From Lignipirellula cremea (GTDB lineage: Bacteria > Planctomycetota > Planctomycetia > Pirellulales > Pirellulaceae): DNA of 64,000 bases. Under the pieces are notes generated by a model that worked only from the letters and a program-made list of their open reading frames with translations, ran no database searches and was not told the DNA's origin. Positions 1-64,000 of the stretch are shown here, in pieces. Each line of letters opens with the position of its first letter. The first letter of the stretch is position 1. The translations under genes were made by a program, and so were the position numbers. The stretch covers positions 4,445,001-4,509,000 of the forward strand of contig NZ_CP036433.1 of assembly GCF_007751035.1 (NCBI RefSeq), in the 5' to 3' direction.

Positions 1-62
1 CTGCGGGCTGCGGAGCAGGATTATGCATAGCGAATTCTCCAAAGCAGGTTCCGACCTGCGCC

Positions 63-458
63 TCAGGGATTCACAAAAAAGTCAAAGACCAGCACGTTAT
101 CAAGACGCGGTCCTACGAGTTTAACAAACTCCTGGTGCGCCGGATGGGGCAGATACGCATCGCGCCCCGCGGCGTCGCGGAAGCTGACCACAAACGCGTG
201 CGTAAAGCCGGCTGCCTTGTTCTCCACGCTGACATCGGTTCCCCATTCGAACGCGGTAATCGTGTCGATCTTTCCGGGCAAGGCCGCAAACGCGTCGACG
301 ACCTCTTTCACTTCCTCGGCGCTAACGGAGTCCTTGAACTTGAAGAGCACCACATGCCGCAGGGTTTTGGAGGATTCGGCGGCGGACAACGACAAAGCGG
401 CGCCCGGCAACATGACCAGGCCCAGCGACAATACAAGCAGACAGAAAAGCCAGCGCAT
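63..458 (-). CDS. Secreted Dabb-domain (stress-responsive A/B barrel) protein
   Basis: 131 residues. A signal peptide covers about residues 1-27 (Arg near the start, then a Leu/Val-rich core ending around LSAAES), so the protein is exported. The mature part begins LRHVVLFKFKD and contains FTHAFVVSFRD and AYLPHPAHQEFV, which are the hallmarks of the Dabb dimeric alpha/beta barrel family. Dabb proteins are small ferredoxin-like dimers, some of them enzymes; the substrate here cannot be told. The frame is open about 80 codons further upstream, but the ATG at 458 was chosen because the signal peptide starts there and a GGGGAA stretch lies just upstream. It is monocistronic, and the next gene diverges from it. 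Confidence 0.8.
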   Translation of the reverse strand: MRWLFCLLVLSLGLVMLPGAALSLSAAESSKTLRHVVLFKFKDSVSAEEVKEVVDAFAALPGKIDTITAFEWGTDVSVENKAAGFTHAFVVSFRDAAGRDAYLPHPAHQEFVKLVGPRLDNVLVFDFFVNP

Positions 459-863
459 CAAAACAGTTCCCCGAAACAAGTCAGCAGCAGTCAAAGCGAA
501 AGAAAAAATGGCCCGCGGGGGGCCAACGGATATCGCCCGAAAAGGCAAAGGGCGAAGAGTGGATCCACCTGTTGTTATCATACCCGACCGCGACATAAAA
601 TTCTCCCCGCTGCAGCGGGCGATCGCGCCCAGGCTTTTGCGGCCGCCCCGACACATCCTGGCGCCAGCGGCGAGCGGAGCCGGCCTATCGCACAAAGTCA
701 GGCGATCCCGTTGAAGGCCTGCCGGTTTGGGGCCAAAAGCTGCGGTAACCCCTTTGTGTCACTTGTCGCGGCCCTGGAAATTCTGATAGACTAACGGTTT
801 GCCAATTTGCAAAGTTAAGTTGCGCGCTAGCGCCGTCAAATTAAACTTTTTGAGGAGGACGCT
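459..863. other. Intergenic region between divergent genes
   Basis: About 400 bases without a convincing gene. Open frames on both strands here are extensions or shadows of the Dabb gene. The only signal seen is a moderate promoter-like pair reading right (763-792), which could serve the small basic protein gene. Confidence 0.5.
763..792 (+). promoter_or_regulatory. Candidate sigma70-type promoter for the small basic protein
   Basis: TTGTCG (763-768) and TAGACT (787-792) are separated by 18 bases. Each matches four of six consensus positions. It lies about 70 bases upstream of the GTG at 864. This is a weak sequence-only prediction. Confidence 0.3.
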
Positions 864-953
864 GTGGGAACGAAGAAAACGGGTAAAGGCCGCCGCAAGC
901 TAGGTCGCAAGAAACGACGCAACCGCGCCAAAATCCGGCATCGCAAGAAATAG
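864..953 (+). CDS. 29-residue highly basic protein, possible ribosomal or ribosome-associated peptide
   Basis: A GTG start at 864 follows a strong ribosome-binding site (GAGGAGG at 852-858, five bases before the start). The frame encodes only 29 residues, more than half of them Lys or Arg, with no acidic residue: it starts MGTKKTGKGRRK and ends KIRHRKK, then TAG. A perfect 13-bp hairpin and a canonical terminator follow at once, so it looks like a complete single-gene transcription unit. Tiny Arg/Lys-rich proteins of this kind in bacteria are usually structural ribosomal peptides (the bS22, Thx, bL36 and bL37 classes), and the C-terminal pattern is loosely like the AURKAIP1/COX24 (bS22-type) group. 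That link is inference from memory, not a database match. Confidence 0.65.
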   Translation: MGTKKTGKGRRKLGRKKRRNRAKIRHRKK

Positions 954-971
954 TCGAATCCCATTGCCGTC

Positions 972-1004
972 CTCAAGGCGCAAACTTTTGTTTTGCGCCT
1001 TGAG
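972..1004. other. Perfect 13-bp hairpin downstream of the small basic protein gene
   Basis: The arms CTCAAGGCGCAAA (972-984) and TTTGCGCCTTGAG (992-1004) are exact inverted copies around a 7-base loop. No T-run follows on either strand, so it may protect the 3' end of the short mRNA or act together with the terminator 27 bases further on. Confidence 0.6.
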
Positions 1005-1030
1005 AAGATGGTCGTGGTGAGCCAAATGGC

Positions 1031-1057
1031 AGCGGGAAATGCTTCCCGCTTTTTTTA
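1031..1057 (+). terminator. Rho-independent terminator of the small basic protein gene
   Basis: Arms AGCGGGAA (1031-1038) and TTCCCGCT (1043-1050) enclose a 4-base loop and are followed by an uninterrupted T-run to 1057. This is a textbook intrinsic terminator reading right, and it also separates the unit from the convergent M50 gene. Confidence 0.85.
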
Positions 1058-1151
1058 TGCGCCGTCGCTGCAGCGTTCCGGTTCTTCGCTGCGCCGCTTG
1101 TCACGGAGTCAGGGCCTGGCATTGGCTTGCCTGCCGCGGGAGACCGGGCGT

Positions 1152-2261
1152 CTAAATCTCCGCCGACGCCTGCCAGGCCACTTCCGCGGGAGCGGCGGGC
1201 TGCACCTGCTTGACCGGCTGCACGGGGCTGGGTTCCTGGAACTCCATCGGATTGGGCGGAAAGCAGAGCAGGGGAATCGACAGTGAGGCAATTCCCAGCG
1301 CCATCCGCGGCCAGCCCAGTTGCACGTTGTCGTCGCGCGTGGGAGGGTGATCTGACCCCATGAACAGCACCAGGGTAATCATGATCATCCAGGTGCCAAC
1401 GCCGGCGTAGACCACGTAAGCAATCGCGAACACCATGAACCCACGCGCTATCCATTTGGCGTTTCTTCCCAGCAAGCCATGGATCACGTGGCCGCCATCC
1501 AGCTGGCTGACCGGCAGCATGTTCAAGCCCGTAATCAGCAGTCCGATCCAGCCGGCCATGAAAAACGGATTAAGTTGGCTGACCACCACCTGGGCGCCGG
1601 GCGTGTAGCCAGCGGGCTGGATCAGGTCGTACAGAAACTGAATCGCCAATGGGGCGTTGAAGATCATGCCGCCATAAGCGGGCGCATCAAAGTCCAGCCG
1701 GGCCGTTCCAATCCAGATGATCGGAATGGCGACCACCAGGCCGGCCAACGGTCCGGCGATGCCAATGTCAAAGATCTGACGGCGGTCGGCTTTGGAGCCG
1801 TCCATCCCGATCACGGCGCCAAGAGTGCCAATCGCATTGATCGGAATCGGTAAAAAGATCGGGTAACTGGCCGGAATCTTGTACCAGATGGTCGCCAGGA
1901 AATGGCCCATTTCGTGCGTCAGCAGGATCAGCAACACGCAGCCCATATAAATCAGCCCGTCCTGCCAGTGAGTCACCAGCATTTGTCGGGCGGGCATCCA
2001 TCCCGGCGGCAGGAGCACTTCATTGCTGAAACCAAGCCCCGCGCCCAGGTAGGCCAACGGCATCCAACGGGTCGATCCTACCCAGAAAGTCGACAGGCAA
2101 GTCGCCAGGAACAGCATCAGCGGCAAACGCAGCTTGCGTCGCACGATTGGCAGGCTGCTCGTTTTCGGCGCCGGCTCAGGAGGCGAACTGAGATCGAGTT
2201 GGTCGCGCGGAGCGTCCCCTTCTCGGGCCGATATTTCAGGTTGGGGAGGAGTTGAAGCCAT
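1152..2261 (-). CDS. M50 family (site-2 protease type) membrane metalloprotease
   Basis: 369 residues. An N-terminal cytoplasmic-looking tail of about 45 residues precedes several membrane segments. The zinc-binding motif HEMGH is at residues 116-120 inside a hydrophobic segment (LLILLTHEMGHFL). The second active-site motif is NMLPVSQLDGGH around residue 254, where the Asp is the third zinc ligand. Together these define intramembrane M50 proteases, which cut transmembrane substrates such as anti-sigma factors. No anti-sigma factor, PDZ domain or CBS domain is seen, and the substrate is unknown. The gene stands alone: terminator hairpins lie beyond its 3' end, and an 87-base gap separates its start from the tonB stop. 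Confidence 0.85.
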   Translation of the reverse strand: MASTPPQPEISAREGDAPRDQLDLSSPPEPAPKTSSLPIVRRKLRLPLMLFLATCLSTFWVGSTRWMPLAYLGAGLGFSNEVLLPPGWMPARQMLVTHWQDGLIYMGCVLLILLTHEMGHFLATIWYKIPASYPIFLPIPINAIGTLGAVIGMDGSKADRRQIFDIGIAGPLAGLVVAIPIIWIGTARLDFDAPAYGGMIFNAPLAIQFLYDLIQPAGYTPGAQVVVSQLNPFFMAGWIGLLITGLNMLPVSQLDGGHVIHGLLGRNAKWIARGFMVFAIAYVVYAGVGTWMIMITLVLFMGSDHPPTRDDNVQLGWPRMALGIASLSIPLLCFPPNPMEFQEPSPVQPVKQVQPAAPAEVAWQASAEI

Positions 2262-2348
2262 GCCTCAAAGATAGCAGCGGACCGGGGCGGCGGCTATAAC
2301 GGTTGCGACGCCAGACGGCCCCGACGGACGATTTTATCTACCGTCAAG

Positions 2349-3236
2349 TTAGTCCCGCAGACGAAAACGGACTGGCAGTTTTTCCGTGGTGGGGATTGCG
2401 GCGCCAAACAGTTGGGCCGGTTCGCCCCTCCATTTCTGTACGGCATTCACGGCGGCCCGGTCCAGGATCGGATAGCCGCTGGACTGCAGAATTGTCACCC
2501 GACCGACCCGTCCGCTGGCGGCGACTTCCAGTTCCAGCATCACGGTGCCTTCCCAGCCGCGGCGTACGGCCTCGGCCGGATACTGGGGGGCCTGGTTGCT
2601 GGAAAAGTCCGGCGGCGTTTTGGTTTCCACTCCCAGCTGCACCGTAGCAGCAACCGCAGGAGGCTGGGTCACCGAAGGCGCCGTGCGCAGCGGACGCTTG
2701 GGCTGCTCCGGCGGTTTTTCGACGATGCGTTCCTCCGGCTCCGGGCGCCGAACCGCCAGTGGAACCGCCACTCGCTCCCGCGGACGGGACTCGGGCTTCG
2801 CAGCCGCTGGAGGTTCGGCTGCCACGGCTTGGGTGCGCGGGACAGGCAGCAGGGCGACTGTCAGGACGGGCGGCGGGGTGTTTGTCTCGACAAGGGTTTT
2901 GACCTCAGGAACGGGAGGAAGCGGCTCCCTCGTTTCGGGTTCCGGCAGCAGGGGCGGCGCCGGCTCGACAGGCGGTTCCGGCTCCACGGGTGTTGGGGGG
3001 GAGGCTTCGGCTTCTGGCTCGACCTCGATGGGGACGGTTTCTTCTACCTGTTCGAGCGCCGGCTGGGCGAGGGAAGCTTCCAGGTAGATGGCTGTTTGAC
3101 TGCCTGCAACTGCAAAGTGCTGCTGAGGAATCGTCCACAAACAGGCCGTCAACGCAGCCCCATGCGCGACCAGCGACAGGGTAAATGCCTTGGAGAGCGT
3201 CGGTTGCAAAAAGCGGCGGCCGATTGTTATCACCAA
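2349..3236 (-). CDS. tonB: TonB-type energy transducer
   Basis: 295 residues. A single N-terminal membrane anchor (about residues 16-36) follows a short basic tail. A long Pro/Glu-rich periplasmic spacer then runs to about residue 210 (repeats such as PVEPEPPVEPAPP). The C-terminal TonB domain contains APQYPAEAVRRGWEGTV and ends with a strand-helix-strand around SSGYPILDRAAVNAVQKW. TonB carries energy from ExbB/ExbD to outer-membrane receptors. The gene lies 18 bases downstream of hemP on the same strand, which points to haem or iron uptake. No exbB, exbD or receptor gene is in the window. Confidence 0.85.
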   Translation of the reverse strand: MVITIGRRFLQPTLSKAFTLSLVAHGAALTACLWTIPQQHFAVAGSQTAIYLEASLAQPALEQVEETVPIEVEPEAEASPPTPVEPEPPVEPAPPLLPEPETREPLPPVPEVKTLVETNTPPPVLTVALLPVPRTQAVAAEPPAAAKPESRPRERVAVPLAVRRPEPEERIVEKPPEQPKRPLRTAPSVTQPPAVAATVQLGVETKTPPDFSSNQAPQYPAEAVRRGWEGTVMLELEVAASGRVGRVTILQSSGYPILDRAAVNAVQKWRGEPAQLFGAAIPTTEKLPVRFRLRD

Positions 3237-3254
3237 CCCAGGTGGGGTAGTCGT

Positions 3255-3473
3255 CTACTTGGTTAAATACAGTTTACCCGATGAAGTCAGACGCAGCCGG
3301 TACATGTTCTCCTGATGCTCGATCCAGACCTCCCTGCGACCCTGCAGCAACTCAAAGGACTGATAGATCAGCGGACGATCGGAGCTTTCGACAGGAGACT
3401 CCTGATCTTCCGGGGAGAATTCAGGTTCGGCAGGACAATTGCCGGACGGGCTCGGCATGGCGATTTTATTCAT
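3255..3473 (-). CDS. hemP: HemP-family haemin uptake protein
   Basis: About 72 residues with the conserved HemP C-terminal block: SFELLQGRREVWIEHQENMY followed by RLRLTSSGKLYLTK. HemP is a small protein of haem-uptake loci and in some proteobacteria activates haem-receptor expression; its role in planctomycetes is not established. The frame is open for 52 more codons upstream. The ATG at 3473 gives a length closer to the family norm, but no strong ribosome-binding site decides between 3473 and 3458. It lies directly upstream of tonB, probably in one transcript. Confidence 0.8.
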   Translation of the reverse strand: MNKIAMPSPSGNCPAEPEFSPEDQESPVESSDRPLIYQSFELLQGRREVWIEHQENMYRLRLTSSGKLYLTK

Positions 3474-3893
3474 AAGAGTGGCGATCTTCGGCGAGAAAAA
3501 ACGAGGAGAGCGTACATCCTGGTCTTCAAGCAAAGCATGCGCCCAAGTCGCGGTCGGCATGGACCTTCCATCGCCAACGGAGACGAAATCCGTGCCGGAC
3601 GACCACCGTCGTGGTCCAAATACAGGCAAAAGTCTGGCAAAACGCGGCCTCAGACGGGATTGGTCTGCCCTGCCTTCCTGCTTTTCGAGGAGCTTTCCGC
3701 AATCACCAATCGGCCTGATTTTCGGCCCGGGACCTTGCCTGCCAAAGGCGGGGATGTCTATTCAGGCGACAAGCATGTCGGTTTTTTCGACATTCAGGAG
3801 AGGGTCTGCCAAAGAGTCGGGCCGCCATCCCATTGATTTCATCATCCGAAGGTCTATAAAGCATCGGGTTCTCACGAACCGAGGCGGAAGTTT
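3474..3893. other. Intergenic region between divergent hemP and glnA
   Basis: About 420 bases. It contains the glnA promoter (3833-3860) and a short leader hairpin GGTTC-TCAC-GAACC at 3867-3880 just before the glnA ribosome-binding site. No Fur-box palindrome was recognised on the hemP side by eye. Confidence 0.5.
3833..3860 (+). promoter_or_regulatory. Sigma70-type promoter of glnA
   Basis: TTGATT (3833-3838) and TATAAA (3855-3860) are separated by 16 bases, 33 bases before the glnA ATG. Both hexamers match the consensus well. No sigma54-type GG-N10-GC element was noticed here, so nitrogen control of this promoter would need another route. Confidence 0.6.
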
Positions 3894-5339
3894 ATGTCGT
3901 TGGCTTTTTCGAATGGGGTGACACGCGTGCAACCTAGCGAAGTGTTGGCATTGTGCCGCGAGAAGGATATCAAGGCGGTTGATCTGCGGTTCATGGATTT
4001 TCCGGGACTGTGGCAGCACACCACGATCCCGATCCGCCACCTCACCGAAGACGTTTTCGAAGAAGGGCTGGGCTTCGACGGCTCCAGCATTCGTGGCTGG
4101 CAGGCCATCAATGAGAGCGACATGCTCATCATTCCGCAGCCGGAAACGGCCTTTGTCGATCCGTTCACGCAGCTGCCCACGCTGGTGATGATCTGCAATA
4201 TCCACGACCCGTCGACCGGAGAAGAGTACAGCCGCGATCCCCGGAACGTGGCCCGCAAATCGATCAACTATCTCCGCAGCACCGGCATCGCCGATACCTG
4301 CTTTATCGGCCCTGAGGCCGAGTTCTTCGTCTTTGACGATATCCGCTTCGATCAGCGGGCGAACGCCGGCTTTTACTTCATCGACAGCATCGAAGGGGAG
4401 TGGAACCGGGGCCGCGACGAAAACCCCAACCTGGGCTATAAGATCCGGCACAAGGAAGGCTATTTCCCCGTCCCGCCGACCGACTCGTTGATGGACCTGC
4501 GCAATGAGATGATGCAGACAATGATCGAGTGCGGCCTGGATATCGAGTGCCAGCATCACGAAGTCGCCACCGCCGGCCAGTGCGAAATCGACATGCGCTA
4601 CGGCGAACTGGTCCGCATGGCCGACCAGGTGCTGATGTTCAAGTACGTCATCAAAATGACGGCCAAAAAGCACAACAAGTCGGTCACCTTCATGCCCAAG
4701 CCGATCTTCAACGATAACGGTTCAGGCATGCATACCCACCTTTCCCTCTGGAAAGAGGGCCAGCCGCTGTTCGCTGGCGGCGGCTACGCAGGACTGAGCG
4801 ATATGGCCCTGCACGCCATCGGCGGCATTCTGAAGCATGCCCCGGCGCTGTGTGCGTTTACCAATCCGACCACCAACAGTTACAAGCGACTGGTCCCCGG
4901 TTACGAGGCTCCCGTTAATCTGGCGTACTCGCAGCGAAACCGCTCGGCCGCCTGTCGCATTCCGATGTACAGCCAGAGCCCCAAAGCGAAGCGGATCGAG
5001 TTCCGCTGCCCGGACCCCAGCTGTAACCCGTACCTGGCATTCGCCGCCATGTTGATGGCCGCGATCGATGGCATCCAGAATAAAATCAGCCCTGGCGAAC
5101 CACTGGATAAAGATATCTACGATTTGCCGCCCGAAGAGCTGGCCACCGTGCCGAAGACGCCAGGTTCGCTCGATGAAGCGCTTGACGCCCTGGCGGCGGA
5201 CCACGACTTTTTGCTGCGGGGCGACGTCTTCACCCAGGACGTCATCGGCACCTGGATCCACTACAAGCGGACCCACGAGGCCGACGCGGTCCGCCTGCGG
5301 CCGCACCCTTATGAGTTTTGCTTGTATTACGACATTTAA
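3894..5339 (+). CDS. glnA: Glutamine synthetase, type I
   Basis: 481 residues, the usual length for GSI. It makes glutamine from glutamate, ammonia and ATP in the cytoplasm. Visible motifs are the N-terminal beta-grasp block [12 protein letters not shown], the metal/glutamate site [10 protein letters not shown], the ATP-binding block [14 protein letters not shown], and NRSAACRIP and [15 protein letters not shown] near the C-terminus. The segment [12 protein letters not shown] keeps the Tyr that is adenylylated in GSI-beta enzymes, so GlnE-type control is possible; no glnE is in the window. The ATG at 3894 has a GAGGCGG ribosome-binding site and a good promoter upstream. nadC follows in the same direction and may be cotranscribed. 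Confidence 0.95.
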
Positions 5340-5431
5340 TCTGCCCGCCTGAGCGGCGGCCGCAGCCGGAGTTTGGCCGTGTGGAAAACCCGACAGCATC
5401 CCCGTTGCCCTGGCAAGGAAAGGAAACTGGC

Positions 5432-6352
5432 GTGACGCGAGACTATCGGCAAGTGGCGTGGGATAGCGCCCTGGAAGACGACCTGCGACAACTGATCCGA
5501 CTGGCGGTTCGCGAGGACCTGGAACGGGCCCAGGACTGGACGACCGTCGCGCTGGCTCCTGCGGGTGTCCGCTCCCAGGCCGGCGTCGTGGCCCGGCAGC
5601 AAGGCGTCGCCGCGGGACTGCAGGCGGCGGAGATCATTTTCCACGAGATGGATATTGACGCCCGTGTGGAAAGAATCGTCGAAGACGGCCAGCGGCTGCA
5701 GCCTGGCCAGACTTTGCTGGAAATCGACGCTCCGACGCGCGACCTGCTCACGGCGGAGCGCACCCTGCTGAACTTTCTGGGGCGGCTGTGCGGCGTGGCG
5801 ACCAATACCGAGGCGTATGTCGCCCGCATCACGGGCTGTGCGGCCCGGCTGTACGACACGCGGAAAACGACGCCCGGCTGGCGACGGCTGGAAAAGTACG
5901 CCGTGCGTTGCGGCGGCGGCGTGAACCATCGGACCGGCCTGTACGACGCCATCCTGATCAAAGACAACCACTTGGCCTTTGCCCAGTCGACCGCCCGCAC
6001 GCCTGCGGATGCAGTCGCCGCCTCGCGTGATTTTCTCTCCCAGTATCCCGGCGGACTGCCGGAGATGGTGATCGAAGTGGAGGTCGATACGCTGGAGCAA
6101 CTTCAGCAGGTTCTGCCACAGTCACCCGATGTGGTGCTGCTGGACAACATGCCGCCGGAGCAGCTCCGTCAGGCGATCGGTCTCCGCGATCAGCTGGCCC
6201 CTGGCGTGGCCCTGGAAGCTTCGGGCGGGATCACCCTGGAAACGATTCGCTCGATTGCAGAAACAGGGGTCGATCGGATTAGCGTCGGCGCCCTGACGCA
6301 TTCGGCGATCAACTACGATGTGGGACTCGACTGGCGCACGCCCGTGGAATAG
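5432..6352 (+). CDS. nadC: Nicotinate-nucleotide pyrophosphorylase (carboxylating)
   Basis: 306 residues. The enzyme converts quinolinate and PRPP to nicotinate mononucleotide in de novo NAD synthesis. Diagnostic motifs are DTRKTTPGWR (142-151), KYAVRCGGGVNHR (155-167), IKDNH (176-180), a VEVDTLEQL block, and EASGGITLETI followed by GVDRISVGALTHS near the C-terminus. The frame is open back into the glnA 3' end (5318), but GTG at 5432 is preferred because AAGGAAAGGAAA lies just upstream. An in-frame GTG at 5381 is the alternative. It lies 92 bases after glnA on the same strand. nadA and nadB are not in the window. Confidence 0.9.
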   Translation: MTRDYRQVAWDSALEDDLRQLIRLAVREDLERAQDWTTVALAPAGVRSQAGVVARQQGVAAGLQAAEIIFHEMDIDARVERIVEDGQRLQPGQTLLEIDAPTRDLLTAERTLLNFLGRLCGVATNTEAYVARITGCAARLYDTRKTTPGWRRLEKYAVRCGGGVNHRTGLYDAILIKDNHLAFAQSTARTPADAVAASRDFLSQYPGGLPEMVIEVEVDTLEQLQQVLPQSPDVVLLDNMPPEQLRQAIGLRDQLAPGVALEASGGITLETIRSIAETGVDRISVGALTHSAINYDVGLDWRTPVE

Positions 6353-6354
6353 AG

Positions 6355-6447
6355 CGGCGCCTTGCCGTATCCAACATCAGGCGCCGGGACGCTGATCGCC
6401 GGAAGCCGGCGACGGGCCTCCAATGCGACGGGCGAGATTGCCCGTCG
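6355..6447. terminator. Two hairpins between convergent nadC and purF
   Basis: CGGCGCCT (6355-6362) pairs with AGGCGCCG (6379-6386), and CGACGGGC (6426-6433) pairs with GCCCGTCG (6440-6447). Neither has a T-run, so intrinsic termination is uncertain. Their position between convergent genes suggests bidirectional 3'-end structures. Confidence 0.35.
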
Positions 6448-6494
6448 TGCGTATTACGGAGTCCATGAAACGAGCAAACGAAACGGCGGGCCGC

Positions 6495-8111
6495 TTACTT
6501 GACGTGCGTCGCCAGTTCGGCGGCGGCGTTTTCATAGGTGCGAGTCTTACCGTTGCCGACCTGCCTCAGGGCGATCTCGTACAGGTCCTGGCCGCGTTTG
6601 GTTGGGTATTCGCCGGTGATGCAAGCCTGGCAGAGCTGGTCGCGATCAAAACCGATGGCCCGGCTGACTGCTTCGACCGGCAGGTATCGGAGCGAATCGG
6701 CCCCGAGCGTTTTGGCCATTTCTCGCTGTACCTCAGCGGTCAGATTGCCGTCGGGCATGAACTTGGGAGCGAACAGTTCGTCCACCCGGGACATGTCGAT
6801 CCCGTAGAAACAGGGGGCGATAATGGGGGGACAGGCGACGCGGACATGGATTTCTTTCGCTCCACCTGCCGAACGCAAGCGGTCCAGCAGCACCTTCATC
6901 GTTGTCGAGCGAACGATCGAATCCTCGACCAGGAAAACACGTTTCCCTTCCAGGACTTCACGAAGCGGCGTGTACTTGTTCTGGGCTTTCCGTTTGCGGC
7001 CTGCGCTGCCTTCGATAAAGGTGCGGCCGCTGTAACGGTTGCGGATCAGGCCTTCGCGTGAAGGCAGGCCCAGTTCAAACGCCATGGAGTCGGCGGCCGC
7101 TTTGCTGGTGTCGGGAACCGGCACCACGATCGTGTCCTTGTCAAAGGGCATCGTCATCAGCGGGTCGGACATTTCCAGCCGGGCTAGTTCGGCGCCCAGG
7201 TTGCTGCGCGACTGGTAGACCGAGCGTTCGTCGAGCGTACTGGCGACGTTGGCGAAGTAGACCCATTCGAAAAAGCAGTGGGCCTTGCGCGAAGAGGGCA
7301 CAAAGTTGGCGATTTCGAACTTGCCGTTGACGATGGTTATCGCCTGGCCCGGCAGCAGCGATTTGATGCTTTCCGGCTCAAAACCCAGATTCAGCAGAGG
7401 CACGCTTTCACTGGCGGCGGCGAACAGCGAGCCTTCTTTGGCGTAGCACATCGGCTTGATGCCCAGCGGATCGCGAGCGATCAGCATGTCCCCCTGGGCG
7501 TTCAGCAGCACCAGGGAGTAGGCGCCATCGAACAGGCGATCCAGGTTAGCCATCATCTCCAGCAGCGTCGGCTTCTGATCGCCTGAGTACTGCCGGCAGA
7601 TTTCATGCATGATGATTTCGGTGTCGGTCTCGCGCGCCAAATGGTGCTTGTCGTCGCTCAGCAATTCATTGCGCAGTTCCTGGTAGTTGGTCAGCTGCCC
7701 GTTGAAGGCAAAGCTGAACCACTTCCGTTTTTCGACATGGTGCCTTTCAAAAGGCTGGGCGTAGCTGCGATCTTCGGCCCCGCAGGTGGCGTAGCGGACG
7801 TGGCCGATGGCGGCGCGGCCGGCGTACTCCCGCATGAGGCTTTCCCCTTTTTTCCGTCGCGACAGATAAAAGGCCTCGCTAACCATGCCGATCCGCTTGT
7901 GCGTATCGATCAGCTGGTTGCGTCGGGGGTCGTAGGTCGTCATCCCGGCGGCAAGCTGGCCGCGGTTCTGGATGTCGAGCAGCATTCGCGGCATCAGTCG
8001 CGATACTTCCTCCGAACCCTGCTCCGGGCAAAGCGGACTGACCGGACCATTTGGAAGATGGTAAATCGCGGCGACGCCGCATTCATGATGGAGTTCAGTC
8101 ATCGTTTTCAA
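6495..8111 (-). CDS. purF: Amidophosphoribosyltransferase (PurF family), iron-sulfur type
   Basis: 538 residues, somewhat longer than the 470-505 usual for PurF. It catalyses the first committed step of purine synthesis, glutamine plus PRPP giving phosphoribosylamine. The N-terminal nucleophile is Cys11 ([11 protein letters not shown]), implying removal of a 10-residue propeptide. The glutaminase domain has GHVRYATCG and FNGQLTN. The phosphoribosyltransferase domain has the PRPP loop [11 protein letters not shown] (394-404); the usual Asp-Asp and Arg-Gly-Thr-Thr are here Glu-Asp and Arg-Ser-Thr-Thr. Cys279, Cys434, Cys494 and Cys497 fall where the Bacillus-type enzyme binds a 4Fe-4S cluster. 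A divergence from standard PurF, or a paralogue, is possible. It is convergent with nadC. Confidence 0.85.
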
Positions 8112-8651
8112 GCGGCAGTTGGCGGTCTAGGGGCGCTGGACGGAGGCAAAAGTCGCGGAAAAGAAGCTCAACCGCCTGGTGTGTTTTCGCAGCCCGAAAA
8201 AGCTATCGAATCCTGTCCGGCGGTCGCTGGAGTCGGCATCGTCCCTGAAGCAGTTTCCCTCGCAGTCGAACTGACCGACTGCCCATTTTCCATCGCGTGT
8301 TTTCTTCGCTGGCGGACTGGTTTTGAAGATGATCACCCGAATGAAGGGGGTCGATCATGGGGAAAGGTCGAAGTGTCCCACGGCTTTGATTATTCTAGGA
8401 GCGCGTCGCCAAGTTCACAAGCGACAAGTCGATACGATTTCCAATCCGTCGCCAGCGGACGGGCCAGGATCGCTGCAATCGGACGACTTTACCATCTGCT
8501 TTTCCTGGCCTGAATTCCCTGGCACAGGCAGGCGGTTTGCGGTATTATATCCACCACTATTGATTGCTTACGGCAATCGTACCTGCCTGCCGACGTCCCC
8601 CCGCTCGGTAACCTACCCTCCAGCCCAGTTCACTCTTCGGAAAGCACCGCG
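8112..8651. other. Intergenic region between divergent purF and a DUF1549 gene
   Basis: 540 bases with no supportable gene. TATTAT at 8543-8548 could be the -10 box of the DUF1549 operon, but no good -35 lies at the right distance. No purine riboswitch-like structure was recognised upstream of purF. Confidence 0.4.
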
Positions 8652-10283
8652 ATGAAATGCTCGCTGTTCTTGATGCTGGCGGCTTGCCTTTTCTCAACCG
8701 CAAATCTTTGGATAACGCCCGCGAACGCCGACGATCTGCTGCCGGCCGACACCCCGATCGCCTCGGTAATTAACCATTACGTGAACCAGCGGATGGCGGC
8801 CCTGAGAGTCCAGCCGACCCCGCCTGCGGAAGACACCCTGCTGCTGCGCCGCACCATGCTGGATCTGGTGGGACGCCCGCCGACTCTGGTGGAAGCTCAG
8901 GCGTACGCCGCCGACGAAAACCCGCACAAGCGGGACGAGCTCATCTCGCGGCTGATCGGTTCGCCCGGCTTTGTCCGGCACCAGGCCGATGAGATGGACC
9001 AGTTCCTGATGCTCAGCTCCGGCGGCACCGTGCGCACCTACCTGGTGAAGGCCCTGGAAGAAAATCGTCCCTGGGACCAAATGTTCCGCGACCTGCTGCT
9101 GGGCGAAACCGACGACGTGGAACAAAAAGGGGCGATCGAGTTTGTTAAACGTCGCGTGAGCGATCTCGATAAACTCACGACTGAAGTCAGCTCGATCTTT
9201 CTCGGCGTGAACGTGAGCTGCGCCCAGTGTCATAACCACCCGTTTGTCGACGACTGGACTCAGGACCATTTCTACGGCATGAAATCGTTCTTCGGCCGCA
9301 CCTTCGACAACGGCGGTTTTGTCGGCGAACGCGATTATGGTCTGGTCTCCTACAAAACGACCGAAGGCGAATCCCGCGAAGCCAAACTGCTGTTTATCAC
9401 CGGTGTCGAGCTCGAACAGCCGCCCGTCAAAGAAATGTCCGATAAAGATCGGAAGGCAGAGAAAGAGCTGCTCGACAAACTGAAGAAGGACAAAGAAGCT
9501 CCCCCTGCCCCGGAGTTCAGCCTCCGCGCCAAGCTGGTCGAAACGGCTTTGGCCACTGGGCAGAACGAACTGTTCGCCAAAGCGATCGTGAACAACCTGT
9601 GGGCCCGCTTCTATGGCCGCGGTCTGGTCGATCCGGTCGACCAGATGCATGCCGAAAACCCGCCCAGCCATCCGGAACTGCTCGACTGGCTGGCCCGCGA
9701 CTTTATCAACAACGGCTACAATCTGCAGCGTCTGATCGATGGCCTGGTGCGGAGCGAAGCGTACGCCCGCAGCAGCCGGTTGCCTGAGGGCGACTATCCG
9801 CCTGCGACCGCCTTTGCCGTCGGCTCGGTGCGACCGTTGCGGCCGGAAGCCTACGCGGCCGTGCTGAAAATGGCCGCGACCAGCCCCGACTTTTTCCCTG
9901 CCGAAATGTCGGTTGAGGATCGTGAAAATCGGGCCGAAGGGATCGTTTCCCGCTCGCGCACCATCGCCCGTTCTTTTGAGCAGCCGGCCCCCGGTTTCCA
10001 GGTCAGCGTGGATGAAGCCCTGCTGATGAGCAACGGCGATCGCATCCGCAGCGAGCTGCTGTCCACCTCCAGCGAAGCGTTGCTGGGGAAACTGAACGCG
10101 ACGCCCGATCGCGCGGAGGCGATTAACCTTTTGTTCTGGAATGTCTGCAGCCGCCCTCCAGAAGCCGGCGAAGTTGAAGCCATCCAGGCCTTCCTCAGCA
10201 GTCGGCAGGACGACCTGCCCCAGGCGTACAGCCATGTTGTCTGGGCTTTGCTGACCAGCAGCGAGTGCCGCTTTAACTACTAA
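8652..10283 (+). CDS. Secreted DUF1549/DUF1553 protein with CxxCH motif
   Basis: 543 residues with a signal peptide (MKCSLFLMLAACLFSTANLW, then cleavage near ANADD). DUF1549 covers roughly residues 30-235 (LRRTMLDLVGRPPTLVEAQA) and DUF1553 roughly 290-540 (NNLWARFYGRGLVDPVDQMH and a YARSSRLPEGDY block). The heme-type motif CAQCH at 190-194 is followed by NHPFVDDWTQDHFYG, which is typical of the family; whether heme c is bound is not known. These proteins are hugely expanded in Planctomycetes and almost always paired with DUF1501, as here. Function is unknown, though sulfated-polysaccharide use and envelope roles have been suggested from context. First gene of a four-gene colinear set. Confidence 0.85.
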   Translation: MKCSLFLMLAACLFSTANLWITPANADDLLPADTPIASVINHYVNQRMAALRVQPTPPAEDTLLLRRTMLDLVGRPPTLVEAQAYAADENPHKRDELISRLIGSPGFVRHQADEMDQFLMLSSGGTVRTYLVKALEENRPWDQMFRDLLLGETDDVEQKGAIEFVKRRVSDLDKLTTEVSSIFLGVNVSCAQCHNHPFVDDWTQDHFYGMKSFFGRTFDNGGFVGERDYGLVSYKTTEGESREAKLLFITGVELEQPPVKEMSDKDRKAEKELLDKLKKDKEAPPAPEFSLRAKLVETALATGQNELFAKAIVNNLWARFYGRGLVDPVDQMHAENPPSHPELLDWLARDFINNGYNLQRLIDGLVRSEAYARSSRLPEGDYPPATAFAVGSVRPLRPEAYAAVLKMAATSPDFFPAEMSVEDRENRAEGIVSRSRTIARSFEQPAPGFQVSVDEALLMSNGDRIRSELLSTSSEALLGKLNATPDRAEAINLLFWNVCSRPPEAGEVEAIQAFLSSRQDDLPQAYSHVVWALLTSSECRFNY

Positions 10284-10428
10284 ACACTTTCACGACCGGG
10301 CCGCTGGCGCTCTTTGACGCCTTGTCGCTTTGCCGACAGGCGGCGGAAAGCCGCAGCGTCCTTCCGATCTTTTGAACCATTCTTACCGGCTATCTTCCCA
10401 ATCGATAGCGCATCGCAGGAGCCCAGTC

Positions 10429-11742
10429 ATGAGCCGAACGCCTCGCAGCAAGTTCTGTGGATCGCCTGAGCATGCGGTCAGCCGCCGTAGTTTTCTCGGA
10501 GCCGCCGCCGGCGCCGCCGCGTTGACGACCGCCGATATGACGGTGCTGGATTCGCTGACCCAGCCGGCCATGGCCGACGAACTGAAACGGCAGGGGAAGC
10601 ATGTGATTCTGCTCTGGCTGGCCGGCGGCGCCAGCCAGCTGGAAACGTGGGATCCCAAGCCGGGACGTCCCACCGGCGGCCCGTACCGCGCCATTCCCAC
10701 GTCGACGCCAGGCGTGCATATCTCGGAACTCATGCCGAAGATGGCCCAGCGGCTGCAGAATACCGCCATCATTCGCTCCCTCAACACAGGCAACGGCTCC
10801 CACGGCGACGCCGCCCGGATCATGCACCTGGGCCGTCGCGATGAAGCCAGCATCAAGTATCCCGACCTGGGCGCGGTGGTCGCTCGGGAACTGGGCCAGG
10901 CCGACGCCAAATCGCCCGACTACGTCGCCTTTTATACGGCCACCGAAGGCCGCGGCAACGCCTATGGCCAGGCGGGCTTCCTTGGCGCCCGATACCTGCC
11001 GATGTTTTTGACCAAAGGGAACACGCCGGAAAACCTGAGCGCCCTGGAAGGTCTAAGCGATATCGACCACAAGGAACGGGCCGCGCTGCGGGAACTGCTG
11101 AGCAGCCGTTTTGTGCAAGGACGATCGGGCGAATCGCTCGGCAGCCATAACGAAGCTTATGCCCGGGTGCGAGGACTCATGTCGAGCGAAACGTTGTTCG
11201 ACGTTTCCCAGGAGTCCGACGCCATGCGTGACAAATACGGCCGCACGCTGTTTGGCGAACAGATGCTCATCGCCCGTCGCCTGGTCGAAGCCGGCACGCC
11301 TTTCGTGAAGGTCTCCCGCGCCTGGTGGGACAGCCACGGCCAGAACTTTGAAACGCATCTGGAACTGGTCAGCGAGCTTGACCACGTGATGGCTTGCCTG
11401 CTGGACGACCTGGACGACCGGGGCCTGCTGCAGGACACGCTGGTGGTGACGCTTTCTGAATTTGGCCGCACGCCGACGATCAACGGCAGTCTGGGCCGCG
11501 ATCACTTTGCCAAAGCCTGGTCGGCCTCGCTGTCCGGCTGCGGCGTGAACGGCGGCTCCGTTTACGGCGAAACCGATGAAGACGGCCAGACTGTGAAAGA
11601 CGGCGAAATTGGCGCCGGCGACCTGTTCGCCACCATCTATGAAGCCCTCGGCATTAACCACCGGAAAGATTACTACGTCGGCTCGCGACCGCTGCCGCTG
11701 ACCAATCCCGGCACCGCGCCCGTCAAAGAGGTGCTCGCCTAG
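10429..11742 (+). CDS. Tat-exported DUF1501 protein
   Basis: 437 residues. A twin-arginine signal (VSRRSFLGAAAGAAALTTAD, about residues 21-40) starts the protein. The rest is the DUF1501 domain, distantly related to the alkaline phosphatase/sulfatase superfamily, with HVILLWLAGGASQLETWDPK, GTPFVKVSRAWWDSHGQNF, TLVVTLSEFGRTPTING and GRDHFAKAWSASLSG. The His/Asp-rich motifs resemble a metal site, but no activity is proven. ATG 10429 was chosen for the AGGA site at 10417 and the Tat signal; the open frame begins about 100 bases earlier. It partners the preceding DUF1549/DUF1553 protein, and the two are presumed to act together outside the cytoplasmic membrane. Confidence 0.85.
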   Translation: MSRTPRSKFCGSPEHAVSRRSFLGAAAGAAALTTADMTVLDSLTQPAMADELKRQGKHVILLWLAGGASQLETWDPKPGRPTGGPYRAIPTSTPGVHISELMPKMAQRLQNTAIIRSLNTGNGSHGDAARIMHLGRRDEASIKYPDLGAVVARELGQADAKSPDYVAFYTATEGRGNAYGQAGFLGARYLPMFLTKGNTPENLSALEGLSDIDHKERAALRELLSSRFVQGRSGESLGSHNEAYARVRGLMSSETLFDVSQESDAMRDKYGRTLFGEQMLIARRLVEAGTPFVKVSRAWWDSHGQNFETHLELVSELDHVMACLLDDLDDRGLLQDTLVVTLSEFGRTPTINGSLGRDHFAKAWSASLSGCGVNGGSVYGETDEDGQTVKDGEIGAGDLFATIYEALGINHRKDYYVGSRPLPLTNPGTAPVKEVLA

Positions 11743-11844
11743 TCGACCTGGCTGGCGAGGTCCCCGGTTTCTCTTTCCTGGTCCTTGCTCCCGGTCGTTC
11801 TTTCCCGGTTCCCAAATCTCGCAGAAATACCCACGAGGCCCATC

Positions 11845-12840
11845 ATGGCAGGCGATCCGAGCAAACTGAAAAAGTTCCAAGAATTCGGCCGTTCTGAGAT
11901 TCTGTTTCGCATGGTCCGGCAGCCCGATTCCAGCCGCATGCTGGTGGCCGCCTCGGACTTCAAAATCTACGACCTGGACCCGCTGGAAAAAGACGCGGAA
12001 ACCAAAGAGTGGCAGGGCCATTCCAGCTATGTGACCGGCCTCAAACAGGTCGGCGACCAGGTGCTTTCCGCCAGCTACGACGGCAAGCTGATCTGGTGGA
12101 ATAAAGCTGATGGCAAACCGGTCCGCACGGTCGACGCCCATACCAAATGGATTCGCCATCTGGATGTTTCCGCCGACGGCAAGCTGGCCGCCAGCGTGGC
12201 CGACGATATGGTCTGCCGCCTGTGGGATACAAAATCCGGCAAGCTCCTGCATGAACTGCGCGGGCACGACGCCGTGACGGAAAGCCACTTCCCTTCCATG
12301 CTGTACGCCGTGGCTTTTTCGCCCGACGGCAAGCATGTGGCGACCGGCGATCGCGTCGGCAAGGTGGTGGTCTGGGGCACGGCCACCGGCAAGCAGGAGA
12401 CCGTGCTGGAAACGCCCGTCATGTACACCTGGGATGCGACCGCCCGGATCCACTCGATCGGCGGCATCCGCTCGCTCGCCTTCAGCCCCGACGGCGCCCA
12501 TTTGGCAGTCGGCGGCATGGGAAAGGTTGGCAACATTGATCACCTGGGCGGTCCGTCCCGGGTGGAGCTGTTCGACTGGAAAAAAGGGGAACGGAAGTTC
12601 GAGATCAGCGAAGACGGCAACAAAGGCCTCGTCGAGAAGATCGTCTTCCACCCCAAAGGCGAATGGCTGCTGGCCGCGGGCGGCGATAGCGCCGGTTTCC
12701 TGCAGTTCTTTGACATGGATAAAGGGAAGGCCATCAAGCAGGAAAAGTCGCCCATGCACGTTTATGACCTGGATTTCACCCCCGACCATTCCCGCATGTA
12801 CACGGTCGGCCACCATAAAATCTGCATCTGGGATCTGTAA
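11845..12840 (+). CDS. WD40 repeat protein, no export signal
   Basis: 331 residues made of WD40 blades, visible as repeated xxSPDGxxxAxG and xVxxWD/WG units (for example AFSPDGKHVATGDRVGKVVV and AFSPDGAHLAVGG). About seven blades can be counted, enough for one propeller. The likely role is protein-protein scaffolding. The ATG at 11845 follows GAGG at 11834, and the N-terminus (MAGDPSKLKKFQEFG) has no signal peptide, so the protein is probably cytoplasmic, unlike its neighbours. It is the third gene of the DUF1549 set, and a second WD40 gene follows. Confidence 0.8.
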   Translation: MAGDPSKLKKFQEFGRSEILFRMVRQPDSSRMLVAASDFKIYDLDPLEKDAETKEWQGHSSYVTGLKQVGDQVLSASYDGKLIWWNKADGKPVRTVDAHTKWIRHLDVSADGKLAASVADDMVCRLWDTKSGKLLHELRGHDAVTESHFPSMLYAVAFSPDGKHVATGDRVGKVVVWGTATGKQETVLETPVMYTWDATARIHSIGGIRSLAFSPDGAHLAVGGMGKVGNIDHLGGPSRVELFDWKKGERKFEISEDGNKGLVEKIVFHPKGEWLLAAGGDSAGFLQFFDMDKGKAIKQEKSPMHVYDLDFTPDHSRMYTVGHHKICIWDL

Positions 12841-12938
12841 AGCGACCGCTTTCGGAAGGAGCCGTGATCGCCGCCTGTTGCTACTTGGAGCCCGGCCGAA
12901 CCGAGCCCGAAATCCCACTCAGGAAGACGCGATTCCTT

Positions 12939-14441
12939 ATGTCTGTTTCGAAACCCGGACGATCGCCCTTCCGTCAGGCGAGGAAAGCCCGACCGCTTTC
13001 CGTCGGCGTTGTTTTGTGGCTGCTGTTGTTTGCCGCGACAACGATGCGACTCAGTCAGGCCGCCGAGCCGGCGCCGGTGGAAGCTGCAAAAGAAGCGATT
13101 AAAGAAGAAGCAGTACAAGAGCCGGCTGACGTCGTGAGTTACCACCGCGACGTGCGGCCCGTACTGCGTCGCCACTGCTGGGGCTGTCATCACAGCGGAG
13201 ATCCGCAGGGCGGCCTCAACCTGGATACGGTCGCCACGCTCAAGCAGGGCGGCGACAGCGGCGCAGGACTAATTGCTGGCAAGCCGGACGCCAGTCTGCT
13301 GATGGAAATGATCAGCGGCGACTCACCCGAGATGCCGAAGAAACAGCCGCCTTTGTCGGCCGCCAAGATCGCCCTGCTGCGACAATGGGTGCTGTCCGGG
13401 GCCGTCGATGATTCGCCGGCGGAGTCGGCTGCCAGTCTGCCGTCGATCCCCGAGGCGTATCGCATTGCGCCGCCGCTGGTGAGCGTCGCGCTGGATCCGG
13501 CCGGACAGATGGCGGCCGCCGCTTGTCGCAGCGAGGTCCTGCTGTTCGCGGTCGACTCGCAGGATCCGCCCCGCCGGCTGCCCACCGACTGCGACCTGTT
13601 GACGCATGTCGAGTTCAGTCCCGACGGCAAGCTGCTGGCTGTGTCGGGAGGTTCGCCGGCCCGGTTTGGCGAGGTTCGCTTCTACCAGGCGAGCGATGGG
13701 CAGCTGCTCTCAAGTCGTCGCCTGGGGAATGACACCTTCTTTGGCGGCGGCTTTGCTCCCGACAGTTCGGCGCTGGCGGTGGGCGGGGCCGATGGCGCGG
13801 TGCATATTGTTCCGGTCGATGAGAAAAAAGACGTCCGCAAGTTCGACCTGCATAGCGATTGGGTGCTGGACGTCGCCTACACGCCCCAGGGCGACATGAT
13901 CGTTTCCAGCGGCCGCGACAAATCGACCAAAATCTGTCAGGTCGCAACGGGCGAACTGCTTCGTACGCTCGATGACTCGTCCGACATGGTGCATGCGGTC
14001 GCGGCGGATCAGGACTTTGCGGTCTCCGCTGGCAAGGCGCGGCAGCTGATTCGATTTGAACTGAAAACGGCCCTGGCGAACATCGTCACGACCGGATCCG
14101 GTAACGGCGCCCGGCCGATCAGCACCCGGGCGCAATATGCCCGGAACTTCGAAGCATTGCCCGGCGAAGCGTTCGACATCGCCGTCAGCGGCGACAAAAA
14201 ACTACTGGCGGCGGTTGGCGGCTGGGGGGATGTTCGTGTGTTTGAACTGGCGACACAGAAGCGTGTCGCGCTGATCCCGGGGTTGACAGGGCCCGTGTAT
14301 GCGGCGTCGCTGAACCAGGACGGCACGCGGCTGGCGATTGGCCTGGCGAACGGCCAGATGCACTTCTATTCGCTGCCGTCCGGCGAGCTGATCCGTTCGC
14401 TGACGCCAGCGCCGGTTGTCGCGGCTGGCGATCTTCCCTGA
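12939..14441 (+). CDS. Secreted cytochrome-c-type (PSCyt1) protein fused to WD40 repeats
   Basis: 500 residues. A membrane/signal segment covers residues 21-41. A planctomycete cytochrome C-type domain follows: VSYHRDVRPVLRRHCWGCHH with the heme motif CWGCH at 80-84, then GGLNLDTVATLKQGG and an MPKKQPPLS turn that carries the usual distal Met. Residues from about 165 to the end are WD40 blades (EFSPDGKLLAVSG, VVSSGRDKSTKICQVATGEL). The domain order cytochrome-WD40 is known in Planctomycetes; the electron partner is unknown. ATG 12939 is preceded by AGGAAG at 12921. The last gene of the set, it probably works with the DUF1549/DUF1501 pair in the periplasm. Confidence 0.85.
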   Translation: MSVSKPGRSPFRQARKARPLSVGVVLWLLLFAATTMRLSQAAEPAPVEAAKEAIKEEAVQEPADVVSYHRDVRPVLRRHCWGCHHSGDPQGGLNLDTVATLKQGGDSGAGLIAGKPDASLLMEMISGDSPEMPKKQPPLSAAKIALLRQWVLSGAVDDSPAESAASLPSIPEAYRIAPPLVSVALDPAGQMAAAACRSEVLLFAVDSQDPPRRLPTDCDLLTHVEFSPDGKLLAVSGGSPARFGEVRFYQASDGQLLSSRRLGNDTFFGGGFAPDSSALAVGGADGAVHIVPVDEKKDVRKFDLHSDWVLDVAYTPQGDMIVSSGRDKSTKICQVATGELLRTLDDSSDMVHAVAADQDFAVSAGKARQLIRFELKTALANIVTTGSGNGARPISTRAQYARNFEALPGEAFDIAVSGDKKLLAAVGGWGDVRVFELATQKRVALIPGLTGPVYAASLNQDGTRLAIGLANGQMHFYSLPSGELIRSLTPAPVVAAGDLP

Positions 14442-14663
14442 ACCTTGAGGGAACGAGTCACGAAAGGGGGCAAACGTCTGTCGAAGCGGCTGCTCGTTCA
14501 GGTTTTCCCAAAGCGTTCAGGTTTCCTGGTGTTGCCATAACACGGTGGCAGGCGGTAAGCTAACGCTTTAACCTTCCCGCCTCGGCGTCCAATGTCTGTC
14601 GGCCCGTTGGGTTCGCAGCTGTTTTCTATCCGAGCACAAATTTTCGCGAAAAGGAGTGTCGCG

Positions 14664-15413
14664 GTGATTGTTTCCGCCTCGACCCGTTGTTTTGAGGACC
14701 TTAGTTTAGAAGATGCTTGCGCGCGTCTGCTCGATCTTGAGTATTCCAGCGTCGAGATCACTTTGAACGAGGACAGCACTCAAGTCAAACCGTCGGAAGT
14801 CGCTGCCGATCTGGAGTCGGCGATCGCTCGCTGCCATAATCCGATGCGGCTGAATGTCACTGCGTACGATATTAATATCACCGCCGAAGGCGACGAGTAT
14901 TACGAGCAGTTTACCGCCTGCGTCAAGCTGGCGAAGGCCACGAAAGTGGTCACCGTCACAGTGCCTTCCGCCGAGCTGGGTACGCCCTTCAACGAAGAAG
15001 TCGAACGGCTCCGCCGCCTGGTGGCGATTGCTGCGATGGAAGGCGTCCGCGTCGGCATGAAGAGCCAGATCGGCCGCCTTACGCAGGACATTGATACGGT
15101 TGCCGTGCTGTGTGATAACGTCCAAGGCCTGGGCCTGACTCTCGATCCCAGCCATTACATTGTCGGTCCGCACCAGGGGCGCGCGATCGACAAGATCATC
15201 AAGTATGTGTTCCACGTGCATCTCCGCGACACCAGCCCGGATCAGCTCCAGGTGCGCGTTGGCCAGGGAGAGATCGAGTACACCAAACTCGTTCATCAGC
15301 TGGAGAAGGTCCGTTACAGTCGGGCGCTGAGCGTTGATATGCCCAAGTCGCCCGAGGTGGATCACATGGTCGAAATGCGGAAGATTCGCCTGCTGCTGGA
15401 AAGTGCTTTGTAG
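14664..15413 (+). CDS. Sugar phosphate isomerase/epimerase-like TIM barrel
   Basis: 249 residues of the AP-endonuclease-2/xylose-isomerase-like barrel. Family blocks are YSSVEITLNED near the N-terminus, LGLTLDPSHYIVGP, and VFHVHLRDTSPDQLQVRVGQ followed by GEIEYTKL near the C-terminus. In this fold the acidic and His residues of these blocks hold a divalent metal, and the enzymes move carbonyls on sugars or inositols. The substrate is unknown. The GTG at 14664 was chosen because AAGGAG lies seven bases upstream; the frame stays open 72 bases before that. The gene is alone and ends at an intrinsic terminator. Confidence 0.75.
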   Translation: MIVSASTRCFEDLSLEDACARLLDLEYSSVEITLNEDSTQVKPSEVAADLESAIARCHNPMRLNVTAYDINITAEGDEYYEQFTACVKLAKATKVVTVTVPSAELGTPFNEEVERLRRLVAIAAMEGVRVGMKSQIGRLTQDIDTVAVLCDNVQGLGLTLDPSHYIVGPHQGRAIDKIIKYVFHVHLRDTSPDQLQVRVGQGEIEYTKLVHQLEKVRYSRALSVDMPKSPEVDHMVEMRKIRLLLESAL

Positions 15414-15477
15414 AAGCGGCGGTTACGCGCAGCAAAACATCGCCTTGGACGGATCGCAGAAGCCGATAAAAAGAGAG

Positions 15478-15510
15478 CCCGTCGCTGACTTGCCAGCGTC
15501 GGGTTTTTTT
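15478..15510 (+). terminator. Intrinsic terminator after the TIM-barrel gene
   Basis: CCCGTCGCTG (15478-15487) pairs with CAGCGTCGGG (15494-15503) with one mismatch, and seven T follow (15504-15510). It separates the gene from the convergent DUF368 gene. Confidence 0.8.
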
Positions 15511-15582
15511 CGTTGACGGCTCGACGTTGCCGGGAGAGTAGCGACGACGCATTCGCCCCGAGGGCGATCAGCACGACGCTGC

Positions 15583-16599
15583 TTAACGCGTGGCGGCGCC
15601 CTGGGCCGGCGGCGAGCTGCAGCAGGCGGCGGCCCGGTTCTCACTCCGTTTCTGCACCGCGTCCAGCACAAATACTAGTCCTGCCGCGATCAGCGCGACG
15701 CCAATGGCGCCGAACGCCTCGCCGCTGAACAGATCGGGCAGGTACGGCGTGAAGATCTTCTCTTTGAACGATTCCTGGTCCGGCGTTTGATCCAGCTGGA
15801 ACGGCCACAGCTTGGGCAAGGCGCCGAACATAAAGCCGCACAGCACCGCCATGGTCGAAGTGTGGCAATGAGCCAGCAGCCAGCGCAGCAGCTTGCTAAA
15901 GGCAATCAGCCCGATCGCGCAACCCAGGCAGAACACGGGAATGGCGACACTATACTCGGCCCACATTTCCCCATGCAGCAGGCGATGCGGCGCGTCGGAC
16001 AAGTACTCATAAACGCCCAGCATCAGCAGCATCATCGCACCGCTCACCCCTGGCAGGATCATGGCGCAAATCGCCACCAGTCCGCAGCCAAACAGATACG
16101 GCAGGCTGGGATCGACGTTGCTCGTTTTGAGCATCGTCAGGGCAAAAGCAGCACCGGCGCCGACGATGCCCAGGGCAATTGCCCGCAGCAGGCTTGTTTG
16201 CGAGTGCGGTCGAATCAATCTCGCCACCATGATGCCCGAGGCGAGTATCATCCCAAAGAAAGCGGCGAAAGTCAGCGGTCGGGTGTGCGGATTGACCAGC
16301 AGACGATTGATCACCATCGCCATCGCCAGCACGCCGGCGACAATGCCGCAGGCCAGGCCGATCAGGAACCGCAGATCAACGTGCTCGGCCGCCGCCCGCC
16401 AGCGACGATTTTTTACATGATCAAAAAAAGTCAGATCGAAATGGCTGATCGCCCCGATCAGTCGCGGGTAAATTCCCAGCACCAGGGCGACCGTTCCGCC
16501 GGAAACGCCCGGCACCACATCGGCCAGGCCCATGCAAAGTCCGCGAAGCAGCTGGGCGCCGTCGGAATGGGTCCGCTGCGGTTGGGGATTGCTCGTCAC
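15583..16599 (-). CDS. DUF368 membrane protein, PopT-type polyprenyl-phosphate transporter
   Basis: 338 residues with about nine hydrophobic segments. The protein is an internal repeat: DVVPGVSGGTVALVLGIY (motif PGVSGGT at 30-36) in the first half and ILPGVSGAMMLLMLGVYEY (PGVSGAM at 183-189) in the second, as expected for the inverted-repeat DUF368 fold. DUF368 proteins have been identified as undecaprenyl-phosphate translocases that recycle the C55 carrier used for peptidoglycan, O-antigen and teichoic acid synthesis. The GTG at 16599 follows AAGGAAAAGGAAA; the frame is open further upstream. It is monocistronic and divergent from ispE. Its presence fits the glycan-assembly genes elsewhere in the window. 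Confidence 0.8.
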   Translation of the reverse strand: MTSNPQPQRTHSDGAQLLRGLCMGLADVVPGVSGGTVALVLGIYPRLIGAISHFDLTFFDHVKNRRWRAAAEHVDLRFLIGLACGIVAGVLAMAMVINRLLVNPHTRPLTFAAFFGMILASGIMVARLIRPHSQTSLLRAIALGIVGAGAAFALTMLKTSNVDPSLPYLFGCGLVAICAMILPGVSGAMMLLMLGVYEYLSDAPHRLLHGEMWAEYSVAIPVFCLGCAIGLIAFSKLLRWLLAHCHTSTMAVLCGFMFGALPKLWPFQLDQTPDQESFKEKIFTPYLPDLFSGEAFGAIGVALIAAGLVFVLDAVQKRSENRAAACCSSPPAQGAATR

Positions 16600-16731
16600 C
16601 AGATTTCCTTTTCCTTGATTCTCTTCCGGCCTGGAATGCAGGCGGGAGTGCTTCCTATTCTTCCCATTCTTCCTGGTCGCCAGTATTTCTTGAAATCCTC
16701 CACGGATTGCTAGCATGCTGGGCGAATTCTG

Positions 16732-16759
16732 TTGACCCGGAATGCCACATCAGTAGAAT
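16732..16759 (+). promoter_or_regulatory. Sigma70-type promoter upstream of ispE-spoVG
   Basis: TTGACC (16732-16737) and TAGAAT (16754-16759) are 16 bases apart and each matches five of six consensus positions. The transcript would have a leader of about 230 bases before the ispE ATG. Confidence 0.55.
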
Positions 16760-16871
16760 TCGGACTGAATGTTGAAGATGGGGTTATTGCAAAGTATGCG
16801 TTAAATTTCGCGACCACCGGCGGAGGCGTCGGTTTTTTGCGGAGTCCTGTGCTGGCAAACGGGCTGCTCCC

Positions 16872-16893
16872 GTGGGGAAGAGAACTTCCCCAC
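16872..16893 (+). other. Leader hairpin upstream of ispE
   Basis: GTGGGGAAG (16872-16880) and CTTCCCCAC (16885-16893) form a perfect 9-bp stem with an AGAA tetraloop. No T-run follows, so it is more likely a leader structure than a terminator. Confidence 0.45.
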
Positions 16894-16995
16894 CGTGCGG
16901 CTGGTTCGGTTCGTTCCGACTGGCTTGCTGGCTGTCCAGCCCCGTTGGACCAACACGGCGAGCGCTGAACCTTTTCCTATACGGCGTCTGTTCTG

Positions 16996-17994
16996 ATGTA
17001 CATGGTTCCCAGGGATCGGTCAATTGAAGTTCGCACGCCGGCGAAAATCAATCTGTTTCTCGAGGTGCTATCGCGGCGTCCCGATGGGTTTCATGAGATC
17101 GAAACGCTGATGTCGGCGGTTTCCCTGTTCGACCGGTTTGATTTTACTCCCCAGGATTCGGGGCGGCTGGATTTCTCCTGCCAATGGGCGACAGGCGTCC
17201 AGGGTGAGCGATGGCCAGACGGTCTGTCCCGCCAGCCGGAACTGCCATCGACGGAAAATAACCTGGCGTTTCTGGCCCTGCAGAAATTACAGGAACATAC
17301 GGAGGTTCCCCTGCACGGTACGGTTCGCCTGGTGAAGCGGATTCCAGCCGCGGCCGGGTTGGGCGGTGCGTCCAGCGATGCTGCGGCCGCATTGCTGGGG
17401 GCGAATGTCGCTTGGAAGCTGGGGAAGTCGCTGGACCAGCTGTCCTTGCTGTCGAGCGAACTGGGAAGCGATATTCCCTTCTTTTTTCAGCGGTATGCAG
17501 CAGTCTGCCAGGGCCGCGGAGAGCGGATCGCCCGACAGGTTATGGCGCCCCGTTTGCACCTGGTGATTGTTCGTCCTCCGGAAGGCCTTTCCACCCCTGC
17601 CGTGTATCGCGCCTGTCGGCCCGCCTCGGCGCCCCGGCAGGTGCAATCGCTGCTGGCTGCCTGGCAGAGAGGTCGAATCCGCGAGCTTGCCGGGTTTCTG
17701 TATAATGGCCTGGAAGAACCGGCTTCCCGGCTGTCCCCCTGGATCGACCGATTGAACAAGGAGTTTTTAACAACGGCCTGTTTAGGGTGTAGAATGAGCG
17801 GAAGTGGAACTAGCTATTTTGGCGTCTATCGCACCGCCGCCTGTGCACGACGGGCAGCGGCCCTGTTACGTTCGCGCGGGGTCGGTCAGGTATTTTACGC
17901 TGTGACCTTGTCGCAAGGCCTATCGTCGCTGGCGGCGGGGGCGTTAACGGATCGCATACGCCCTTACGGAGGGGATGATCGTGGAAATAACTGA
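16996..17994 (+). CDS. ispE: 4-diphosphocytidyl-2-C-methyl-D-erythritol kinase
   Basis: 332 residues. It is the GHMP kinase of the MEP isoprenoid pathway, phosphorylating CDP-methylerythritol in the cytoplasm. Motifs seen: the N-terminal [20 protein letters not shown] with Lys17 and His33, the ATP-binding glycine loop [18 protein letters not shown] (118-133), the catalytic Asp region LGSDIPFF (Asp159), and the C-terminal [12 protein letters not shown]. The ATG codons at 16996 and 17002 are both possible; neither has a clear ribosome-binding site. Its 3' end overlaps the next gene by 14 bases, so the two are probably translationally coupled. An ispE next to spoVG neighbourhood is also known in Bacillus. 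Confidence 0.9.
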
Positions 17995-18574
17995 GGTGCG
18001 CATCAAGCTGATGGAAGATTCCGATGATCGCCTTCAAGCGTTCTGCAGCATTACGTTCGATGACAGTTTCGTCGTCCGCGACCTGAAAATCATCGAAGGC
18101 GCCAACGGTCCCTTCGTTGCCATGCCCAGCCGAAAACTCACCACGCACTGCCCCAACTGCGGCGGCAAGAACCATATAAGGGCGTTATATTGCAATCAGT
18201 GCGGCAAGCGAATGCGCGAAGAACGGCCCGTCCGCGATGAAGATGGCCGGGCCAAACTGTACGCAGATATCGCACATCCGATCAATTCCGCCTGTCGCGA
18301 AATGATCCAGTCCCGCGTGATCGCCGAGTACGACCAGGAAAAAGGCCGCAGCCAGGAACCTGGTTATATCTCCCGCTACGACGACGACTACGACGACGAT
18401 CCGCTTGATTTGCCGCCCCCCGATCCGTCCTCACGAACCTCGCAGATTCAGCCGCCGCAAACGTCTTTCCAGGGGCCCCATCACCCGGCGCCCCGACCTT
18501 CGTCGCCGCCGGCTGCTGAACCTGCGCCGAAGAAAAACCCCGACGACTTTGGCGCCGGGGTTTTCGAAGGCTAA
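17981..18574 (+). CDS. spoVG: SpoVG-family protein with inserted zinc ribbon and Pro-rich tail
   Basis: 197 residues. The SpoVG fold is split: [10 protein letters not shown] through [20 protein letters not shown] (1-52) and [20 protein letters not shown] (about 94-113) match SpoVG closely. Between them, where SpoVG normally has a short loop, lies a zinc ribbon with CPNC at 57-60 and CNQC at 71-74. A disordered tail (about 120-197) has an Asp-rich stretch (YDDDYDDD) and a Pro-rich segment. SpoVG proteins bind nucleic acid and act as global regulators in Firmicutes; the extra ribbon may change specificity. GTG 17981 was preferred over ATG 17975 because the GGAGGGG site (17968-17974) is only correctly spaced for it and MEITEVR matches the family start. 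Confidence 0.85.
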
Positions 18575-18628
18575 TCCCGCCCCTTCCCCTCAGTACCACC
18601 ACGCTGCTCCTGCAAAGCGGACCTCCTC

Positions 18629-19714
18629 ATGCGTATTCCTTCCTGCCTGGCGATTTATTTCCTGTTGGCTTCGCTGCTGGCCTCGGCCGCCCCGGCGGCG
18701 CCGTTCATTCCCGATCGGAACGCCCAGTGCGCGGCCTTGTCGCCCGACGGCAAACTGGCGGCGACGGGCAAGTCCGGCCTGTCAAACAGCGGCGATCCCC
18801 CGCGACCGCACTCCAATTATCGGAAGTGCGGCCTCATTCAGATCTGGGACCTGGAAACGGGCAAGCAGCTGCATCGGCTGGAAACGTTTGGCGATCTTAC
18901 CCGGCTGGCATTTTCACACGATAGCTCCCAGCTGATTGCCTCGCGGATTTTTTCCTCGCAGTCGGGCGTGCCGCTGAATGAAGTTCGCGTGTGGGATGTG
19001 GCCACCGGCAAAGTCGCGCACGAGTACGCCGGCTGCCACCATTTTGCCCCGCTCCCCGACGGCGGACTGGCCGTGCTCAGTCGCACCAGGTGCGTCCTGT
19101 TTAATGCGCAGGGAGAGCGCGAAGGGCAGATCGACGGTCTGCGTAAAGCACTGTCGGTTTCTGCTTCCGCCTCGGGCAAGCAGCTGGCTGGCGTCCTCCC
19201 GACCGATAACGGCTTTATCGTTCGCCTTTGCGACGTAGAAAGCGGCAAAACGCTGGCCGAGTCTCCCGCCTTGCCGGATCCGTTTTACACGGCCGTGTTT
19301 TCCCCTTCCGGCGAAACGCTGGCCACGGGGCACGACGGAAATGTCCTGCTATGGGACGCCGCCAATTCGGGCGACGGCCCGCTGGCCCTGAAAGGCCGGT
19401 TGCGATCCAACGGCAAGGGACTGGAGCACCCCTTCTTCTCTCCCAGTGGACGCATCCTGGGGATTGGTAACCAGGTGAACGGCGATTGCGTGTTCTATGA
19501 CCTGGACGCCGGCCGCGAGATCCATCGCTATACCTTCCAGCGGGGCGAACTCGAGACACACTACGCCCGTACGGCTGAAGACACGGTCCGACCAGAAATG
19601 GACCCGGACCGCTTTATGTTTTCCCCGGACGGAGACGCCTTCATCGCCGGCTGTTACGGTGGGATCGTCCGGCAGTTGTCGGACGGACGCGAGCTGCAGC
19701 GTTTCCACGATTAG
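18629..19714 (+). CDS. Secreted WD40 repeat protein
   Basis: 361 residues. The signal peptide MRIPSCLAIYFLLASLLASA is followed by cleavage near APAAP. The rest carries WD40 blades, for example CAALSPDGKLAATGKSG, IQIWDLETGKQLHRLETFGD, VWDVATGKVAHEYAG and AVFSPSGETLATGHDGNVLL. It probably forms one periplasmic beta-propeller used for binding. It has no catalytic motif. It starts 54 bases after the SpoVG gene in the same direction, so it could be in the same transcript, but the functional link is unclear. Confidence 0.8.
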   Translation: MRIPSCLAIYFLLASLLASAAPAAPFIPDRNAQCAALSPDGKLAATGKSGLSNSGDPPRPHSNYRKCGLIQIWDLETGKQLHRLETFGDLTRLAFSHDSSQLIASRIFSSQSGVPLNEVRVWDVATGKVAHEYAGCHHFAPLPDGGLAVLSRTRCVLFNAQGEREGQIDGLRKALSVSASASGKQLAGVLPTDNGFIVRLCDVESGKTLAESPALPDPFYTAVFSPSGETLATGHDGNVLLWDAANSGDGPLALKGRLRSNGKGLEHPFFSPSGRILGIGNQVNGDCVFYDLDAGREIHRYTFQRGELETHYARTAEDTVRPEMDPDRFMFSPDGDAFIAGCYGGIVRQLSDGRELQRFHD

Positions 19715-19851
19715 CGATGGGTCGCGTCTTGTTTCCTGGGGAGAGAACCTGGCCGCAAGTCCCTTTCCTGTATCGGCGCCATCGGTGATGCCGGAAAGAC
19801 GTGTGGCTGAGTTTACCAGGTTGGTTCACGCCGTCTTTTAGAATTGTCGAT

Positions 19852-20328
19852 ATGGCCGATTCTGCATCCCCGCCAGCTCGTCGCGAATTGCACTTCGCCA
19901 ACCTGGAGGCGATGCTGGCCGAGGCAAAGCGGCTGGCTTCAGCTCCGCGTGTTGTCGCCGCCGGGAACTGGTCGCTGGGGCAGATTCTGCACCATTTGGC
20001 GGCGGGATTCACCGGTTCGCTGGATGGATTGTCCTGGAAACCCAAGTGGTACCAGCGGCTGATCGGTCCGCTGGTGAAATCGCGGGTGCTGAGACGGATG
20101 CCGTCCGGATTTAAACTGCCTGTCGACGCCAGCCAGACTCTCGTTCCCCGGAAGCCGGTCTCCCCTGTCCAGGGGCTGGCCGAGCTGCAGGCGGCCGTTG
20201 CGCGGTTCCAGGTTGAAGAGAAAATACCCCGGCATCCGCTGTTTGGCGCCATGACGGATCGCCAGTGGACGACGCTGCACCTGCGTCATGCCGAACTGCA
20301 CCTGGGCTTCATCACTCTTGCGGATTAA
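19852..20328 (+). CDS. DUF1569 protein (DinB-like)
   Basis: 158 residues. The pattern NWSLGQILHHLAAGFTGSLD with a second His-bearing block LRHAELHLGFI at the C-terminus is that of DUF1569, a helical-bundle family related to the DinB/YfiT metal-binding fold. The conserved histidines probably bind a divalent metal; substrate and partner are not known. ATG 19852 (MADSASPPARREL) gives a soluble protein; the open frame starts 51 bases earlier. It converges on the M50-HlyD gene with a 21-base gap. Confidence 0.75.
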   Translation: MADSASPPARRELHFANLEAMLAEAKRLASAPRVVAAGNWSLGQILHHLAAGFTGSLDGLSWKPKWYQRLIGPLVKSRVLRRMPSGFKLPVDASQTLVPRKPVSPVQGLAELQAAVARFQVEEKIPRHPLFGAMTDRQWTTLHLRHAELHLGFITLAD

Positions 20329-20349
20329 GGACAGGCAACGCCGAGGCGG

Positions 20350-22584
20350 TTACATCTCAAAGGCGAACGTCTGGCACAGGTACCGCCATAACCCTTCGCC
20401 GATCGTCCGCTGGCCGACATGGATCCTGGCGCGGCCGGTCGCCCCGACAAACAGTTCGCCACGCGGATCTTCCAGCGGAACGGCTGCTTCGTAGGTGGGG
20501 CTGGCAGGGGTTTCGTAACCGCCGGGCGCGGTGGTGACGGCCAGGGGGCCGCCGCCGCGGACCGAAAGATTACGCGGCGCCAGCTTCATTTTTTCGTTGG
20601 CGATGCGGGCGATGTGCGTGCCATAAACCCGATGCGGCAGGTGCGAAACGAAAATTTCCGCCTTCTGGTCGAGACCGACAAACTCCATCTCGGATTGATC
20701 GATGGCCAGGACCGCCTCCAGTCGGGTCGGATCGCCAATGCGACAGACCAGTGTGCTTTCCGTCAGCGTGGCGCCCACGTTGTTGGTGTCCAGCGGCTGG
20801 CCCGACCATTGCGGCAACAGGCCTTCTTCACGCGAGGTGTTCTTCCGCGGAGGCGGCGGGATGATGACGCCGGACTGCGGCGCCCTGATGACGAGCCGTT
20901 CCTGGTTGCGACGATGCCGGGTCAGCTGCTCTTCCAGCGAAGAGATCTCCTTCTCCACGGCGGCGATCTCATCGGCCGCCCGCGGGTCATGAAAGGCGCT
21001 GCGGGCCAGGCTGTCGCGACGGGCCGCCAGTTCCCGCAATTGCCCTTCGATCTGTTCTACCGCCAGCTGCACATCAACATCGTGCAGGGTCAACAGGACT
21101 TCGCCCTGTGCGACCTGCTTTCCCGATTTGGCGTAAACGTCCTGGATCTCACCGGCCGCATCGATATACACATACGCCGCGTCGCGCGGGGCGATCGTAA
21201 ACGAACAACGCACGTAATGGGGCAGCGGAATGATCAGCACGCCGGCAATCGCCGCGGCGATGACCGCCAGACTCACAGCGGCACGAAGTTTGTTCACTTG
21301 TCGCATCCTTCCCGGCGCTAGTAGAAACTTCAACATCCCCCACAAGGGAGCCACAACCAGGGCGTAGATCGACATGAGGGCGATCAGCCCGCCGATCGCC
21401 TTGAGCCCGTACGGTTCGAACACGCGATAGACGACCCACATGATCGAGATCGCCACGACCCAGCGATACACGCCCGAGGCGATCGCGTATGCGGCGAATG
21501 CCCAGAGCTTTTTCCGCGGCAGGAAAGGATCTTCCGGCGAGTCCAGACCCAGCATCCAGGAGGACGCAGTCCGCGACAAAATGGTGCTGGCTTTCTGTCG
21601 CAGATTGGGGATCTCTAACAGGTCGGCCAGAATGTAATAGCCGTCGTAACGCAGCAACGGGTTGGCGTTGAACAGGAGCGTGCTGACCGAGCAGACGAAC
21701 ACCACGTTCAAACACAGGTAGTTAAACATCCCCTCTTTCGAAAACCACCAGAGCCAGAGTGCGATCGAAGCCAGAATAAATTCCACGTACATGCCGGCGG
21801 CCCCGATCGCCGCCCGACGCCATTTGCTGGGCAGCATCCAGCTGTCGGACACATTACAATACAGGCACGGCGTAAAAATCAGCAGCATCAGCCCCATTTC
21901 ATGGCACTCGCCGCCAAACCGCTTGCAGGCAAGGCCATGGCCCAGCTCGTGCAGGACCTTTGTCACCGCCAGCGTCGCCGCCAGATAGATCCAGTTCTCG
22001 TAGGCAAAAAACTGCTGGAATGTCGGCAGTTTCCGGGCGAACGTTTCAAACTCCACCGCCGCCAGGCACAACGCAGAGAGTCCGATCAACGCAAAGAAGC
22101 AGAACGCGCGGGTAGAGAAGATCCAGCCGAACAGCTCCGACATGCGGGCCAGCAGCCGGTCCGGGTCAAACCCCTGGAAGCGGATCGCCAGTACGTTGGA
22201 AAGGCGGTTGTTCCGTTCCTTGCGAGCGTTTTCCGCTTTGCGGCGTTGCAGCTGCACGCCCTGGTCCGGGGCGTGCGATACGATCAGCGAACTGCGATAG
22301 AGCATGCCCAGGAACTGGTGCAGCTCGGGCGTGCTGATTGTTTCCGGGGAGAATTTCTGGTGGAATCTTTCGGAGATTTCGTCTGCGCTCGTTTTGCCGT
22401 CGAGCATCTGCAGCAGGGCGTACTCTTCTTCCTCAAAACGGAAGTAGTTCAGGGCCAGCGGATCCTTGATCAGCCAGTAACGACGACCCTGGTAGCGGGC
22501 TTCGCGCACTTCGAGATCGTGCCGCATGGCAAGCGGCAGGGGCCGGCTGGAGCTGGCGATCAGGCTTTGTTGAAGTGCAGACAC
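20350..22584 (-). CDS. PqqD-like + M50 protease-like + HlyD (biotinyl-lipoyl) fusion membrane protein
   Basis: 744 residues. Residues about 20-103 resemble the PqqD peptide-chaperone fold (LNYFRFEEEEYALLQMLDG, then TSADEISERF). The membrane part (about 155-450) has the M50 zinc motif HELGH at 212-216 and NPLLRYDGYY at 308-317, which supplies the third ligand. The C-terminal third (about 450-744) is an HlyD-type adaptor with a coiled coil (VEQIEGQLRELAARRDSLAR) and a lipoyl-like domain ending in a beta barrel (GATGRARIHVG). All active-site residues are intact. This architecture is found in Planctomycetes and related groups without known substrate. Last gene of a three-gene minus-strand locus, 70 bases after the HlyD gene. 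Confidence 0.8.
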   Translation of the reverse strand: MSALQQSLIASSSRPLPLAMRHDLEVREARYQGRRYWLIKDPLALNYFRFEEEEYALLQMLDGKTSADEISERFHQKFSPETISTPELHQFLGMLYRSSLIVSHAPDQGVQLQRRKAENARKERNNRLSNVLAIRFQGFDPDRLLARMSELFGWIFSTRAFCFFALIGLSALCLAAVEFETFARKLPTFQQFFAYENWIYLAATLAVTKVLHELGHGLACKRFGGECHEMGLMLLIFTPCLYCNVSDSWMLPSKWRRAAIGAAGMYVEFILASIALWLWWFSKEGMFNYLCLNVVFVCSVSTLLFNANPLLRYDGYYILADLLEIPNLRQKASTILSRTASSWMLGLDSPEDPFLPRKKLWAFAAYAIASGVYRWVVAISIMWVVYRVFEPYGLKAIGGLIALMSIYALVVAPLWGMLKFLLAPGRMRQVNKLRAAVSLAVIAAAIAGVLIIPLPHYVRCSFTIAPRDAAYVYIDAAGEIQDVYAKSGKQVAQGEVLLTLHDVDVQLAVEQIEGQLRELAARRDSLARSAFHDPRAADEIAAVEKEISSLEEQLTRHRRNQERLVIRAPQSGVIIPPPPRKNTSREEGLLPQWSGQPLDTNNVGATLTESTLVCRIGDPTRLEAVLAIDQSEMEFVGLDQKAEIFVSHLPHRVYGTHIARIANEKMKLAPRNLSVRGGGPLAVTTAPGGYETPASPTYEAAVPLEDPRGELFVGATGRARIHVGQRTIGEGLWRYLCQTFAFEM

Positions 22585-22654
22585 GTTGCCGCCGTTGCGG
22601 AAAGAAAAGAGGCTCGCCCCACGTCGTCCGATAGGCCGAAAGGGGCCTTGCCGT

Positions 22655-23545
22655 TTAACGCAAGTCGATCGACATGGAAGCCTCGACGCCCGGCCGCAGC
22701 AGGTAGTGCTGTTTTTCGACGCGGTTCTCGACCAGCGCCCTGACGCGGTATTTGTTTCCTGCCTGGACGACCGGATTCACGTAGGCGACCACCCCGGAAA
22801 ATGTTTCCACGCGGCCGCGTTCCAGTTGCACCTGGATGGTCACTTTGCGGCCGGCGATTTCGGCCGGGCTGAATTCGTTGGCGTTGAGAAACCCTTCCAC
22901 CCGGAGACGATCGAGCCGGGCCAGCGTCAGCACGGGATCGCCGGCGTTGACCCATTCGCCCTTGCGACGGTGGACGACCAGCACCTGTCCCTGGAAGGGG
23001 GCCAGAATCTGGCGGCGTTCGATGCTGGCCTCGGCGCTTTTCACCACAGCCTGCTGCACTTGCGCCGTCATCTGGGCGACTTTCTGATCGAGTCGACTGC
23101 GGTCGATCTGCAGGTCGGCTCGATGCCGGGCCAATTTCAGGCGGCGGAGTTCTGTTTCGGTCACCACGCCGGAACGCTTCCGGTTGACTTCGAGGGCTTG
23201 TTCGACCTCGGCGTCGGCCACTTCGAGCGACGCCACGGCGAAGCGGACTTCGATGTCGTCGTTCGCGCGGGTGATGGCGGCGTCGCGTTCCAGTTCGGCC
23301 GCCTGTTTGTCGAGACGCGACTGGTTGTCATCGATCTGCGCCAGTAAGGCGCCGGCCTGTACGTACTGTCCATCCTGAGCGCCCAGTTCCGCCAGCGGGC
23401 CGGATTCCAGGGCGGGTGCGTCGATTTGTTCGTCGATCGAGACCAGGCAGTGCGGGATCTCTGCGACCGAAACGGCCGGACGTTCAGCGTTGAACGGACC
23501 GCCGATCGCGACCGCCGCCAGCAACGTGATAGATGCGAGATTCAT
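22655..23545 (-). CDS. Periplasmic HlyD/RND-type membrane-fusion adaptor
   Basis: 296 residues. A signal peptide starts at ATG 23545 (MNLASITLLAAVAIGG), preceded by AAGGGGAAA; the frame is open 23 codons further upstream. The mature protein has a lipoyl half-motif (LGAQDGQYVQAGALLAQIDD), a helical hairpin of about 110 residues (DKQAAELERDAAITRAN to VQQAVVKSAEASIERR), a second lipoyl half (ILAPFQGQVLVVHRRKGEWV) and a beta-barrel domain. Adaptors of this kind bridge an inner-membrane pump and the outer membrane, but no pump (RND, MFS or ABC) or TolC gene is next to it. It is flanked by two other HlyD-containing genes. Confidence 0.8.
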   Translation of the reverse strand: MNLASITLLAAVAIGGPFNAERPAVSVAEIPHCLVSIDEQIDAPALESGPLAELGAQDGQYVQAGALLAQIDDNQSRLDKQAAELERDAAITRANDDIEVRFAVASLEVADAEVEQALEVNRKRSGVVTETELRRLKLARHRADLQIDRSRLDQKVAQMTAQVQQAVVKSAEASIERRQILAPFQGQVLVVHRRKGEWVNAGDPVLTLARLDRLRVEGFLNANEFSPAEIAGRKVTIQVQLERGRVETFSGVVAYVNPVVQAGNKYRVRALVENRVEKQHYLLRPGVEASMSIDLR

Positions 23546-23641
23546 TGCGTTTCCCCTTTGGGAAGTTCGGTCGGGCAAACGGGGCTGGCCAGCAGTTTGT
23601 GCGTTCCGTCGCAACGCGAAGAACGATAATCATGCCGGCGA

Positions 23642-25789
23642 TTAAAACCAGAACAGCACGCGGGACTGGACCGTTTCAATAAAGTCGTGGAACAGTACAT
23701 ACCCCAGCGGTCGCTGTCCACAGTGAACCTTGGCGGTAACCTTGGCGCCGTCGCGCAGTTGCGGCAGCTGCTGGGCGTCGATCGCAACGCGGATCAGGAC
23801 CGTGTTACCGTCGTCCCCGTGGACCTCGGCGGCTCCGTCGATTGCGGTGATTTGTCCCTCGAATTTTTCACCCGGATGCGTCGCCAGGACAAAGTCGACC
23901 GGCAGCGTTTCGCCCGCTTTCTGGGCGTTGCGATACGCAAGCTGGATGTGCCCCAGGCGTTTCTCCGGCGCGTGCAGTTCCAGCTCCCAGCTGCTTTCCG
24001 GGTCGACGATCGTCATCAGGCTTTGGCCGCGCTGCACGGGCCGATGCAGCAGGTTCTCGCGCACCCTCCAGGTGACGACCTGTCCGCGGGCCGGGCTGCG
24101 GACCACCAGGTGCTGCTGCTTTTCACGATAGAGCACCAGCTGGCGTTCAATGTTTTCGGCCGTTTTCTGGAACTGGGCCAGTTCGCCTTCGAGGCGGCTT
24201 TGTTCAGCCGGGGAGAGCAGGCGTCCTTCCAGCAGGGCTCGCTGGGCCGTGTCGATCTGTTCGTTGAGAGTGCGGCGGCGACCGAGCAGGCGGGTGACTT
24301 CGACCTCAAGCTCGGGGTTTCGCATCCGGGCGACGACACTATTGGCGTCGACCCAGTCTCCTTCGTCGACGGCGACATCGATCAGTTTGCCGTCGATGCC
24401 GGCAAACACCTCGCGTCGTGTCTGCGGTCGCAGGGCTCCGGTGGAGGACAGGGAAAACTCGTAAGGCGCCAGGAACAACCCGCCCACAACGGTCGCCACA
24501 AGACCCGCGACCAGCAGACAGGCGAGCAGTTTGCGGCCGCGCAGTGCGCTGGTGGCCTTGCCAAGTTTGCGCCAGACCGGTAGCAGGAACAACGTGCTAT
24601 GGTCGAAAGCGTTCGTCAGCGCCGCGGCGCCATGTTCGGCGACGACTTCGATCCTTCGCGTCGGCGATTCGACAGGCTGGCTAGCGGCCGGGGCTTCGGC
24701 GTCGGTTTCTTTGTCGACGAACTGCTCGACAATGAGGGCTCCCATCAGCTCGGGCGTTTCCCGAGCGGTCGTTTGCTCCTCGGTTTGTGGGCGATACAGC
24801 GGCAGCACGGCCAGCATGCGCGTGTGCGACTTGTCGAGATAGCGGTCGAGGTCCTGTTCAATCTGGGGCGGCAAGTCAGACGAATCGCCCCGATACCAGA
24901 GCGGCTGCCCCGTTTTGACAGCGGTCGACGCCAGGCGGCTGAGCAGCTTGATCTCGTCGGCCCGGCGATCGAAAGAATCGAGTCCGCTGACCGCTTCGAT
25001 CCGACATTTGGAGCCTCGCGGCAGGGCAACGCTGACGCGGTCGCAACCGATGAGACGTCGTCCCTCGTTGGCGATCGTGAAGATCGTTTCCTGCAGGTCC
25101 AGGCAAGCGTAAACGCGGCGCACGAAGTCGTCGAGCTGTTCCCACAGGTTCTGACGATCGTCAAAGTTCTTTAGCTGACGGTTCTTCAGGAAGTCGGCCG
25201 CCAGATCGCACATCTGCAGCAGGAACCGCAGGTAGCCGCGATGGGTGGCCGGTCCGCCGCCGGGCCGCTGAAAAATCTCGACCATCGCTTCGCACTGGCC
25301 GTTGATTTTGATCCCGCCCACGACCAGCAAAAAGTCGGTCGGATTGCCGGCTTCCTGGGGGCCGCCGCCGCTTTGGGGCGCCGAGAGCGTGGCTTCGCCG
25401 CTGGCCAGCACCCGTTTGAGCAACAGGGCATGCCGCAGCTGTTTTTCCGGATCGTCGGGGAGACCCGTCTTGTTGAGATTGATCTGAAAGGCCAGGTCGA
25501 GCCCGCCCTGGGGCGTGCGCACCCAGACGGCTCCACCGGCGGAAGCGAGGGCTGACACGACGCGGTTCAGAAAGCCGTCGTAGAACTCTTCGGCGGTACA
25601 GTCGGACTGGGAGAGCTGCGTTACTTCGTGAACGAGCTTCCTAATTTGTTGCCGGGTCTCTTGAATGAGCTGGGGATCAATGTCGGCGTGGTTCCGCTTC
25701 TGCTCGCCCATGCGGGGCGGCAGGCGATCGCCTTCGTCCAGTCCCTGCGAAGCAACGGCAGTCGACGCCGGGTCGTCATTGAAAGTCAT
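23642..25789 (-). CDS. Tandem GAF domains fused to a membrane-anchored HlyD adaptor
   Basis: 715 residues. Two cytoplasmic GAF-like domains can be seen, about 65-205 (FLNRVVSALASAGGAVWVRT) and about 222-395 (ACLDLQETIFTIANEGRRLI then GCDRVSVALPRG). One membrane helix follows at 421-441 (LLACLLVAGLVATVVGGLFL). The periplasmic part has a lipoyl half-domain around GKLIDVAVDEGDWVDANSVV, a coiled-coil hairpin (about 495-555), the second lipoyl half SPARGQVVTWRV, and a barrel. A signal-sensing GAF module directly joined to an export adaptor suggests ligand-controlled assembly. It is the first gene of the locus and probably sets its expression or assembly. Confidence 0.8.
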   Translation of the reverse strand: MTFNDDPASTAVASQGLDEGDRLPPRMGEQKRNHADIDPQLIQETRQQIRKLVHEVTQLSQSDCTAEEFYDGFLNRVVSALASAGGAVWVRTPQGGLDLAFQINLNKTGLPDDPEKQLRHALLLKRVLASGEATLSAPQSGGGPQEAGNPTDFLLVVGGIKINGQCEAMVEIFQRPGGGPATHRGYLRFLLQMCDLAADFLKNRQLKNFDDRQNLWEQLDDFVRRVYACLDLQETIFTIANEGRRLIGCDRVSVALPRGSKCRIEAVSGLDSFDRRADEIKLLSRLASTAVKTGQPLWYRGDSSDLPPQIEQDLDRYLDKSHTRMLAVLPLYRPQTEEQTTARETPELMGALIVEQFVDKETDAEAPAASQPVESPTRRIEVVAEHGAAALTNAFDHSTLFLLPVWRKLGKATSALRGRKLLACLLVAGLVATVVGGLFLAPYEFSLSSTGALRPQTRREVFAGIDGKLIDVAVDEGDWVDANSVVARMRNPELEVEVTRLLGRRRTLNEQIDTAQRALLEGRLLSPAEQSRLEGELAQFQKTAENIERQLVLYREKQQHLVVRSPARGQVVTWRVRENLLHRPVQRGQSLMTIVDPESSWELELHAPEKRLGHIQLAYRNAQKAGETLPVDFVLATHPGEKFEGQITAIDGAAEVHGDDGNTVLIRVAIDAQQLPQLRDGAKVTAKVHCGQRPLGYVLFHDFIETVQSRVLFWF

Positions 25790-26473
25790 ACTTGTCTCCG
25801 TTGCTCATCGCGTTGCCCGGCAAGAGCGGGACTCCTCTATCACCATCGACGCCGCAGCGACCGACACTTTCGTTAAAATCGTTAAATTCCTCCCGGCTTA
25901 TCCAGTGCGTTCTAAACCCCCCAGTGATACCGTCACGCCGGCAGTTCGACCGTGGATGCTGGACCCGGGGGTGGCTGGCCACGCCGGGGACGCCTTGTAC
26001 TCGAAGGAACCGTGTGGCGTAAAGAGAAATGCAAAGAGTCGCTGGCGGTTGTCAGAGCGCAAGGAAGGCGGCAGGCGGACCTGCGAGAAGAACCGGCAGA
26101 AGAGTCGTCAAGATGTGGACGAGAGCGGCCGAGTCGCGAAGGAGAGACCAGCAGGCGACCCGTGGGAGCTATCGCCTGAACATCTGCCTGTGAGAAAGCA
26201 TCCGGCCAGCGCCGGGACGCAAAACAAAAGCGAGCATGGCTTCGCCCACGACGCCATGCTCGCTTGATAATCGGAGCCCCTGCTCTCTTGCTGGACCGTT
26301 TCGCCCGACGAACGCCGGCACCCATCGCGATCTGTCCAGTAGCAGCGGTCGCCCCCCTACCAAAGCGGCGACAACCCCCGACAAGAGAAGTTATCGACCG
26401 ACCCAGGCGGAAAAATGAGAATAAACGGCAGAACCGTTAAATTTTACACGATCCCATTAAAACGAAGGGTCCG
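25790..26473. other. Intergenic region upstream of the GAF-HlyD locus
   Basis: About 680 bases. Several overlapping frames exist on both strands, but none has a ribosome-binding site or family resemblance, and they look like random GC-rich frames. The region holds the leftward terminator of the PEGA gene (26219-26264) and presumably the leftward promoter of the GAF-HlyD gene. Confidence 0.5.
26219..26264 (-). terminator. Intrinsic terminator of the PEGA gene
   Basis: AGCGAGCATGGC (26229-26240) and GCCATGCTCGCT (26253-26264) are perfect 12-bp inverted arms with a 12-base loop. Reading left, the stem is followed by TTTGTTTT (26228-26221), so it works for transcripts coming from the PEGA gene. 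Confidence 0.75.
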
Positions 26474-27643
26474 TTAGCGTCCCATCTCGGTTGACGGAAA
26501 TCGCAAAGGGATCGAGGCGCCCGAATCGGCAGGATACGCCTGGTTCGCAGGATACGCCTGGTTCGCAGGATAAGCCTTGTTCGGCGGATACGACGGGTTC
26601 GCCGGGCCATACTGCGGCGGAGGATATGCCTGGTTCGGCGGATACGCCTGGTTTGCCGGTGCGTTCTGCGGCGGCGGATACGCCTGGTTGTTCGACGCAC
26701 CCTGGTTTGGCGGCGAGGCGGGGCGTCCCAGATTGACGGGGTAGCCGGGATTGGCGTTGCCAGGCGACATGTTGCCGGGGGCGGCTGCGGTCGGCAAGCC
26801 ACGTCCGCTAGGGGCGGCGCGGAATCCGGGCACGGGCGCATTGCCCGGCCCAAAGGTTTGAGGTCCCAAGGCAGGGTTCTGATACTGCGGAGCCGGCGTA
26901 AAGGCAGGCGGTCCCGGCGCCGGCCCATAGGTCTGCGGCGCGGGATTCGGCAACGGCTGACCAGGCAATGGCTGACTGGGCAATGGCTGACTGGGCAATG
27001 GCTGACTGGGCAATGGCTGACCGGGCAATGGCTGACTGGGCAATGCCTGACCGGGCAATGGCTGACCGGGCGTTCCCGGCGTAATGATGGTTCCTGGCGG
27101 AAATGACCCCGGCGCCAAGGTGCCGGCCGGCGGTTGTCCGGGCGGGTAGTAGGGTTGGCCGACCGCCGTTGGCGGGCCGTTTGTCAGCAGAGGAGAGACG
27201 ACGCCTTGTCGCGACTGGCCGCGGAGCTGTTCGCCCCGTTCGCGCAGAACCTCGGCGGGTACGATCTGCTGCGGCTCCAGGTTGAAGGCCAGCTCGCGCT
27301 CGTCCCGGATTTCTCCTACAGTGAAATTTTCCGAGAAGAAGTCGACCACGGGATACTCGTACCACGGCGGTCGAATGTTCTGTTTGACGGTGACTGTTTC
27401 GTAGCCGCCTTTGATCAACTGGATTTTACGCGTGCCATAATAGACAAACGCAGTCGATACGGGAGTGATGCCAATATACTGGTCATCGATATAAACAAGC
27501 GCGCCTGGCGGCGTACTGCGAACGGTGATGCGTCGCCGCACGGCTCCCATCTGCAGGCAACAGAACAACACCAGCAGGAACAGGCACAGGCCGCGAGACC
27601 GCCAGCTGCTTTGGGGATTCGTTCTGTTTTGATCGCTCGCCAC
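26474..27643 (-). CDS. PEGA-domain protein with long Pro/Gln/Asn-rich repeat tail
   Basis: 389 residues from GTG 27643, chosen because AGAAGGA lies eight bases upstream; the frame runs 26 codons further. A membrane/signal segment (GLCLFLLVLFCCLQMGA, about 19-35) leads into a PEGA domain (VRSTPPGALVYIDDQYIGIT, PVSTAFVYYGTRKIQLIKGG then YETV), a surface-exposed beta-sandwich that may contact the cell wall or partner proteins. The remaining 230 residues are low-complexity: eight five-residue units of the QPLPG/QPLPS kind, then AYPPNQ/AYPANQ units. Two Cys at the end of the hydrophobic segment could make it a lipoprotein, but the lipobox is poor. It lies downstream of the FlgI-like gene in the same direction. 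Confidence 0.75.
   Translation of the reverse strand: MASDQNRTNPQSSWRSRGLCLFLLVLFCCLQMGAVRRRITVRSTPPGALVYIDDQYIGITPVSTAFVYYGTRKIQLIKGGYETVTVKQNIRPPWYEYPVVDFFSENFTVGEIRDERELAFNLEPQQIVPAEVLRERGEQLRGQSRQGVVSPLLTNGPPTAVGQPYYPPGQPPAGTLAPGSFPPGTIITPGTPGQPLPGQALPSQPLPGQPLPSQPLPSQPLPSQPLPGQPLPNPAPQTYGPAPGPPAFTPAPQYQNPALGPQTFGPGNAPVPGFRAAPSGRGLPTAAAPGNMSPGNANPGYPVNLGRPASPPNQGASNNQAYPPPQNAPANQAYPPNQAYPPPQYGPANPSYPPNKAYPANQAYPANQAYPADSGASIPLRFPSTEMGR
26520..26695. repeat. Degenerate 15-bp repeats encoding AYPxNQ units
   Basis: GGATACGCCTGGTTCG-like units recur every 15 or 30 bases through this stretch, within the PEGA gene. On the coding strand they specify repeated AYPANQ/AYPPNQ/AYPPPQ peptides. Confidence 0.7.
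26951..27070. repeat. Eight-copy 15-bp tandem repeat in the PEGA gene
   Basis: CAATGGCTGACTGGG and close variants are repeated eight times with no spacer. Since 15 is a multiple of three, each copy adds one five-residue unit (QPLPS or QPLPG) and copy-number change keeps the frame. Confidence 0.9.
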
Positions 27644-27781
27644 CAGAATATCCTTCTCAAGAGAACCTGCCAGACCCGCCAGCAAGGCTCGCCCCAAAGG
27701 AGAGAGCCTGCTTTTTCCCATGGCGGAAAAAGGCGCCGCCCGGCGACGACGAAGAAATTTCGGTCGCCTGATTGGCCGGAG

Positions 27782-29614
27782 CTACTCTGGCATGAACCAG
27801 CCGGAGACTTTGTCGAAGAAGCCGCGTTTCGGTTCCGGTTCTTCTTCTTCGTACTCAATCTGGTCGGCCATGGTTTCGCGAATTTCCTGTTCCGATTGGC
27901 TGCTGCGCGTCTGGTACAGTTCCGGCAGGGGACTGGCCGTCCGTTCGCTGCCGTCGGCTTCACTGGCGCTGGCGTAGTAGTTGCGTCCCGGCATGGGGGT
28001 CGCGTTGACGGCGACCCGTCCGGCGAATAGCCCTTCTTTTTCGGCCGTACGCATGGCGGCAAGGACTTCGCCGTAGCCGCCGCCGGCTTTCACAATGCCG
28101 GCGATCATGTCAGGAACGCGATCGTTACACTCCAGCCGCAGGTCGCTCTGACCCGGCGAGAAGCGACTGATCTTCAGTCGTCCCGGTCCCAGCGGGGTGA
28201 TCATGATATGCGGTCCTGCGTACAGGAACTCGGTCGGTCGCACCGTGGCTTCTCTGCCAAAGACGACCACCTCGGCGCGCCGGGTGCGGGCAAAGTGCAC
28301 CATCGGCTCGCCCAGCGAAGGAGCCACATGCAGGTTGAATTTGCCGTCCAGCAGATGGCCCTCGACCATTGGATCTTGCGGGTTCCGGGTGTACAGGGCC
28401 CGGAAGGCGCCATAGCGAGTTTCGGCGCTGGGGTTGCTCATCAGCTCGGCCAGGGCCTCGACCGCTTCGATATCGTGCATCACGGTCAAGGCAGCCAGGG
28501 CGTGCCAGCGAAACTGCGGTTTGGAAGCCGCCGCTTCGGACAACGCAGGAACGGCTTCGACCCGTCGCAAATACGCCAGCGCTTCCGCAGCATAGAACCG
28601 GCATTCAAAGAACTCGGATTCCAGCCCCTTGAGCAGCGTCGGTTCCGCTTCGGCGCCGATCGCTTCCAGCCGCAAGGCGGCAGCCGCGGCGGTGGTCGGT
28701 TCCAGCAGTTGTCGCTCCAGCAGGCCCAGGCGTTTGACCATGGCCGAGGGAGTATCCCGCACCGGAATGTTGGCGACCACCCGCAGGTAACGACCGATGT
28801 TGTGTTTGTACTGCGGCGGGATCAGCAGTTCGATAAAGCGATTCGTCTTGGGGGTGGCGACGCCGCGATGGCCGCCGACTCCGCCTTTGAGATAGAAACG
28901 CTTGTTGACCGCCGAGCCGATCAGGGTCGAAGTTTTGATGGAGTGGTTGCCGTCGCGGATCGAGAGACCCAGCGGCCGGTTTTGCATGGCGCGCCCGCCC
29001 CCCAGCACCATGCCGCGGGTCAGGAACGATTTGTCTTCTTCGCCTTCAAAAATGGAGTCGACCAGAATCGGACCCTCGGCCTGGGCCGCTTCGTGACCTG
29101 TCTGCAGGGCGTTCCCCATGACTTCGATCTGGCGCAGGCGAGAGAACATTAAATAGCCGCTGGCCAGGCTGGTCGTTTCACTGCGGCTGCGAGTGGTGAC
29201 TTCCAGGTCCAGCGGGTCGTCTTTTTCCACGCCGGGAGGAAGGTACGCGGTGACGATCACCATCGACGTCGACGGCAAAGCCAGGACGTCGTCGGGATGT
29301 TCCACGTCGTGCTGTTTCATTTCGCCGACCAGACGCGATCGCTGCGGCGAAGGCGGCGGATCGCTGCCCGTATTCCGCAGATTCGTCACCAGCGCGATGC
29401 TTTCGACCTTGAGCCAGTTTACGCCCCAAGGGCCGGCCAGATCGCCAACAAAGGTGGTTTCCCCCCGCGATGCGTCTTTGACGAACGGTTCAATCTCCGT
29501 TTTGTCAGGACGAAAATCAAACAGCGGCGAAGTGCACCCCATGATCACAGAGGTTAACACCACAACGGTTACGCTGCATTTAAGCGGTATATGCATTCCG
29601 GCGAGAAGCCTCAT
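27782..29614 (-). CDS. FlgI-like (flagellar P-ring-related) lipoprotein with HEAT-like repeats
   Basis: 610 residues from ATG 29614 (GGAG nine bases upstream). A lipobox ends at Cys27 (TSVIMGC). Residues to about 300 resemble FlgI: LKVESIALVTNLRNTGSD, IVTAYLPPGVEKDDPLDLEV, TSLASGYLMFSRL, then RPLGLSIRDGNHSIKTS and a FIELLIPPQY block. Residues about 320-430 form HEAT/PBS-lyase-like helices (FYAAEALAYLRRVEAVPALS, RWHALAALTVMHD, TRYGAFRALYTRN). The C-terminal part is unassigned with an acidic end. FlgI itself is a non-lipidated periplasmic ring subunit of about 370 residues. No other flagellar gene is near, so a distinct envelope ring or scaffold is possible. The PEGA gene follows 138 bases downstream. 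Confidence 0.7.
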   Translation of the reverse strand: MRLLAGMHIPLKCSVTVVVLTSVIMGCTSPLFDFRPDKTEIEPFVKDASRGETTFVGDLAGPWGVNWLKVESIALVTNLRNTGSDPPPSPQRSRLVGEMKQHDVEHPDDVLALPSTSMVIVTAYLPPGVEKDDPLDLEVTTRSRSETTSLASGYLMFSRLRQIEVMGNALQTGHEAAQAEGPILVDSIFEGEEDKSFLTRGMVLGGGRAMQNRPLGLSIRDGNHSIKTSTLIGSAVNKRFYLKGGVGGHRGVATPKTNRFIELLIPPQYKHNIGRYLRVVANIPVRDTPSAMVKRLGLLERQLLEPTTAAAAALRLEAIGAEAEPTLLKGLESEFFECRFYAAEALAYLRRVEAVPALSEAAASKPQFRWHALAALTVMHDIEAVEALAELMSNPSAETRYGAFRALYTRNPQDPMVEGHLLDGKFNLHVAPSLGEPMVHFARTRRAEVVVFGREATVRPTEFLYAGPHIMITPLGPGRLKISRFSPGQSDLRLECNDRVPDMIAGIVKAGGGYGEVLAAMRTAEKEGLFAGRVAVNATPMPGRNYYASASEADGSERTASPLPELYQTRSSQSEQEIRETMADQIEYEEEEPEPKRGFFDKVSGWFMPE

Positions 29615-30090
29615 CCGATAACGCTCCATAAGTCGGTCGCCACATAGGCTCTGCAAAGCAGGTCCAGGTTGCCGGATCTCCGGCCATGCCTGAGGACGCT
29701 TCAGCTGCGGCGCGCTGATTCGCCAGAAGGGAAACGAGCGGCAAAAGTAGAAAAATACCCAGAAACCGTCAAGGGAAGAAAAGCTGTCCCGCTCCCATGG
29801 CGGTCAGGCTGGCAGCCGTCGATCCCATCACCAGCCCCCTCGACGGTAGTTCAGGAAGGCAAGGAGAACCAGGCAGGCCGACCATCCCCCTGGAGTGGAC
29901 TTCGCCAGAGGTTCTTCTTCCTCCGCAGCGCCGCACAGACCTGCAGATCCACTATTATTTTGTCAAACTTTAAGTTTTAAAATCAGCCGCCGGGCGTCAG
30001 GGGGAAACGGCTGAGGGGATGAACCCTGAATTCTTGCCTTGACGATCCACTACCCCGAAGTCGAACGACGGCGCGCCGCGAGCGAGCCAG
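29615..30090. other. Intergenic region without recognisable gene
   Basis: About 475 bases between the FlgI-like gene (leftward start) and the 3' end of the epimerase-like gene. An AT-rich patch at 29951-29983 stands out against the GC-rich background and may contain the leftward promoter of the FlgI-like gene. A 103-codon rightward frame here has no family resemblance and is not called. Confidence 0.4.
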
Positions 30091-31128
30091 TTAGAACTTG
30101 CCGTCGCGTACTTCGAAGCGCGTCGGCTTCCCCAGCAGGCGCCCACCGGACGAAATCCAGGCGGCGATCCAGCGGATGATCTGATCGGCCGTGACCCGGG
30201 GAGAGCCGAACCGGCGGTGACCAGCCTCCCCGTTATTCAGCAAGGCGGAAGGCTGCTCCTGGCCGACAATCTCCACCCTTTTGCCCAGCAGGTCGCCAAA
30301 CTGCAACGCGGTCTCGCGGATGCTCAGCCGTTCCGGGCCGGCCACATTCAGCACAAAGGGGGGCGACGTCGTTTCTCCCAGGGCGGCCAGCGTCATGGCG
30401 CAAGCGTCGGCCTGCCAGATCACATTGGCGTAGCCCATGCTGACGTCAATCGGCGTTTCGGCCCAAACCTGCTGGGCAATGTCGACCAGCACGCCGTAAC
30501 GCAATTCGACCGCGTAATTCAAGCGGAGCAATGCTAGCGGAATGCTGTAGCGGCGACTGAGGAAATCGAACATCCTCTCCCGGCCCAGGGCCGTCATGGC
30601 GTATTCGCCAATGGGGGCGAGCGGGTCGGTCTCTTGCGAGCCGCCGCTGTCGATGGGAACCAGGGGATAGACGTTGCCCGTCGAGTAGGCCGCGATCCGG
30701 CTGTGGCGGAAACGGCGGGCCACAAGCGACGCCATGTACACATTGGTGCCCCAGGTCAGCGACGGCTGGGCGCCAGAGCCAAACTTCATGCCGGTCATGT
30801 GGATGACGTTCGGCGCATCGGGCAGCGACGCGACGAAGTCTTCGTCGAGCAGGTCGCCGGCTAGAGTTTCAATGCCGTGCTGCTGCAGAGCCTCACGGGC
30901 GGCCAGATCCGAGAACCGGCTGACCGCGATGATGCGGCGATTGTCGCCCAGCTGGTCGACGGCCCGCTTTGCCATCAGCGCCTGCGACAGTCCCATTTTT
31001 CCGCCGGCGCCCAGCAGCAGCAGATCGCCCGGCGCCTGGCTCAGTCCGGCCACGGCCGCGGGAGTCGGCTCGCTGAGCAGATGGTCGAGTTCTTCTTCGG
31101 TGGCGATCGTTTCTGGCAGGGTTGTCAT
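30091..31128 (-). CDS. NAD-dependent epimerase/dehydratase-like (extended SDR) protein
   Basis: 345 residues from ATG 31128 (AAGGAG eight bases upstream). The Rossmann motif LLLLGAGGKMG (36-46) and the block IAAYSTGNVYP (145-155) fit extended short-chain dehydrogenases, and FVLNVAGPERLSIRETALQF is typical of NDP-sugar epimerases. The active-site Tyr is probably Tyr176 (GEYAMTALGRE), but the Lys four residues later is replaced by Ala180, so catalysis may be altered or absent. It lies 25 bases after the Nramp-like gene and close to a hydroxypyruvate-isomerase-like gene, so all three may form one operon. Substrate unknown. Confidence 0.75.
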   Translation of the reverse strand: MTTLPETIATEEELDHLLSEPTPAAVAGLSQAPGDLLLLGAGGKMGLSQALMAKRAVDQLGDNRRIIAVSRFSDLAAREALQQHGIETLAGDLLDEDFVASLPDAPNVIHMTGMKFGSGAQPSLTWGTNVYMASLVARRFRHSRIAAYSTGNVYPLVPIDSGGSQETDPLAPIGEYAMTALGRERMFDFLSRRYSIPLALLRLNYAVELRYGVLVDIAQQVWAETPIDVSMGYANVIWQADACAMTLAALGETTSPPFVLNVAGPERLSIRETALQFGDLLGKRVEIVGQEQPSALLNNGEAGHRRFGSPRVTADQIIRWIAAWISSGGRLLGKPTRFEVRDGKF

Positions 31129-31153
31129 GCAGGGGCTCCTTCCGGAACGGTCG

Positions 31154-32950
31154 TTACGATAAGTACTTGTCGAAAAATTTGTAGGCGGCCACCCCGGCGG
31201 AGACCGTGATAAACAGCAGGCTGAAAATGCTGCCAGCGACCAGCCACTTCGGCGTTTTCCGGTCGCCCTGCAGGTCAGGCTGCAGGGACAGATAAACCAT
31301 CGCCAGGGCAATGAGCGGCAGCCCAATAATGACGGCGGCCTGGGCAATCACAATGCAGTACACCCGCTGGGAAGCTGGCACAAACATGGCGACCAGCATG
31401 CCAATCAGTAATGCGATGGAAGTAAACACCCTGGCGGCGACGCCATCCATGCGGCCGCCCAGACCCAGTCCGTCGGCGAACATGGAGCCGCCAATCAGGG
31501 CGTTAATGAGAAACGAGCTGAACGCCGCGGCAAAGATGCCCGAGCTGAACAGCAGTACGGCCTTCGTGCCGAACAGCGGCTCCAGCTGGCGTCCGACGTC
31601 GGCCACGTTCTGAAAGCTGACATCGGTCCTGATCGTTAGTTGGTCGTCGGCGCCCTGGTCGCTTTGATAGGTCAGCGTCGCCAGGGCGGTATTAATGTTG
31701 GCGACGGAGCCGATCAGCGTCAGGGTTTTTTTCTCTTTCTCTTCCTTCCCTTGTTTCACCGTCAGTCCGTCTGCGGGTCCGCCTTTTTTCGCCACGTCCG
31801 GGTCGATGGCGATCTTCCCCTGTTTGACCTCCAGTACGGCCTCGATATCGCCGGTCTGGGAGTGCTGCAGGCTAAGGCCGGGGATTGCACTGATGGACCC
31901 GCTTTGGAATCTGCGACTACCGGGAGCGTCGTCGCCCGCTTCCGCATCGGCGGCAGCGACCTGAAGCTGCAGGCGGTAGACATCATCCTTGCCGTGAAAG
32001 GCGAGCGCCGCGGTCAGCATGATGACCAGCGTAATCGAAGCCAGCACCACCACGCCGGCCAGCGAATCGACGAGGCCGTCTTTCAGCTCTTCCATTCCCC
32101 AGCCCTTCTCACGCACCAGGTACGCCTGGTAGAAAGCGGCCGGTACGACCAGCGTTGTGCCAATCAGGGCAATGATCGCCAGCAGGTTCACCTGAGACGA
32201 CTCTTCGACCGCTGCCTTGCTCTTGACTTCCGCTGTGGCGACCTTGGTTTCCGCTGTGGCGACCTTGGTTTCCGCTGTGCCGACTTTGGCTTCCTCAGGG
32301 TCGGCGGCGGGAGTTGTGGCCGGGGTTAATGTCTCCGAAACCTGGGCGGCGCCGGAGTCGACGATTGCTGCGGCTTTCACGTCGGGATCGCCGGAGCCGA
32401 AAATCAGGAGAAAAAAGAAGTTGCAGAAGAAGGCGATCAGCATCGCCCCCACCAGCACCTTCATCAGCAATTCGACCGGCTTGTAAAGATGCCGGAACAG
32501 AAACAGAAAGCCGATGATCGCCGTGTTCAGCAGCAGCAGCACCAGGTTCTGCGCCGACAGAATCGCGTGTTCGCCTTTGCTGTCGGCGAACAACGGGCTC
32601 AAAGCAGCCAGCACGCCCAGGTTGTTGCCGAACTGGTAGCCGGAAGCAATCAGGAAAATGGTCAGACCGACCAGCGCCGTAAACGGCCTGCCCAGTCGGG
32701 CCGTGAGTTCTTCGCACAGCGTGCCTTTGAGTACGACGCCCAGCCTGGCCCCCAGGGCGACCATGCAAGCCATCATCGCGCTGGCCAACAACACGACCCA
32801 CACCATCGAAAAGCCGTTATCACGGCCAACCGAGGAACTGCTGAGCACGCTGCCCGGGCCGACCACCACTGAAGCGACAATAAACGCCGGTCCGATCGCT
32901 CGCAGGAATCGCCAAATCGAAGGCGGAGAAGAAGGCGTGGGATCGTTCAT
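31154..32950 (-). CDS. Nramp-superfamily transporter with two large hydrophilic insertions
   Basis: 598 residues against 400-450 for normal Nramp. The membrane segments fit the LeuT-fold Nramp pattern (RAIGPAFIVASVVVGPGSVL; LLAIIALIGTTLVVPAAFYQ). The TM1 metal motif DPGN reads GPGS (31-34), and the TM6 MPH motif reads VVPAA (268-272), so the known metal ligands are missing. Insert 1 (about 187-252) holds heptad-like ETKVATA repeats. Insert 2 (about 320-455) contains a cadherin/VCBS-like beta pattern (LTLIGSVANINTALATLTYQ) and lies between two membrane segments. Ion and direction cannot be stated. ATG 32950 was chosen from the Nramp N-terminus; the frame runs 58 codons further. Confidence 0.75.
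   Translation of the reverse strand: MNDPTPSSPPSIWRFLRAIGPAFIVASVVVGPGSVLSSSSVGRDNGFSMVWVVLLASAMMACMVALGARLGVVLKGTLCEELTARLGRPFTALVGLTIFLIASGYQFGNNLGVLAALSPLFADSKGEHAILSAQNLVLLLLNTAIIGFLFLFRHLYKPVELLMKVLVGAMLIAFFCNFFFLLIFGSGDPDVKAAAIVDSGAAQVSETLTPATTPAADPEEAKVGTAETKVATAETKVATAEVKSKAAVEESSQVNLLAIIALIGTTLVVPAAFYQAYLVREKGWGMEELKDGLVDSLAGVVVLASITLVIMLTAALAFHGKDDVYRLQLQVAAADAEAGDDAPGSRRFQSGSISAIPGLSLQHSQTGDIEAVLEVKQGKIAIDPDVAKKGGPADGLTVKQGKEEKEKKTLTLIGSVANINTALATLTYQSDQGADDQLTIRTDVSFQNVADVGRQLEPLFGTKAVLLFSSGIFAAAFSSFLINALIGGSMFADGLGLGGRMDGVAARVFTSIALLIGMLVAMFVPASQRVYCIVIAQAAVIIGLPLIALAMVYLSLQPDLQGDRKTPKWLVAGSIFSLLFITVSAGVAAYKFFDKYLS
32228..32290. repeat. Three-copy 21-bp tandem repeat in the transporter gene
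   Basis: Two exact copies (32228-32248, 32249-32269) and one diverged copy (32270-32290) of TTCCGCTGTGGCGACCTTGG plus one base encode the seven-residue unit ETKVATA in the first hydrophilic insert. Confidence 0.85.
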
Positions 32951-33044
32951 GCAATTTCCAGACAGGGGAAGCAGTGACGCAGTCGAGGCGAGGTCATCAA
33001 TCGAATAAAACGGGGGAGACGTGCGGCCGCAGGCAGGCCGGCGA

Positions 33045-33965
33045 TCAGACGTCGCAAACCTGGGCGGCCTGGCGGAGGGCGGCGACCATGTCGTCGCCGG
33101 TGGGGATGAATTCCTGGGCGACAAAACCCTGGTAACCGGTGTCGACGATCGCCCTCATGACGGCCGGATAATTGACTTCCTGGTTCTCGTCGAGTTCGCC
33201 GCGACCGGGCACGCCGGCGGTGTGGTAATGGCCAATGACGTCCTGGTACTGGCGGAGCCGCCGAATCACATCGCCGTTCATGATCTGCACGTGGTAAATG
33301 TCAAACAGCAGCTTCATCCGCGGCGAGTCGACCTTTTTAATCATGTCGACGCAGTGGTCCACATCGTCGCCGAAATAGCCGGGATGGCCTTTCATGGGAT
33401 GGGTGTCGTCGCGCGTGTTCAGGTGTTCCAGGCAAATGTTAATGTTCTTCTCTTCCGCATAGCCGACGATCTTTTTCAGTCCTTCGACACAGGCCTTGTC
33501 GGATTGCTCGAAAGTCATTCCTTTTTTCTTCATGCCGGTAAAGGTGATCACGCTTTTGGCGCCAAACTCCACGGCCGTATCAATGCCCTGGCGAACGGCG
33601 GCGGCGCACTCGTCGTGCAGGGCCGGATCGCAAAAGCCTTTGGCGAAGCCATGGCTGCCGACCAGCGATATCTCCAGGCCGGCCTTGCGAATGGCCGGAT
33701 AGTGCTGGCTGCCGACGCCTTCCAGCCCTACCAGGCCGACGGATTGGGCGGCCTCGATGATTTGCGGGACTTCCATCGGCTTGAAGCACCAGCCCATGAG
33801 CGACTGGCGAATGCGACCTTTGGTGATTTTGAACGGCTGGTCGGAAGAGCTGGCGGCGGCAGAGGAATGCATAACGCCTGCGGCCAGGGCCGCTCCTGCG
33901 GCGGATTGAACAAAGGCCCGACGCGACAGCGCGGCGGACGGAGCACGTTCGTGAGGTTGCGACAT
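33045..33965 (-). CDS. Tat-exported hydroxypyruvate-isomerase-like TIM barrel
   Basis: 306 residues. A twin-arginine signal (LSRRAFVQSAAGAALAAGV, about 14-32) precedes a xylose-isomerase-like barrel. Family blocks include ICLEHLNTRDD, KLLFDIYHVQIMNGD, IGHYHTAGVPGRGELD and FVAQEFIPTGDD, matching the metal-binding Glu, Asp, His and Glu of the hydroxypyruvate isomerase (Hyi) group. Tat export of a sugar isomerase-like protein is common in Planctomycetes but unusual elsewhere. It is the first gene of the leftward group that continues with the Nramp-like and epimerase-like genes, with a 94-base gap. Confidence 0.8.
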   Translation of the reverse strand: MSQPHERAPSAALSRRAFVQSAAGAALAAGVMHSSAAASSSDQPFKITKGRIRQSLMGWCFKPMEVPQIIEAAQSVGLVGLEGVGSQHYPAIRKAGLEISLVGSHGFAKGFCDPALHDECAAAVRQGIDTAVEFGAKSVITFTGMKKKGMTFEQSDKACVEGLKKIVGYAEEKNINICLEHLNTRDDTHPMKGHPGYFGDDVDHCVDMIKKVDSPRMKLLFDIYHVQIMNGDVIRRLRQYQDVIGHYHTAGVPGRGELDENQEVNYPAVMRAIVDTGYQGFVAQEFIPTGDDMVAALRQAAQVCDV

Positions 33966-34297
33966 GATTCAACTCCTGCAGAAGGATGGCCAGGGGATCG
34001 CCATTGTGATGGCGCAGCGGGCGCCCCGCAAGAGAATGCATCGCTGGCGAAACTTTCGCCCTGGATACCTTCGGTCAGATACCCACGCCCCAGCCGCCCG
34101 GTGCATCAGACGGCGGCTTTCTGCTTTTTCTGGAGAAATTGCCGGGCTGAATTGTTTTCTGGGCGGAATCGATCGAATAATAAAAGGTACAGGGGAAATT
34201 AGAGGCAGGGCCGTCTCCTGACCGTTTGAGCGGCTCCCGGAACCCTTACCGGCCGGGCGGATTTGATACTGGCCGGTTCTATACGAAGGAGTAGTCA
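33966..34297. other. Divergent promoter region of the Hyi-like and first Gly/Tyr-rich genes
   Basis: About 330 bases, no gene. The right half (34152-34297) is the leader and promoter of the first Gly/Tyr-rich gene and has a diverged copy at 34968-35113. Confidence 0.6.
34152..34181 (+). promoter_or_regulatory. Promoter of the first Gly/Tyr-rich gene
   Basis: TTGTTT (34152-34157) and AATAAT (34176-34181) are 18 bases apart, 116 bases before the ATG. The same arrangement, with the same spacing and leader length, stands before the second copy, which supports function. Confidence 0.55.
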
Positions 34298-34783
34298 ATG
34301 TTACGTTACACCACGTCGGCGGCCGTTCTTGCCGCACTGATCATCTCGACGACCGCCACTGCACAGGAATTCGACGCGCCGCAGCCGGTCTCTGGTTTCC
34401 AGGCCGGAGCTAAGGCGACCGACGCTTCGTCCGCCGCGAATATGCAAAGAGTCCAGTACGGAAATCTCCAGTATGGCTATTACCGCCAGTACGGCTTATT
34501 CGGCGATACCGGTTACTACAACGGTAACGGGGCTAACGGCGACCTTCGCGGAAACGACGACGACGGTGGTAAGGGAGAGGCGAATCGCAGTTCTGATCGC
34601 GCCAATCCGGCTGGCCCGACGTTTGAGGTGAACCCCGCTTTTACGCCGTACTATGGCGGCTACGGCGGTAACTTCGGCACCAACTATGGCGAATACAGCG
34701 GTTTCAGCGGCTATGGCGCCTACACCGGGTTCCCTGGCTACAGCAATTATGGCGGATTCAGCTACCGTTTCAGTCCTTACTAA
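34298..34783 (+). CDS. Secreted Gly/Tyr/Asn-rich protein, copy 1
   Basis: 161 residues. A signal peptide (MLRYTTSAAVLAALIISTTA, cleavage near TAQEF) starts at ATG 34298 with GAAGGAG upstream. The mature protein has a conserved RVQYGNLQYGYY segment, an acidic DLRGNDDDGGKGE patch, then a low-complexity end of GGYGGNFG and FSGYGAYTGF type, closing with SPY. No enzyme motif is seen. Such Gly/Tyr-rich secreted proteins are typically structural or adhesive in the outer layer or matrix, but no function is proven. It is paralogous to the next gene (same MLRY start, same AQE cleavage region, same QYG motif, both ending in PY). Confidence 0.75.
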   Translation: MLRYTTSAAVLAALIISTTATAQEFDAPQPVSGFQAGAKATDASSAANMQRVQYGNLQYGYYRQYGLFGDTGYYNGNGANGDLRGNDDDGGKGEANRSSDRANPAGPTFEVNPAFTPYYGGYGGNFGTNYGEYSGFSGYGAYTGFPGYSNYGGFSYRFSPY

Positions 34784-34857
34784 CGGCCCGAGTGCAGCCT
34801 GATAGTCGGTTTCGCTGCGACGAGACCGCCTCATTGATTACATGCTCATGCACCAGG

Positions 34858-34895
34858 AGCGTCCCTTTACGACAGAGTGAAGGGACGCTCTTCTT
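34858..34895 (+). terminator. Terminator of Gly/Tyr-rich copy 1
   Basis: AGCGTCCCTT (34858-34867) and AAGGGACGCT (34880-34889) form a 10-bp stem followed by CTTCTT. A near-identical stem follows copy 2. Confidence 0.7.
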
Positions 34896-34967
34896 CGTAC
34901 AGGATTCTTCTCCTGTCAGCAGGATGGCCGGTTTTCTGTACTTTTTGGAAGAATGACGGTCGAGCCA

Positions 34968-34997
34968 TTGCTTTTTCGCTGGAATGGACGGAATAAT
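34968..34997 (+). promoter_or_regulatory. Promoter of the second Gly/Tyr-rich gene
   Basis: TTGCTT (34968-34973) and AATAAT (34992-34997) have 18-base spacing, 116 bases before the ATG at 35114. It is the duplicate of the element at 34152-34181. Confidence 0.55.
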
Positions 34998-35113
34998 GAA
35001 AATACGGGGGAGATCTGAACGCTGGGCCGTCTCATAACCGTGTGAGCGGTTTGCAGAAACCTGGCCGGTCAGAGGTCTTATATGCTGGCCGGTCTACTAC
35101 GAAGGAGTGCTCA

Positions 35114-35521
35114 ATGCTTCGTTACCCCATGTTTGCAGCCCTGCTCGCCGCACTGCTGCTTTCGACGTCAGGCAATGCACAGGAAGTCCAGGCTGTGCAG
35201 GCCGTCTACCGTCCCCAGGCGACTGTCGCCGGTGCGCATGTCGGACCCAGAGCCAATGTGCAGCTGGTCCAGTATGGTCATAACCATGGCTACTACGGCG
35301 GCCACAACCATTACGGCGGCTTTGGCGGGTATGGCGGCTACGGCGGCGGTTACTATCGCGCTTACCGTCCCGGCCTGTCGATTCAGGTCGGCCCTGGTTA
35401 TTACGGCGGCTACGGCGGCTACGGCGGCGGCTATGGAGCCTACTACGGCGGCGGCTACGGGGGATATGGCGGCGGTTATGGCGGCTACGGCGGCTATGGC
35501 GGCAGCTATTGCCCTTACTAA
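35114..35521 (+). CDS. Secreted Gly/Tyr-rich protein, copy 2
   Basis: 135 residues. The signal peptide MLRYPMFAALLAALLLSTSG is cleaved near NAQEV. GAAGGAG (35101-35107) lies seven bases before the ATG. The N-terminal third includes VQLVQYGHNHGYYGGHNHYG, with several His that could bind metal; the C-terminal half is almost entirely GGYGG repeats (for example GGYGGYGGGY) ending CPY. It is more repetitive than copy 1 and lacks the acidic patch, so the copies have diverged mainly by repeat expansion. A structural or adhesive secreted role is inferred only. Confidence 0.75.
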   Translation: MLRYPMFAALLAALLLSTSGNAQEVQAVQAVYRPQATVAGAHVGPRANVQLVQYGHNHGYYGGHNHYGGFGGYGGYGGGYYRAYRPGLSIQVGPGYYGGYGGYGGGYGAYYGGGYGGYGGGYGGYGGYGGSYCPY

Positions 35522-35846
35522 CGAGCGTGGAAACCGACAAGCTGCAGGTCTTCTTGCGCGGAGTCGGTCGACGGCTAAACGTTGACGCCGCATAACCGCC
35601 TGGCTTGCCGCAGCGAAACTACCTGGCCAAATGCATGCCAGTACCACCAGAGCGTCCCTTTTCGGAAGAGGAGGGACGCTTTCTTTGTTGAGGACCTCCT
35701 GGCCCACCCGAGCAGCCCGTGAGCAGGCGTTGCACGCAACGACCTGCATTTTTTAGGCACGTGTCTGTCGCTGCGACACCGCTCGATATCAGCGTAGCGG
35801 ACCTTGCTTCCTGATTGTCTCTCAGCTTCCTGATTGTCCCTCAGCG
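35522..35846. other. Region between Gly/Tyr-rich copy 2 and the PhnP-like gene
   Basis: 325 bases between convergent genes. Only the terminator at 35651-35688 was recognised. Confidence 0.5.
35651..35688 (+). terminator. Terminator of Gly/Tyr-rich copy 2
   Basis: AGCGTCCCT (35651-35659) and AGGGACGCT (35672-35680) are followed by TTCTTTGTT. The stem sequence is shared with the terminator after copy 1. Confidence 0.7.
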
Positions 35847-36728
35847 TTAGCCGTGCAGCAGGGGTGACTTGCTGAGTGGGATGCTTTGCCCGTCGTAGGC
35901 CATGTCGATGCCGGCCGGCAGTTCCTGGTTGGTGCGGTCGTAGTCCAGTTCGTGCGAGGTGTGCGTCAGATACGTTTGACGCGGCGCCAGTTCTTGCGCG
36001 ATGGCCACGGCCTGGCCGACGGAAAGGTGCGTCACATGCGGTTCGGCGCGGAGGGCGTCGATGATTAGCACGTCGAGTCCTTGCATCCGTTCGAGCGTTT
36101 CCGGCGGAATCTCGCTGGCGTCGGTGCAGTAGGCGACGTTGCCGATGCGGAAGCCGAGCACCTCAAACCTCGGGCCATGTTTCAGCCGCAAGGGGATAAT
36201 CGTTTCGCCCAGCAGGTCAAACGGTTCGAGTCCAATCGTATGGAACGTCAACTGCGGGGCCGCGCCGACATGCGTTTGCTCCCGCTGCATAAAGGCATAG
36301 TCAAACGACTGTCGCAGACGCGACTCGACCTTGGGTTCGCAGTACAGCGGCACCGGATGCTGCAGGTAAAACGGGAACAGCCGCAGGTCGTCGAGACCCA
36401 TGATATGATCGGCGTGTTCATGCGTAAAAGCGACCGCATGGATGATGCCGATCTTTTCCCGCAGCAGCTGCACCCTCAGGTCGGGCGGCGTATCGATCAG
36501 CAGGTTCCCCTCCGGCAAGCCGAGCGCTACGGCGCAGCGGGTGCGGTTATTGCGAGGGTTGTCGCTGGTGCAGACCGGGCAGCCACAGCCAATAGCCGGA
36601 ACGCCGACCGAAGTGCCGGTGCCCAGCAGGATCATTTGACCGGTAATGTCTTTTGAGACAGCTTGCTTCTTTTCCACAGCCAGTACTTCGCGTTTGAGAA
36701 GAAGGCAGACGCATCGCCTGGGGGCCAC
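35847..36728 (-). CDS. PhnP-like MBL-fold metallo-hydrolase
   Basis: Up to 293 residues. The core begins MILLGTGTSVGVPAIGCGCP and has the MBL zinc motif FTHEHADHIMGLDD, a later LKHGPRFEVLGFRI block and DASEIPPETL, all typical of the PhnP/cyclic phosphodiesterase branch. It also keeps the Cys pair (GCGCPVC) that binds a structural zinc in PhnP. A phosphodiesterase activity is likely; substrate unknown. Start uncertain: the longest frame begins at GTG 36728, but a TATAAT on this strand (36748-36743) would leave a leader of only a few bases, so GTG 36677 or ATG 36635 (the usual family start) may be real. Divergent from the aldo/keto reductase. Confidence 0.8.
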   Translation of the reverse strand: MAPRRCVCLLLKREVLAVEKKQAVSKDITGQMILLGTGTSVGVPAIGCGCPVCTSDNPRNNRTRCAVALGLPEGNLLIDTPPDLRVQLLREKIGIIHAVAFTHEHADHIMGLDDLRLFPFYLQHPVPLYCEPKVESRLRQSFDYAFMQREQTHVGAAPQLTFHTIGLEPFDLLGETIIPLRLKHGPRFEVLGFRIGNVAYCTDASEIPPETLERMQGLDVLIIDALRAEPHVTHLSVGQAVAIAQELAPRQTYLTHTSHELDYDRTNQELPAGIDMAYDGQSIPLSKSPLLHG

Positions 36729-36775
36729 CGTTCCTGTCAGCGATTATACTGGCCAGGGCGTGGCTGGCCACGTGG

Positions 36776-36804
36776 TTGGAACGATTCTCGCGATCGTCTA
36801 TAGT
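36776..36804 (+). promoter_or_regulatory. Sigma70-type promoter of the aldo/keto reductase gene
   Basis: TTGGAA (36776-36781) and TATAGT (36799-36804) are 17 bases apart, 47 bases before the GTG start at 36852. Confidence 0.6.
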
Positions 36805-36851
36805 CGGAGCTTCCCGCACGCTTGTAATTGCGCATCAGGAGGGTCCGCCTT

Positions 36852-37826
36852 GTGACGGCCTTTGCACCACGCCAGCTTGGCGATACCGATATCTTCGTTA
36901 CGCCTGTCGCCCTGGGTTGCTGGCCGATCGCCGGCATGACCAGCCTGCACGTCAACGACGCCGACAGTCTGGCCACACTGCAGGCCGCTGTCGACCACGG
37001 CGTGAACTTCTTTGACACCGCTTTCAGCTATGGCCTGAACGGCGAAAGCGAAAAGCTCATCCACCGCGCGCTGGGCGATCGTCGCGACCAGATTGTCATC
37101 GCCACCAAGTGCGGGCTAGGCTGGGACGACCAGCAGCAGCGGCTGTTTGACGGCCGTCCTGCTGCTTTACGGGCGCACTGCGAAGAAAGCTTGCGACGTC
37201 TGGCGACGGATCGGGTCGACCTGCTCTATCTGCACGCCCCCGATCCAAACACGCCGGTCGCCGAATCGGCAGGCGAACTGCGGCGTCTGCTCGACGAAGG
37301 GAAAACGCGGAGCGTGGGCGTCTCCAACTTCACGATCGCCGAGCTCGAGGAGTTCTCACGCGAGTGTCCGATCGCCGCCCATCAGCCGCCGTACAATATG
37401 CTAATGCGGTCCATCGACAAGGACTCTATCCCCTGGTGCCAGGAACGGAAAATCTCCGTCGTGCCGTACTGGCCGCTGATGAAGGGCCTGCTGGCCGGCC
37501 GCCTGGAACGCGATCACCAGTTCCAGCCCGGCGATGGTCGGCCCAAGTACCCGATGTTCCAGGGCGAAGAGTGGGAGCGGAACCAGGACTTGCTGGACGA
37601 GTTGCGGACGCTCGCCGGCGAGCTAGGCAAGACGGTGGCCGACATTGTCATTAACTGGACGATGCAGCAGCCGGGGATTACGTCGGTGCTGTGCGGCGCG
37701 AAGCGGCCGGACCAGATCCAGGAGACGGCCGCCGCCATGCAGTGGAAGCTGGATGCAGCCGCCCTGCAGCGGATCGAAGACGCCCTCATCCGCCGGGGCC
37801 CGCCCATCGAACGCTGGGCCGTTTAA
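36852..37826 (+). CDS. Aldo/keto reductase
   Basis: 324 residues. The NADPH-dependent reductase tetrad is complete: Asp55 (FFDTAFSYG), Tyr60, Lys86 (IATKCG) and His128 (LLYLHAPDP). Further family blocks are VGVSNFTIAEL, a PWCQERKISVVPYWPLMKGL stretch and VLCGAKRPDQI for cofactor binding. The aldehyde or ketone substrate cannot be deduced. GTG 36852 was chosen because AGGAGGG (36837-36843) is eight bases upstream; an upstream in-frame ATG at 36828 has no such site. Convergent with the GT39 gene. Confidence 0.85.
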   Translation: MTAFAPRQLGDTDIFVTPVALGCWPIAGMTSLHVNDADSLATLQAAVDHGVNFFDTAFSYGLNGESEKLIHRALGDRRDQIVIATKCGLGWDDQQQRLFDGRPAALRAHCEESLRRLATDRVDLLYLHAPDPNTPVAESAGELRRLLDEGKTRSVGVSNFTIAELEEFSRECPIAAHQPPYNMLMRSIDKDSIPWCQERKISVVPYWPLMKGLLAGRLERDHQFQPGDGRPKYPMFQGEEWERNQDLLDELRTLAGELGKTVADIVINWTMQQPGITSVLCGAKRPDQIQETAAAMQWKLDAAALQRIEDALIRRGPPIERWAV

Positions 37827-37865
37827 GCTGCCTGCGAAGCGTAACGAGAGCCGGCTGTTGATTCT

Positions 37866-39599
37866 CTACCGCAGCAACGGAGTCGCCGGCATGCGGGCGA
37901 CCTGCGTGGTCGGGCCGTCCAGCCGTCGGGCGACGATGATGCGGCGTTCGGTCATTTCGTTCCTGGTCCGGGCGCAGGAGACCACGCCGACTTCTTCCCA
38001 TTTCAGCCCGGCTTCCTGCAGCCGCCTGGCCGCATGCTGGTCGAAGCAGAAGTATTCCGAGCTGGCCATCCAGTCGGACATCGGATCGACAAGTTCGACC
38101 GGTTCCGCGTAGTGGTACGTAAAGGCGCTATCAATCAGGTCAAAGCTGACCAAAGGCGTATGCGGTGGAAGCTTTTCCTTGAGTTCCGTCAGCTGCTGTT
38201 CAATGTCGTTGCTGCCGCGGATCTGCAGGTTGGTCACCAGGCCGGTAAACATCAGGCCAATAAATGCGCTCACCGCCAGCACGCCGATTCGCTGCTGGGA
38301 TGTCGTTTCGGCGCTAGCCGTTCGCCAGGTCGCCCAGGCCAGGCCGACGCAGCTGGTCGAGAAGAAGATCGCAAACAGGACTGCCAGCACAGGCGTTTCT
38401 GTCGGCCAGACGATCGTGACGACAATCGCCGCGATGCTGGACACGAGCATCGTTCCCGCGAGGAAGACCTGGAACCGGCTCCACGAATGACGCCAGGCGG
38501 CCGTCGTCGTCCAGCACTGTTGTGCGGCCAGGCCAACCAGCAGGGCAAAGCACGGATACAGCGGCATGAAGTATCGCGTTTTGGCGCCGGGGGTAAACCA
38601 GCAGGTGGGAAAGGTAATCGCAATGGCGCCGAGCAGAAAGAGCGCCTGGGATTTGCCGCTGCCAAGCCCACGCCAAAAACCGGGCCGGCAGTAGACCAGC
38701 AGCAGCACCGACCAGGGTAACAGGCAGGCCAGGATCTCTAGCGGAAACAGGCCCAGGTGTTCCACCAGGGTGAGCCAGCTGGTGTCTTCAAACCGCATGG
38801 CGATATCGTTCTGGTACATGCGGAACGTGGCGAAGTTCCCGTTCTGCAGCGAATAAGGAATCTGCCAGGCGGCCCAGATGACGGCAAACAGCAAGATCCC
38901 CGCAAAATGAGCCGGAGCCAGCAAGGCCCGCCAGTTACGCGTCGCCAGCAGATACAGGCCAACCGCAGCGGCGAAGTAAATCGGCGCCTGGGGACCCTTG
39001 GCCAGCATCCCCATAGCGGCCAGGAAGTACGCGGCCGACCAGGTCGCCAGGGGCGACCATTTCTGCGTCCAGCCCCAGTGCCACAGGATCAGGGAGCCGG
39101 CCACGACGAGCGTGTAGAACGCTTCCGTTTCGCCCAGGCGGCCCAGTTCCAGCACCTGTCCCATCGTGCAGTACGAGGCTCCGGCCAGCAGTGCGCCGGT
39201 CGCCGTCAGGAACGTTCGAGCGTAACCGTAGATCAGAAAGCAGGTGAGCAGAACGGAGATCGAAGAAGGCAAGCGAATGGCCCACACATCGACGCCGCCG
39301 CGGAGTACGCCCAGGCCGGCGATGATCCAGTTTTGCAATGGCGGCCGGCTGAAAAATAATGTCCCCTGTTGCCGGGGCGTGATCCAGTCGCCTGTCTGCA
39401 GCATTTCGATCGCCACCTGTCCACGCCGCGGTTCTTCGCCGCGCAGGCTCAGGTCGGGCAACCGTACCAGATAAAAGACCAGCACCAGTCCCAGCAGCAG
39501 CAAGCATTCGGGCTCTCGCATCCAGCGGAACCCTTGCGCGGATTTCATCGGTTCCGAAGGAGGGACTTCTTGAGGCATGTGGCTGGCGGTGTTCGACAT
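37866..39599 (-). CDS. ArnT/PMT-type (GT39 superfamily) lipid-linked glycosyltransferase
   Basis: 577 residues with about 11-13 membrane segments. The N-terminal first periplasmic loop LSLRGEEPRRGQVAIEMLQT then GDWITPRQQGTLFFSRPPLQ fits the catalytic loop of ArnT-like enzymes, in which an acidic residue is catalytic and the sugar donor is a polyprenyl-phosphate sugar. ATG 39599 has AGGA seven bases upstream. The gene lies 102 bases after a GT2-GtrA gene, which would make or flip exactly such a polyprenyl-linked sugar, so the two probably act in one pathway modifying lipid or protein in the envelope. Confidence 0.8.
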   Translation of the reverse strand: MSNTASHMPQEVPPSEPMKSAQGFRWMREPECLLLLGLVLVFYLVRLPDLSLRGEEPRRGQVAIEMLQTGDWITPRQQGTLFFSRPPLQNWIIAGLGVLRGGVDVWAIRLPSSISVLLTCFLIYGYARTFLTATGALLAGASYCTMGQVLELGRLGETEAFYTLVVAGSLILWHWGWTQKWSPLATWSAAYFLAAMGMLAKGPQAPIYFAAAVGLYLLATRNWRALLAPAHFAGILLFAVIWAAWQIPYSLQNGNFATFRMYQNDIAMRFEDTSWLTLVEHLGLFPLEILACLLPWSVLLLVYCRPGFWRGLGSGKSQALFLLGAIAITFPTCWFTPGAKTRYFMPLYPCFALLVGLAAQQCWTTTAAWRHSWSRFQVFLAGTMLVSSIAAIVVTIVWPTETPVLAVLFAIFFSTSCVGLAWATWRTASAETTSQQRIGVLAVSAFIGLMFTGLVTNLQIRGSNDIEQQLTELKEKLPPHTPLVSFDLIDSAFTYHYAEPVELVDPMSDWMASSEYFCFDQHAARRLQEAGLKWEEVGVVSCARTRNEMTERRIIVARRLDGPTTQVARMPATPLLR

Positions 39600-39701
39600 C
39601 GTCGATCCTGCAGGAGGAAAAGGTGTTGTCTGGTTGGAGAGATGGCGGCTGCGCGTCGGATTCCGCTGTCGACAGGCGCCGGCCAGCTCGATCCCCTGGC
39701 G

Positions 39702-40895
39702 CTAGGCGGCTTTGCGCGTGACGCGAGCTTCGGCGTCGGCGACAGTTTTCGCCCGAACGCTGCGGGACACCGGCGCCGCGGACGTCGATGTTTCGGCGAT
39801 CGGCTTTTCGCGAAACACGAAGAAGCAGGCCATGAAATTGGTGCCGGCCCCAAACACCGCGCCGACGGTCGCTGCGACAGCCGCATGGGATGCGAACCAG
39901 GGATCCTGCGTCAGCAGGAACAGGCTCACGCTCCAGGTGACTACGGCGCCGACCAGGCAGCCGCTGCAGAATCCGGCGTATTGCCGCCAAAGCGGGTTGC
40001 TGCGCGACTGGGAAAAGGTGAACTCGCGATTCAGGGCGAAATTCCAGGTCATGGCGATCCAGATTGCGGCCGCCCGGGCGATTGTTTCCGGCGCTAAGGC
40101 CAGCAGCAGCGCAAAGCAGGCGACGTCGATCACCATGCCCGAGGCGCCGACTGCGGAGAACTGCACCAGCTTGGAGAGTTTGCCGTAGCGAAAGTCAGCC
40201 AGTCGTTTCAAATGCCAAAGGTAGTTGACCTGCTCGCGGAGGGTGAGCTTGCTTTCCCCTTTGAGGCGATTCGCGAAGGAGATGGGGACTTCGATCACGT
40301 TCGAGAAGCCGCACTTTACCAGCAGTTCCAGCCCGATTTTATAGCCGATCGGGTCCAGACGCGATTCACTGGCGACAAAGTCGGCGCGACGCAGGGCAAA
40401 GAAGCCAGCCATCGGGTCTTTGGCCTTGGTGAACGGCCAGGCCAGCAGGGTGGCGACCTTGGAGTTGATCCACCGCAACACGCCCCAGTCTTCCGAGGTG
40501 GATCCGCCGTCGATATAGCGGCTGCCAATCACCATATCGACGCCCGGATCGTTGAGGGCGTTAATCAGGTCGGGCGCCTGCTCGGGCGGATGGGACAGAT
40601 CGGCGTCCATCACCAGCAGTTTCTCGCCCTGGGCTTGCCGCATGCCGGCGATCACGGCGCTGGACAGGCCGCGTTCTTTTTTTCGTACGATTAGTTTGAC
40701 GGGATGGTCGGCGGCCAGCTCCTGGCAAACCTGTTCGGTGCCGTCGTTGCTGTTGTCGTCCACCACAATCACTTCAAACGGCGTGTCGGCCTTGATCATG
40801 GCGGCGCCAAGCCGGGTGATCAGGGTTGGCAGGTTTTCCGCTTCGCAATAGGTGGGAACAATGATCGATACCTCAATGGGTTTGGACCGGCTCAT
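39702..40895 (-). CDS. DPM1-like GT2 glycosyltransferase fused to GtrA-type membrane domain
   Basis: 397 residues. The GT2 domain (about 8-230) has VSIIVPTYCEAENLP, VVDDNSNDGT, the metal motif DAD at 97-99 and GSRYIDGGSTSEDWG, matching polyprenol-phosphate sugar synthases such as dolichyl-phosphate mannose synthase. The C-terminal GtrA domain (about 240-365) has four membrane segments (FSAVGASGMVIDVACFALLL; WNFALNREFTF), thought to help move the lipid-linked sugar. ATG 40895 is preferred over ATG 40901 because AGGAGG is correctly placed for it. The downstream GT39 gene would use the product. Confidence 0.85.
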   Translation of the reverse strand: MSRSKPIEVSIIVPTYCEAENLPTLITRLGAAMIKADTPFEVIVVDDNSNDGTEQVCQELAADHPVKLIVRKKERGLSSAVIAGMRQAQGEKLLVMDADLSHPPEQAPDLINALNDPGVDMVIGSRYIDGGSTSEDWGVLRWINSKVATLLAWPFTKAKDPMAGFFALRRADFVASESRLDPIGYKIGLELLVKCGFSNVIEVPISFANRLKGESKLTLREQVNYLWHLKRLADFRYGKLSKLVQFSAVGASGMVIDVACFALLLALAPETIARAAAIWIAMTWNFALNREFTFSQSRSNPLWRQYAGFCSGCLVGAVVTWSVSLFLLTQDPWFASHAAVAATVGAVFGAGTNFMACFFVFREKPIAETSTSAAPVSRSVRAKTVADAEARVTRKAA

Positions 40896-41558
40896 CGACA
40901 TTCCTCCTGTTGAATCCAGCGCGCGACTTCCCTGCGGATGAAGGGCGGATCGTAAACAAAACGGGGTTGACGGGTCAACCTCAGTCGCGATCGGGGTGAG
41001 ATTTGCGCTGCCGGACGGGAAGCTGGCCCGTCGAAGAGGCGGCGCGTCGCGAGGCCGACAGGGCGGGCGATGCTTGCAGTGACGCGTTTCCTGCCAGTGA
41101 AAGCCGCGGTGGATGGGGCGAAGAAACCGAAAAGGGCGCTTGAAAATTTTTGGCTGTTCTGCCAGGCAGTCACCTGGCGGCGTCAATTCCTTTAAAAATG
41201 AAGGTTTCTTGCTTTCCTTATCTTGACCGACTGGCGACACGGTTCAAGAATGACGAAGGCTGTTACACGTTCGATCCATCCTGCCTCGCCTTGCTGGCGC
41301 AGGGAGGTTTCCGATCGGCGCCTTGTACGAGCAATGCGGCTGTCGGATCCGTCAGATGGATGAACGACGCCTTTAGCCGTCCGGCCTGTTCTGTTGTCAG
41401 AACGTGATAATTTGCGATGAAACACGGGTTCAGAAGAATCCGCAATCAACCAGCAAACGCCGGAAGACGTCAAAATTTGACTTCACTTTGTTTGCGCCAC
41501 GCCTTCGTTTGCGCCACGTTTGCGCGGCGAGTTTCCAAACCTTTAGCGAGCTTCTTCC
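40896..41558. other. Intergenic region between divergent GT2-GtrA and CbiA-like genes
   Basis: About 660 bases. The leftward frame of the GT2 gene stays open through part of it, but no homology was seen there. Short direct repeats (41491-41529) sit just before the CbiA-like gene. A TTGACT at 41477-41482 could be a -35 box, but no convincing -10 follows. Confidence 0.45.
41491..41529 (+). repeat. Direct repeats before the CbiA-like gene
   Basis: TTTGCGCCACG occurs at 41491-41501 and 41508-41518, followed directly by TTTGCGCGGCG at 41519-41529, ending 29 bases before the ATG. A repressor or activator site is possible but speculative. Confidence 0.35.
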
Positions 41559-42908
41559 ATGTCTCAATTGCCTCGCCTGGGTCTTGGTTCCGTGGGTGGT
41601 CCTGCAAGTAACAATCCGGCGATTGCCAGAATGGCCGCCTGGGCTTTGGGGGAGCGTTGCGATTGGTCGAGCAGTTTTTTCTCAGCCGGCCCGCTGGGAT
41701 CAGCGGCCAACCCTTTTTCCAGTGAAACGATCTGCCTGGATCCCTGGTCGATGTCGCGTCAGTCGTGCCGCCAGCGCTTCGGTTATGCGGCCCATGCGGC
41801 GGACGGGGCGATGGTTTGTGGTTCGCTGGGAGCGCCCTTGGAGCAGTTGCGGGACTGGCTGGATCTGCCGCTGATCGCGGTGCTCGATGCGCAAGATGAG
41901 GAGGCATTTGGGTTCGACAGTTGCCGCATGCCGCCTTCGGAGCATGGGATCGACGGCGTTCTGATTGTCGGCGCTGGCGACGCCTGGAGGGCTGCCGCGC
42001 TTCGCACCTCGGTCGAAGCGCTCTGGCGGGTGCCGGTGCTGGGCGTACTTGATGAACCAGCCAGTCTGCGGGCGGAAGTCCAGGCCGCCTGCGCGACCGA
42101 TGCAATGCCGTCGCGTTCCCTGCAGCGACGCCTGGCCCAGTGCTGGCGGGCGGGGCTCAAGCCCGAAGTCGCCCGGCAGATCGCCCAGAGGCCGTTTCCC
42201 TGGAACGCCAGCGAGCTGTTTCATGCCGACCAGCTGAGCCCGTTGCGCGTCGCAGTAGCGTTCGACGACGCCTTTTATCAGTATCTACCGCATACGTTCG
42301 ACGTGCTGGAAGCCTGCGGCGCCGAGGTGCGGGACTTTTCTCCGCTGGTGGATGACTGCCTGCCGCCTTGCGATCTGGTTTACCTGGGCGGCGGTCGCGT
42401 TGCCGAGTGGGCCGAATCGCTTAGCCAGAATTGCTGCATGCGGCAGGCCCTGGCGTTGCACCTGTTGCGAGGCGGCAAGCTGTATGCGGAGACCGATGCC
42501 GCGGCCTACCTGTGTCGCGAACTGCTCACGGCCGATGGACGGCATCATGCGATGCTGGGCGTGCTGCCCGGCTTTGCGGTGGAGACGGATCAAACCGGCT
42601 TGAGTCCCGTCGCTGTGACGTTGCCGGTCGATACCTGGCTGGGCGACAGCGGCCATACGCTGCAGGGCTATGCGGATCAGGGCATTCGTTTGCTCCCCGC
42701 TCCTGCCCTGGCGTGCGAAGGCGGCTTTATCTCCTGGCCCGCGACCCACGACGGTTGTTCGGGCATGTCACAGGGCGGCGTGATCGGCTCCCGGTTGGGG
42801 CTCGACCTGCTGGCCTGTGCAGAGCATCTGAAACGCTCCGCAAAGGCTGCCCCAGTCGCCGCCGCATCGCACCAGGCGCCATTTGTGGGAGAAGACCGGA
42901 TCGAGTAG
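41559..42908 (+). CDS. CbiA/CobB-like (cobyrinate amidase) protein lacking catalytic residues
   Basis: 449 residues, full length for cobyrinic acid a,c-diamide synthase. The N-terminal half aligns in order (LGLGSVGGPASNNPA in place of the P-loop, then ICLDPWSM at 58-65 and ADGAMVCGSLGAP at 81-93, where CbiA has LDPWMM and a D-x-x-x-x-EGVMGLFDG-like segment). The GATase half has RVAVAFDDAFYQYLPHTFDV and DFSPLVDDCLPPCDLVYLGG then GGRVAEW. The amidase nucleophile region, normally AECGG, reads AETDA (310-314), so the Cys is lost as Thr312. The C-terminal His is also not seen, and no GKT/S P-loop remains. It is therefore probably a non-enzymatic relative with binding or regulatory function. No other cobalamin gene is near. 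Confidence 0.75.
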   Translation: MSQLPRLGLGSVGGPASNNPAIARMAAWALGERCDWSSSFFSAGPLGSAANPFSSETICLDPWSMSRQSCRQRFGYAAHAADGAMVCGSLGAPLEQLRDWLDLPLIAVLDAQDEEAFGFDSCRMPPSEHGIDGVLIVGAGDAWRAAALRTSVEALWRVPVLGVLDEPASLRAEVQAACATDAMPSRSLQRRLAQCWRAGLKPEVARQIAQRPFPWNASELFHADQLSPLRVAVAFDDAFYQYLPHTFDVLEACGAEVRDFSPLVDDCLPPCDLVYLGGGRVAEWAESLSQNCCMRQALALHLLRGGKLYAETDAAAYLCRELLTADGRHHAMLGVLPGFAVETDQTGLSPVAVTLPVDTWLGDSGHTLQGYADQGIRLLPAPALACEGGFISWPATHDGCSGMSQGGVIGSRLGLDLLACAEHLKRSAKAAPVAAASHQAPFVGEDRIE

Positions 42909-43049
42909 TCGGATCGTCCTGCGAAGGGGCCGTCGCGCATAAAACAATTGCTGGCAGTTTCTGTCAGCGATTTTCTTTTTGACCCAGGCAGGTTGCGGGG
43001 AATTGTCTCTCCCCGCGTGGCCGCGATCTGAGTTTCCTTAGGTTCTGGG

Positions 43050-43949
43050 TTACTTGTCGCCGGCGTCTTCGTCGTCGCGACGATAGAACATGTAGGCCGG
43101 ATTCTCGGCGCTAAAGTCTGCGTCCGCAAGCCCGACGTTCAGCTGCAGGTTTGTATAGGTGAACTCTTCCTGCAGCAGTTCCGGCCCGCCCGGTTGTGTC
43201 GGCCAGGTGTAGGCGACGTAGCGCACAGGAATGTTCATCTCGTTATCGATGAAAATCTCGGCCCGCGAAAACAGGAAGTAATCGCGAGGAACGGGATGAG
43301 TGACCACAATCTGGGTGCACGGCCGGTCATTGATGCGCGAGTCCTTGTAATACGCGACGTGGACTTCGTCATGCTGGATGTCGGACTCGGCCCGTTCAAT
43401 CAACCGCCTGATCAGGTTGCAGATACCGACTTCGGTAATCGGATTCCGGCTGTCGCGCAGGGCGAGCGGCCCGTCGGGCTCCACCGAAGTGGTCACATAC
43501 GAAAGTCGCGTTCCGCCGCGGCGGGCCAGCACTTTGCCCTCGTTTTTGTTCTCGACAAACAGCACTTCGCGGCCGGCCACGCTGGCCGGTTTGGTGAAGC
43601 GGGCGTAAACGCTCAGCGGCGTGACTCCGTTGGCCTCTTCCTGGCGGGTGCGCACCTTCAGGTCAATGTACTGATAGCCGGACAGTTCGCCGTTGATCCG
43701 CTCCCGTTTGATGAGCGTGCAGGTGAAGTCACGGATGTCAACTTCCAAAGCCGCCAGCCGTCGATAGGCAAAACGCAGCACCGGAGTCAAAGGGTGGTTC
43801 ACCAGAGGGTCGTCCGCACTGGCTTCGACCTTCAGGACGCGTTGCTGGATCGTGGCGGGCGAATCCTGGCCCGATACGACGGCTTTTGGGCTGGCCGCCC
43901 AGACAAAAAGAACAAGGGTCGCGGCGCGAAGCATATTTCCGTAGGTCAT
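43050..43949 (-). CDS. Secreted DUF1571 protein
   Basis: 299 residues. ATG 43949 (GAGGA upstream) starts a signal peptide MTYGNMLRAATLVLFVWAAS. The mature part shows DUF1571 features: DFTCTLIKRERINGELSGYQ, LKVRTRQEEANGVTPLSVYA and RAEIFIDNEMNIPVRYVAYT then WP. The fold appears to be a LolA/LolB-like beta-barrel used for lipid or lipoprotein handling in other families; that is an inference from the repeated strand pattern. DUF1571 is frequent in Planctomycetes. It stands alone, convergent with the CbiA-like gene. Confidence 0.75.
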   Translation of the reverse strand: MTYGNMLRAATLVLFVWAASPKAVVSGQDSPATIQQRVLKVEASADDPLVNHPLTPVLRFAYRRLAALEVDIRDFTCTLIKRERINGELSGYQYIDLKVRTRQEEANGVTPLSVYARFTKPASVAGREVLFVENKNEGKVLARRGGTRLSYVTTSVEPDGPLALRDSRNPITEVGICNLIRRLIERAESDIQHDEVHVAYYKDSRINDRPCTQIVVTHPVPRDYFLFSRAEIFIDNEMNIPVRYVAYTWPTQPGGPELLQEEFTYTNLQLNVGLADADFSAENPAYMFYRRDDEDAGDK

Positions 43950-44678
43950 GGGTGTCCTCGGTTCTGGCAAGGAAACGCATTCGGCTCGGGCATCCTGACC
44001 GGCGGGTGTGCGTAGAACTCGATTCCTGCGAGCTGGTTTCGTTCTCAACGCGGAACTTTCTGCAGGGAAACAAGGAGAAGGATCCGCGGGAGACCATCGT
44101 TTCATTTTCGCAATCTCTTTGCAAACGGCCAGGGGAAAAAGCTCCTGTCGGCGGCAACCGGGAAAAAACCTGGGCCTTCTCTTCCGGCGATTGCTCACAA
44201 TCCCCCAGGTCACAGGCGAAGGGTCCGCCTTTCGCGCAACGGCGGGACGGCCCCTCGAACTAACTTACGTCGTGAAGAGAAAAAAGTTGTCGAAAAACAG
44301 ACAATTGTGTGGCGAGACCGCCCTGGGGCCAGAAAACGAGGGGTGCTGTCACAAGGCTGCTGGCCCGATGACAGCAATTCCGGCAGAAAGTGGTCAGGGC
44401 GTCGGAAATACGCAGTGTGCTTTCGATCCCGATCCGACATGACGAGCAGTGGAAAGGAGCGTATCCAGGGGGAAATTCGCCTTGAACTGGCTGCGATTGT
44501 TCGGTATTGACAATTTTATGGGAGAATGGGATCCCCCTGGGAGTTCATGTTTCTCGCCATGGATTGGGACGAATTGTCACCGGCGATTTACAGGAATCGG
44601 CGTCGGCGACAGCATTCTGTCCAGGGTTTCGTACGGCGATGGAACTGGTCCCGCCATTCCTTCCACGAGGGATCTGTA
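43950..44678. other. Intergenic region before the twin glycosyltransferase genes
   Basis: About 730 bases between divergent genes. No supportable gene was seen. A perfect TTGACA at 44507-44512 has no matching -10 box at 16-18 bases; TTGAAC (44482-44487) with TATTGA (44505-44510) is a weak alternative. Confidence 0.4.
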
Positions 44679-45602
44679 ATGGCAATTAACGCGCCGGTGG
44701 CGTTTTTTATTTTTAATCGGCCCGAGGTCACCCAACGCGTTTTTAACGCCATTGCCCAGGCGCGCCCCCGCACTTTGATGATTGTTGCCGATGGCCCGCG
44801 AATTGACGTCGAGGGCGAAGAAGCTGCGGTCGCAGCTACGCGCGCGATTATCGACCAGGTCAACTGGCCGTGCGAAGTGCTGAAGAACTACTCCGGTGAC
44901 AATCTCGGTTGCAAGATTCGGGTCTCCAGCGGCCTGGAATGGGTATTCCAGCAGACGGAGGAAGCGATCTTTCTGGAAGATGATTGCCTGCCCGCTCCCG
45001 GATTCTTCCCTTTTTGTCAGGAACTGCTGGAACGATACCGCCACGATTCGCGGGTGGTCAGCATCACCGGCAATAATTTCCAGGACGGGATCTCGCGGAC
45101 TTCGGCCAGCTATTATTTTTCCAAATACTTCCACTGCTGGGGCTGGGCTGGCTGGCGGCGCACGTGGGAAGCTTTTGATATCAATCTGCCCAGCTGGCCG
45201 GCCTTTCTGGAGGAGGGCGGCCTGGCGAACGTTGCCGATTCTCCGGCCGAAGAGCAGTGCTGGCGCAGGATCTTCAACGCCCAGCATCGGGGCGAGACCA
45301 ATAGCTGGGCTTACGCCTGGCTGTTCTCTTGCATGACGCAGGGATTGACCGCGACATCTGACCAGAATCTGGTCTCTAACATCGGCTTCGAGCCGAACGC
45401 GACACATACGACGCGAGAGAGCCTGCTGGCCAATCTCCCCACCCCCTCCTTTGGCGAACTCATTCATCCGACCGAAGTGTTGCGCCACAAAGCGGCCGAC
45501 CTGCATACTTTTGAAAGTGTGTTCCGCCGGCCGCCGCTGCTGAAAAAGTGGAAAAACTCGGTCAGGAAGCGTTGGCGTCGCCTGACGAAGCCTGCCGCCT
45601 GA
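44679..45602 (+). CDS. Glycosyltransferase, twin copy 1
   Basis: 307 residues. It starts MAINAPVAFFIFNRPEVTQR, a beginning shared with HlpA-like GT2/GNT-I-type enzymes, and has the acidic metal motif IFLEDDCLPAPGFFPF (Glu-Asp-Asp) for nucleotide-sugar binding, then SKYFHCWGWAGWRRTW and ISWAYAWLFS-like C-terminal blocks. It is cytoplasmic with no membrane helix; donor and acceptor unknown. ATG 44679 has GAGGG seven bases upstream; the frame is open earlier. The next gene is a close paralogue of identical length, so this is a tandem duplication. Confidence 0.8.
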   Translation: MAINAPVAFFIFNRPEVTQRVFNAIAQARPRTLMIVADGPRIDVEGEEAAVAATRAIIDQVNWPCEVLKNYSGDNLGCKIRVSSGLEWVFQQTEEAIFLEDDCLPAPGFFPFCQELLERYRHDSRVVSITGNNFQDGISRTSASYYFSKYFHCWGWAGWRRTWEAFDINLPSWPAFLEEGGLANVADSPAEEQCWRRIFNAQHRGETNSWAYAWLFSCMTQGLTATSDQNLVSNIGFEPNATHTTRESLLANLPTPSFGELIHPTEVLRHKAADLHTFESVFRRPPLLKKWKNSVRKRWRRLTKPAA

Positions 45603-45888
45603 GGAAACGTGAGCCGTTTGCCCGACGCCGGCCCAGCATGCTATCTGTCTGCCGCACGAACAGACCGTTTTTGCACGGAAAGGGCCCTGCGCAGACCGCT
45701 TCTAGCAGGAATGCAGGAGGCAAGCTCCTCTTGAGCCGACTGGCGTTGTCCAGTAGTTAGTGGATTGTCGCCACGTTCCCTGGATTCGTGGGGAACCTCC
45801 TTGCTGGATGCAGGAACAAGCGACGGAGCTGAGCAGCGTGGAAGTTTTGGCTGCGGCTCCTGGTCATATTTTCGGTCAGGACTTTAAG
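45603..45888. other. Spacer between the twin glycosyltransferase genes
   Basis: 286 bases with no recognised gene. It is long for an operon, so copy 2 may have its own promoter. Confidence 0.4.
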
Positions 45889-46812
45889 ATGACGCTTGCC
45901 GCTCCTGTGGCATTTTTTGTGTTCAATCGGCCCGAGGTGACACAGCGCGTTTATAACGCGATTGCCCAGGCCCGCCCGCGCACTCTTCTGCTCATCGCTG
46001 ATGGACCGCGGAACGACCGCGCGGGCGAGGCGGAGGCAGTCGCCGCCACGCGGGCTATCGTCGATAAGGTGGACTGGCCGTGCGAAGTGTTGCGGAACTT
46101 CTCCGCAGAGAATCTGGGTTGCAAGCAACGCATTTCCAGCGGTCTCGATTGGGTTTTCGGGCAGGTCGAGGAAGCGATAGTGCTGGAAGACGATTGCCTG
46201 CCGTCTCCGGCGTTTTTCCCCTTTTGCGACGAGCTGCTGGAGCGTTATCGATACGACTCCCGCGTGGTTTCGATCACGGGCGACAATTTTCAGAACGGGC
46301 ATTTGCGGACTTCGTCCAGCTACTATTTTTCCAAATACTTTCACTGCTGGGGCTGGGCCGCCTGGCGCCGGACGTGGCAGACGATCGATGTCGACATGGC
46401 GACCTGGCCTGCCTTTCTGGCGGAAGGGAACCTGGCGAATCTTGCCGATTCTATCGCCGAAGAACAATACTGGCGGCAGATCTTTAACGCCCAGCAGCAA
46501 GGGCTGACCAGCACCTGGGACTATGCGTGGCTGTATTCGTGCATGTCGCAAGGGCTGACAGCGACGCCCAACAAGAATCTCGTCGCCAACATTGGGTTCC
46601 AGGCCAACGCTACCCATACCAAAGGGGACAGCTGGCTCGGGAAGCTTTCGACCGGGTCCCTGGGCGAACTGATCCATCCGCATGCCGTGCTGCGCCACAA
46701 AGCCGCCGACCGACAGACGTTTGAGTCTGTTTTTCAGCCGCCGCCGCTGCTGAAGAAGTGGCGAAACTCGCTCAACAAACGCTGGCCGGGCAAGTCAGTT
46801 CCGGCGGCGTGA
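45889..46812 (+). CDS. Glycosyltransferase, twin copy 2
   Basis: 307 residues, exactly the length of the preceding paralogue. It shares long stretches with it, for example PVAFFVFNRPEVTQRVYNAI, VLEDDCLPSPAFFPFC, SSYYFSKYFHCWGWAAWRRT and LRHKAADRQTFESVFQPPPL. ATG 45889 was chosen from the alignment with copy 1 and the AGGA site upstream; the open frame begins 43 codons earlier. The differences are scattered, so this is an old duplication with both copies under selection. The acceptor probably differs between the two. A GT11-type gene lies convergent on its 3' side. Confidence 0.8.
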   Translation: MTLAAPVAFFVFNRPEVTQRVYNAIAQARPRTLLLIADGPRNDRAGEAEAVAATRAIVDKVDWPCEVLRNFSAENLGCKQRISSGLDWVFGQVEEAIVLEDDCLPSPAFFPFCDELLERYRYDSRVVSITGDNFQNGHLRTSSSYYFSKYFHCWGWAAWRRTWQTIDVDMATWPAFLAEGNLANLADSIAEEQYWRQIFNAQQQGLTSTWDYAWLYSCMSQGLTATPNKNLVANIGFQANATHTKGDSWLGKLSTGSLGELIHPHAVLRHKAADRQTFESVFQPPPLLKKWRNSLNKRWPGKSVPAA

Positions 46813-46837
46813 GGGCCATTGCTCTTCACGCCAGCAG

Positions 46838-46863
46838 ACTCAGGTAGCCGACTCAGGTAGCCG
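46838..46863. repeat. 13-bp tandem duplication at the 3' end of the GT11-type gene
   Basis: ACTCAGGTAGCCG occurs twice in a row (46838-46850, 46851-46863). The TGA stop of the GT11-type gene (46853-46855) lies in the second copy, so the duplication touches the coding end. Confidence 0.8.
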
Positions 46864-47848
46864 ACGCAGCCGAGCGAGAGACAGCGTGTCGCGGCGTAGC
46901 CGCCATCGCGTTACAACTGCCCTTTCCTGACGCCGCCTGGCGTTCACGCAGATAGGATCGAAGCCAGCGCAGGGGACGAAATTTTTTGCGGCGCGGAGGT
47001 CTTGCGATGCCCTGCACCTGGGGGAAGTCTTCCACCCGAGCGCTCGTATCCAGCATGGGGGCATTCCAGGGGTCGAAGCGGTGGAAGTGGGAACCGTCGA
47101 CCTGGTCGCTCAGCTGGGACCGATAGGCGGCCTGCAGTTTCTCATTCAGCATGGCGGCGACAAAGGAGAACGTGCTGTTGGGGATCGCCAGAACATCGGC
47201 CTGGGACAGCAGGAAAAATTCAGGATAAAACGGCGCTTGCCGCAGCCGAATATCCAGATCCTTGACCGTCACCGGCGAGTACGACTTGAAATCGCCGAGC
47301 ACGTTGGGAAGATCGTCGCTGGCGATGTACAGCACGGGATCATCGAGATCGCTCCAGACGGATTCCAGCCAGCGCAAATACCATGACGTCGGCGTGCGAT
47401 AAAAGTAACCATAGCCGTAATCGCCACGTCGAATGTGCAAAGCGACGATCGTTCGTCCCCGTTGCCGCAAGCGGGCGACAGCGGCTTCCAGCGGCCGGCG
47501 GACCGCATCGACGGGCGTAAACAGCGAGCGAATGTACGCCTGGTGCGGCTGGTAATAAGCCGATGCATACTGGAAGTACCCGGCCACATCGACATTCCGC
47601 AGCGGCGCGTCGAGCCGAGGGATCATCATACGCTGTGGGTCTTTGTCGTACAGTTCTTCAAATTCCGGCAGGCTCGCGGAGATCGGCCGATCCTCGCAGC
47701 CAAACAGTTTCTGGCCAATCCACGGCGGCGTCTGCACCTCGAGGTCGTGCTGCAGGGCGTATGTCTTGAGAAACATGTACTGGATTACCTGGTTGCCGAA
47801 ACGGCCCATTTCTCCCAGTTTGCTCATTGCGATCACGTCGCGATTCAT
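46853..47848 (-). CDS. GT11-type (alpha-1,2-fucosyltransferase-like) glycosyltransferase
   Basis: 331 residues. Family blocks are MGRFGNQVIQYMFLKTYALQ near the N-terminus (the GRLGNQ motif of GT11), VALHIRRGDYGYG in the middle (HxRRGDY donor-binding motif), and LAIPNSTFSFVAAMLNE, where GT11 has SNSTFSWWAAW. GT11 enzymes transfer fucose from GDP-fucose in the cytoplasm; the donor here is inferred only from family. The C-terminal 30 residues after YLRERQAA look unstructured and end at a 13-bp tandem repeat. Convergent with the twin glycosyltransferase genes, with which it may share a surface-glycan pathway. Confidence 0.75.
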   Translation of the reverse strand: MNRDVIAMSKLGEMGRFGNQVIQYMFLKTYALQHDLEVQTPPWIGQKLFGCEDRPISASLPEFEELYDKDPQRMMIPRLDAPLRNVDVAGYFQYASAYYQPHQAYIRSLFTPVDAVRRPLEAAVARLRQRGRTIVALHIRRGDYGYGYFYRTPTSWYLRWLESVWSDLDDPVLYIASDDLPNVLGDFKSYSPVTVKDLDIRLRQAPFYPEFFLLSQADVLAIPNSTFSFVAAMLNEKLQAAYRSQLSDQVDGSHFHRFDPWNAPMLDTSARVEDFPQVQGIARPPRRKKFRPLRWLRSYLRERQAASGKGSCNAMAATPRHAVSRSAASAT

Positions 47849-48070
47849 CTTCAGCGTTCCCTGCGTGTGTGGATGGAAGGCACGGATTGTGAATTACCAG
47901 GAACGCTCCCGCAGGGCAACGGAGAATTGCCCAGGCAGAGCGAGGATTGCTGCGATCTGAGGATTGCTGCGATCGGTTAGATTCAGCAATCAGCTTGAGC
48001 GTCCGGGAGCAAGGAAAGTGAGCATGCAGGCTCCGAGCTTCCCCGTTAGAAAAACGGCGCTTCGCGCACG

Positions 48071-48112
48071 AAAAAACCCCGCTTGCCAGTCGCTGCCGGA
48101 AAATCGGGGTTT
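48071..48112 (-). terminator. Terminator downstream of tRNA-Lys
   Basis: AAACCCCG (48074-48081) and CGGGGTTT (48105-48112) pair; reading left the second arm is followed by more T (48073-48071). It lies directly after the tRNA 3' end. Confidence 0.7.
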
Positions 48113-48120
48113 TCAAAAAA

Positions 48121-48193
48121 TGAGGGCGCTGGGGCTCGAACCCAGGACCTACGGATTAAAAGTCCGTTGCTCTGCCAACTGAGCTACGCCCTC
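48121..48193 (-). tRNA. tRNA-Lys (anticodon UUU)
   Basis: 73 bases that fold as a full cloverleaf: acceptor GAGGGCG/CGCCCTC, D-arm GCTC/GAGC, anticodon arm ACGGA-CTTTTAA-TCCGT with anticodon TTT, variable AGGTC, and T-arm CTGGG-TTCGAGC-CCCAG. The discriminator base is A. The CCA end is not encoded. A terminator follows. Its wobble U34 is a normal target of 2-thiolation, and the gene lies next to a thiolation-type enzyme. Confidence 0.95.
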
Positions 48194-48326
48194 AACGAGG
48201 CGGTTGGGTAACCACGTCGTTTGTTAGAAATGCGATTATGCCAGCTAGGGCCAAAAGCTGGAAGTGGGGGGACGGTCGTTTCATGGACAGCGGTCAATTT
48301 TTGCCGTTTGCCCATGTATTTGCCCC

Positions 48327-49358
48327 TTAAATCGGCTGCTGCGATCGACGGGAGGTCGGTTCGGAGCCGAGCGTGCGGGCTGTTTCCACGGCGTCGCTTA
48401 CGGCGGCGACGACCTGTCGGGAGGGCTGATCTCGCTGGACGACCTCAACCAGCGGTTCGCCCGGCCCCTCAAACTTGCCGTACTTTAACAGCAGTCCCGC
48501 AGCGAAGGCTACCGCCTTTTCTGAGGCCCGGCCGGCGACCAGGGCGAACGGGCCCAGAAAATTCGCCGGATACAGATACGCCGTGCTGGCGGCGTCGGGT
48601 AATTGGTGCGCGTATTTCAGGGCGTCGTTCTCTGCTTCGTTACGGCCGACCATCACTTTGGTCTCCGCGTCGAATCGGAAATGGCGGCCCTGGCGGAGGA
48701 CTTCGTAGTCCCAGCGACGGGCTTGCGGCTGGATCTGGATCAGGTCGAAGACCTTTTGCGAAAACAGCGGCTCCGTCAGGGCGCACCCAGTCGACGGCGT
48801 GGGCAAGGAGCGCAGTCCCAGTTTTTTGCCCAGGGCGATCAGCTCTTTCCGACTGCGGCCGACAAAGCCGTAAAGCTTTTCTCGATCGACCCAGCCTTCC
48901 CGTTCCGGCAATGTGGGATGGAGCACTCTGGCCGAGAGCGGACGGAGCAGCAAGTCGTCGAGGTGGGAATGATGGGCAATGACCTCAAGATCGGTGCGTT
49001 TCTGGCTCATCGGCCGCTGGCCGACGACTTCGCCGCTGATGATAAAGCCGGCGTCGATCTGTTCCATAAAGCGTTTGGCTTTGTCGAACATGTAGATCCG
49101 GCAGTCGACGCACGGGTTGGCGCCTTTGCCGTAGCCATATTCGGGCTTGCGCAGCAGTTCCAGGTAGTCGTCGTCCTGACTGACCACGGTCAACCGCACG
49201 CCCAGGTCATGAGCAGCCTGGGCCGACTGGTCCTGGCAGCAGGTGAATAACGTTTTGAAGTTGAGTGCTTCGACCTCGATGCCTTGTTCCTGCATCAATC
49301 GGATCGCCAGCATGCTGTCGAGCCCGCCTGAGAGCAGGGCGACACATCGCTTACTCAT
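48327..49358 (-). CDS. PP-loop ATP pyrophosphatase, MnmA/ThiI-like tRNA thiolation enzyme
   Basis: 343 residues. It begins MSKRCVALLSGGLDSMLAIR with the PP-loop SGGLDS (10-15). Two cysteine motifs suit sulfur relay: NPCVDCRIYMF (around residue 83) and STGCALTEPLFSQKVFDLIQ. The central HHSHLDDLLLRPLSARVLHP block is shared with tRNA thiouridylase-type proteins. The likely activity is ATP-dependent tRNA sulfur insertion at U34 or U8; which one cannot be decided. The C-terminal 100 residues are a separate small domain. ATG 49358 overlaps the rnc stop by 8 bases, so translation is probably coupled to rnc. Confidence 0.75.
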   Translation of the reverse strand: MSKRCVALLSGGLDSMLAIRLMQEQGIEVEALNFKTLFTCCQDQSAQAAHDLGVRLTVVSQDDDYLELLRKPEYGYGKGANPCVDCRIYMFDKAKRFMEQIDAGFIISGEVVGQRPMSQKRTDLEVIAHHSHLDDLLLRPLSARVLHPTLPEREGWVDREKLYGFVGRSRKELIALGKKLGLRSLPTPSTGCALTEPLFSQKVFDLIQIQPQARRWDYEVLRQGRHFRFDAETKVMVGRNEAENDALKYAHQLPDAASTAYLYPANFLGPFALVAGRASEKAVAFAAGLLLKYGKFEGPGEPLVEVVQRDQPSRQVVAAVSDAVETARTLGSEPTSRRSQQPI

Positions 49359-50190
49359 TTCCTGAGCCTTCCTGTGACGCCGTAGAAGAATCGGCGCGAG
49401 TCTTACCGTTGGAAAGGGCGTCCTCGCCATCTCCGTTAAATGCTTTCAAGTAATCAGGAACGCCATGGAAAACGGGCGGTTCGCCGCGCAACTGGGCCAG
49501 GGCGTTACAGGCGGCCTTTTGTTCGGCCTCCTTTTTATTGCGTCCCCATGCCGGGTGATAACGATCGTCGGCGACCTGCGCGGCAATCTGAAAGCACTTG
49601 CTGTGATCCGGGCCCTTTTCATTGACCAGCTGATAAGCGGGGGTCGAGCCAAATTCCCGCTGTACATACTGCTGCAGCTGGGATTTGTAATTGCTCATGA
49701 CGCCATCGCTGGCGGCCCGGTCAATTTCGTCGACAATATGCTTTACGATGAACGCCCTGGCCGGTTCGTCCCCACCGTCGAGGTACATGGCCGCGACCAG
49801 CGATTCAAAGACGTCGGCCAGCAGCGAACGCGGCACTTTGGGAGTGGAAGCCATCCCCTTGCCGACAATCAGGAAGTCTTCCAGGCCAAGCGCATCACTG
49901 ATGCGGGCGCACGTCTGCCGACTAACGACGACCGATTTGATCTTGGTCAGATCCCCTTCCAGATAGTTGGGGAACTTGCGAAACAGCATTTCGCAAACCA
50001 CGGCGCCAAAAATTGCGTCGCCCAGAAACTCCAGGCGCTCGTTCGACTGGACCCGATGGTCGGCGCCGGAGGCATGGAGCAAGGCGGAATTCAGCAGGGA
50101 TTTGTCCGTGAAAACATAACCGATGCGTTGTTCGCAGGCAGCCAGCTTTTCTTCCAGCTCGTCGGATTGGATTTCCGAGGATGAAACCAT
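49351..50190 (-). CDS. rnc: Ribonuclease III
   Basis: About 279 residues from ATG 50190; ATG 50223 is an alternative. The RNase III signature NERLEFLGDAIFG gives Glu51, Glu54 and Asp58 of the active site, and LLADVFESLVAAMYLDGG carries the second acidic pair. A double-stranded RNA-binding domain covers about 165-240 (NYKSQLQQYVQREFGSTPAY and NKKEAEQKAACNALAQL). A 35-residue polar tail follows. It processes rRNA precursors and structured mRNAs. No strong ribosome-binding site is seen for either start. A long hairpin sits in its leader (50235-50292) and may be its own substrate. Confidence 0.9.
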   Translation of the reverse strand: MVSSSEIQSDELEEKLAACEQRIGYVFTDKSLLNSALLHASGADHRVQSNERLEFLGDAIFGAVVCEMLFRKFPNYLEGDLTKIKSVVVSRQTCARISDALGLEDFLIVGKGMASTPKVPRSLLADVFESLVAAMYLDGGDEPARAFIVKHIVDEIDRAASDGVMSNYKSQLQQYVQREFGSTPAYQLVNEKGPDHSKCFQIAAQVADDRYHPAWGRNKKEAEQKAACNALAQLRGEPPVFHGVPDYLKAFNGDGEDALSNGKTRADSSTASQEGSGNE

Positions 50191-50234
50191 CAGGGCACGT
50201 GGGGGGTAAACGGGACTTCTCATAGAGAAGACCG

Positions 50235-50292
50235 TTTGCGCTACGCAAAAAGTCGCCCAGGACAAGGTCCTGGAGAATTCGCGTAGCGCAAA
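50235..50292 (-). promoter_or_regulatory. Long imperfect hairpin in the rnc 5' leader
   Basis: Outer arms TTTGCGCTACGC (50235-50246) and GCGTAGCGCAAA (50281-50292) are perfect 12-bp inverted copies. Inside, CCAGGAC (50257-50263) and GTCCTGG (50267-50273) form a second 7-bp stem with a 3-base loop. The two stems are separated by a 10/7-base internal loop. The structure lies 44 bases upstream of ATG 50190. Confidence 0.65.
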
Positions 50293-50527
50293 GGGCCGTC
50301 GATACAACTGCCTAATATATCTGGGACAGGGGTTTGCAGGGAAGTCGGTTTTCTGGATTGTTCGCTCAAAGTTGGAAATTTGTCGGCCGTTCCCTGGAAA
50401 GTGGGGCCGCCGAACATTCCCTTCGGGGCACGAATTGGCCGGCAAGGCCAGGGCGGGAAGCCAAGGCAGCCAACAGAGAAACGGCCTTCCAGGGGACGGA
50501 TCTGTGTGCGACCATACGCCCTTAAGC

Positions 50528-50557
50528 TGGACATGTGGGGTTCGATTTGTCTATAAT
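50528..50557 (+). promoter_or_regulatory. Strong sigma70-type promoter of the LamG-DUF1549 gene
   Basis: TGGACA (50528-50533) and a perfect TATAAT (50552-50557) are 18 bases apart, 47 bases before the ATG at 50605. Confidence 0.7.
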
Positions 50558-50604
50558 CACCCCTTCTGAGCGGCCCACTCCCTCCCTTCATCCCCTGAGT
50601 CCCG

Positions 50605-53600
50605 ATGCACCTCTCCCGCTCTCTCGCGTGTCTGGTTTTCGGTTCCCTGCTCTCCTGTTGCGGCCCCTGGTCCGCAGGGGCGGAGGCGACGCCAGCCCTG
50701 CCGTACGATCAGATTATTCTGTCCGACAATCCAGTGGCATACTGGCGTTTCGATGGCGAAAAGCCTTTACAGAACCTGGCCAAGGGGGCCGCCGGACTGG
50801 CAACAGAGTCCGTGGGGGCCGCAAGATTGGCGAAAGCCGGGCCGCAAGCCGGCGAGTATCCGCTGTTTACGGCCGATAACCGCGGAGTAGAACTGGGCGG
50901 GACGCGCGGCTATTTGAAAACGACCGATCCGGGCGAACAGAGCGATCTCGACTTTTCCCTCGGCGACGCCATTACCCTGGAAGCCTGGGTCAACCCACGC
51001 GGATTACGCGACGACCAGCAGGTCTACATTGTTGGCAAGGGACGCACAGGCAATCCCGGCCAGGTAGCCGCCAATCAGAACTATGCGTTACGGCTGCGCG
51101 CCGTCGACGGCCAGATGCGGGTGAGTTTTCTGTTTCGCGGGGAAGGAACCGCCCGCGACGGCGGCGATGAGTTCCATCGCTGGAATTCGCAGGAAGGCTT
51201 TGTCGCGGATGGTCGCTGGCGCCATGTGGCGGTGAGCTACCGCTTTGGCGATCCCGGCAGTATTCGCGGCTATATCAATGGTCAGCCCACCGCAGGCGAC
51301 TGGGATATTGGCGGTCCGACCAAAGCGGCTCCGACGGTCGATAACGATGACTTGTGGATCGGCTCTTCCATGGGCGGCAAGATCGACAGCACCTTTTCCG
51401 GTTTTCTCGACGAAGTCGCCATCTATCGCCAGGCCCTTTCGCCGGAACGTATGGCCGCCCGTTACCAGTCCAATCTCAAAGAACCGGCCGTCCCCGATTT
51501 TTCAGAGGCGCCTCGCCATGCTGTGCTGGTCGAAATTGTCGAAGATATTCCCGACGCCATGCAGTGGAACGTCGTTACGCCGCCGCCGGTCGAGCAGTTC
51601 TCCCAGCAGGCGTTCGCTTTGACCGATACGCCGCGGAAGTACAATTCGCATGGCGTGATTATCGACCGCAGCAATCCCTTCCTGGTGCGCAGCCGCACCC
51701 GCAAGCATTTCGCCGGCGGGGAGTATGATCTATTGCTCCGTTCCCGCCAGGCGGCCCGCCTTTTCATCGACGGCAAACTGGTCGCGGAAACAAAATTCCT
51801 GAAGCCTAACGGCAGCGGCCATGAAAAAGTACCGGAACTGGCCGACCCCCATGCCGCGACCTATCCGCTGCCGCCTGGCCACCAGGAAACGGCGGTGCGG
51901 GTCAAGCTGGAGCCAGGCGAGCACCACTTCCGCTGGGAGTGTTTCGTCGGCGGAAAGAACATGCGTACCGAAATTGGCGAGCCGGTCGTCGCCTTTTCTC
52001 ACCCCGGAGAAACGCCCCAAGTGCTGACAGCCGACGCCGGCGATGCGGAACCGTTCCCGCTGACAACGGCCGCGTGGGAAGCGTTTGAGCTGGGCGTGCG
52101 ATCACAGATGTTGGCGTTGAACCAGCGCCGCCGGCAAGAGGTCTCCGCCGAGTACTCCGACTACTGGAGCCAGCGACATGATCTGGCTCGCAAAGAGCTG
52201 GCTAACTGGCCCGATCCGCAACCTCCGGCGCTTGCCGACGGCATGCCGGCGAACAACGCCATCGACCAGTTCCTGGCGGTTCCCTTGAAGGAAGCCGGGG
52301 TCGCTCCGACTGCACTGCTGGAAGACGATGCGTTCCTGCGACGCGTCACGCTGGATACGGTCGGCCGCATCCCCACGCCGGCCGAACGGACCGCATTTCT
52401 TAAGGACCCGGCCGACACGCGACGCCAACTGGTGATTGAGCGACTGCTGGAAAACCCCGAGTGGGCCGATCACTGGACCAGCTACTGGCAGGACGTGCTG
52501 GCGGAGAATCCCGGCATCCTTAAACCGAGTTTGAACAACACGGGGCCGTTCCGCTGGTGGATTTATGAGTCGATGCTCGACAACAAACCGCTCGATCGTT
52601 TTGTCACCGACCTGGTGATGATGGAAGGCAGTCGTTACGGCGGCGGCACCGCCGGCTTCGGCATGGCGACCGAAAACGACGTGCCGATGGCGGCCAAGGC
52701 CCACACGCTGGCGACCGCCTTCCTGGGCGTCGAAATGAAGTGCGCCCGCTGCCACGACGCGCCGTTCCATCCCTTCTCGCAGGAAGACCTGTTCAGCATC
52801 GCAGCGATGCTGGACCGGAAACCGATCACCCTGCCCAAATCCAGCACCGTACCGCCGCCGCCGGCAGGCGGACGGGAGCCCGCGATTGAGTCGTCGCTGG
52901 CGCCCGGCGCCAAAATCATGCCGGTCTGGGTGTTTACCTCGCTCTCTGCCAGCGATTTGCCGGCAGGGCTGACGCGCAACCCGGAAGACGCCCGCTCCGT
53001 GCTGGCCGCGTCGATCACTTCGCCGCAAAACGAACGTTTCGCCCAGGTAACCGTCAACCGCCTTTGGGCTCGCTACTTTGGCCGCGGACTGGTGGCTACG
53101 CCCGACGACTGGCACGATACGGACGCCTCGCACCCGGAGCTGCTGAAATTCCTCGCGCGGGAGCTGGTGCTGTCCGGCTACGACATGAAGCATGTCTCCC
53201 GGCTGATCCTGCAGTCGCATGCCTATCAGCGGGCGACCGCCGATAAAGGGACCGATCCGGCGCTGTTCGCAGGTCCGCAGCGGCGACGTCTGTCGGCCGA
53301 GCAGTTGCTGGACTCGCTGTTTGTCGCCGCCGACAAGCAGCTGTATGCGGAACCGCTGACACTGGATCCGGAAGGTCGCCGCAGCGTGTCGACCTTTTTG
53401 AACCTGGGCACGCCGCATCGGGCCTGGGAGTTCACCTCGATGTCGAACGAGCGCGATCGGCCCGCCCTGGCGTTGCCGATGGCCCAAAGCCTCATCGACC
53501 TGATGCTGGCGTTTGGCTGGCGCGACTCGCGGCCGAACCCGCTGACCGTGCGGGAAGAACCGGCGACCGTGCTGCAGCCGCTTTCCATCGCCAACGGCGT

Positions 53601-54006
53601 CGCCGCCAATCGAACTGTCCGCTTGTCCGACGATCACGCTTTGACGGAAGTCTGCTTGACCGATATCTCACTCGACGCGCTCGTCGATCGGCTGTTCGTG
53701 CAGATCCTTTCCCGCCCGCCGACAGCCAGCGAACGGGAGCTGTTCATGGCCGAACTGGCTGACGGTTTCGAGAATCGCCGCCGTTTGTCCGAGCCGAAGC
53801 AGCCATCGAACATCATCCGCTATCGAAATCCGGTTTCCTGGTCCAACCATTTGAACTTCAGGGCGACCGAGATCAAACAGGAGCTGGAGCGTTTGACGAA
53901 CGAAGGCGATCCGCCGACGCGCCGTCTGGACCCTGTCTGGCGCGTCAAAGTCGAAGACGCCCTGTGGGCCCTGATTAACTCGCCGGAGTTTGTCTTTATT
54001 CCGTGA
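50605..54006 (+). CDS. Secreted LamG + DUF1549 + DUF1553 protein with CxxCH motif
   Basis: 1133 residues. The signal peptide MHLSRSLACLVFGSLLSCCG is cleaved near SAGAEA. A LamG/concanavalin-like domain covers about 35-300 (VAYWRFDGEKPLQNLAKGAA, ITLEAWVNPRG, FSGFLDEVAIYRQALSPERM), suggesting carbohydrate or ligand binding. A beta-rich region (about 320-475) follows, then DUF1549 (about 550-770; DDAFLRRVTLDTVGRIPTPA) with the heme-type motif CARCH at 713-717, and DUF1553 (about 800-1080; RLWARYFGRGLVATPDDWHD). The C-terminus ends in the usual ALINSPEFVFIP. It is followed by its DUF1501 partner with a 72-base gap. Function is unproven, and role in extracellular polysaccharide handling is a family-level guess. 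Confidence 0.85.
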   Translation: MHLSRSLACLVFGSLLSCCGPWSAGAEATPALPYDQIILSDNPVAYWRFDGEKPLQNLAKGAAGLATESVGAARLAKAGPQAGEYPLFTADNRGVELGGTRGYLKTTDPGEQSDLDFSLGDAITLEAWVNPRGLRDDQQVYIVGKGRTGNPGQVAANQNYALRLRAVDGQMRVSFLFRGEGTARDGGDEFHRWNSQEGFVADGRWRHVAVSYRFGDPGSIRGYINGQPTAGDWDIGGPTKAAPTVDNDDLWIGSSMGGKIDSTFSGFLDEVAIYRQALSPERMAARYQSNLKEPAVPDFSEAPRHAVLVEIVEDIPDAMQWNVVTPPPVEQFSQQAFALTDTPRKYNSHGVIIDRSNPFLVRSRTRKHFAGGEYDLLLRSRQAARLFIDGKLVAETKFLKPNGSGHEKVPELADPHAATYPLPPGHQETAVRVKLEPGEHHFRWECFVGGKNMRTEIGEPVVAFSHPGETPQVLTADAGDAEPFPLTTAAWEAFELGVRSQMLALNQRRRQEVSAEYSDYWSQRHDLARKELANWPDPQPPALADGMPANNAIDQFLAVPLKEAGVAPTALLEDDAFLRRVTLDTVGRIPTPAERTAFLKDPADTRRQLVIERLLENPEWADHWTSYWQDVLAENPGILKPSLNNTGPFRWWIYESMLDNKPLDRFVTDLVMMEGSRYGGGTAGFGMATENDVPMAAKAHTLATAFLGVEMKCARCHDAPFHPFSQEDLFSIAAMLDRKPITLPKSSTVPPPPAGGREPAIESSLAPGAKIMPVWVFTSLSASDLPAGLTRNPEDARSVLAASITSPQNERFAQVTVNRLWARYFGRGLVATPDDWHDTDASHPELLKFLARELVLSGYDMKHVSRLILQSHAYQRATADKGTDPALFAGPQRRRLSAEQLLDSLFVAADKQLYAEPLTLDPEGRRSVSTFLNLGTPHRAWEFTSMSNERDRPALALPMAQSLIDLMLAFGWRDSRPNPLTVREEPATVLQPLSIANGVAANRTVRLSDDHALTEVCLTDISLDALVDRLFVQILSRPPTASERELFMAELADGFENRRRLSEPKQPSNIIRYRNPVSWSNHLNFRATEIKQELERLTNEGDPPTRRLDPVWRVKVEDALWALINSPEFVFIP

Positions 54007-54078
54007 TTGGCATTCGCCCTGTGTCGCCCTTTTCTGGACTATGCTGCTGCGTTCCGCTTTTTTGCTCGTGTATTTGCT

Positions 54079-55386
<1,308 letters not shown>

Positions 55387-55536
55387 CGGCTGCTGCCCAC
55401 AATCGTTCTTTCAAGGCGTTGCAAGAGAAACGTGGGCGGTTCGCCGGGGGAAGCGGTCTCGCGTTAAACGCCAGTCCCCGCATACAATAGCGGCGGACCG
55501 GCCTTCACGGAAATTGACCGCCACGGAAGCTCACAC

Positions 55537-56694
55537 ATGGCAAAGAAGAAAACGGCGAAAAAGGCGACGCAGGCCGTCGCTCGACCGCCGGTGGAACTTA
55601 GCGAACGCGATATCCGCACTCTCGAACAACTGGGAAAGCTGGCCGACGACGTCGTCGGCAGGGCGACCGGCCGCCAGGAACTGCGGCTCGATATTCCCAC
55701 GCGAGCCCTTTCGAACGTGCGCTACAACAAATCCAAAGGCTTCCTCGAAATGGGGAAGAATACGAATCAGCGTCAGTTATTCAACCTGTCGCAAGCCAAA
55801 AGCTACATGCAGACCATGCTGGTCAGCCGCGGCTGCAAGGACCTGATCGATCAGGGGAAGAACACCAGTATCCGAGGTTTGTTCTACCTGCTCAAACACA
55901 CCATCGCCGGCGCCAAGGAAGATACTTTCGCCACTCAGGGCGAGTGCGATCCCATTATCGAAGATGTCGAAGTTCTGCTCGACAGCCTGCGTGAAGAACT
56001 GCACCTGTTCGCCCAGAGCAAAGGCGTCATGGTCGGCAACATTGTGCTCCGCGACAACGGCGACCAGATCGATTGCGCCCGGATGGGCAGCGGCGGTTAC
56101 GCCGTGCCTTCGATCGTGGAGCCCGAGTCGATCCAGTTTGAAAAGTGCGACGCCAAATTCATCCTGCATGTCGAAAAAGACACCGTCTGGCAGCGATTTA
56201 ACGAAGACAAGTTCTGGCGCACGCACAACTGCATTCTCATCCACGGCGGCGGTCAGCCCCCCCGCGGCGTAAGGCGGTTACTGCATCGGCTACACAACGA
56301 GCTGAAACTGCCGCTGTACTGCGTGCTCGATAACGATCCCTGGGGATATTACATTTACAGCGTGATCAAACAGGGCTCGATCAACCTGGCGTTTGAGTCA
56401 AAGCGGATGGCGATCCCCGACGCCAAATTCCTCGGGCTTCGCAGCATTGATTTTGAACGCTGCGACCTGTCCGACAGCGTGACGATCGATCTCAACGAAA
56501 AAGATGTCGTCCGGGCCAAGCAGATCGCCAAATATCCCTGGTTCGAAGGGAAACCGAAATGGCAGCGCGAGATTAAAAAGATGCTGGAGAACGGCTTCAA
56601 GCTCGAAGTGGAAGCGCTCATCAGCAAGGATATTTCCTACGTGACGGAACAGTACGTGCCGGAACGCCTTGCCAACCGGGACTGGCTGGACTAA
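55537..56694 (+). CDS. top6A: DNA topoisomerase VI subunit A (Spo11/Top6A family)
   Basis: 385 residues. The WHD part contains NTSIRGLFYLLKH with the catalytic Tyr117. The Toprim part has FILHVEKD (Glu213), ILIHGGGQPPRGVRRLLHRL and VLDNDPWGYYIYS (Asp265, Asp267), the conserved metal site. An N-terminal Lys-rich tail (MAKKKTAKKATQ) and the rest match archaeal Top6A end to end. Topoisomerase VI relaxes and decatenates DNA by cutting both strands, but needs the ATPase subunit B, which is normally adjacent and is not found within this window. A -10-like TACAAT is at 55483-55488. Bacterial Top6A is sporadic but known in Planctomycetes. Confidence 0.85.
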   Translation: MAKKKTAKKATQAVARPPVELSERDIRTLEQLGKLADDVVGRATGRQELRLDIPTRALSNVRYNKSKGFLEMGKNTNQRQLFNLSQAKSYMQTMLVSRGCKDLIDQGKNTSIRGLFYLLKHTIAGAKEDTFATQGECDPIIEDVEVLLDSLREELHLFAQSKGVMVGNIVLRDNGDQIDCARMGSGGYAVPSIVEPESIQFEKCDAKFILHVEKDTVWQRFNEDKFWRTHNCILIHGGGQPPRGVRRLLHRLHNELKLPLYCVLDNDPWGYYIYSVIKQGSINLAFESKRMAIPDAKFLGLRSIDFERCDLSDSVTIDLNEKDVVRAKQIAKYPWFEGKPKWQREIKKMLENGFKLEVEALISKDISYVTEQYVPERLANRDWLD

Positions 56695-56926
56695 CGCCCT
56701 GTCTTTCCCTGGCGGATCCGGCCACGGGTCCACTACGGCGTCGCGGCAGCATTGATCCTCCAGGAATAACGTCCTGGGGGACTTGCTTCCCTCTTCAGAA
56801 CGCGCTCTCTGCGCAGTTTGACCTGGCAGATTCAACTTGCCGTGGTTGCCGTTCCCGGGTACAGTCCGGCCGAAAGATTCTAAGACAAGGGCTCCTGGAA
56901 ATCTTGCGAACGGATGAAGGTGGAAA

Positions 56927-58222
56927 ATGATTGTCGATACATTCTGTTCATCGCCCATCGGCGGTGCGGGAAACGCCGCGAATAACCTGCACCAGGGGTT
57001 GTTGTCGGCCGGCGTCACGAGCCGTTTCTGGCATGCGCAGCGCGCCAAGCTGACCAATCTCGACCACACGTACCAGCCGCTGGAAGGGCCCGATTCCCAT
57101 GAAACCTCCTGGACCGAGAAAGCTGGCCTGGTCGCTCGCTCGGTCGGATTAAGGGTGCAGCGCTGGCAGGCCAAATACCAGCGACCTGCCGGGTTCGATC
57201 TGTTCACCGATCCGTACGCCAAAACACCGACGCCCTGGAAGCCGGAAATCGTGGGGGAGATTGTCCATCTCCACTGGATATCCCGCGTGATTGACTATCC
57301 CAGTTTTTTCGCCAGCCTGCCCGACGATTTGCCGATTGTCTGGACGCTGCACGACATGAATCCACTCACTGGCGGCTGCCACTACTCGGCAGGGTGCGAC
57401 CAGTACCGGTCCGGCTGCGGCAATTGCCCGCAACTCCATTGGCGCGGGCAGAAGGATCTTTCGCAGCGCTGGTTCGCCGAGAAACAGCTGGCCCTGCAGG
57501 GCAAGAACTTGCATATCGTAGCCCCCAGCCAGTGGCTGACAGATCTGGCCAGGGAGGCGCCGATGTTTGCAGAGGCGAAAAGCTTTCAGCGGATTCCTAA
57601 CGGCTTTAACCTGCAGACCTTTCGCCCGCACGCCAAAGCGTCCGCCCGGAAAATTCTGGGTTTGCCGAAGGATAAAGTCATTATCGGTTTTGGGGCAGAG
57701 CACCTGGGCGAACACCGCAAGGGCTTCGCCGAACTGCTGCAGGCCTTGTGCTGCTTGTCGACGGAGGCGCCGGTCGAGTGCCTGGTATTCGGCGCCGGCC
57801 GCATCCCGCCCGACGAGCAGTTGCCGCCAATTCACTCGCTGGGCTACGTCAACGGAGCGAACCGCTTGGCGCTGGTGTACTCGGCGTGCGACCTGTTTGT
57901 GCTGCCGTCGCTGGAAGACAACGCCCCGCAGACCGCCCTGGAAGCCATGGCCTGCGGTACGCCGGTGGTGGCGTTCGATGCGGGCGGCGTGCCCGACTAT
58001 GTGATTCCCGAGGAGACCGGCATGCTGGCCGGCCATGGCGATGCAACCGAACTGGCCGCCTGTATGTCGATCCTGATTGATAACCGGGAGCTCCGGCAAC
58101 AGCTGGGGGCCGGGGCGCGAAAGCTGATCGAACAGGACTTTGAACAGTCCGTGATGACGGAACGTTACCTGGAGTTGTATCGCAACATTTCCAGCCCAGC
58201 CGAGCTGCGCCGGTCCGCCTGA
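56927..58222 (+). CDS. GT4-type (GT-B) glycosyltransferase
   Basis: 431 residues. It is a two-Rossmann GT-B enzyme. The N-terminal domain starts MIVDTFCSSPIGGAGNAANN (GGAG acceptor/phosphate loop) and has VHLHWISRVIDYPSFFASLP and a Cys-rich TLHDMNPLTGGCHYSAGCDQ stretch seen in some WcaL/exopolysaccharide enzymes. The C-terminal domain carries the GT4 E-x7-E motif region SLEDNAPQTALEAMACGTPV. The nucleotide-sugar donor cannot be told. A GGTGGAAA ribosome-binding site precedes ATG 56927. Its 3' end comes within two bases of the convergent recQ stop. Confidence 0.85.
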   Translation: MIVDTFCSSPIGGAGNAANNLHQGLLSAGVTSRFWHAQRAKLTNLDHTYQPLEGPDSHETSWTEKAGLVARSVGLRVQRWQAKYQRPAGFDLFTDPYAKTPTPWKPEIVGEIVHLHWISRVIDYPSFFASLPDDLPIVWTLHDMNPLTGGCHYSAGCDQYRSGCGNCPQLHWRGQKDLSQRWFAEKQLALQGKNLHIVAPSQWLTDLAREAPMFAEAKSFQRIPNGFNLQTFRPHAKASARKILGLPKDKVIIGFGAEHLGEHRKGFAELLQALCCLSTEAPVECLVFGAGRIPPDEQLPPIHSLGYVNGANRLALVYSACDLFVLPSLEDNAPQTALEAMACGTPVVAFDAGGVPDYVIPEETGMLAGHGDATELAACMSILIDNRELRQQLGAGARKLIEQDFEQSVMTERYLELYRNISSPAELRRSA

Positions 58223-58223
58223 G

Positions 58224-60167
58224 CTATGCCGGTCCGCTTGAGCCTCGTTTCCGCTGCAGCAACTGCTCAGCAAACTCCCGAATCCGCGGGTAAGGCGTCG
58301 ACGATAACACGCCAAACAGCTCGTTTGAGCTGAGTTTGGCTTTGGTAAACGCCGGCGACGTCACCCCGCATAAAAAGCGGGACAGGGTCACCGGCTCTTT
58401 CAGGATTCGCTTGCTGTCCGGCGGCAACGCGCCCAATCGGCCTGCCAGCGATTCCGGTATGCTCCCGGCGTCGCGATCCGGCAGCCGCACCGGGGCCTGG
58501 TCCAGGCAGACGGAGCAGTGGCCGCAGCCTTCGCGGCGTTCTTCGCCAAAGTGCTCGCACAGCCGGTTGGTGCGGCAGTCTTCGGCCTCGATGAACTCCA
58601 CCACCTGCTGCAGACGTTCGATCTCGCGATCCTCAAAATCGGTCATCCGATGATGCAGGTCCTCAATCAGGTCGGCCAGCGAGTCGGGCGACTTCAGCCG
58701 GCGGAACCGCAGGCGAACGCCTTCGGTCTTGACCGTCATCAGCCCTTTTTCCGCCAGGTAATCCAGCGTGCGGATCAACTTCTCGCGCGGCTGCTGCAGC
58801 TTCTCTGCCGCGGCCGCCACATCCAGCGTGAACCAGGTTTTTCCTTTTTTGGCCTGGCGGAACAGGTTCTGCAGGAAGGTTTGCCGGTCGGCGTCAAACC
58901 CTTCCAGCATTTTTTTCGACGGCACGTGCGGCTGGAATTTGAAGAGCGTCACCACCGGCGTGCCGCCTTCCAGGTAGCCGTCCAGCTCCAGGTAGGTGAG
59001 CAGCGTCCTCACGATAATCTGTTTCAGATCGTGGTCGCGGGCCAGCTCGTACAGGCTCACATCAAAGTCTTCCGGCTGGGCGAAAATACTGCGAATCAGA
59101 CCGTCGATCGCGGTTCCCGAAGGCGTATCGCCATAGACAAAGTTCTCCAGCGTGTTCAGGTCGTCAGCGCAGGCCAGCACATCGCAGACTGAGGGGTTTC
59201 CATCCCGACCGGCGCGGCCGATCTCCTGCGAGTAGTTCTCCAGGCTCTTGGGCAGGTTGTAATGATAGACATAACGGATGTTCGCTTTGTCGACTCCCAT
59301 CCCAAAGGCAATCGTCGCCGCCACGATTGCGTCGTCTGACTCCATGAACCATTCCTGCACCTGGGTGCGGTCGGCCGTATCCATCCCCGCGTGATACGCC
59401 TTGGCCGGCAGTCCGGCCCGCTGCAGCCGGGAGGCGACTTCCATCGCCGTCCGCTGCAAGGTGACGTAGACAATCGTGGGACCGACGGGGCGCTCGCGGA
59501 GCTTCTGCAGCAGCAGAGTATCTCGCCCGGCCCCGGAAACGGACTCGGCCAGCAGCGTCAAATTGGGCCGATAAAAGCCGGTGCAGACGGCGTTTTCCGG
59601 CGCAATCTGGAACACGCGGCACATATCGTTCAACACCGCCGGCGTCGCGGTCGCCGTGAGGGCCAGGATCCGTTCCGCTTTGCACTGGGCCGCAAAACCC
59701 GCCAGTTTGAGGTAGTCGGGCCGAAAGTTATGGCCCCATTCCGAGATGCAGTGCGCTTCATCGACTGCGAACAAAGAAATCTTGTGCTGCAGCAGCGTTT
59801 CGCGAAATCGCTCGTTGGCGAACCGCTCCGGCGCCGCGTATAACAGCTTGAGCGCGCCGGATCGCAGGTCCTGCATCGTTTGCTGGTATTCGCCGCTGGT
59901 CAGCGTGGAGTCGATCTTTTGCGCAGCGACGCCGCGCCGCTTCAGGGCATCGATCTGGTCCTTCATCAAGGCGATCAGCGGGGAGACGACGACCGTCAGT
60001 CCAGGCAGCAGGACGGCCGGCAACTGATAGCACAGCGACTTTCCGCCGCCGGTGGGAAACACGGCGGCCGCCGAATGCCCTCCCATCAGGGCGGAGATCG
60101 TCTTTTTTTGTCCCGGCATGAACTGGCTGTGTCCAAACTGGTCAAGCAGCACCTGTTCCAGATCCAT
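58224..60167 (-). CDS. recQ: ATP-dependent DNA helicase RecQ
   Basis: 647 residues. SF2 helicase motifs: motif 0 region FGHSQFMPGQ, Walker A FPTGGGKSLCYQLPA (motif I), AVDEAHCISEWGHNFRPDYL (DEAH box plus the RecQ aromatic loop), LALTATATP, and IGRAGRDGNPS (motif VI). The RecQ-Ct zinc-binding Cys set is present (CRTNRLCEHFGEERREGCGH then CSVC). The C-terminal 120 residues do not show a clear HRDC domain. RecQ unwinds 3'-tailed duplexes, Holliday junctions and forks in recombination repair. It is convergent with the GT4 gene; no recombination partner is adjacent. Confidence 0.9.
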   Translation of the reverse strand: MDLEQVLLDQFGHSQFMPGQKKTISALMGGHSAAAVFPTGGGKSLCYQLPAVLLPGLTVVVSPLIALMKDQIDALKRRGVAAQKIDSTLTSGEYQQTMQDLRSGALKLLYAAPERFANERFRETLLQHKISLFAVDEAHCISEWGHNFRPDYLKLAGFAAQCKAERILALTATATPAVLNDMCRVFQIAPENAVCTGFYRPNLTLLAESVSGAGRDTLLLQKLRERPVGPTIVYVTLQRTAMEVASRLQRAGLPAKAYHAGMDTADRTQVQEWFMESDDAIVAATIAFGMGVDKANIRYVYHYNLPKSLENYSQEIGRAGRDGNPSVCDVLACADDLNTLENFVYGDTPSGTAIDGLIRSIFAQPEDFDVSLYELARDHDLKQIIVRTLLTYLELDGYLEGGTPVVTLFKFQPHVPSKKMLEGFDADRQTFLQNLFRQAKKGKTWFTLDVAAAAEKLQQPREKLIRTLDYLAEKGLMTVKTEGVRLRFRRLKSPDSLADLIEDLHHRMTDFEDREIERLQQVVEFIEAEDCRTNRLCEHFGEERREGCGHCSVCLDQAPVRLPDRDAGSIPESLAGRLGALPPDSKRILKEPVTLSRFLCGVTSPAFTKAKLSSNELFGVLSSTPYPRIREFAEQLLQRKRGSSGPA

Positions 60168-60390
60168 CGCGGCCGCCCTTTCGCGTTGCGCAGCGTTCCT
60201 TGAGGCAGAGGTTTCCTGGCGTTAGTTTAGGCGTCGCCCTGTCGTTTTCCACCCCGTGATGGTCGCCGCGGCCCGCAGGAGCGGCAGGAATTGATCGGTT
60301 TTTGGCCCAAACCGGGCGATTTCGTAGTAAACTGGAGTGACCCCTTTGATGAAATTCGCCACTTTGATGTACTCCAAGGACTCTACGATC

Positions 60391-60924
60391 ATGCGTTTTA
60401 CTGCTTCCCTTTTGCTGGGCGTCTGCCTGCTGTCGGGTACGGTGTATGCCCAGGGGCGCGGACCAGAACTGGCCACGCCGCCTGCGGCCGAGCCCCTGCC
60501 GATGCCGTCGCCTTCGGCTCCGCCGCTTAACGGGCCTGTGGTGCAAGGGCCGTCAGTCATGGCGCCGCCTTACCTGCCGCAGGCGCCGATTGCCGAAGCG
60601 GTAGTGACCTCGCATTACCCGGCGATTCCGGTCAGCCAGCGGAATATCCGCTATGCGCACCATCCCACGTTGTTCAAAACCCGTTCGCCCGAACACGTTC
60701 CGCCGCTGGAAACAGTGCTGCTGGTGGAAGACCCGTGCCAGCCTGGCTGCATGGTGGCGGTGCCAGTCTGCCTGCCGGGCTGTTGCCTGGATGAACCGAT
60801 CACGCACTCCGCCGTGGGACTGCTGGGCCGGGGCTTTGTCACCTATCGTTACAGCTGCGGCTATCGCCTGAAGTTGATTTTCGACCGCGACGGCGATGTG
60901 GTTGTGCACTCGTTCGGTCGTTAG
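60391..60924 (+). CDS. Small secreted Pro-rich protein of unknown function
   Basis: 177 residues. The signal peptide MRFTASLLLGVCLLSGTVYA is cleaved near AQGRG. A Pro-rich stretch (about 22-75, PPAAEPLPMPSPSAPP) is followed by a small conserved-looking domain with Cys pairs (EDPCQPGCMVAVPVCLPGCC) and a strand-rich C-terminus (FVTYRYSCGYRLKLIFDRDG, DVVVHSFGR). Several Cys suggest disulfides or metal binding in the periplasm. No known family was recognised. ATG 60391 was chosen for the signal peptide; the frame opens 54 bases earlier. Monocistronic. Confidence 0.65.
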   Translation: MRFTASLLLGVCLLSGTVYAQGRGPELATPPAAEPLPMPSPSAPPLNGPVVQGPSVMAPPYLPQAPIAEAVVTSHYPAIPVSQRNIRYAHHPTLFKTRSPEHVPPLETVLLVEDPCQPGCMVAVPVCLPGCCLDEPITHSAVGLLGRGFVTYRYSCGYRLKLIFDRDGDVVVHSFGR

Positions 60925-61076
60925 AACCGGGTGCAGCAGGCGGCGGTCGTAGTCTGTCGGCGCTGCCGCGAAGTTGTTCCTGTGGAACGATTAACGAAGA
61001 CAGACGAGATTCAATGGCCAGCCGGGCCAGTCGTCCTGGCACGGATGCACTACGCACCAGGGAGAGGACCATTCGC

Positions 61077-61589
61077 ATGCAGGCTGACGAATTACGCGCC
61101 ATGCAGGCTCCGCTGAAGGAGCAGTACCAGCAGGACCCGGCGACGGCGCTGGTGACCCTGCGCTCGACCGGAACGCTGGGCGAAGGCTTGACCTGCGGCG
61201 TGCAGACTGGCCAGGCCCTGGTGGAAGCGGGACTCCACCCGGCGACCGGCGGGGATGGCTTGTCCGCCTGCTCGGGCAACATGCTGCTGGAAGCGCTCGC
61301 CGCCTGCTGGGGCGTCACGCTGCGGGCGGTGGCTACCGCCCTGGAGATATCGGTTCGCGGTGGACGGATCGAAGTCGAAGGCGATCTCGACTTCCGTGGC
61401 ACGCTCGGCGTCGACAAGGAAACGCCGGTCGGCTTCAGGGCGATTCGCCTGAAGCTGGAACTGGACACCGACGCTTCTGAAGAGCAGCAGGCCTTGCTGC
61501 TCAAGCTGAGCAAGCGGTACTGCGTGGTGTATCAGACGCTCGTGAATAGTCCGCCGCTCGAAGTCATCGCTAATTCGGCGGCGGACTGA
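61077..61589 (+). CDS. OsmC-family peroxide/hydroperoxide resistance protein
   Basis: 170 residues. The OsmC fold is recognisable, with the peroxidatic cysteines in EALAACWGVTLRAVATALEI (Cys77) and KRYCVVYQTLVNSPPLEV (Cys149). OsmC/Ohr proteins are dimeric thiol peroxidases reducing organic hydroperoxides. An additional Cys65 (GLSACSGNMLLEAL) is near the first. ATG 61077 has GGGAGAGGA eight bases upstream; the open frame starts 63 bases earlier. Monocistronic and convergent with the next gene. Confidence 0.85.
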   Translation: MQADELRAMQAPLKEQYQQDPATALVTLRSTGTLGEGLTCGVQTGQALVEAGLHPATGGDGLSACSGNMLLEALAACWGVTLRAVATALEISVRGGRIEVEGDLDFRGTLGVDKETPVGFRAIRLKLELDTDASEEQQALLLKLSKRYCVVYQTLVNSPPLEVIANSAAD

Positions 61590-61628
61590 TTCTGATGGAC
61601 GAGGCCCAGCTGCTCAAATCCGGCGTGC

Positions 61629-62660
<1,032 letters not shown>

Positions 62661-62784
62661 CGGTTCGCTTTCTCAGATAGGGGAGGAGTCAGGCTGCGTA
62701 GCATTCCCTTGCTGGTCCGGGCGGCCGGCTCAACGGACCGGCGATGTGGCGCCGGTCCGAAGGAATGCGGGGGCGGTCAGACCG

Positions 62785-64000
62785 TTAGCGTTTGAAATCG
62801 CCCACGTTGGGGACGGACTCAAAGGTGTGCGGGCCAAAGTAACGCAAGCTGACCAGCGGTTCGCTGCCGGTGTTCTCGACTTCCACGCCGGCTGCGGCGG
62901 CTTCGGCCGAGATGAACACCTCGTCTTCGGTCTCCTGGCCAAAGCGAATCATGGCGGGCGTCTGCAGGGCGAGCGAGCCGATGCGGCCTTTCCCTTGGAC
63001 GGTAATCCAGCCGCTGGCGCCGGGGTCCTTGAGGGTGCATTTGGCGCCGGGCTGCAGCGTCAGCTCTTTGGCGGTGAACAGCTGCTCGCCGTCGACCAGG
63101 CCGTAAACAATCCACAGATCTTCCCAGCCTTCGCCGGCGTCGCTGGGAATCGGTTCCAGGTAGTTATTATCTTTGAAATTGGGGTCGATGTTCTTTTCCC
63201 AGTCCAGCTGACCGACAATGAAATCCAGGTCCTGGTGTTTTTCGGCCGGCATGTCTTTGACCAGCAGCGACCAGGGCACTTCGCGGCCTTCCACCAGCGA
63301 CTGGTACATGCCGAACACATCGCTGCCCCACTGCGGTTCATACGTGCAGAGCGAACCGGGCGCATGCAGCACACCGGGCGGAATCAGCCAGCCGGTGCCG
63401 CGTTGCAAGCGGTACGCCTTGGACAGATCCAGAATGCCGTTGTCGCCGCGGCTCCAGTTTTCCAGGCACTTCCGCACCTGCTGTTTGGTGGTGCCGGGCT
63501 CCAGTCCCATGAAGGTGTAGGGGAAGTTGTTGTCGCAGTTGTTGTACTGCGGCGGGAAGTAATAGCTTTCCGGCTTCCCTTCCTGCCCGGTCAGTTTGGC
63601 GTCGGCGAAGCTCTGATGCATGTGATGGGGGATCGGCCCCATGTTGTCGAAGAACTTCGAGTACACGGGCCAGCGACCATATTTGTCGAACATGGCCTTG
63701 CCGATAAGTCGTTCGCCCGCTTCGGCGACGGCGTGTTTCAACTGCAGGTGCTGCCCTTCAAAGGTGCAGAAGGACTGGCCTTCGTGCCAGACGCGGCCTT
63801 CGTTCGCGGCGTCGGTCGTACTGGCGAACCAGCGTTCGTCGATCCCGCCGCGGCTGGCGCCGTATGCGTAATAATCGTTGGGGTGCAGTTTGATGCGTTT
63901 GCCCGGATGCAGAAAGCTGCGGGGGACCCAGGTGGGGGCCAGTCGCAGCAAGCCGCCGCCTGCATCCAGGGCGCTATCAAGGACTTTGGCGATGCTGTCG
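62785..64000 (-). CDS. Cupin-type phosphomannose-isomerase-like protein (5' end beyond window)
   Basis: At least 404 residues; the frame stays open to the window end, where it reads DSIAKVLDSALDAGGGLLRL, so the start codon lies outside. The first in-frame start-like codon inside is a TTG at 63951, which falls within the conserved part and is not the true start. A cupin metal site is visible: GPIPHHMHQSF (His-x-His), the Glu in GKPESYYF, and the His in GWLIPPGVLHAPG. This resembles class I mannose-6-phosphate isomerases, but the identity of the sugar is unproven. It precedes the TIM-barrel gene and probably works with it. Confidence 0.75.
   Translation of the reverse strand, partial: DSIAKVLDSALDAGGGLLRLAPTWVPRSFLHPGKRIKLHPNDYYAYGASRGGIDERWFASTTDAANEGRVWHEGQSFCTFEGQHLQLKHAVAEAGERLIGKAMFDKYGRWPVYSKFFDNMGPIPHHMHQSFADAKLTGQEGKPESYYFPPQYNNCDNNFPYTFMGLEPGTTKQQVRKCLENWSRGDNGILDLSKAYRLQRGTGWLIPPGVLHAPGSLCTYEPQWGSDVFGMYQSLVEGREVPWSLLVKDMPAEKHQDLDFIVGQLDWEKNIDPNFKDNNYLEPIPSDAGEGWEDLWIVYGLVDGEQLFTAKELTLQPGAKCTLKDPGASGWITVQGKGRIGSLALQTPAMIRFGQETEDEVFISAEAAAAGVEVENTGSEPLVSLRYFGPHTFESVPNVGDFKR

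Follow-up and report, generated by a model that had tools for sequence, protein, structure and literature searches.

A CbiA-like protein of Lignipirellula cremea that lost its amidase and ATP sites, probably a pseudoenzyme working by binding

Analysis of a 64,000-nucleotide stretch of the Lignipirellula cremea genome (contig NZ_CP036433.1, positions 4,445,001 to 4,509,000; here called the window) revealed a gene for a full-length CbiA relative in which the residues for amide transfer and ATP use are changed. We consider it probable (about 0.62) that the encoded protein belongs to an old pseudoenzyme branch of CbiA/CobB, which works by binding and is independent of cobalamin synthesis. The examined members of this family, which was detected within the Planctomycetota class that includes the host, have lost both catalytic centers. 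The making and transfer of ammonia and the ATP-dependent activation of carboxylates would be gone, and the old glutamine and substrate pockets may have been rebuilt as a putative site for a ligand or a partner protein.

Reading frame and lost catalytic residues

The window gene comprises 449 codons from ATG to TAG. Only four more open codons precede the ATG (open frame of 453 codons), and a P-loop is therefore not hidden upstream in the same frame. The gene and its parts are as follows.

41559..42908 (+): CbiA-like pseudoenzyme, whole gene including the stop codon, 449 amino acids (Pfam, NCBIfam, hhalign, ORF check)
41559..42245 (+): N-terminal synthetase-like part, about residues 1 to 229; P-loop and GPDYID lost, LDxW (L60 D61 W63) kept
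42246..42887 (+): GATase_3-like part; Pfam match at residues 230 to 345, CbiA alignment reaching residue ~438 to 443
42390..42395 (+): oxyanion loop G278-G279 (YLGGG); Gly278 in the window protein, Cys278 in 65/72 family members
42483..42500 (+): YAETDA, at the position of the YAECGG nucleophile; Thr312 in the window protein, Gly in 64/72 members
42663..42683 (+): QGYADQG, at the RGHEFHY position; Gln374 in the catalytic His column, Tyr371 in 72/72 members

We regard the frame as real because of its homology and not its length: the chance of 449 stop-free random codons at this composition is about 1.5e-5, but the longest open stretches in 100 single-base shuffles of the 64-kb window had a maximum of 542 and a mean of 283, so that shuffles can match the length. 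G+C by codon position is 0.70, 0.53, and 0.73, and four neighboring genes are equally high-low-high. The DNA of the window has a G+C content of 61.0%, and 61.4% is given for L. cremea Pla85_3_4 in the available part of PMC7717058.

Pfam identified GATase_3 alone (residues 230 to 345, E = 2.3e-12, over the Pfam cut-off), and the CbiA nucleotide-binding domain was absent from the Pfam matches of the window protein. Five CbiA-type NCBIfam models matched (E values of 2.7e-31 to 1.9e-16), but none reached its cut-off. When nine proteins were compared using Pfam, seven of the new family yielded GATase_3 alone and two true CbiA proteins yielded both domains. From the sequence profiles, we infer a CbiA-like fold for the window protein; a structure model, built on an alignment of the window protein with the loci L001 and L002 only, was too poor to use (mean pLDDT, 45; pTM, 0.35).

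Residues were counted in 72 distinct family members (53 from the host's order, 18 from f22, a second bacterial family, and one from f120) and in 33 distinct true CbiA proteins. Assignment to the two groups depended on profile scores alone and was independent of the counted residues (a family score above 380 or a true score above 400; in a later set, whichever score was higher), with duplicate loci and two true-type fragments (L025 and L096) left out. The P-loop lysine and the pattern GxGK[ST] were each found in none of the 72 members versus all 33 true CbiA proteins, and the Gly, Lys, and Thr positions of the P-loop are Ser, Asn, and Arg in the window protein. Both aspartates of GPDYID are likewise found in 0/72 members versus 33/33 true CbiA proteins. 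The aspartate of LFDG in EG..LFDG occurs in 6/72 versus 33/33; the glutamate of this motif is retained in 58/72 members and is Cys in the window protein. We take these acidic residues of GPDYID and EG..LFDG to have a role in Mg/ATP and catalysis.

The nucleophile of AECGG, Cys312, is present in five of the 72 members (L009, L010, L119, L126, and L129) and the catalytic His of RGHEFH in one (L135), versus 33/33 true CbiA proteins in both cases, and no member has Cys and His together. Position 312 is mostly Gly in the family and Thr in the window protein, and the His is replaced by Gln in the latter. We regard these columns as the catalytic positions because CGG and GFENH of GatD share columns with the Cys and His motifs of true CbiA in our alignment, and because catalysis by GatD depends on Cys94 and His189 according to the available part of PMC5871853. 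Judging from the sequences, the loss of P-loop, acidic motifs, Cys, and His is neither private to the window protein nor recent. Since the P-loop is lost in all 72 members, nucleotide binding in the CbiA manner is unlikely.

These results agree with the initial annotation of the gene as a full-length CbiA relative of 449 residues with an intact frame that lost its amidase and ATP sites: the open reading frame was confirmed, the homology extends over 435 columns (see below), and the window protein departs from true CbiA at every one of the P-loop, GPDYID, EG..LFDG, Cys, and His positions. A non-amidating role is likely, given a full-length CbiA relative with an intact frame and without these sites. 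Orthologues with the same AETDA change, proposed as a check in the initial annotation, were not found: none of the 71 other members has this motif, which is private to the window protein.

Family definition, spread, and selection

The window protein was searched against 60 genomes including that of the host, and 23 of them matched. The divergent form without a P-loop is present in 21 of these (host included), and the other two (G023 and G045) match via true CbiA only. A profile of 21 family proteins aligned with a true CbiA profile over 435 columns at 100% probability in hhalign. The window protein scored 446 bits on the family profile, in which it is itself one of the 21 rows, versus 100 bits on the true CbiA profile.

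With the family profile, matches were obtained in 66 of the 296 order genomes searched (scores of at least 315 bits in 57), in 65 of 392 phylum genomes (above 390 bits in only four), and in 78 of 397 class genomes (at least 298 bits in 68, among them 39 of f22 and one of f120); the best four to five candidates were scored per genome, and second copies may be missed. By score, about 100 genomes are carriers (60 of the order, 39 of f22, and one of f120), and the protein was examined in 72. In the host's own family, the gene is present in 6 and absent from 30 of 36 other genomes. The gene is likewise missing from the majority of the genomes sampled in the order, so the role of the family is dispensable. 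In f22, a second, weaker match (155 to 228 bits) was found in 8 of 39 carriers and is probably a true CbiA.

Family members and true CbiA proteins are split by a branch with an SH-aLRT support of 100 in both of two trees (tree 1, 53 + 31 rows; tree 2, 72 members and 14 of the 33 true CbiA rows). Both trees were built by a quick method with midpoint rooting, and long branches were flagged, which leaves the position of the window protein inside the family unsure. Its branch measures 1.85 and 2.07 in the two trees; the window copy is a fast-evolving family member. It shares Tyr371, Trp360, Asn291, and Cys293 with the family. Of the 72 alignment columns with a conservation of 88% or more in the other 52 members of the first set, it keeps 59 and departs from the family at 13. 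In retaining family-conserved residues, it ranks fourth lowest of 53 (51/59). Many of the family-conserved columns are common to true CbiA (LDxW, FSPL, AE).

Nei-Gojobori dN/dS ratios ranged from 0.043 to 0.240 in 13 pairs of relatives and from 0.047 to 0.398 in 7 further pairs; some members stand in more than one of these pairs, and a number of the dS values exceed 1 and are imprecise. The relatives are under purifying selection. Purifying selection, one of the checks proposed in the initial annotation, holds for the relatives (0.04 to 0.40 in 20 pairs), and the window gene itself is in none of these pairs. No close relative of it was found among the genomes searched. For the window copy, we infer constraint from the residues kept and from a frame that has stayed open along a branch of about two changes per site.

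The family profile had no PDB match at an E value of 0.01, and a scan of genome contigs for relatives returned only two, both of them true CbiA. The matches listed in literature searches included no paper on this CbiA-like pseudoenzyme family. According to the available part of PMC3444138, a 'cobyrinic acid ac-diamide synthase' carries an insert specific to planctomycetes; this protein could be a true CbiA, a ParA-type protein so named, or one of the CbiA-like pseudoenzymes. One family member (L171 in G745, 2766-9320) lies within an open frame of 2185 codons, which probably reflects overextension of a GC-rich frame and not a fusion. Single in-frame stops occur within some profile matches (G862, G709, G799, G772, G757, and G778) and may stem from assembly error, frame limits, or decay.

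Cobalamin genes and gene neighborhood

The host assembly is a single contig of 9,565,229 bases and 99.99% complete. A CbiA over the TIGR00379 cut-off was not found in it, the sole match at E values up to 1 being the window gene, and neither CbiC nor CobS matched over cut-off. The true CbiA that had been expected elsewhere in this genome is thus missing at this cut-off. The host seems to use B12, since it has two B12-binding domain matches over cut-off though the three synthesis markers are absent. No split CbiA was seen in the spacing of its possible parts: PF01656 gave 14 matches in the host (12 over cut-off) and PF07685 gave five, with no PF01656 match within 40 kb of a PF07685 match. A second host GATase_3 match over cut-off was rejected as CbiA, as it is by eye a HisH-like frame of 239 amino acids; three more matches scored under the cut-off.

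Among the 21 carriers in the 60 genomes, true CbiA over cut-off was found in two (G034 and G040), CbiC in the same two, and CobS in two (G040 and G047). The remaining 18 are without CbiA, CbiC, and CobS alike, although incomplete assemblies may hide some. Family members thus seem to occur mostly in genomes apparently not making B12, and we consider the family independent of cobalamin synthesis because 18 of the 21 carriers tested are without the three markers. The initial remark that no cobalamin gene is nearby was correct for the nine neighbors scanned using Pfam (35.8 to 49.4 kb of the window), and no cobalamin gene was recognised among the shared neighbors of family loci.

Shared neighbors of the family gene are RNase III, HtrA, a ThiI-like gene, PdxJ, DapA, and MgtE (named by eye unless Pfam was run). 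Two of them were located in the window.

48330..49430 (-): ThiI-like (tRNA thiolation-like) and NFACT-R_2 RNA-binding gene (Pfam); near RNase III in 10/40 other loci
49354..50181 (approximate) (-): RNase III gene, named by similarity and by eye

Of 41 loci including the window, 22 show linkage of RNase III to the family gene, 16 have an HtrA-type protease directly upstream, and 11 have PdxJ downstream; several of the 41 loci are cut off at contig ends. In the window, the block is rearranged, since RNase III and the ThiI-like gene are on the other side, about 7 to 8 kb away. The RNase III linkage supports orthology and vertical descent and not a function, and we read the neighborhood as old shared synteny instead of a functional operon. 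In f22, no cluster common to at least 4 of 18 loci matched these neighbor genes.

An MgtE-type Mg/Co transporter gene follows immediately 3' on the same strand in 6 of the 41 loci (L052, L055, L059, L061, L147, and L149), a placement that could be chance synteny. The window also holds, at 44526-45602 and 45760-46812 (+), genes for two similar proteins of about 350 amino acids in tandem, both starting with APVAFF.FNRPEVTQRV. This pair is a duplication amid glycosyltransferase-type genes and had no Pfam match at an E value of 0.001.

Gained residues, alternative readings, and known systems

Several residues were gained in the family. Tyr371 is found in 72/72 members versus 0/33 true CbiA proteins, Trp360 in 69/72 versus 1/33, Cys278 in 65/72 versus 0/33, and Cys293 in 58/72 versus 0/33, and the Cys content of the family is 2.9% versus 1.5% in true CbiA. 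Cys278 is the middle residue of a loop that aligns with GGG of GatD, the oxyanion-hole glycine region according to the available part of PMC5871853. It is the only new Cys near-universal in both groups of the family (f22, 18/18; others, 47/54). Cys293 (5/18 versus 53/54), Cys319 (0/18 versus 47/54), Cys122 (1/18 versus 43/54), Cys98 (1/18 versus 39/54), and Cys303 (17/18 versus 17/54) differ between f22 and the others. Cys278 and Gly312 are typical for the family but not defining, because they occur in 65/72 and 64/72 members and the window protein has Gly278 and Thr312. That another Cys might have been restored, which the initial annotation named as a refuting result, applies in part to the family and not to the window protein. 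Covariation of the new Cys columns is weak among 53 members (largest phi, 0.50; Cys241-Cys278, 0.40; most under 0.25), and a metal site was not accepted on this signal.

The gained residues suggest, as a tentative possibility, that the family is rewired and not dead: with Cys312 changed to Gly, Gly278 to Cys, and Tyr371, Trp360, and often Cys293 added, the changes may have produced a novel cysteine-based enzyme or else a site for a metal or cofactor, the window protein being a secondary loss. The frequency of these residues in the family against their near absence from true CbiA, the presence of Cys278 in both groups, the raised Cys content, and the alignment of the GatD GGG loop and catalytic Cys with the Cys278 and Cys312 columns of true CbiA are in line with this. 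However, the window protein has neither Cys, the new Cys columns covary weakly and, except for Cys278, mostly differ between f22 and the rest, and Cys may merely substitute for small buried residues. Slightly more tentative still is the idea of an undescribed planctomycete family that turned a corrin amidase into a cysteine-centered enzyme or cofactor-binder unrelated to B12, with an emptied nucleophile elbow, a Cys in the oxyanion loop, and an invariant Tyr replacing the first His of RGHEFH, from which the window protein lost the Cys and kept the scaffold. A binder or sensor of a tetrapyrrole (corrinoid or heme-like) that retains the CbiA substrate site is doubtful. CbiA ancestry along the full length and a host with B12-binding domains but without the three synthesis markers fit such a role, but no cobalamin gene is among the nine neighbors or the recognised shared neighbors, most carriers are without the markers, and no corrin-site residue is assignable.

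The long branch, the 13 changed columns, and the absence of the gene from most other genomes of the host's family could also point to a former CbiA in decay, a pseudogene in the making. This is improbable, given a 449-codon frame that is intact after about two changes per site, a coding-like G+C by codon position, the recurrence of these losses across the old, conserved family, and low dN/dS in relatives. The initial annotation raised regulation of the true CbiA. A role as regulator of a true CbiA within the cell, or as its inactive partner subunit, has a general precedent in pseudoenzymes that act on their active paralogues. It is very unlikely here: 19 of the 21 carriers among the 60 relatives are without a true CbiA over cut-off, and the 99.99% complete single-contig host genome, in which neither CbiA, CbiC, or CobS over cut-off nor a split CbiA was seen, refutes it for this organism unless its CbiA is too divergent for TIGR00379. 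Our preferred reading is that of an old pseudoenzyme branch working by binding; the job of the window protein would need neither cysteine, since Cys312 and Cys278 are both absent.

A catalysis-free CbiA scaffold retained across several bacterial families is a clear case of a repurposed amidotransferase, and the defined set of lost and gained residues is open to structure and binding assays. As the host matches a cultured type strain, the window gene can be studied directly.

Like the CbiA/CobB enzymes, the family has the two-part layout, the block order, LDxW, FSPL, an oxyanion-type loop, and the AE elbow; unlike them, the window protein is without P-loop, GPDYID, and the Cys/His dyad, and it scores below CbiA-type cut-offs (75 versus 261 bits for TIGR00379; 109 versus 254 bits for an NCBIfam model). 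GatD of the MurT-GatD lipid II amidating complex, a GATase_3-type relative, can be aligned to the C-terminal portion of true CbiA and, according to the available part of PMC5871853, retains catalytic Cys94 and His189, unlike the family. With CfbB, the Ni-sirohydrochlorin a,c-diamide synthase (NF033195), the window protein gave a partial match of 84.5 bits (cut-off, 560). CfbB needs ATP and glutamine. Plant PDX1.2 has a fold unrelated to CbiA and works alongside active paralogues; the host, in contrast, has no active paralogue over cut-off. Like the CbiA-like family, PDX1.2 is a pseudoenzyme that has been kept, and the available part of PMC6829848 terms it non-catalytic.
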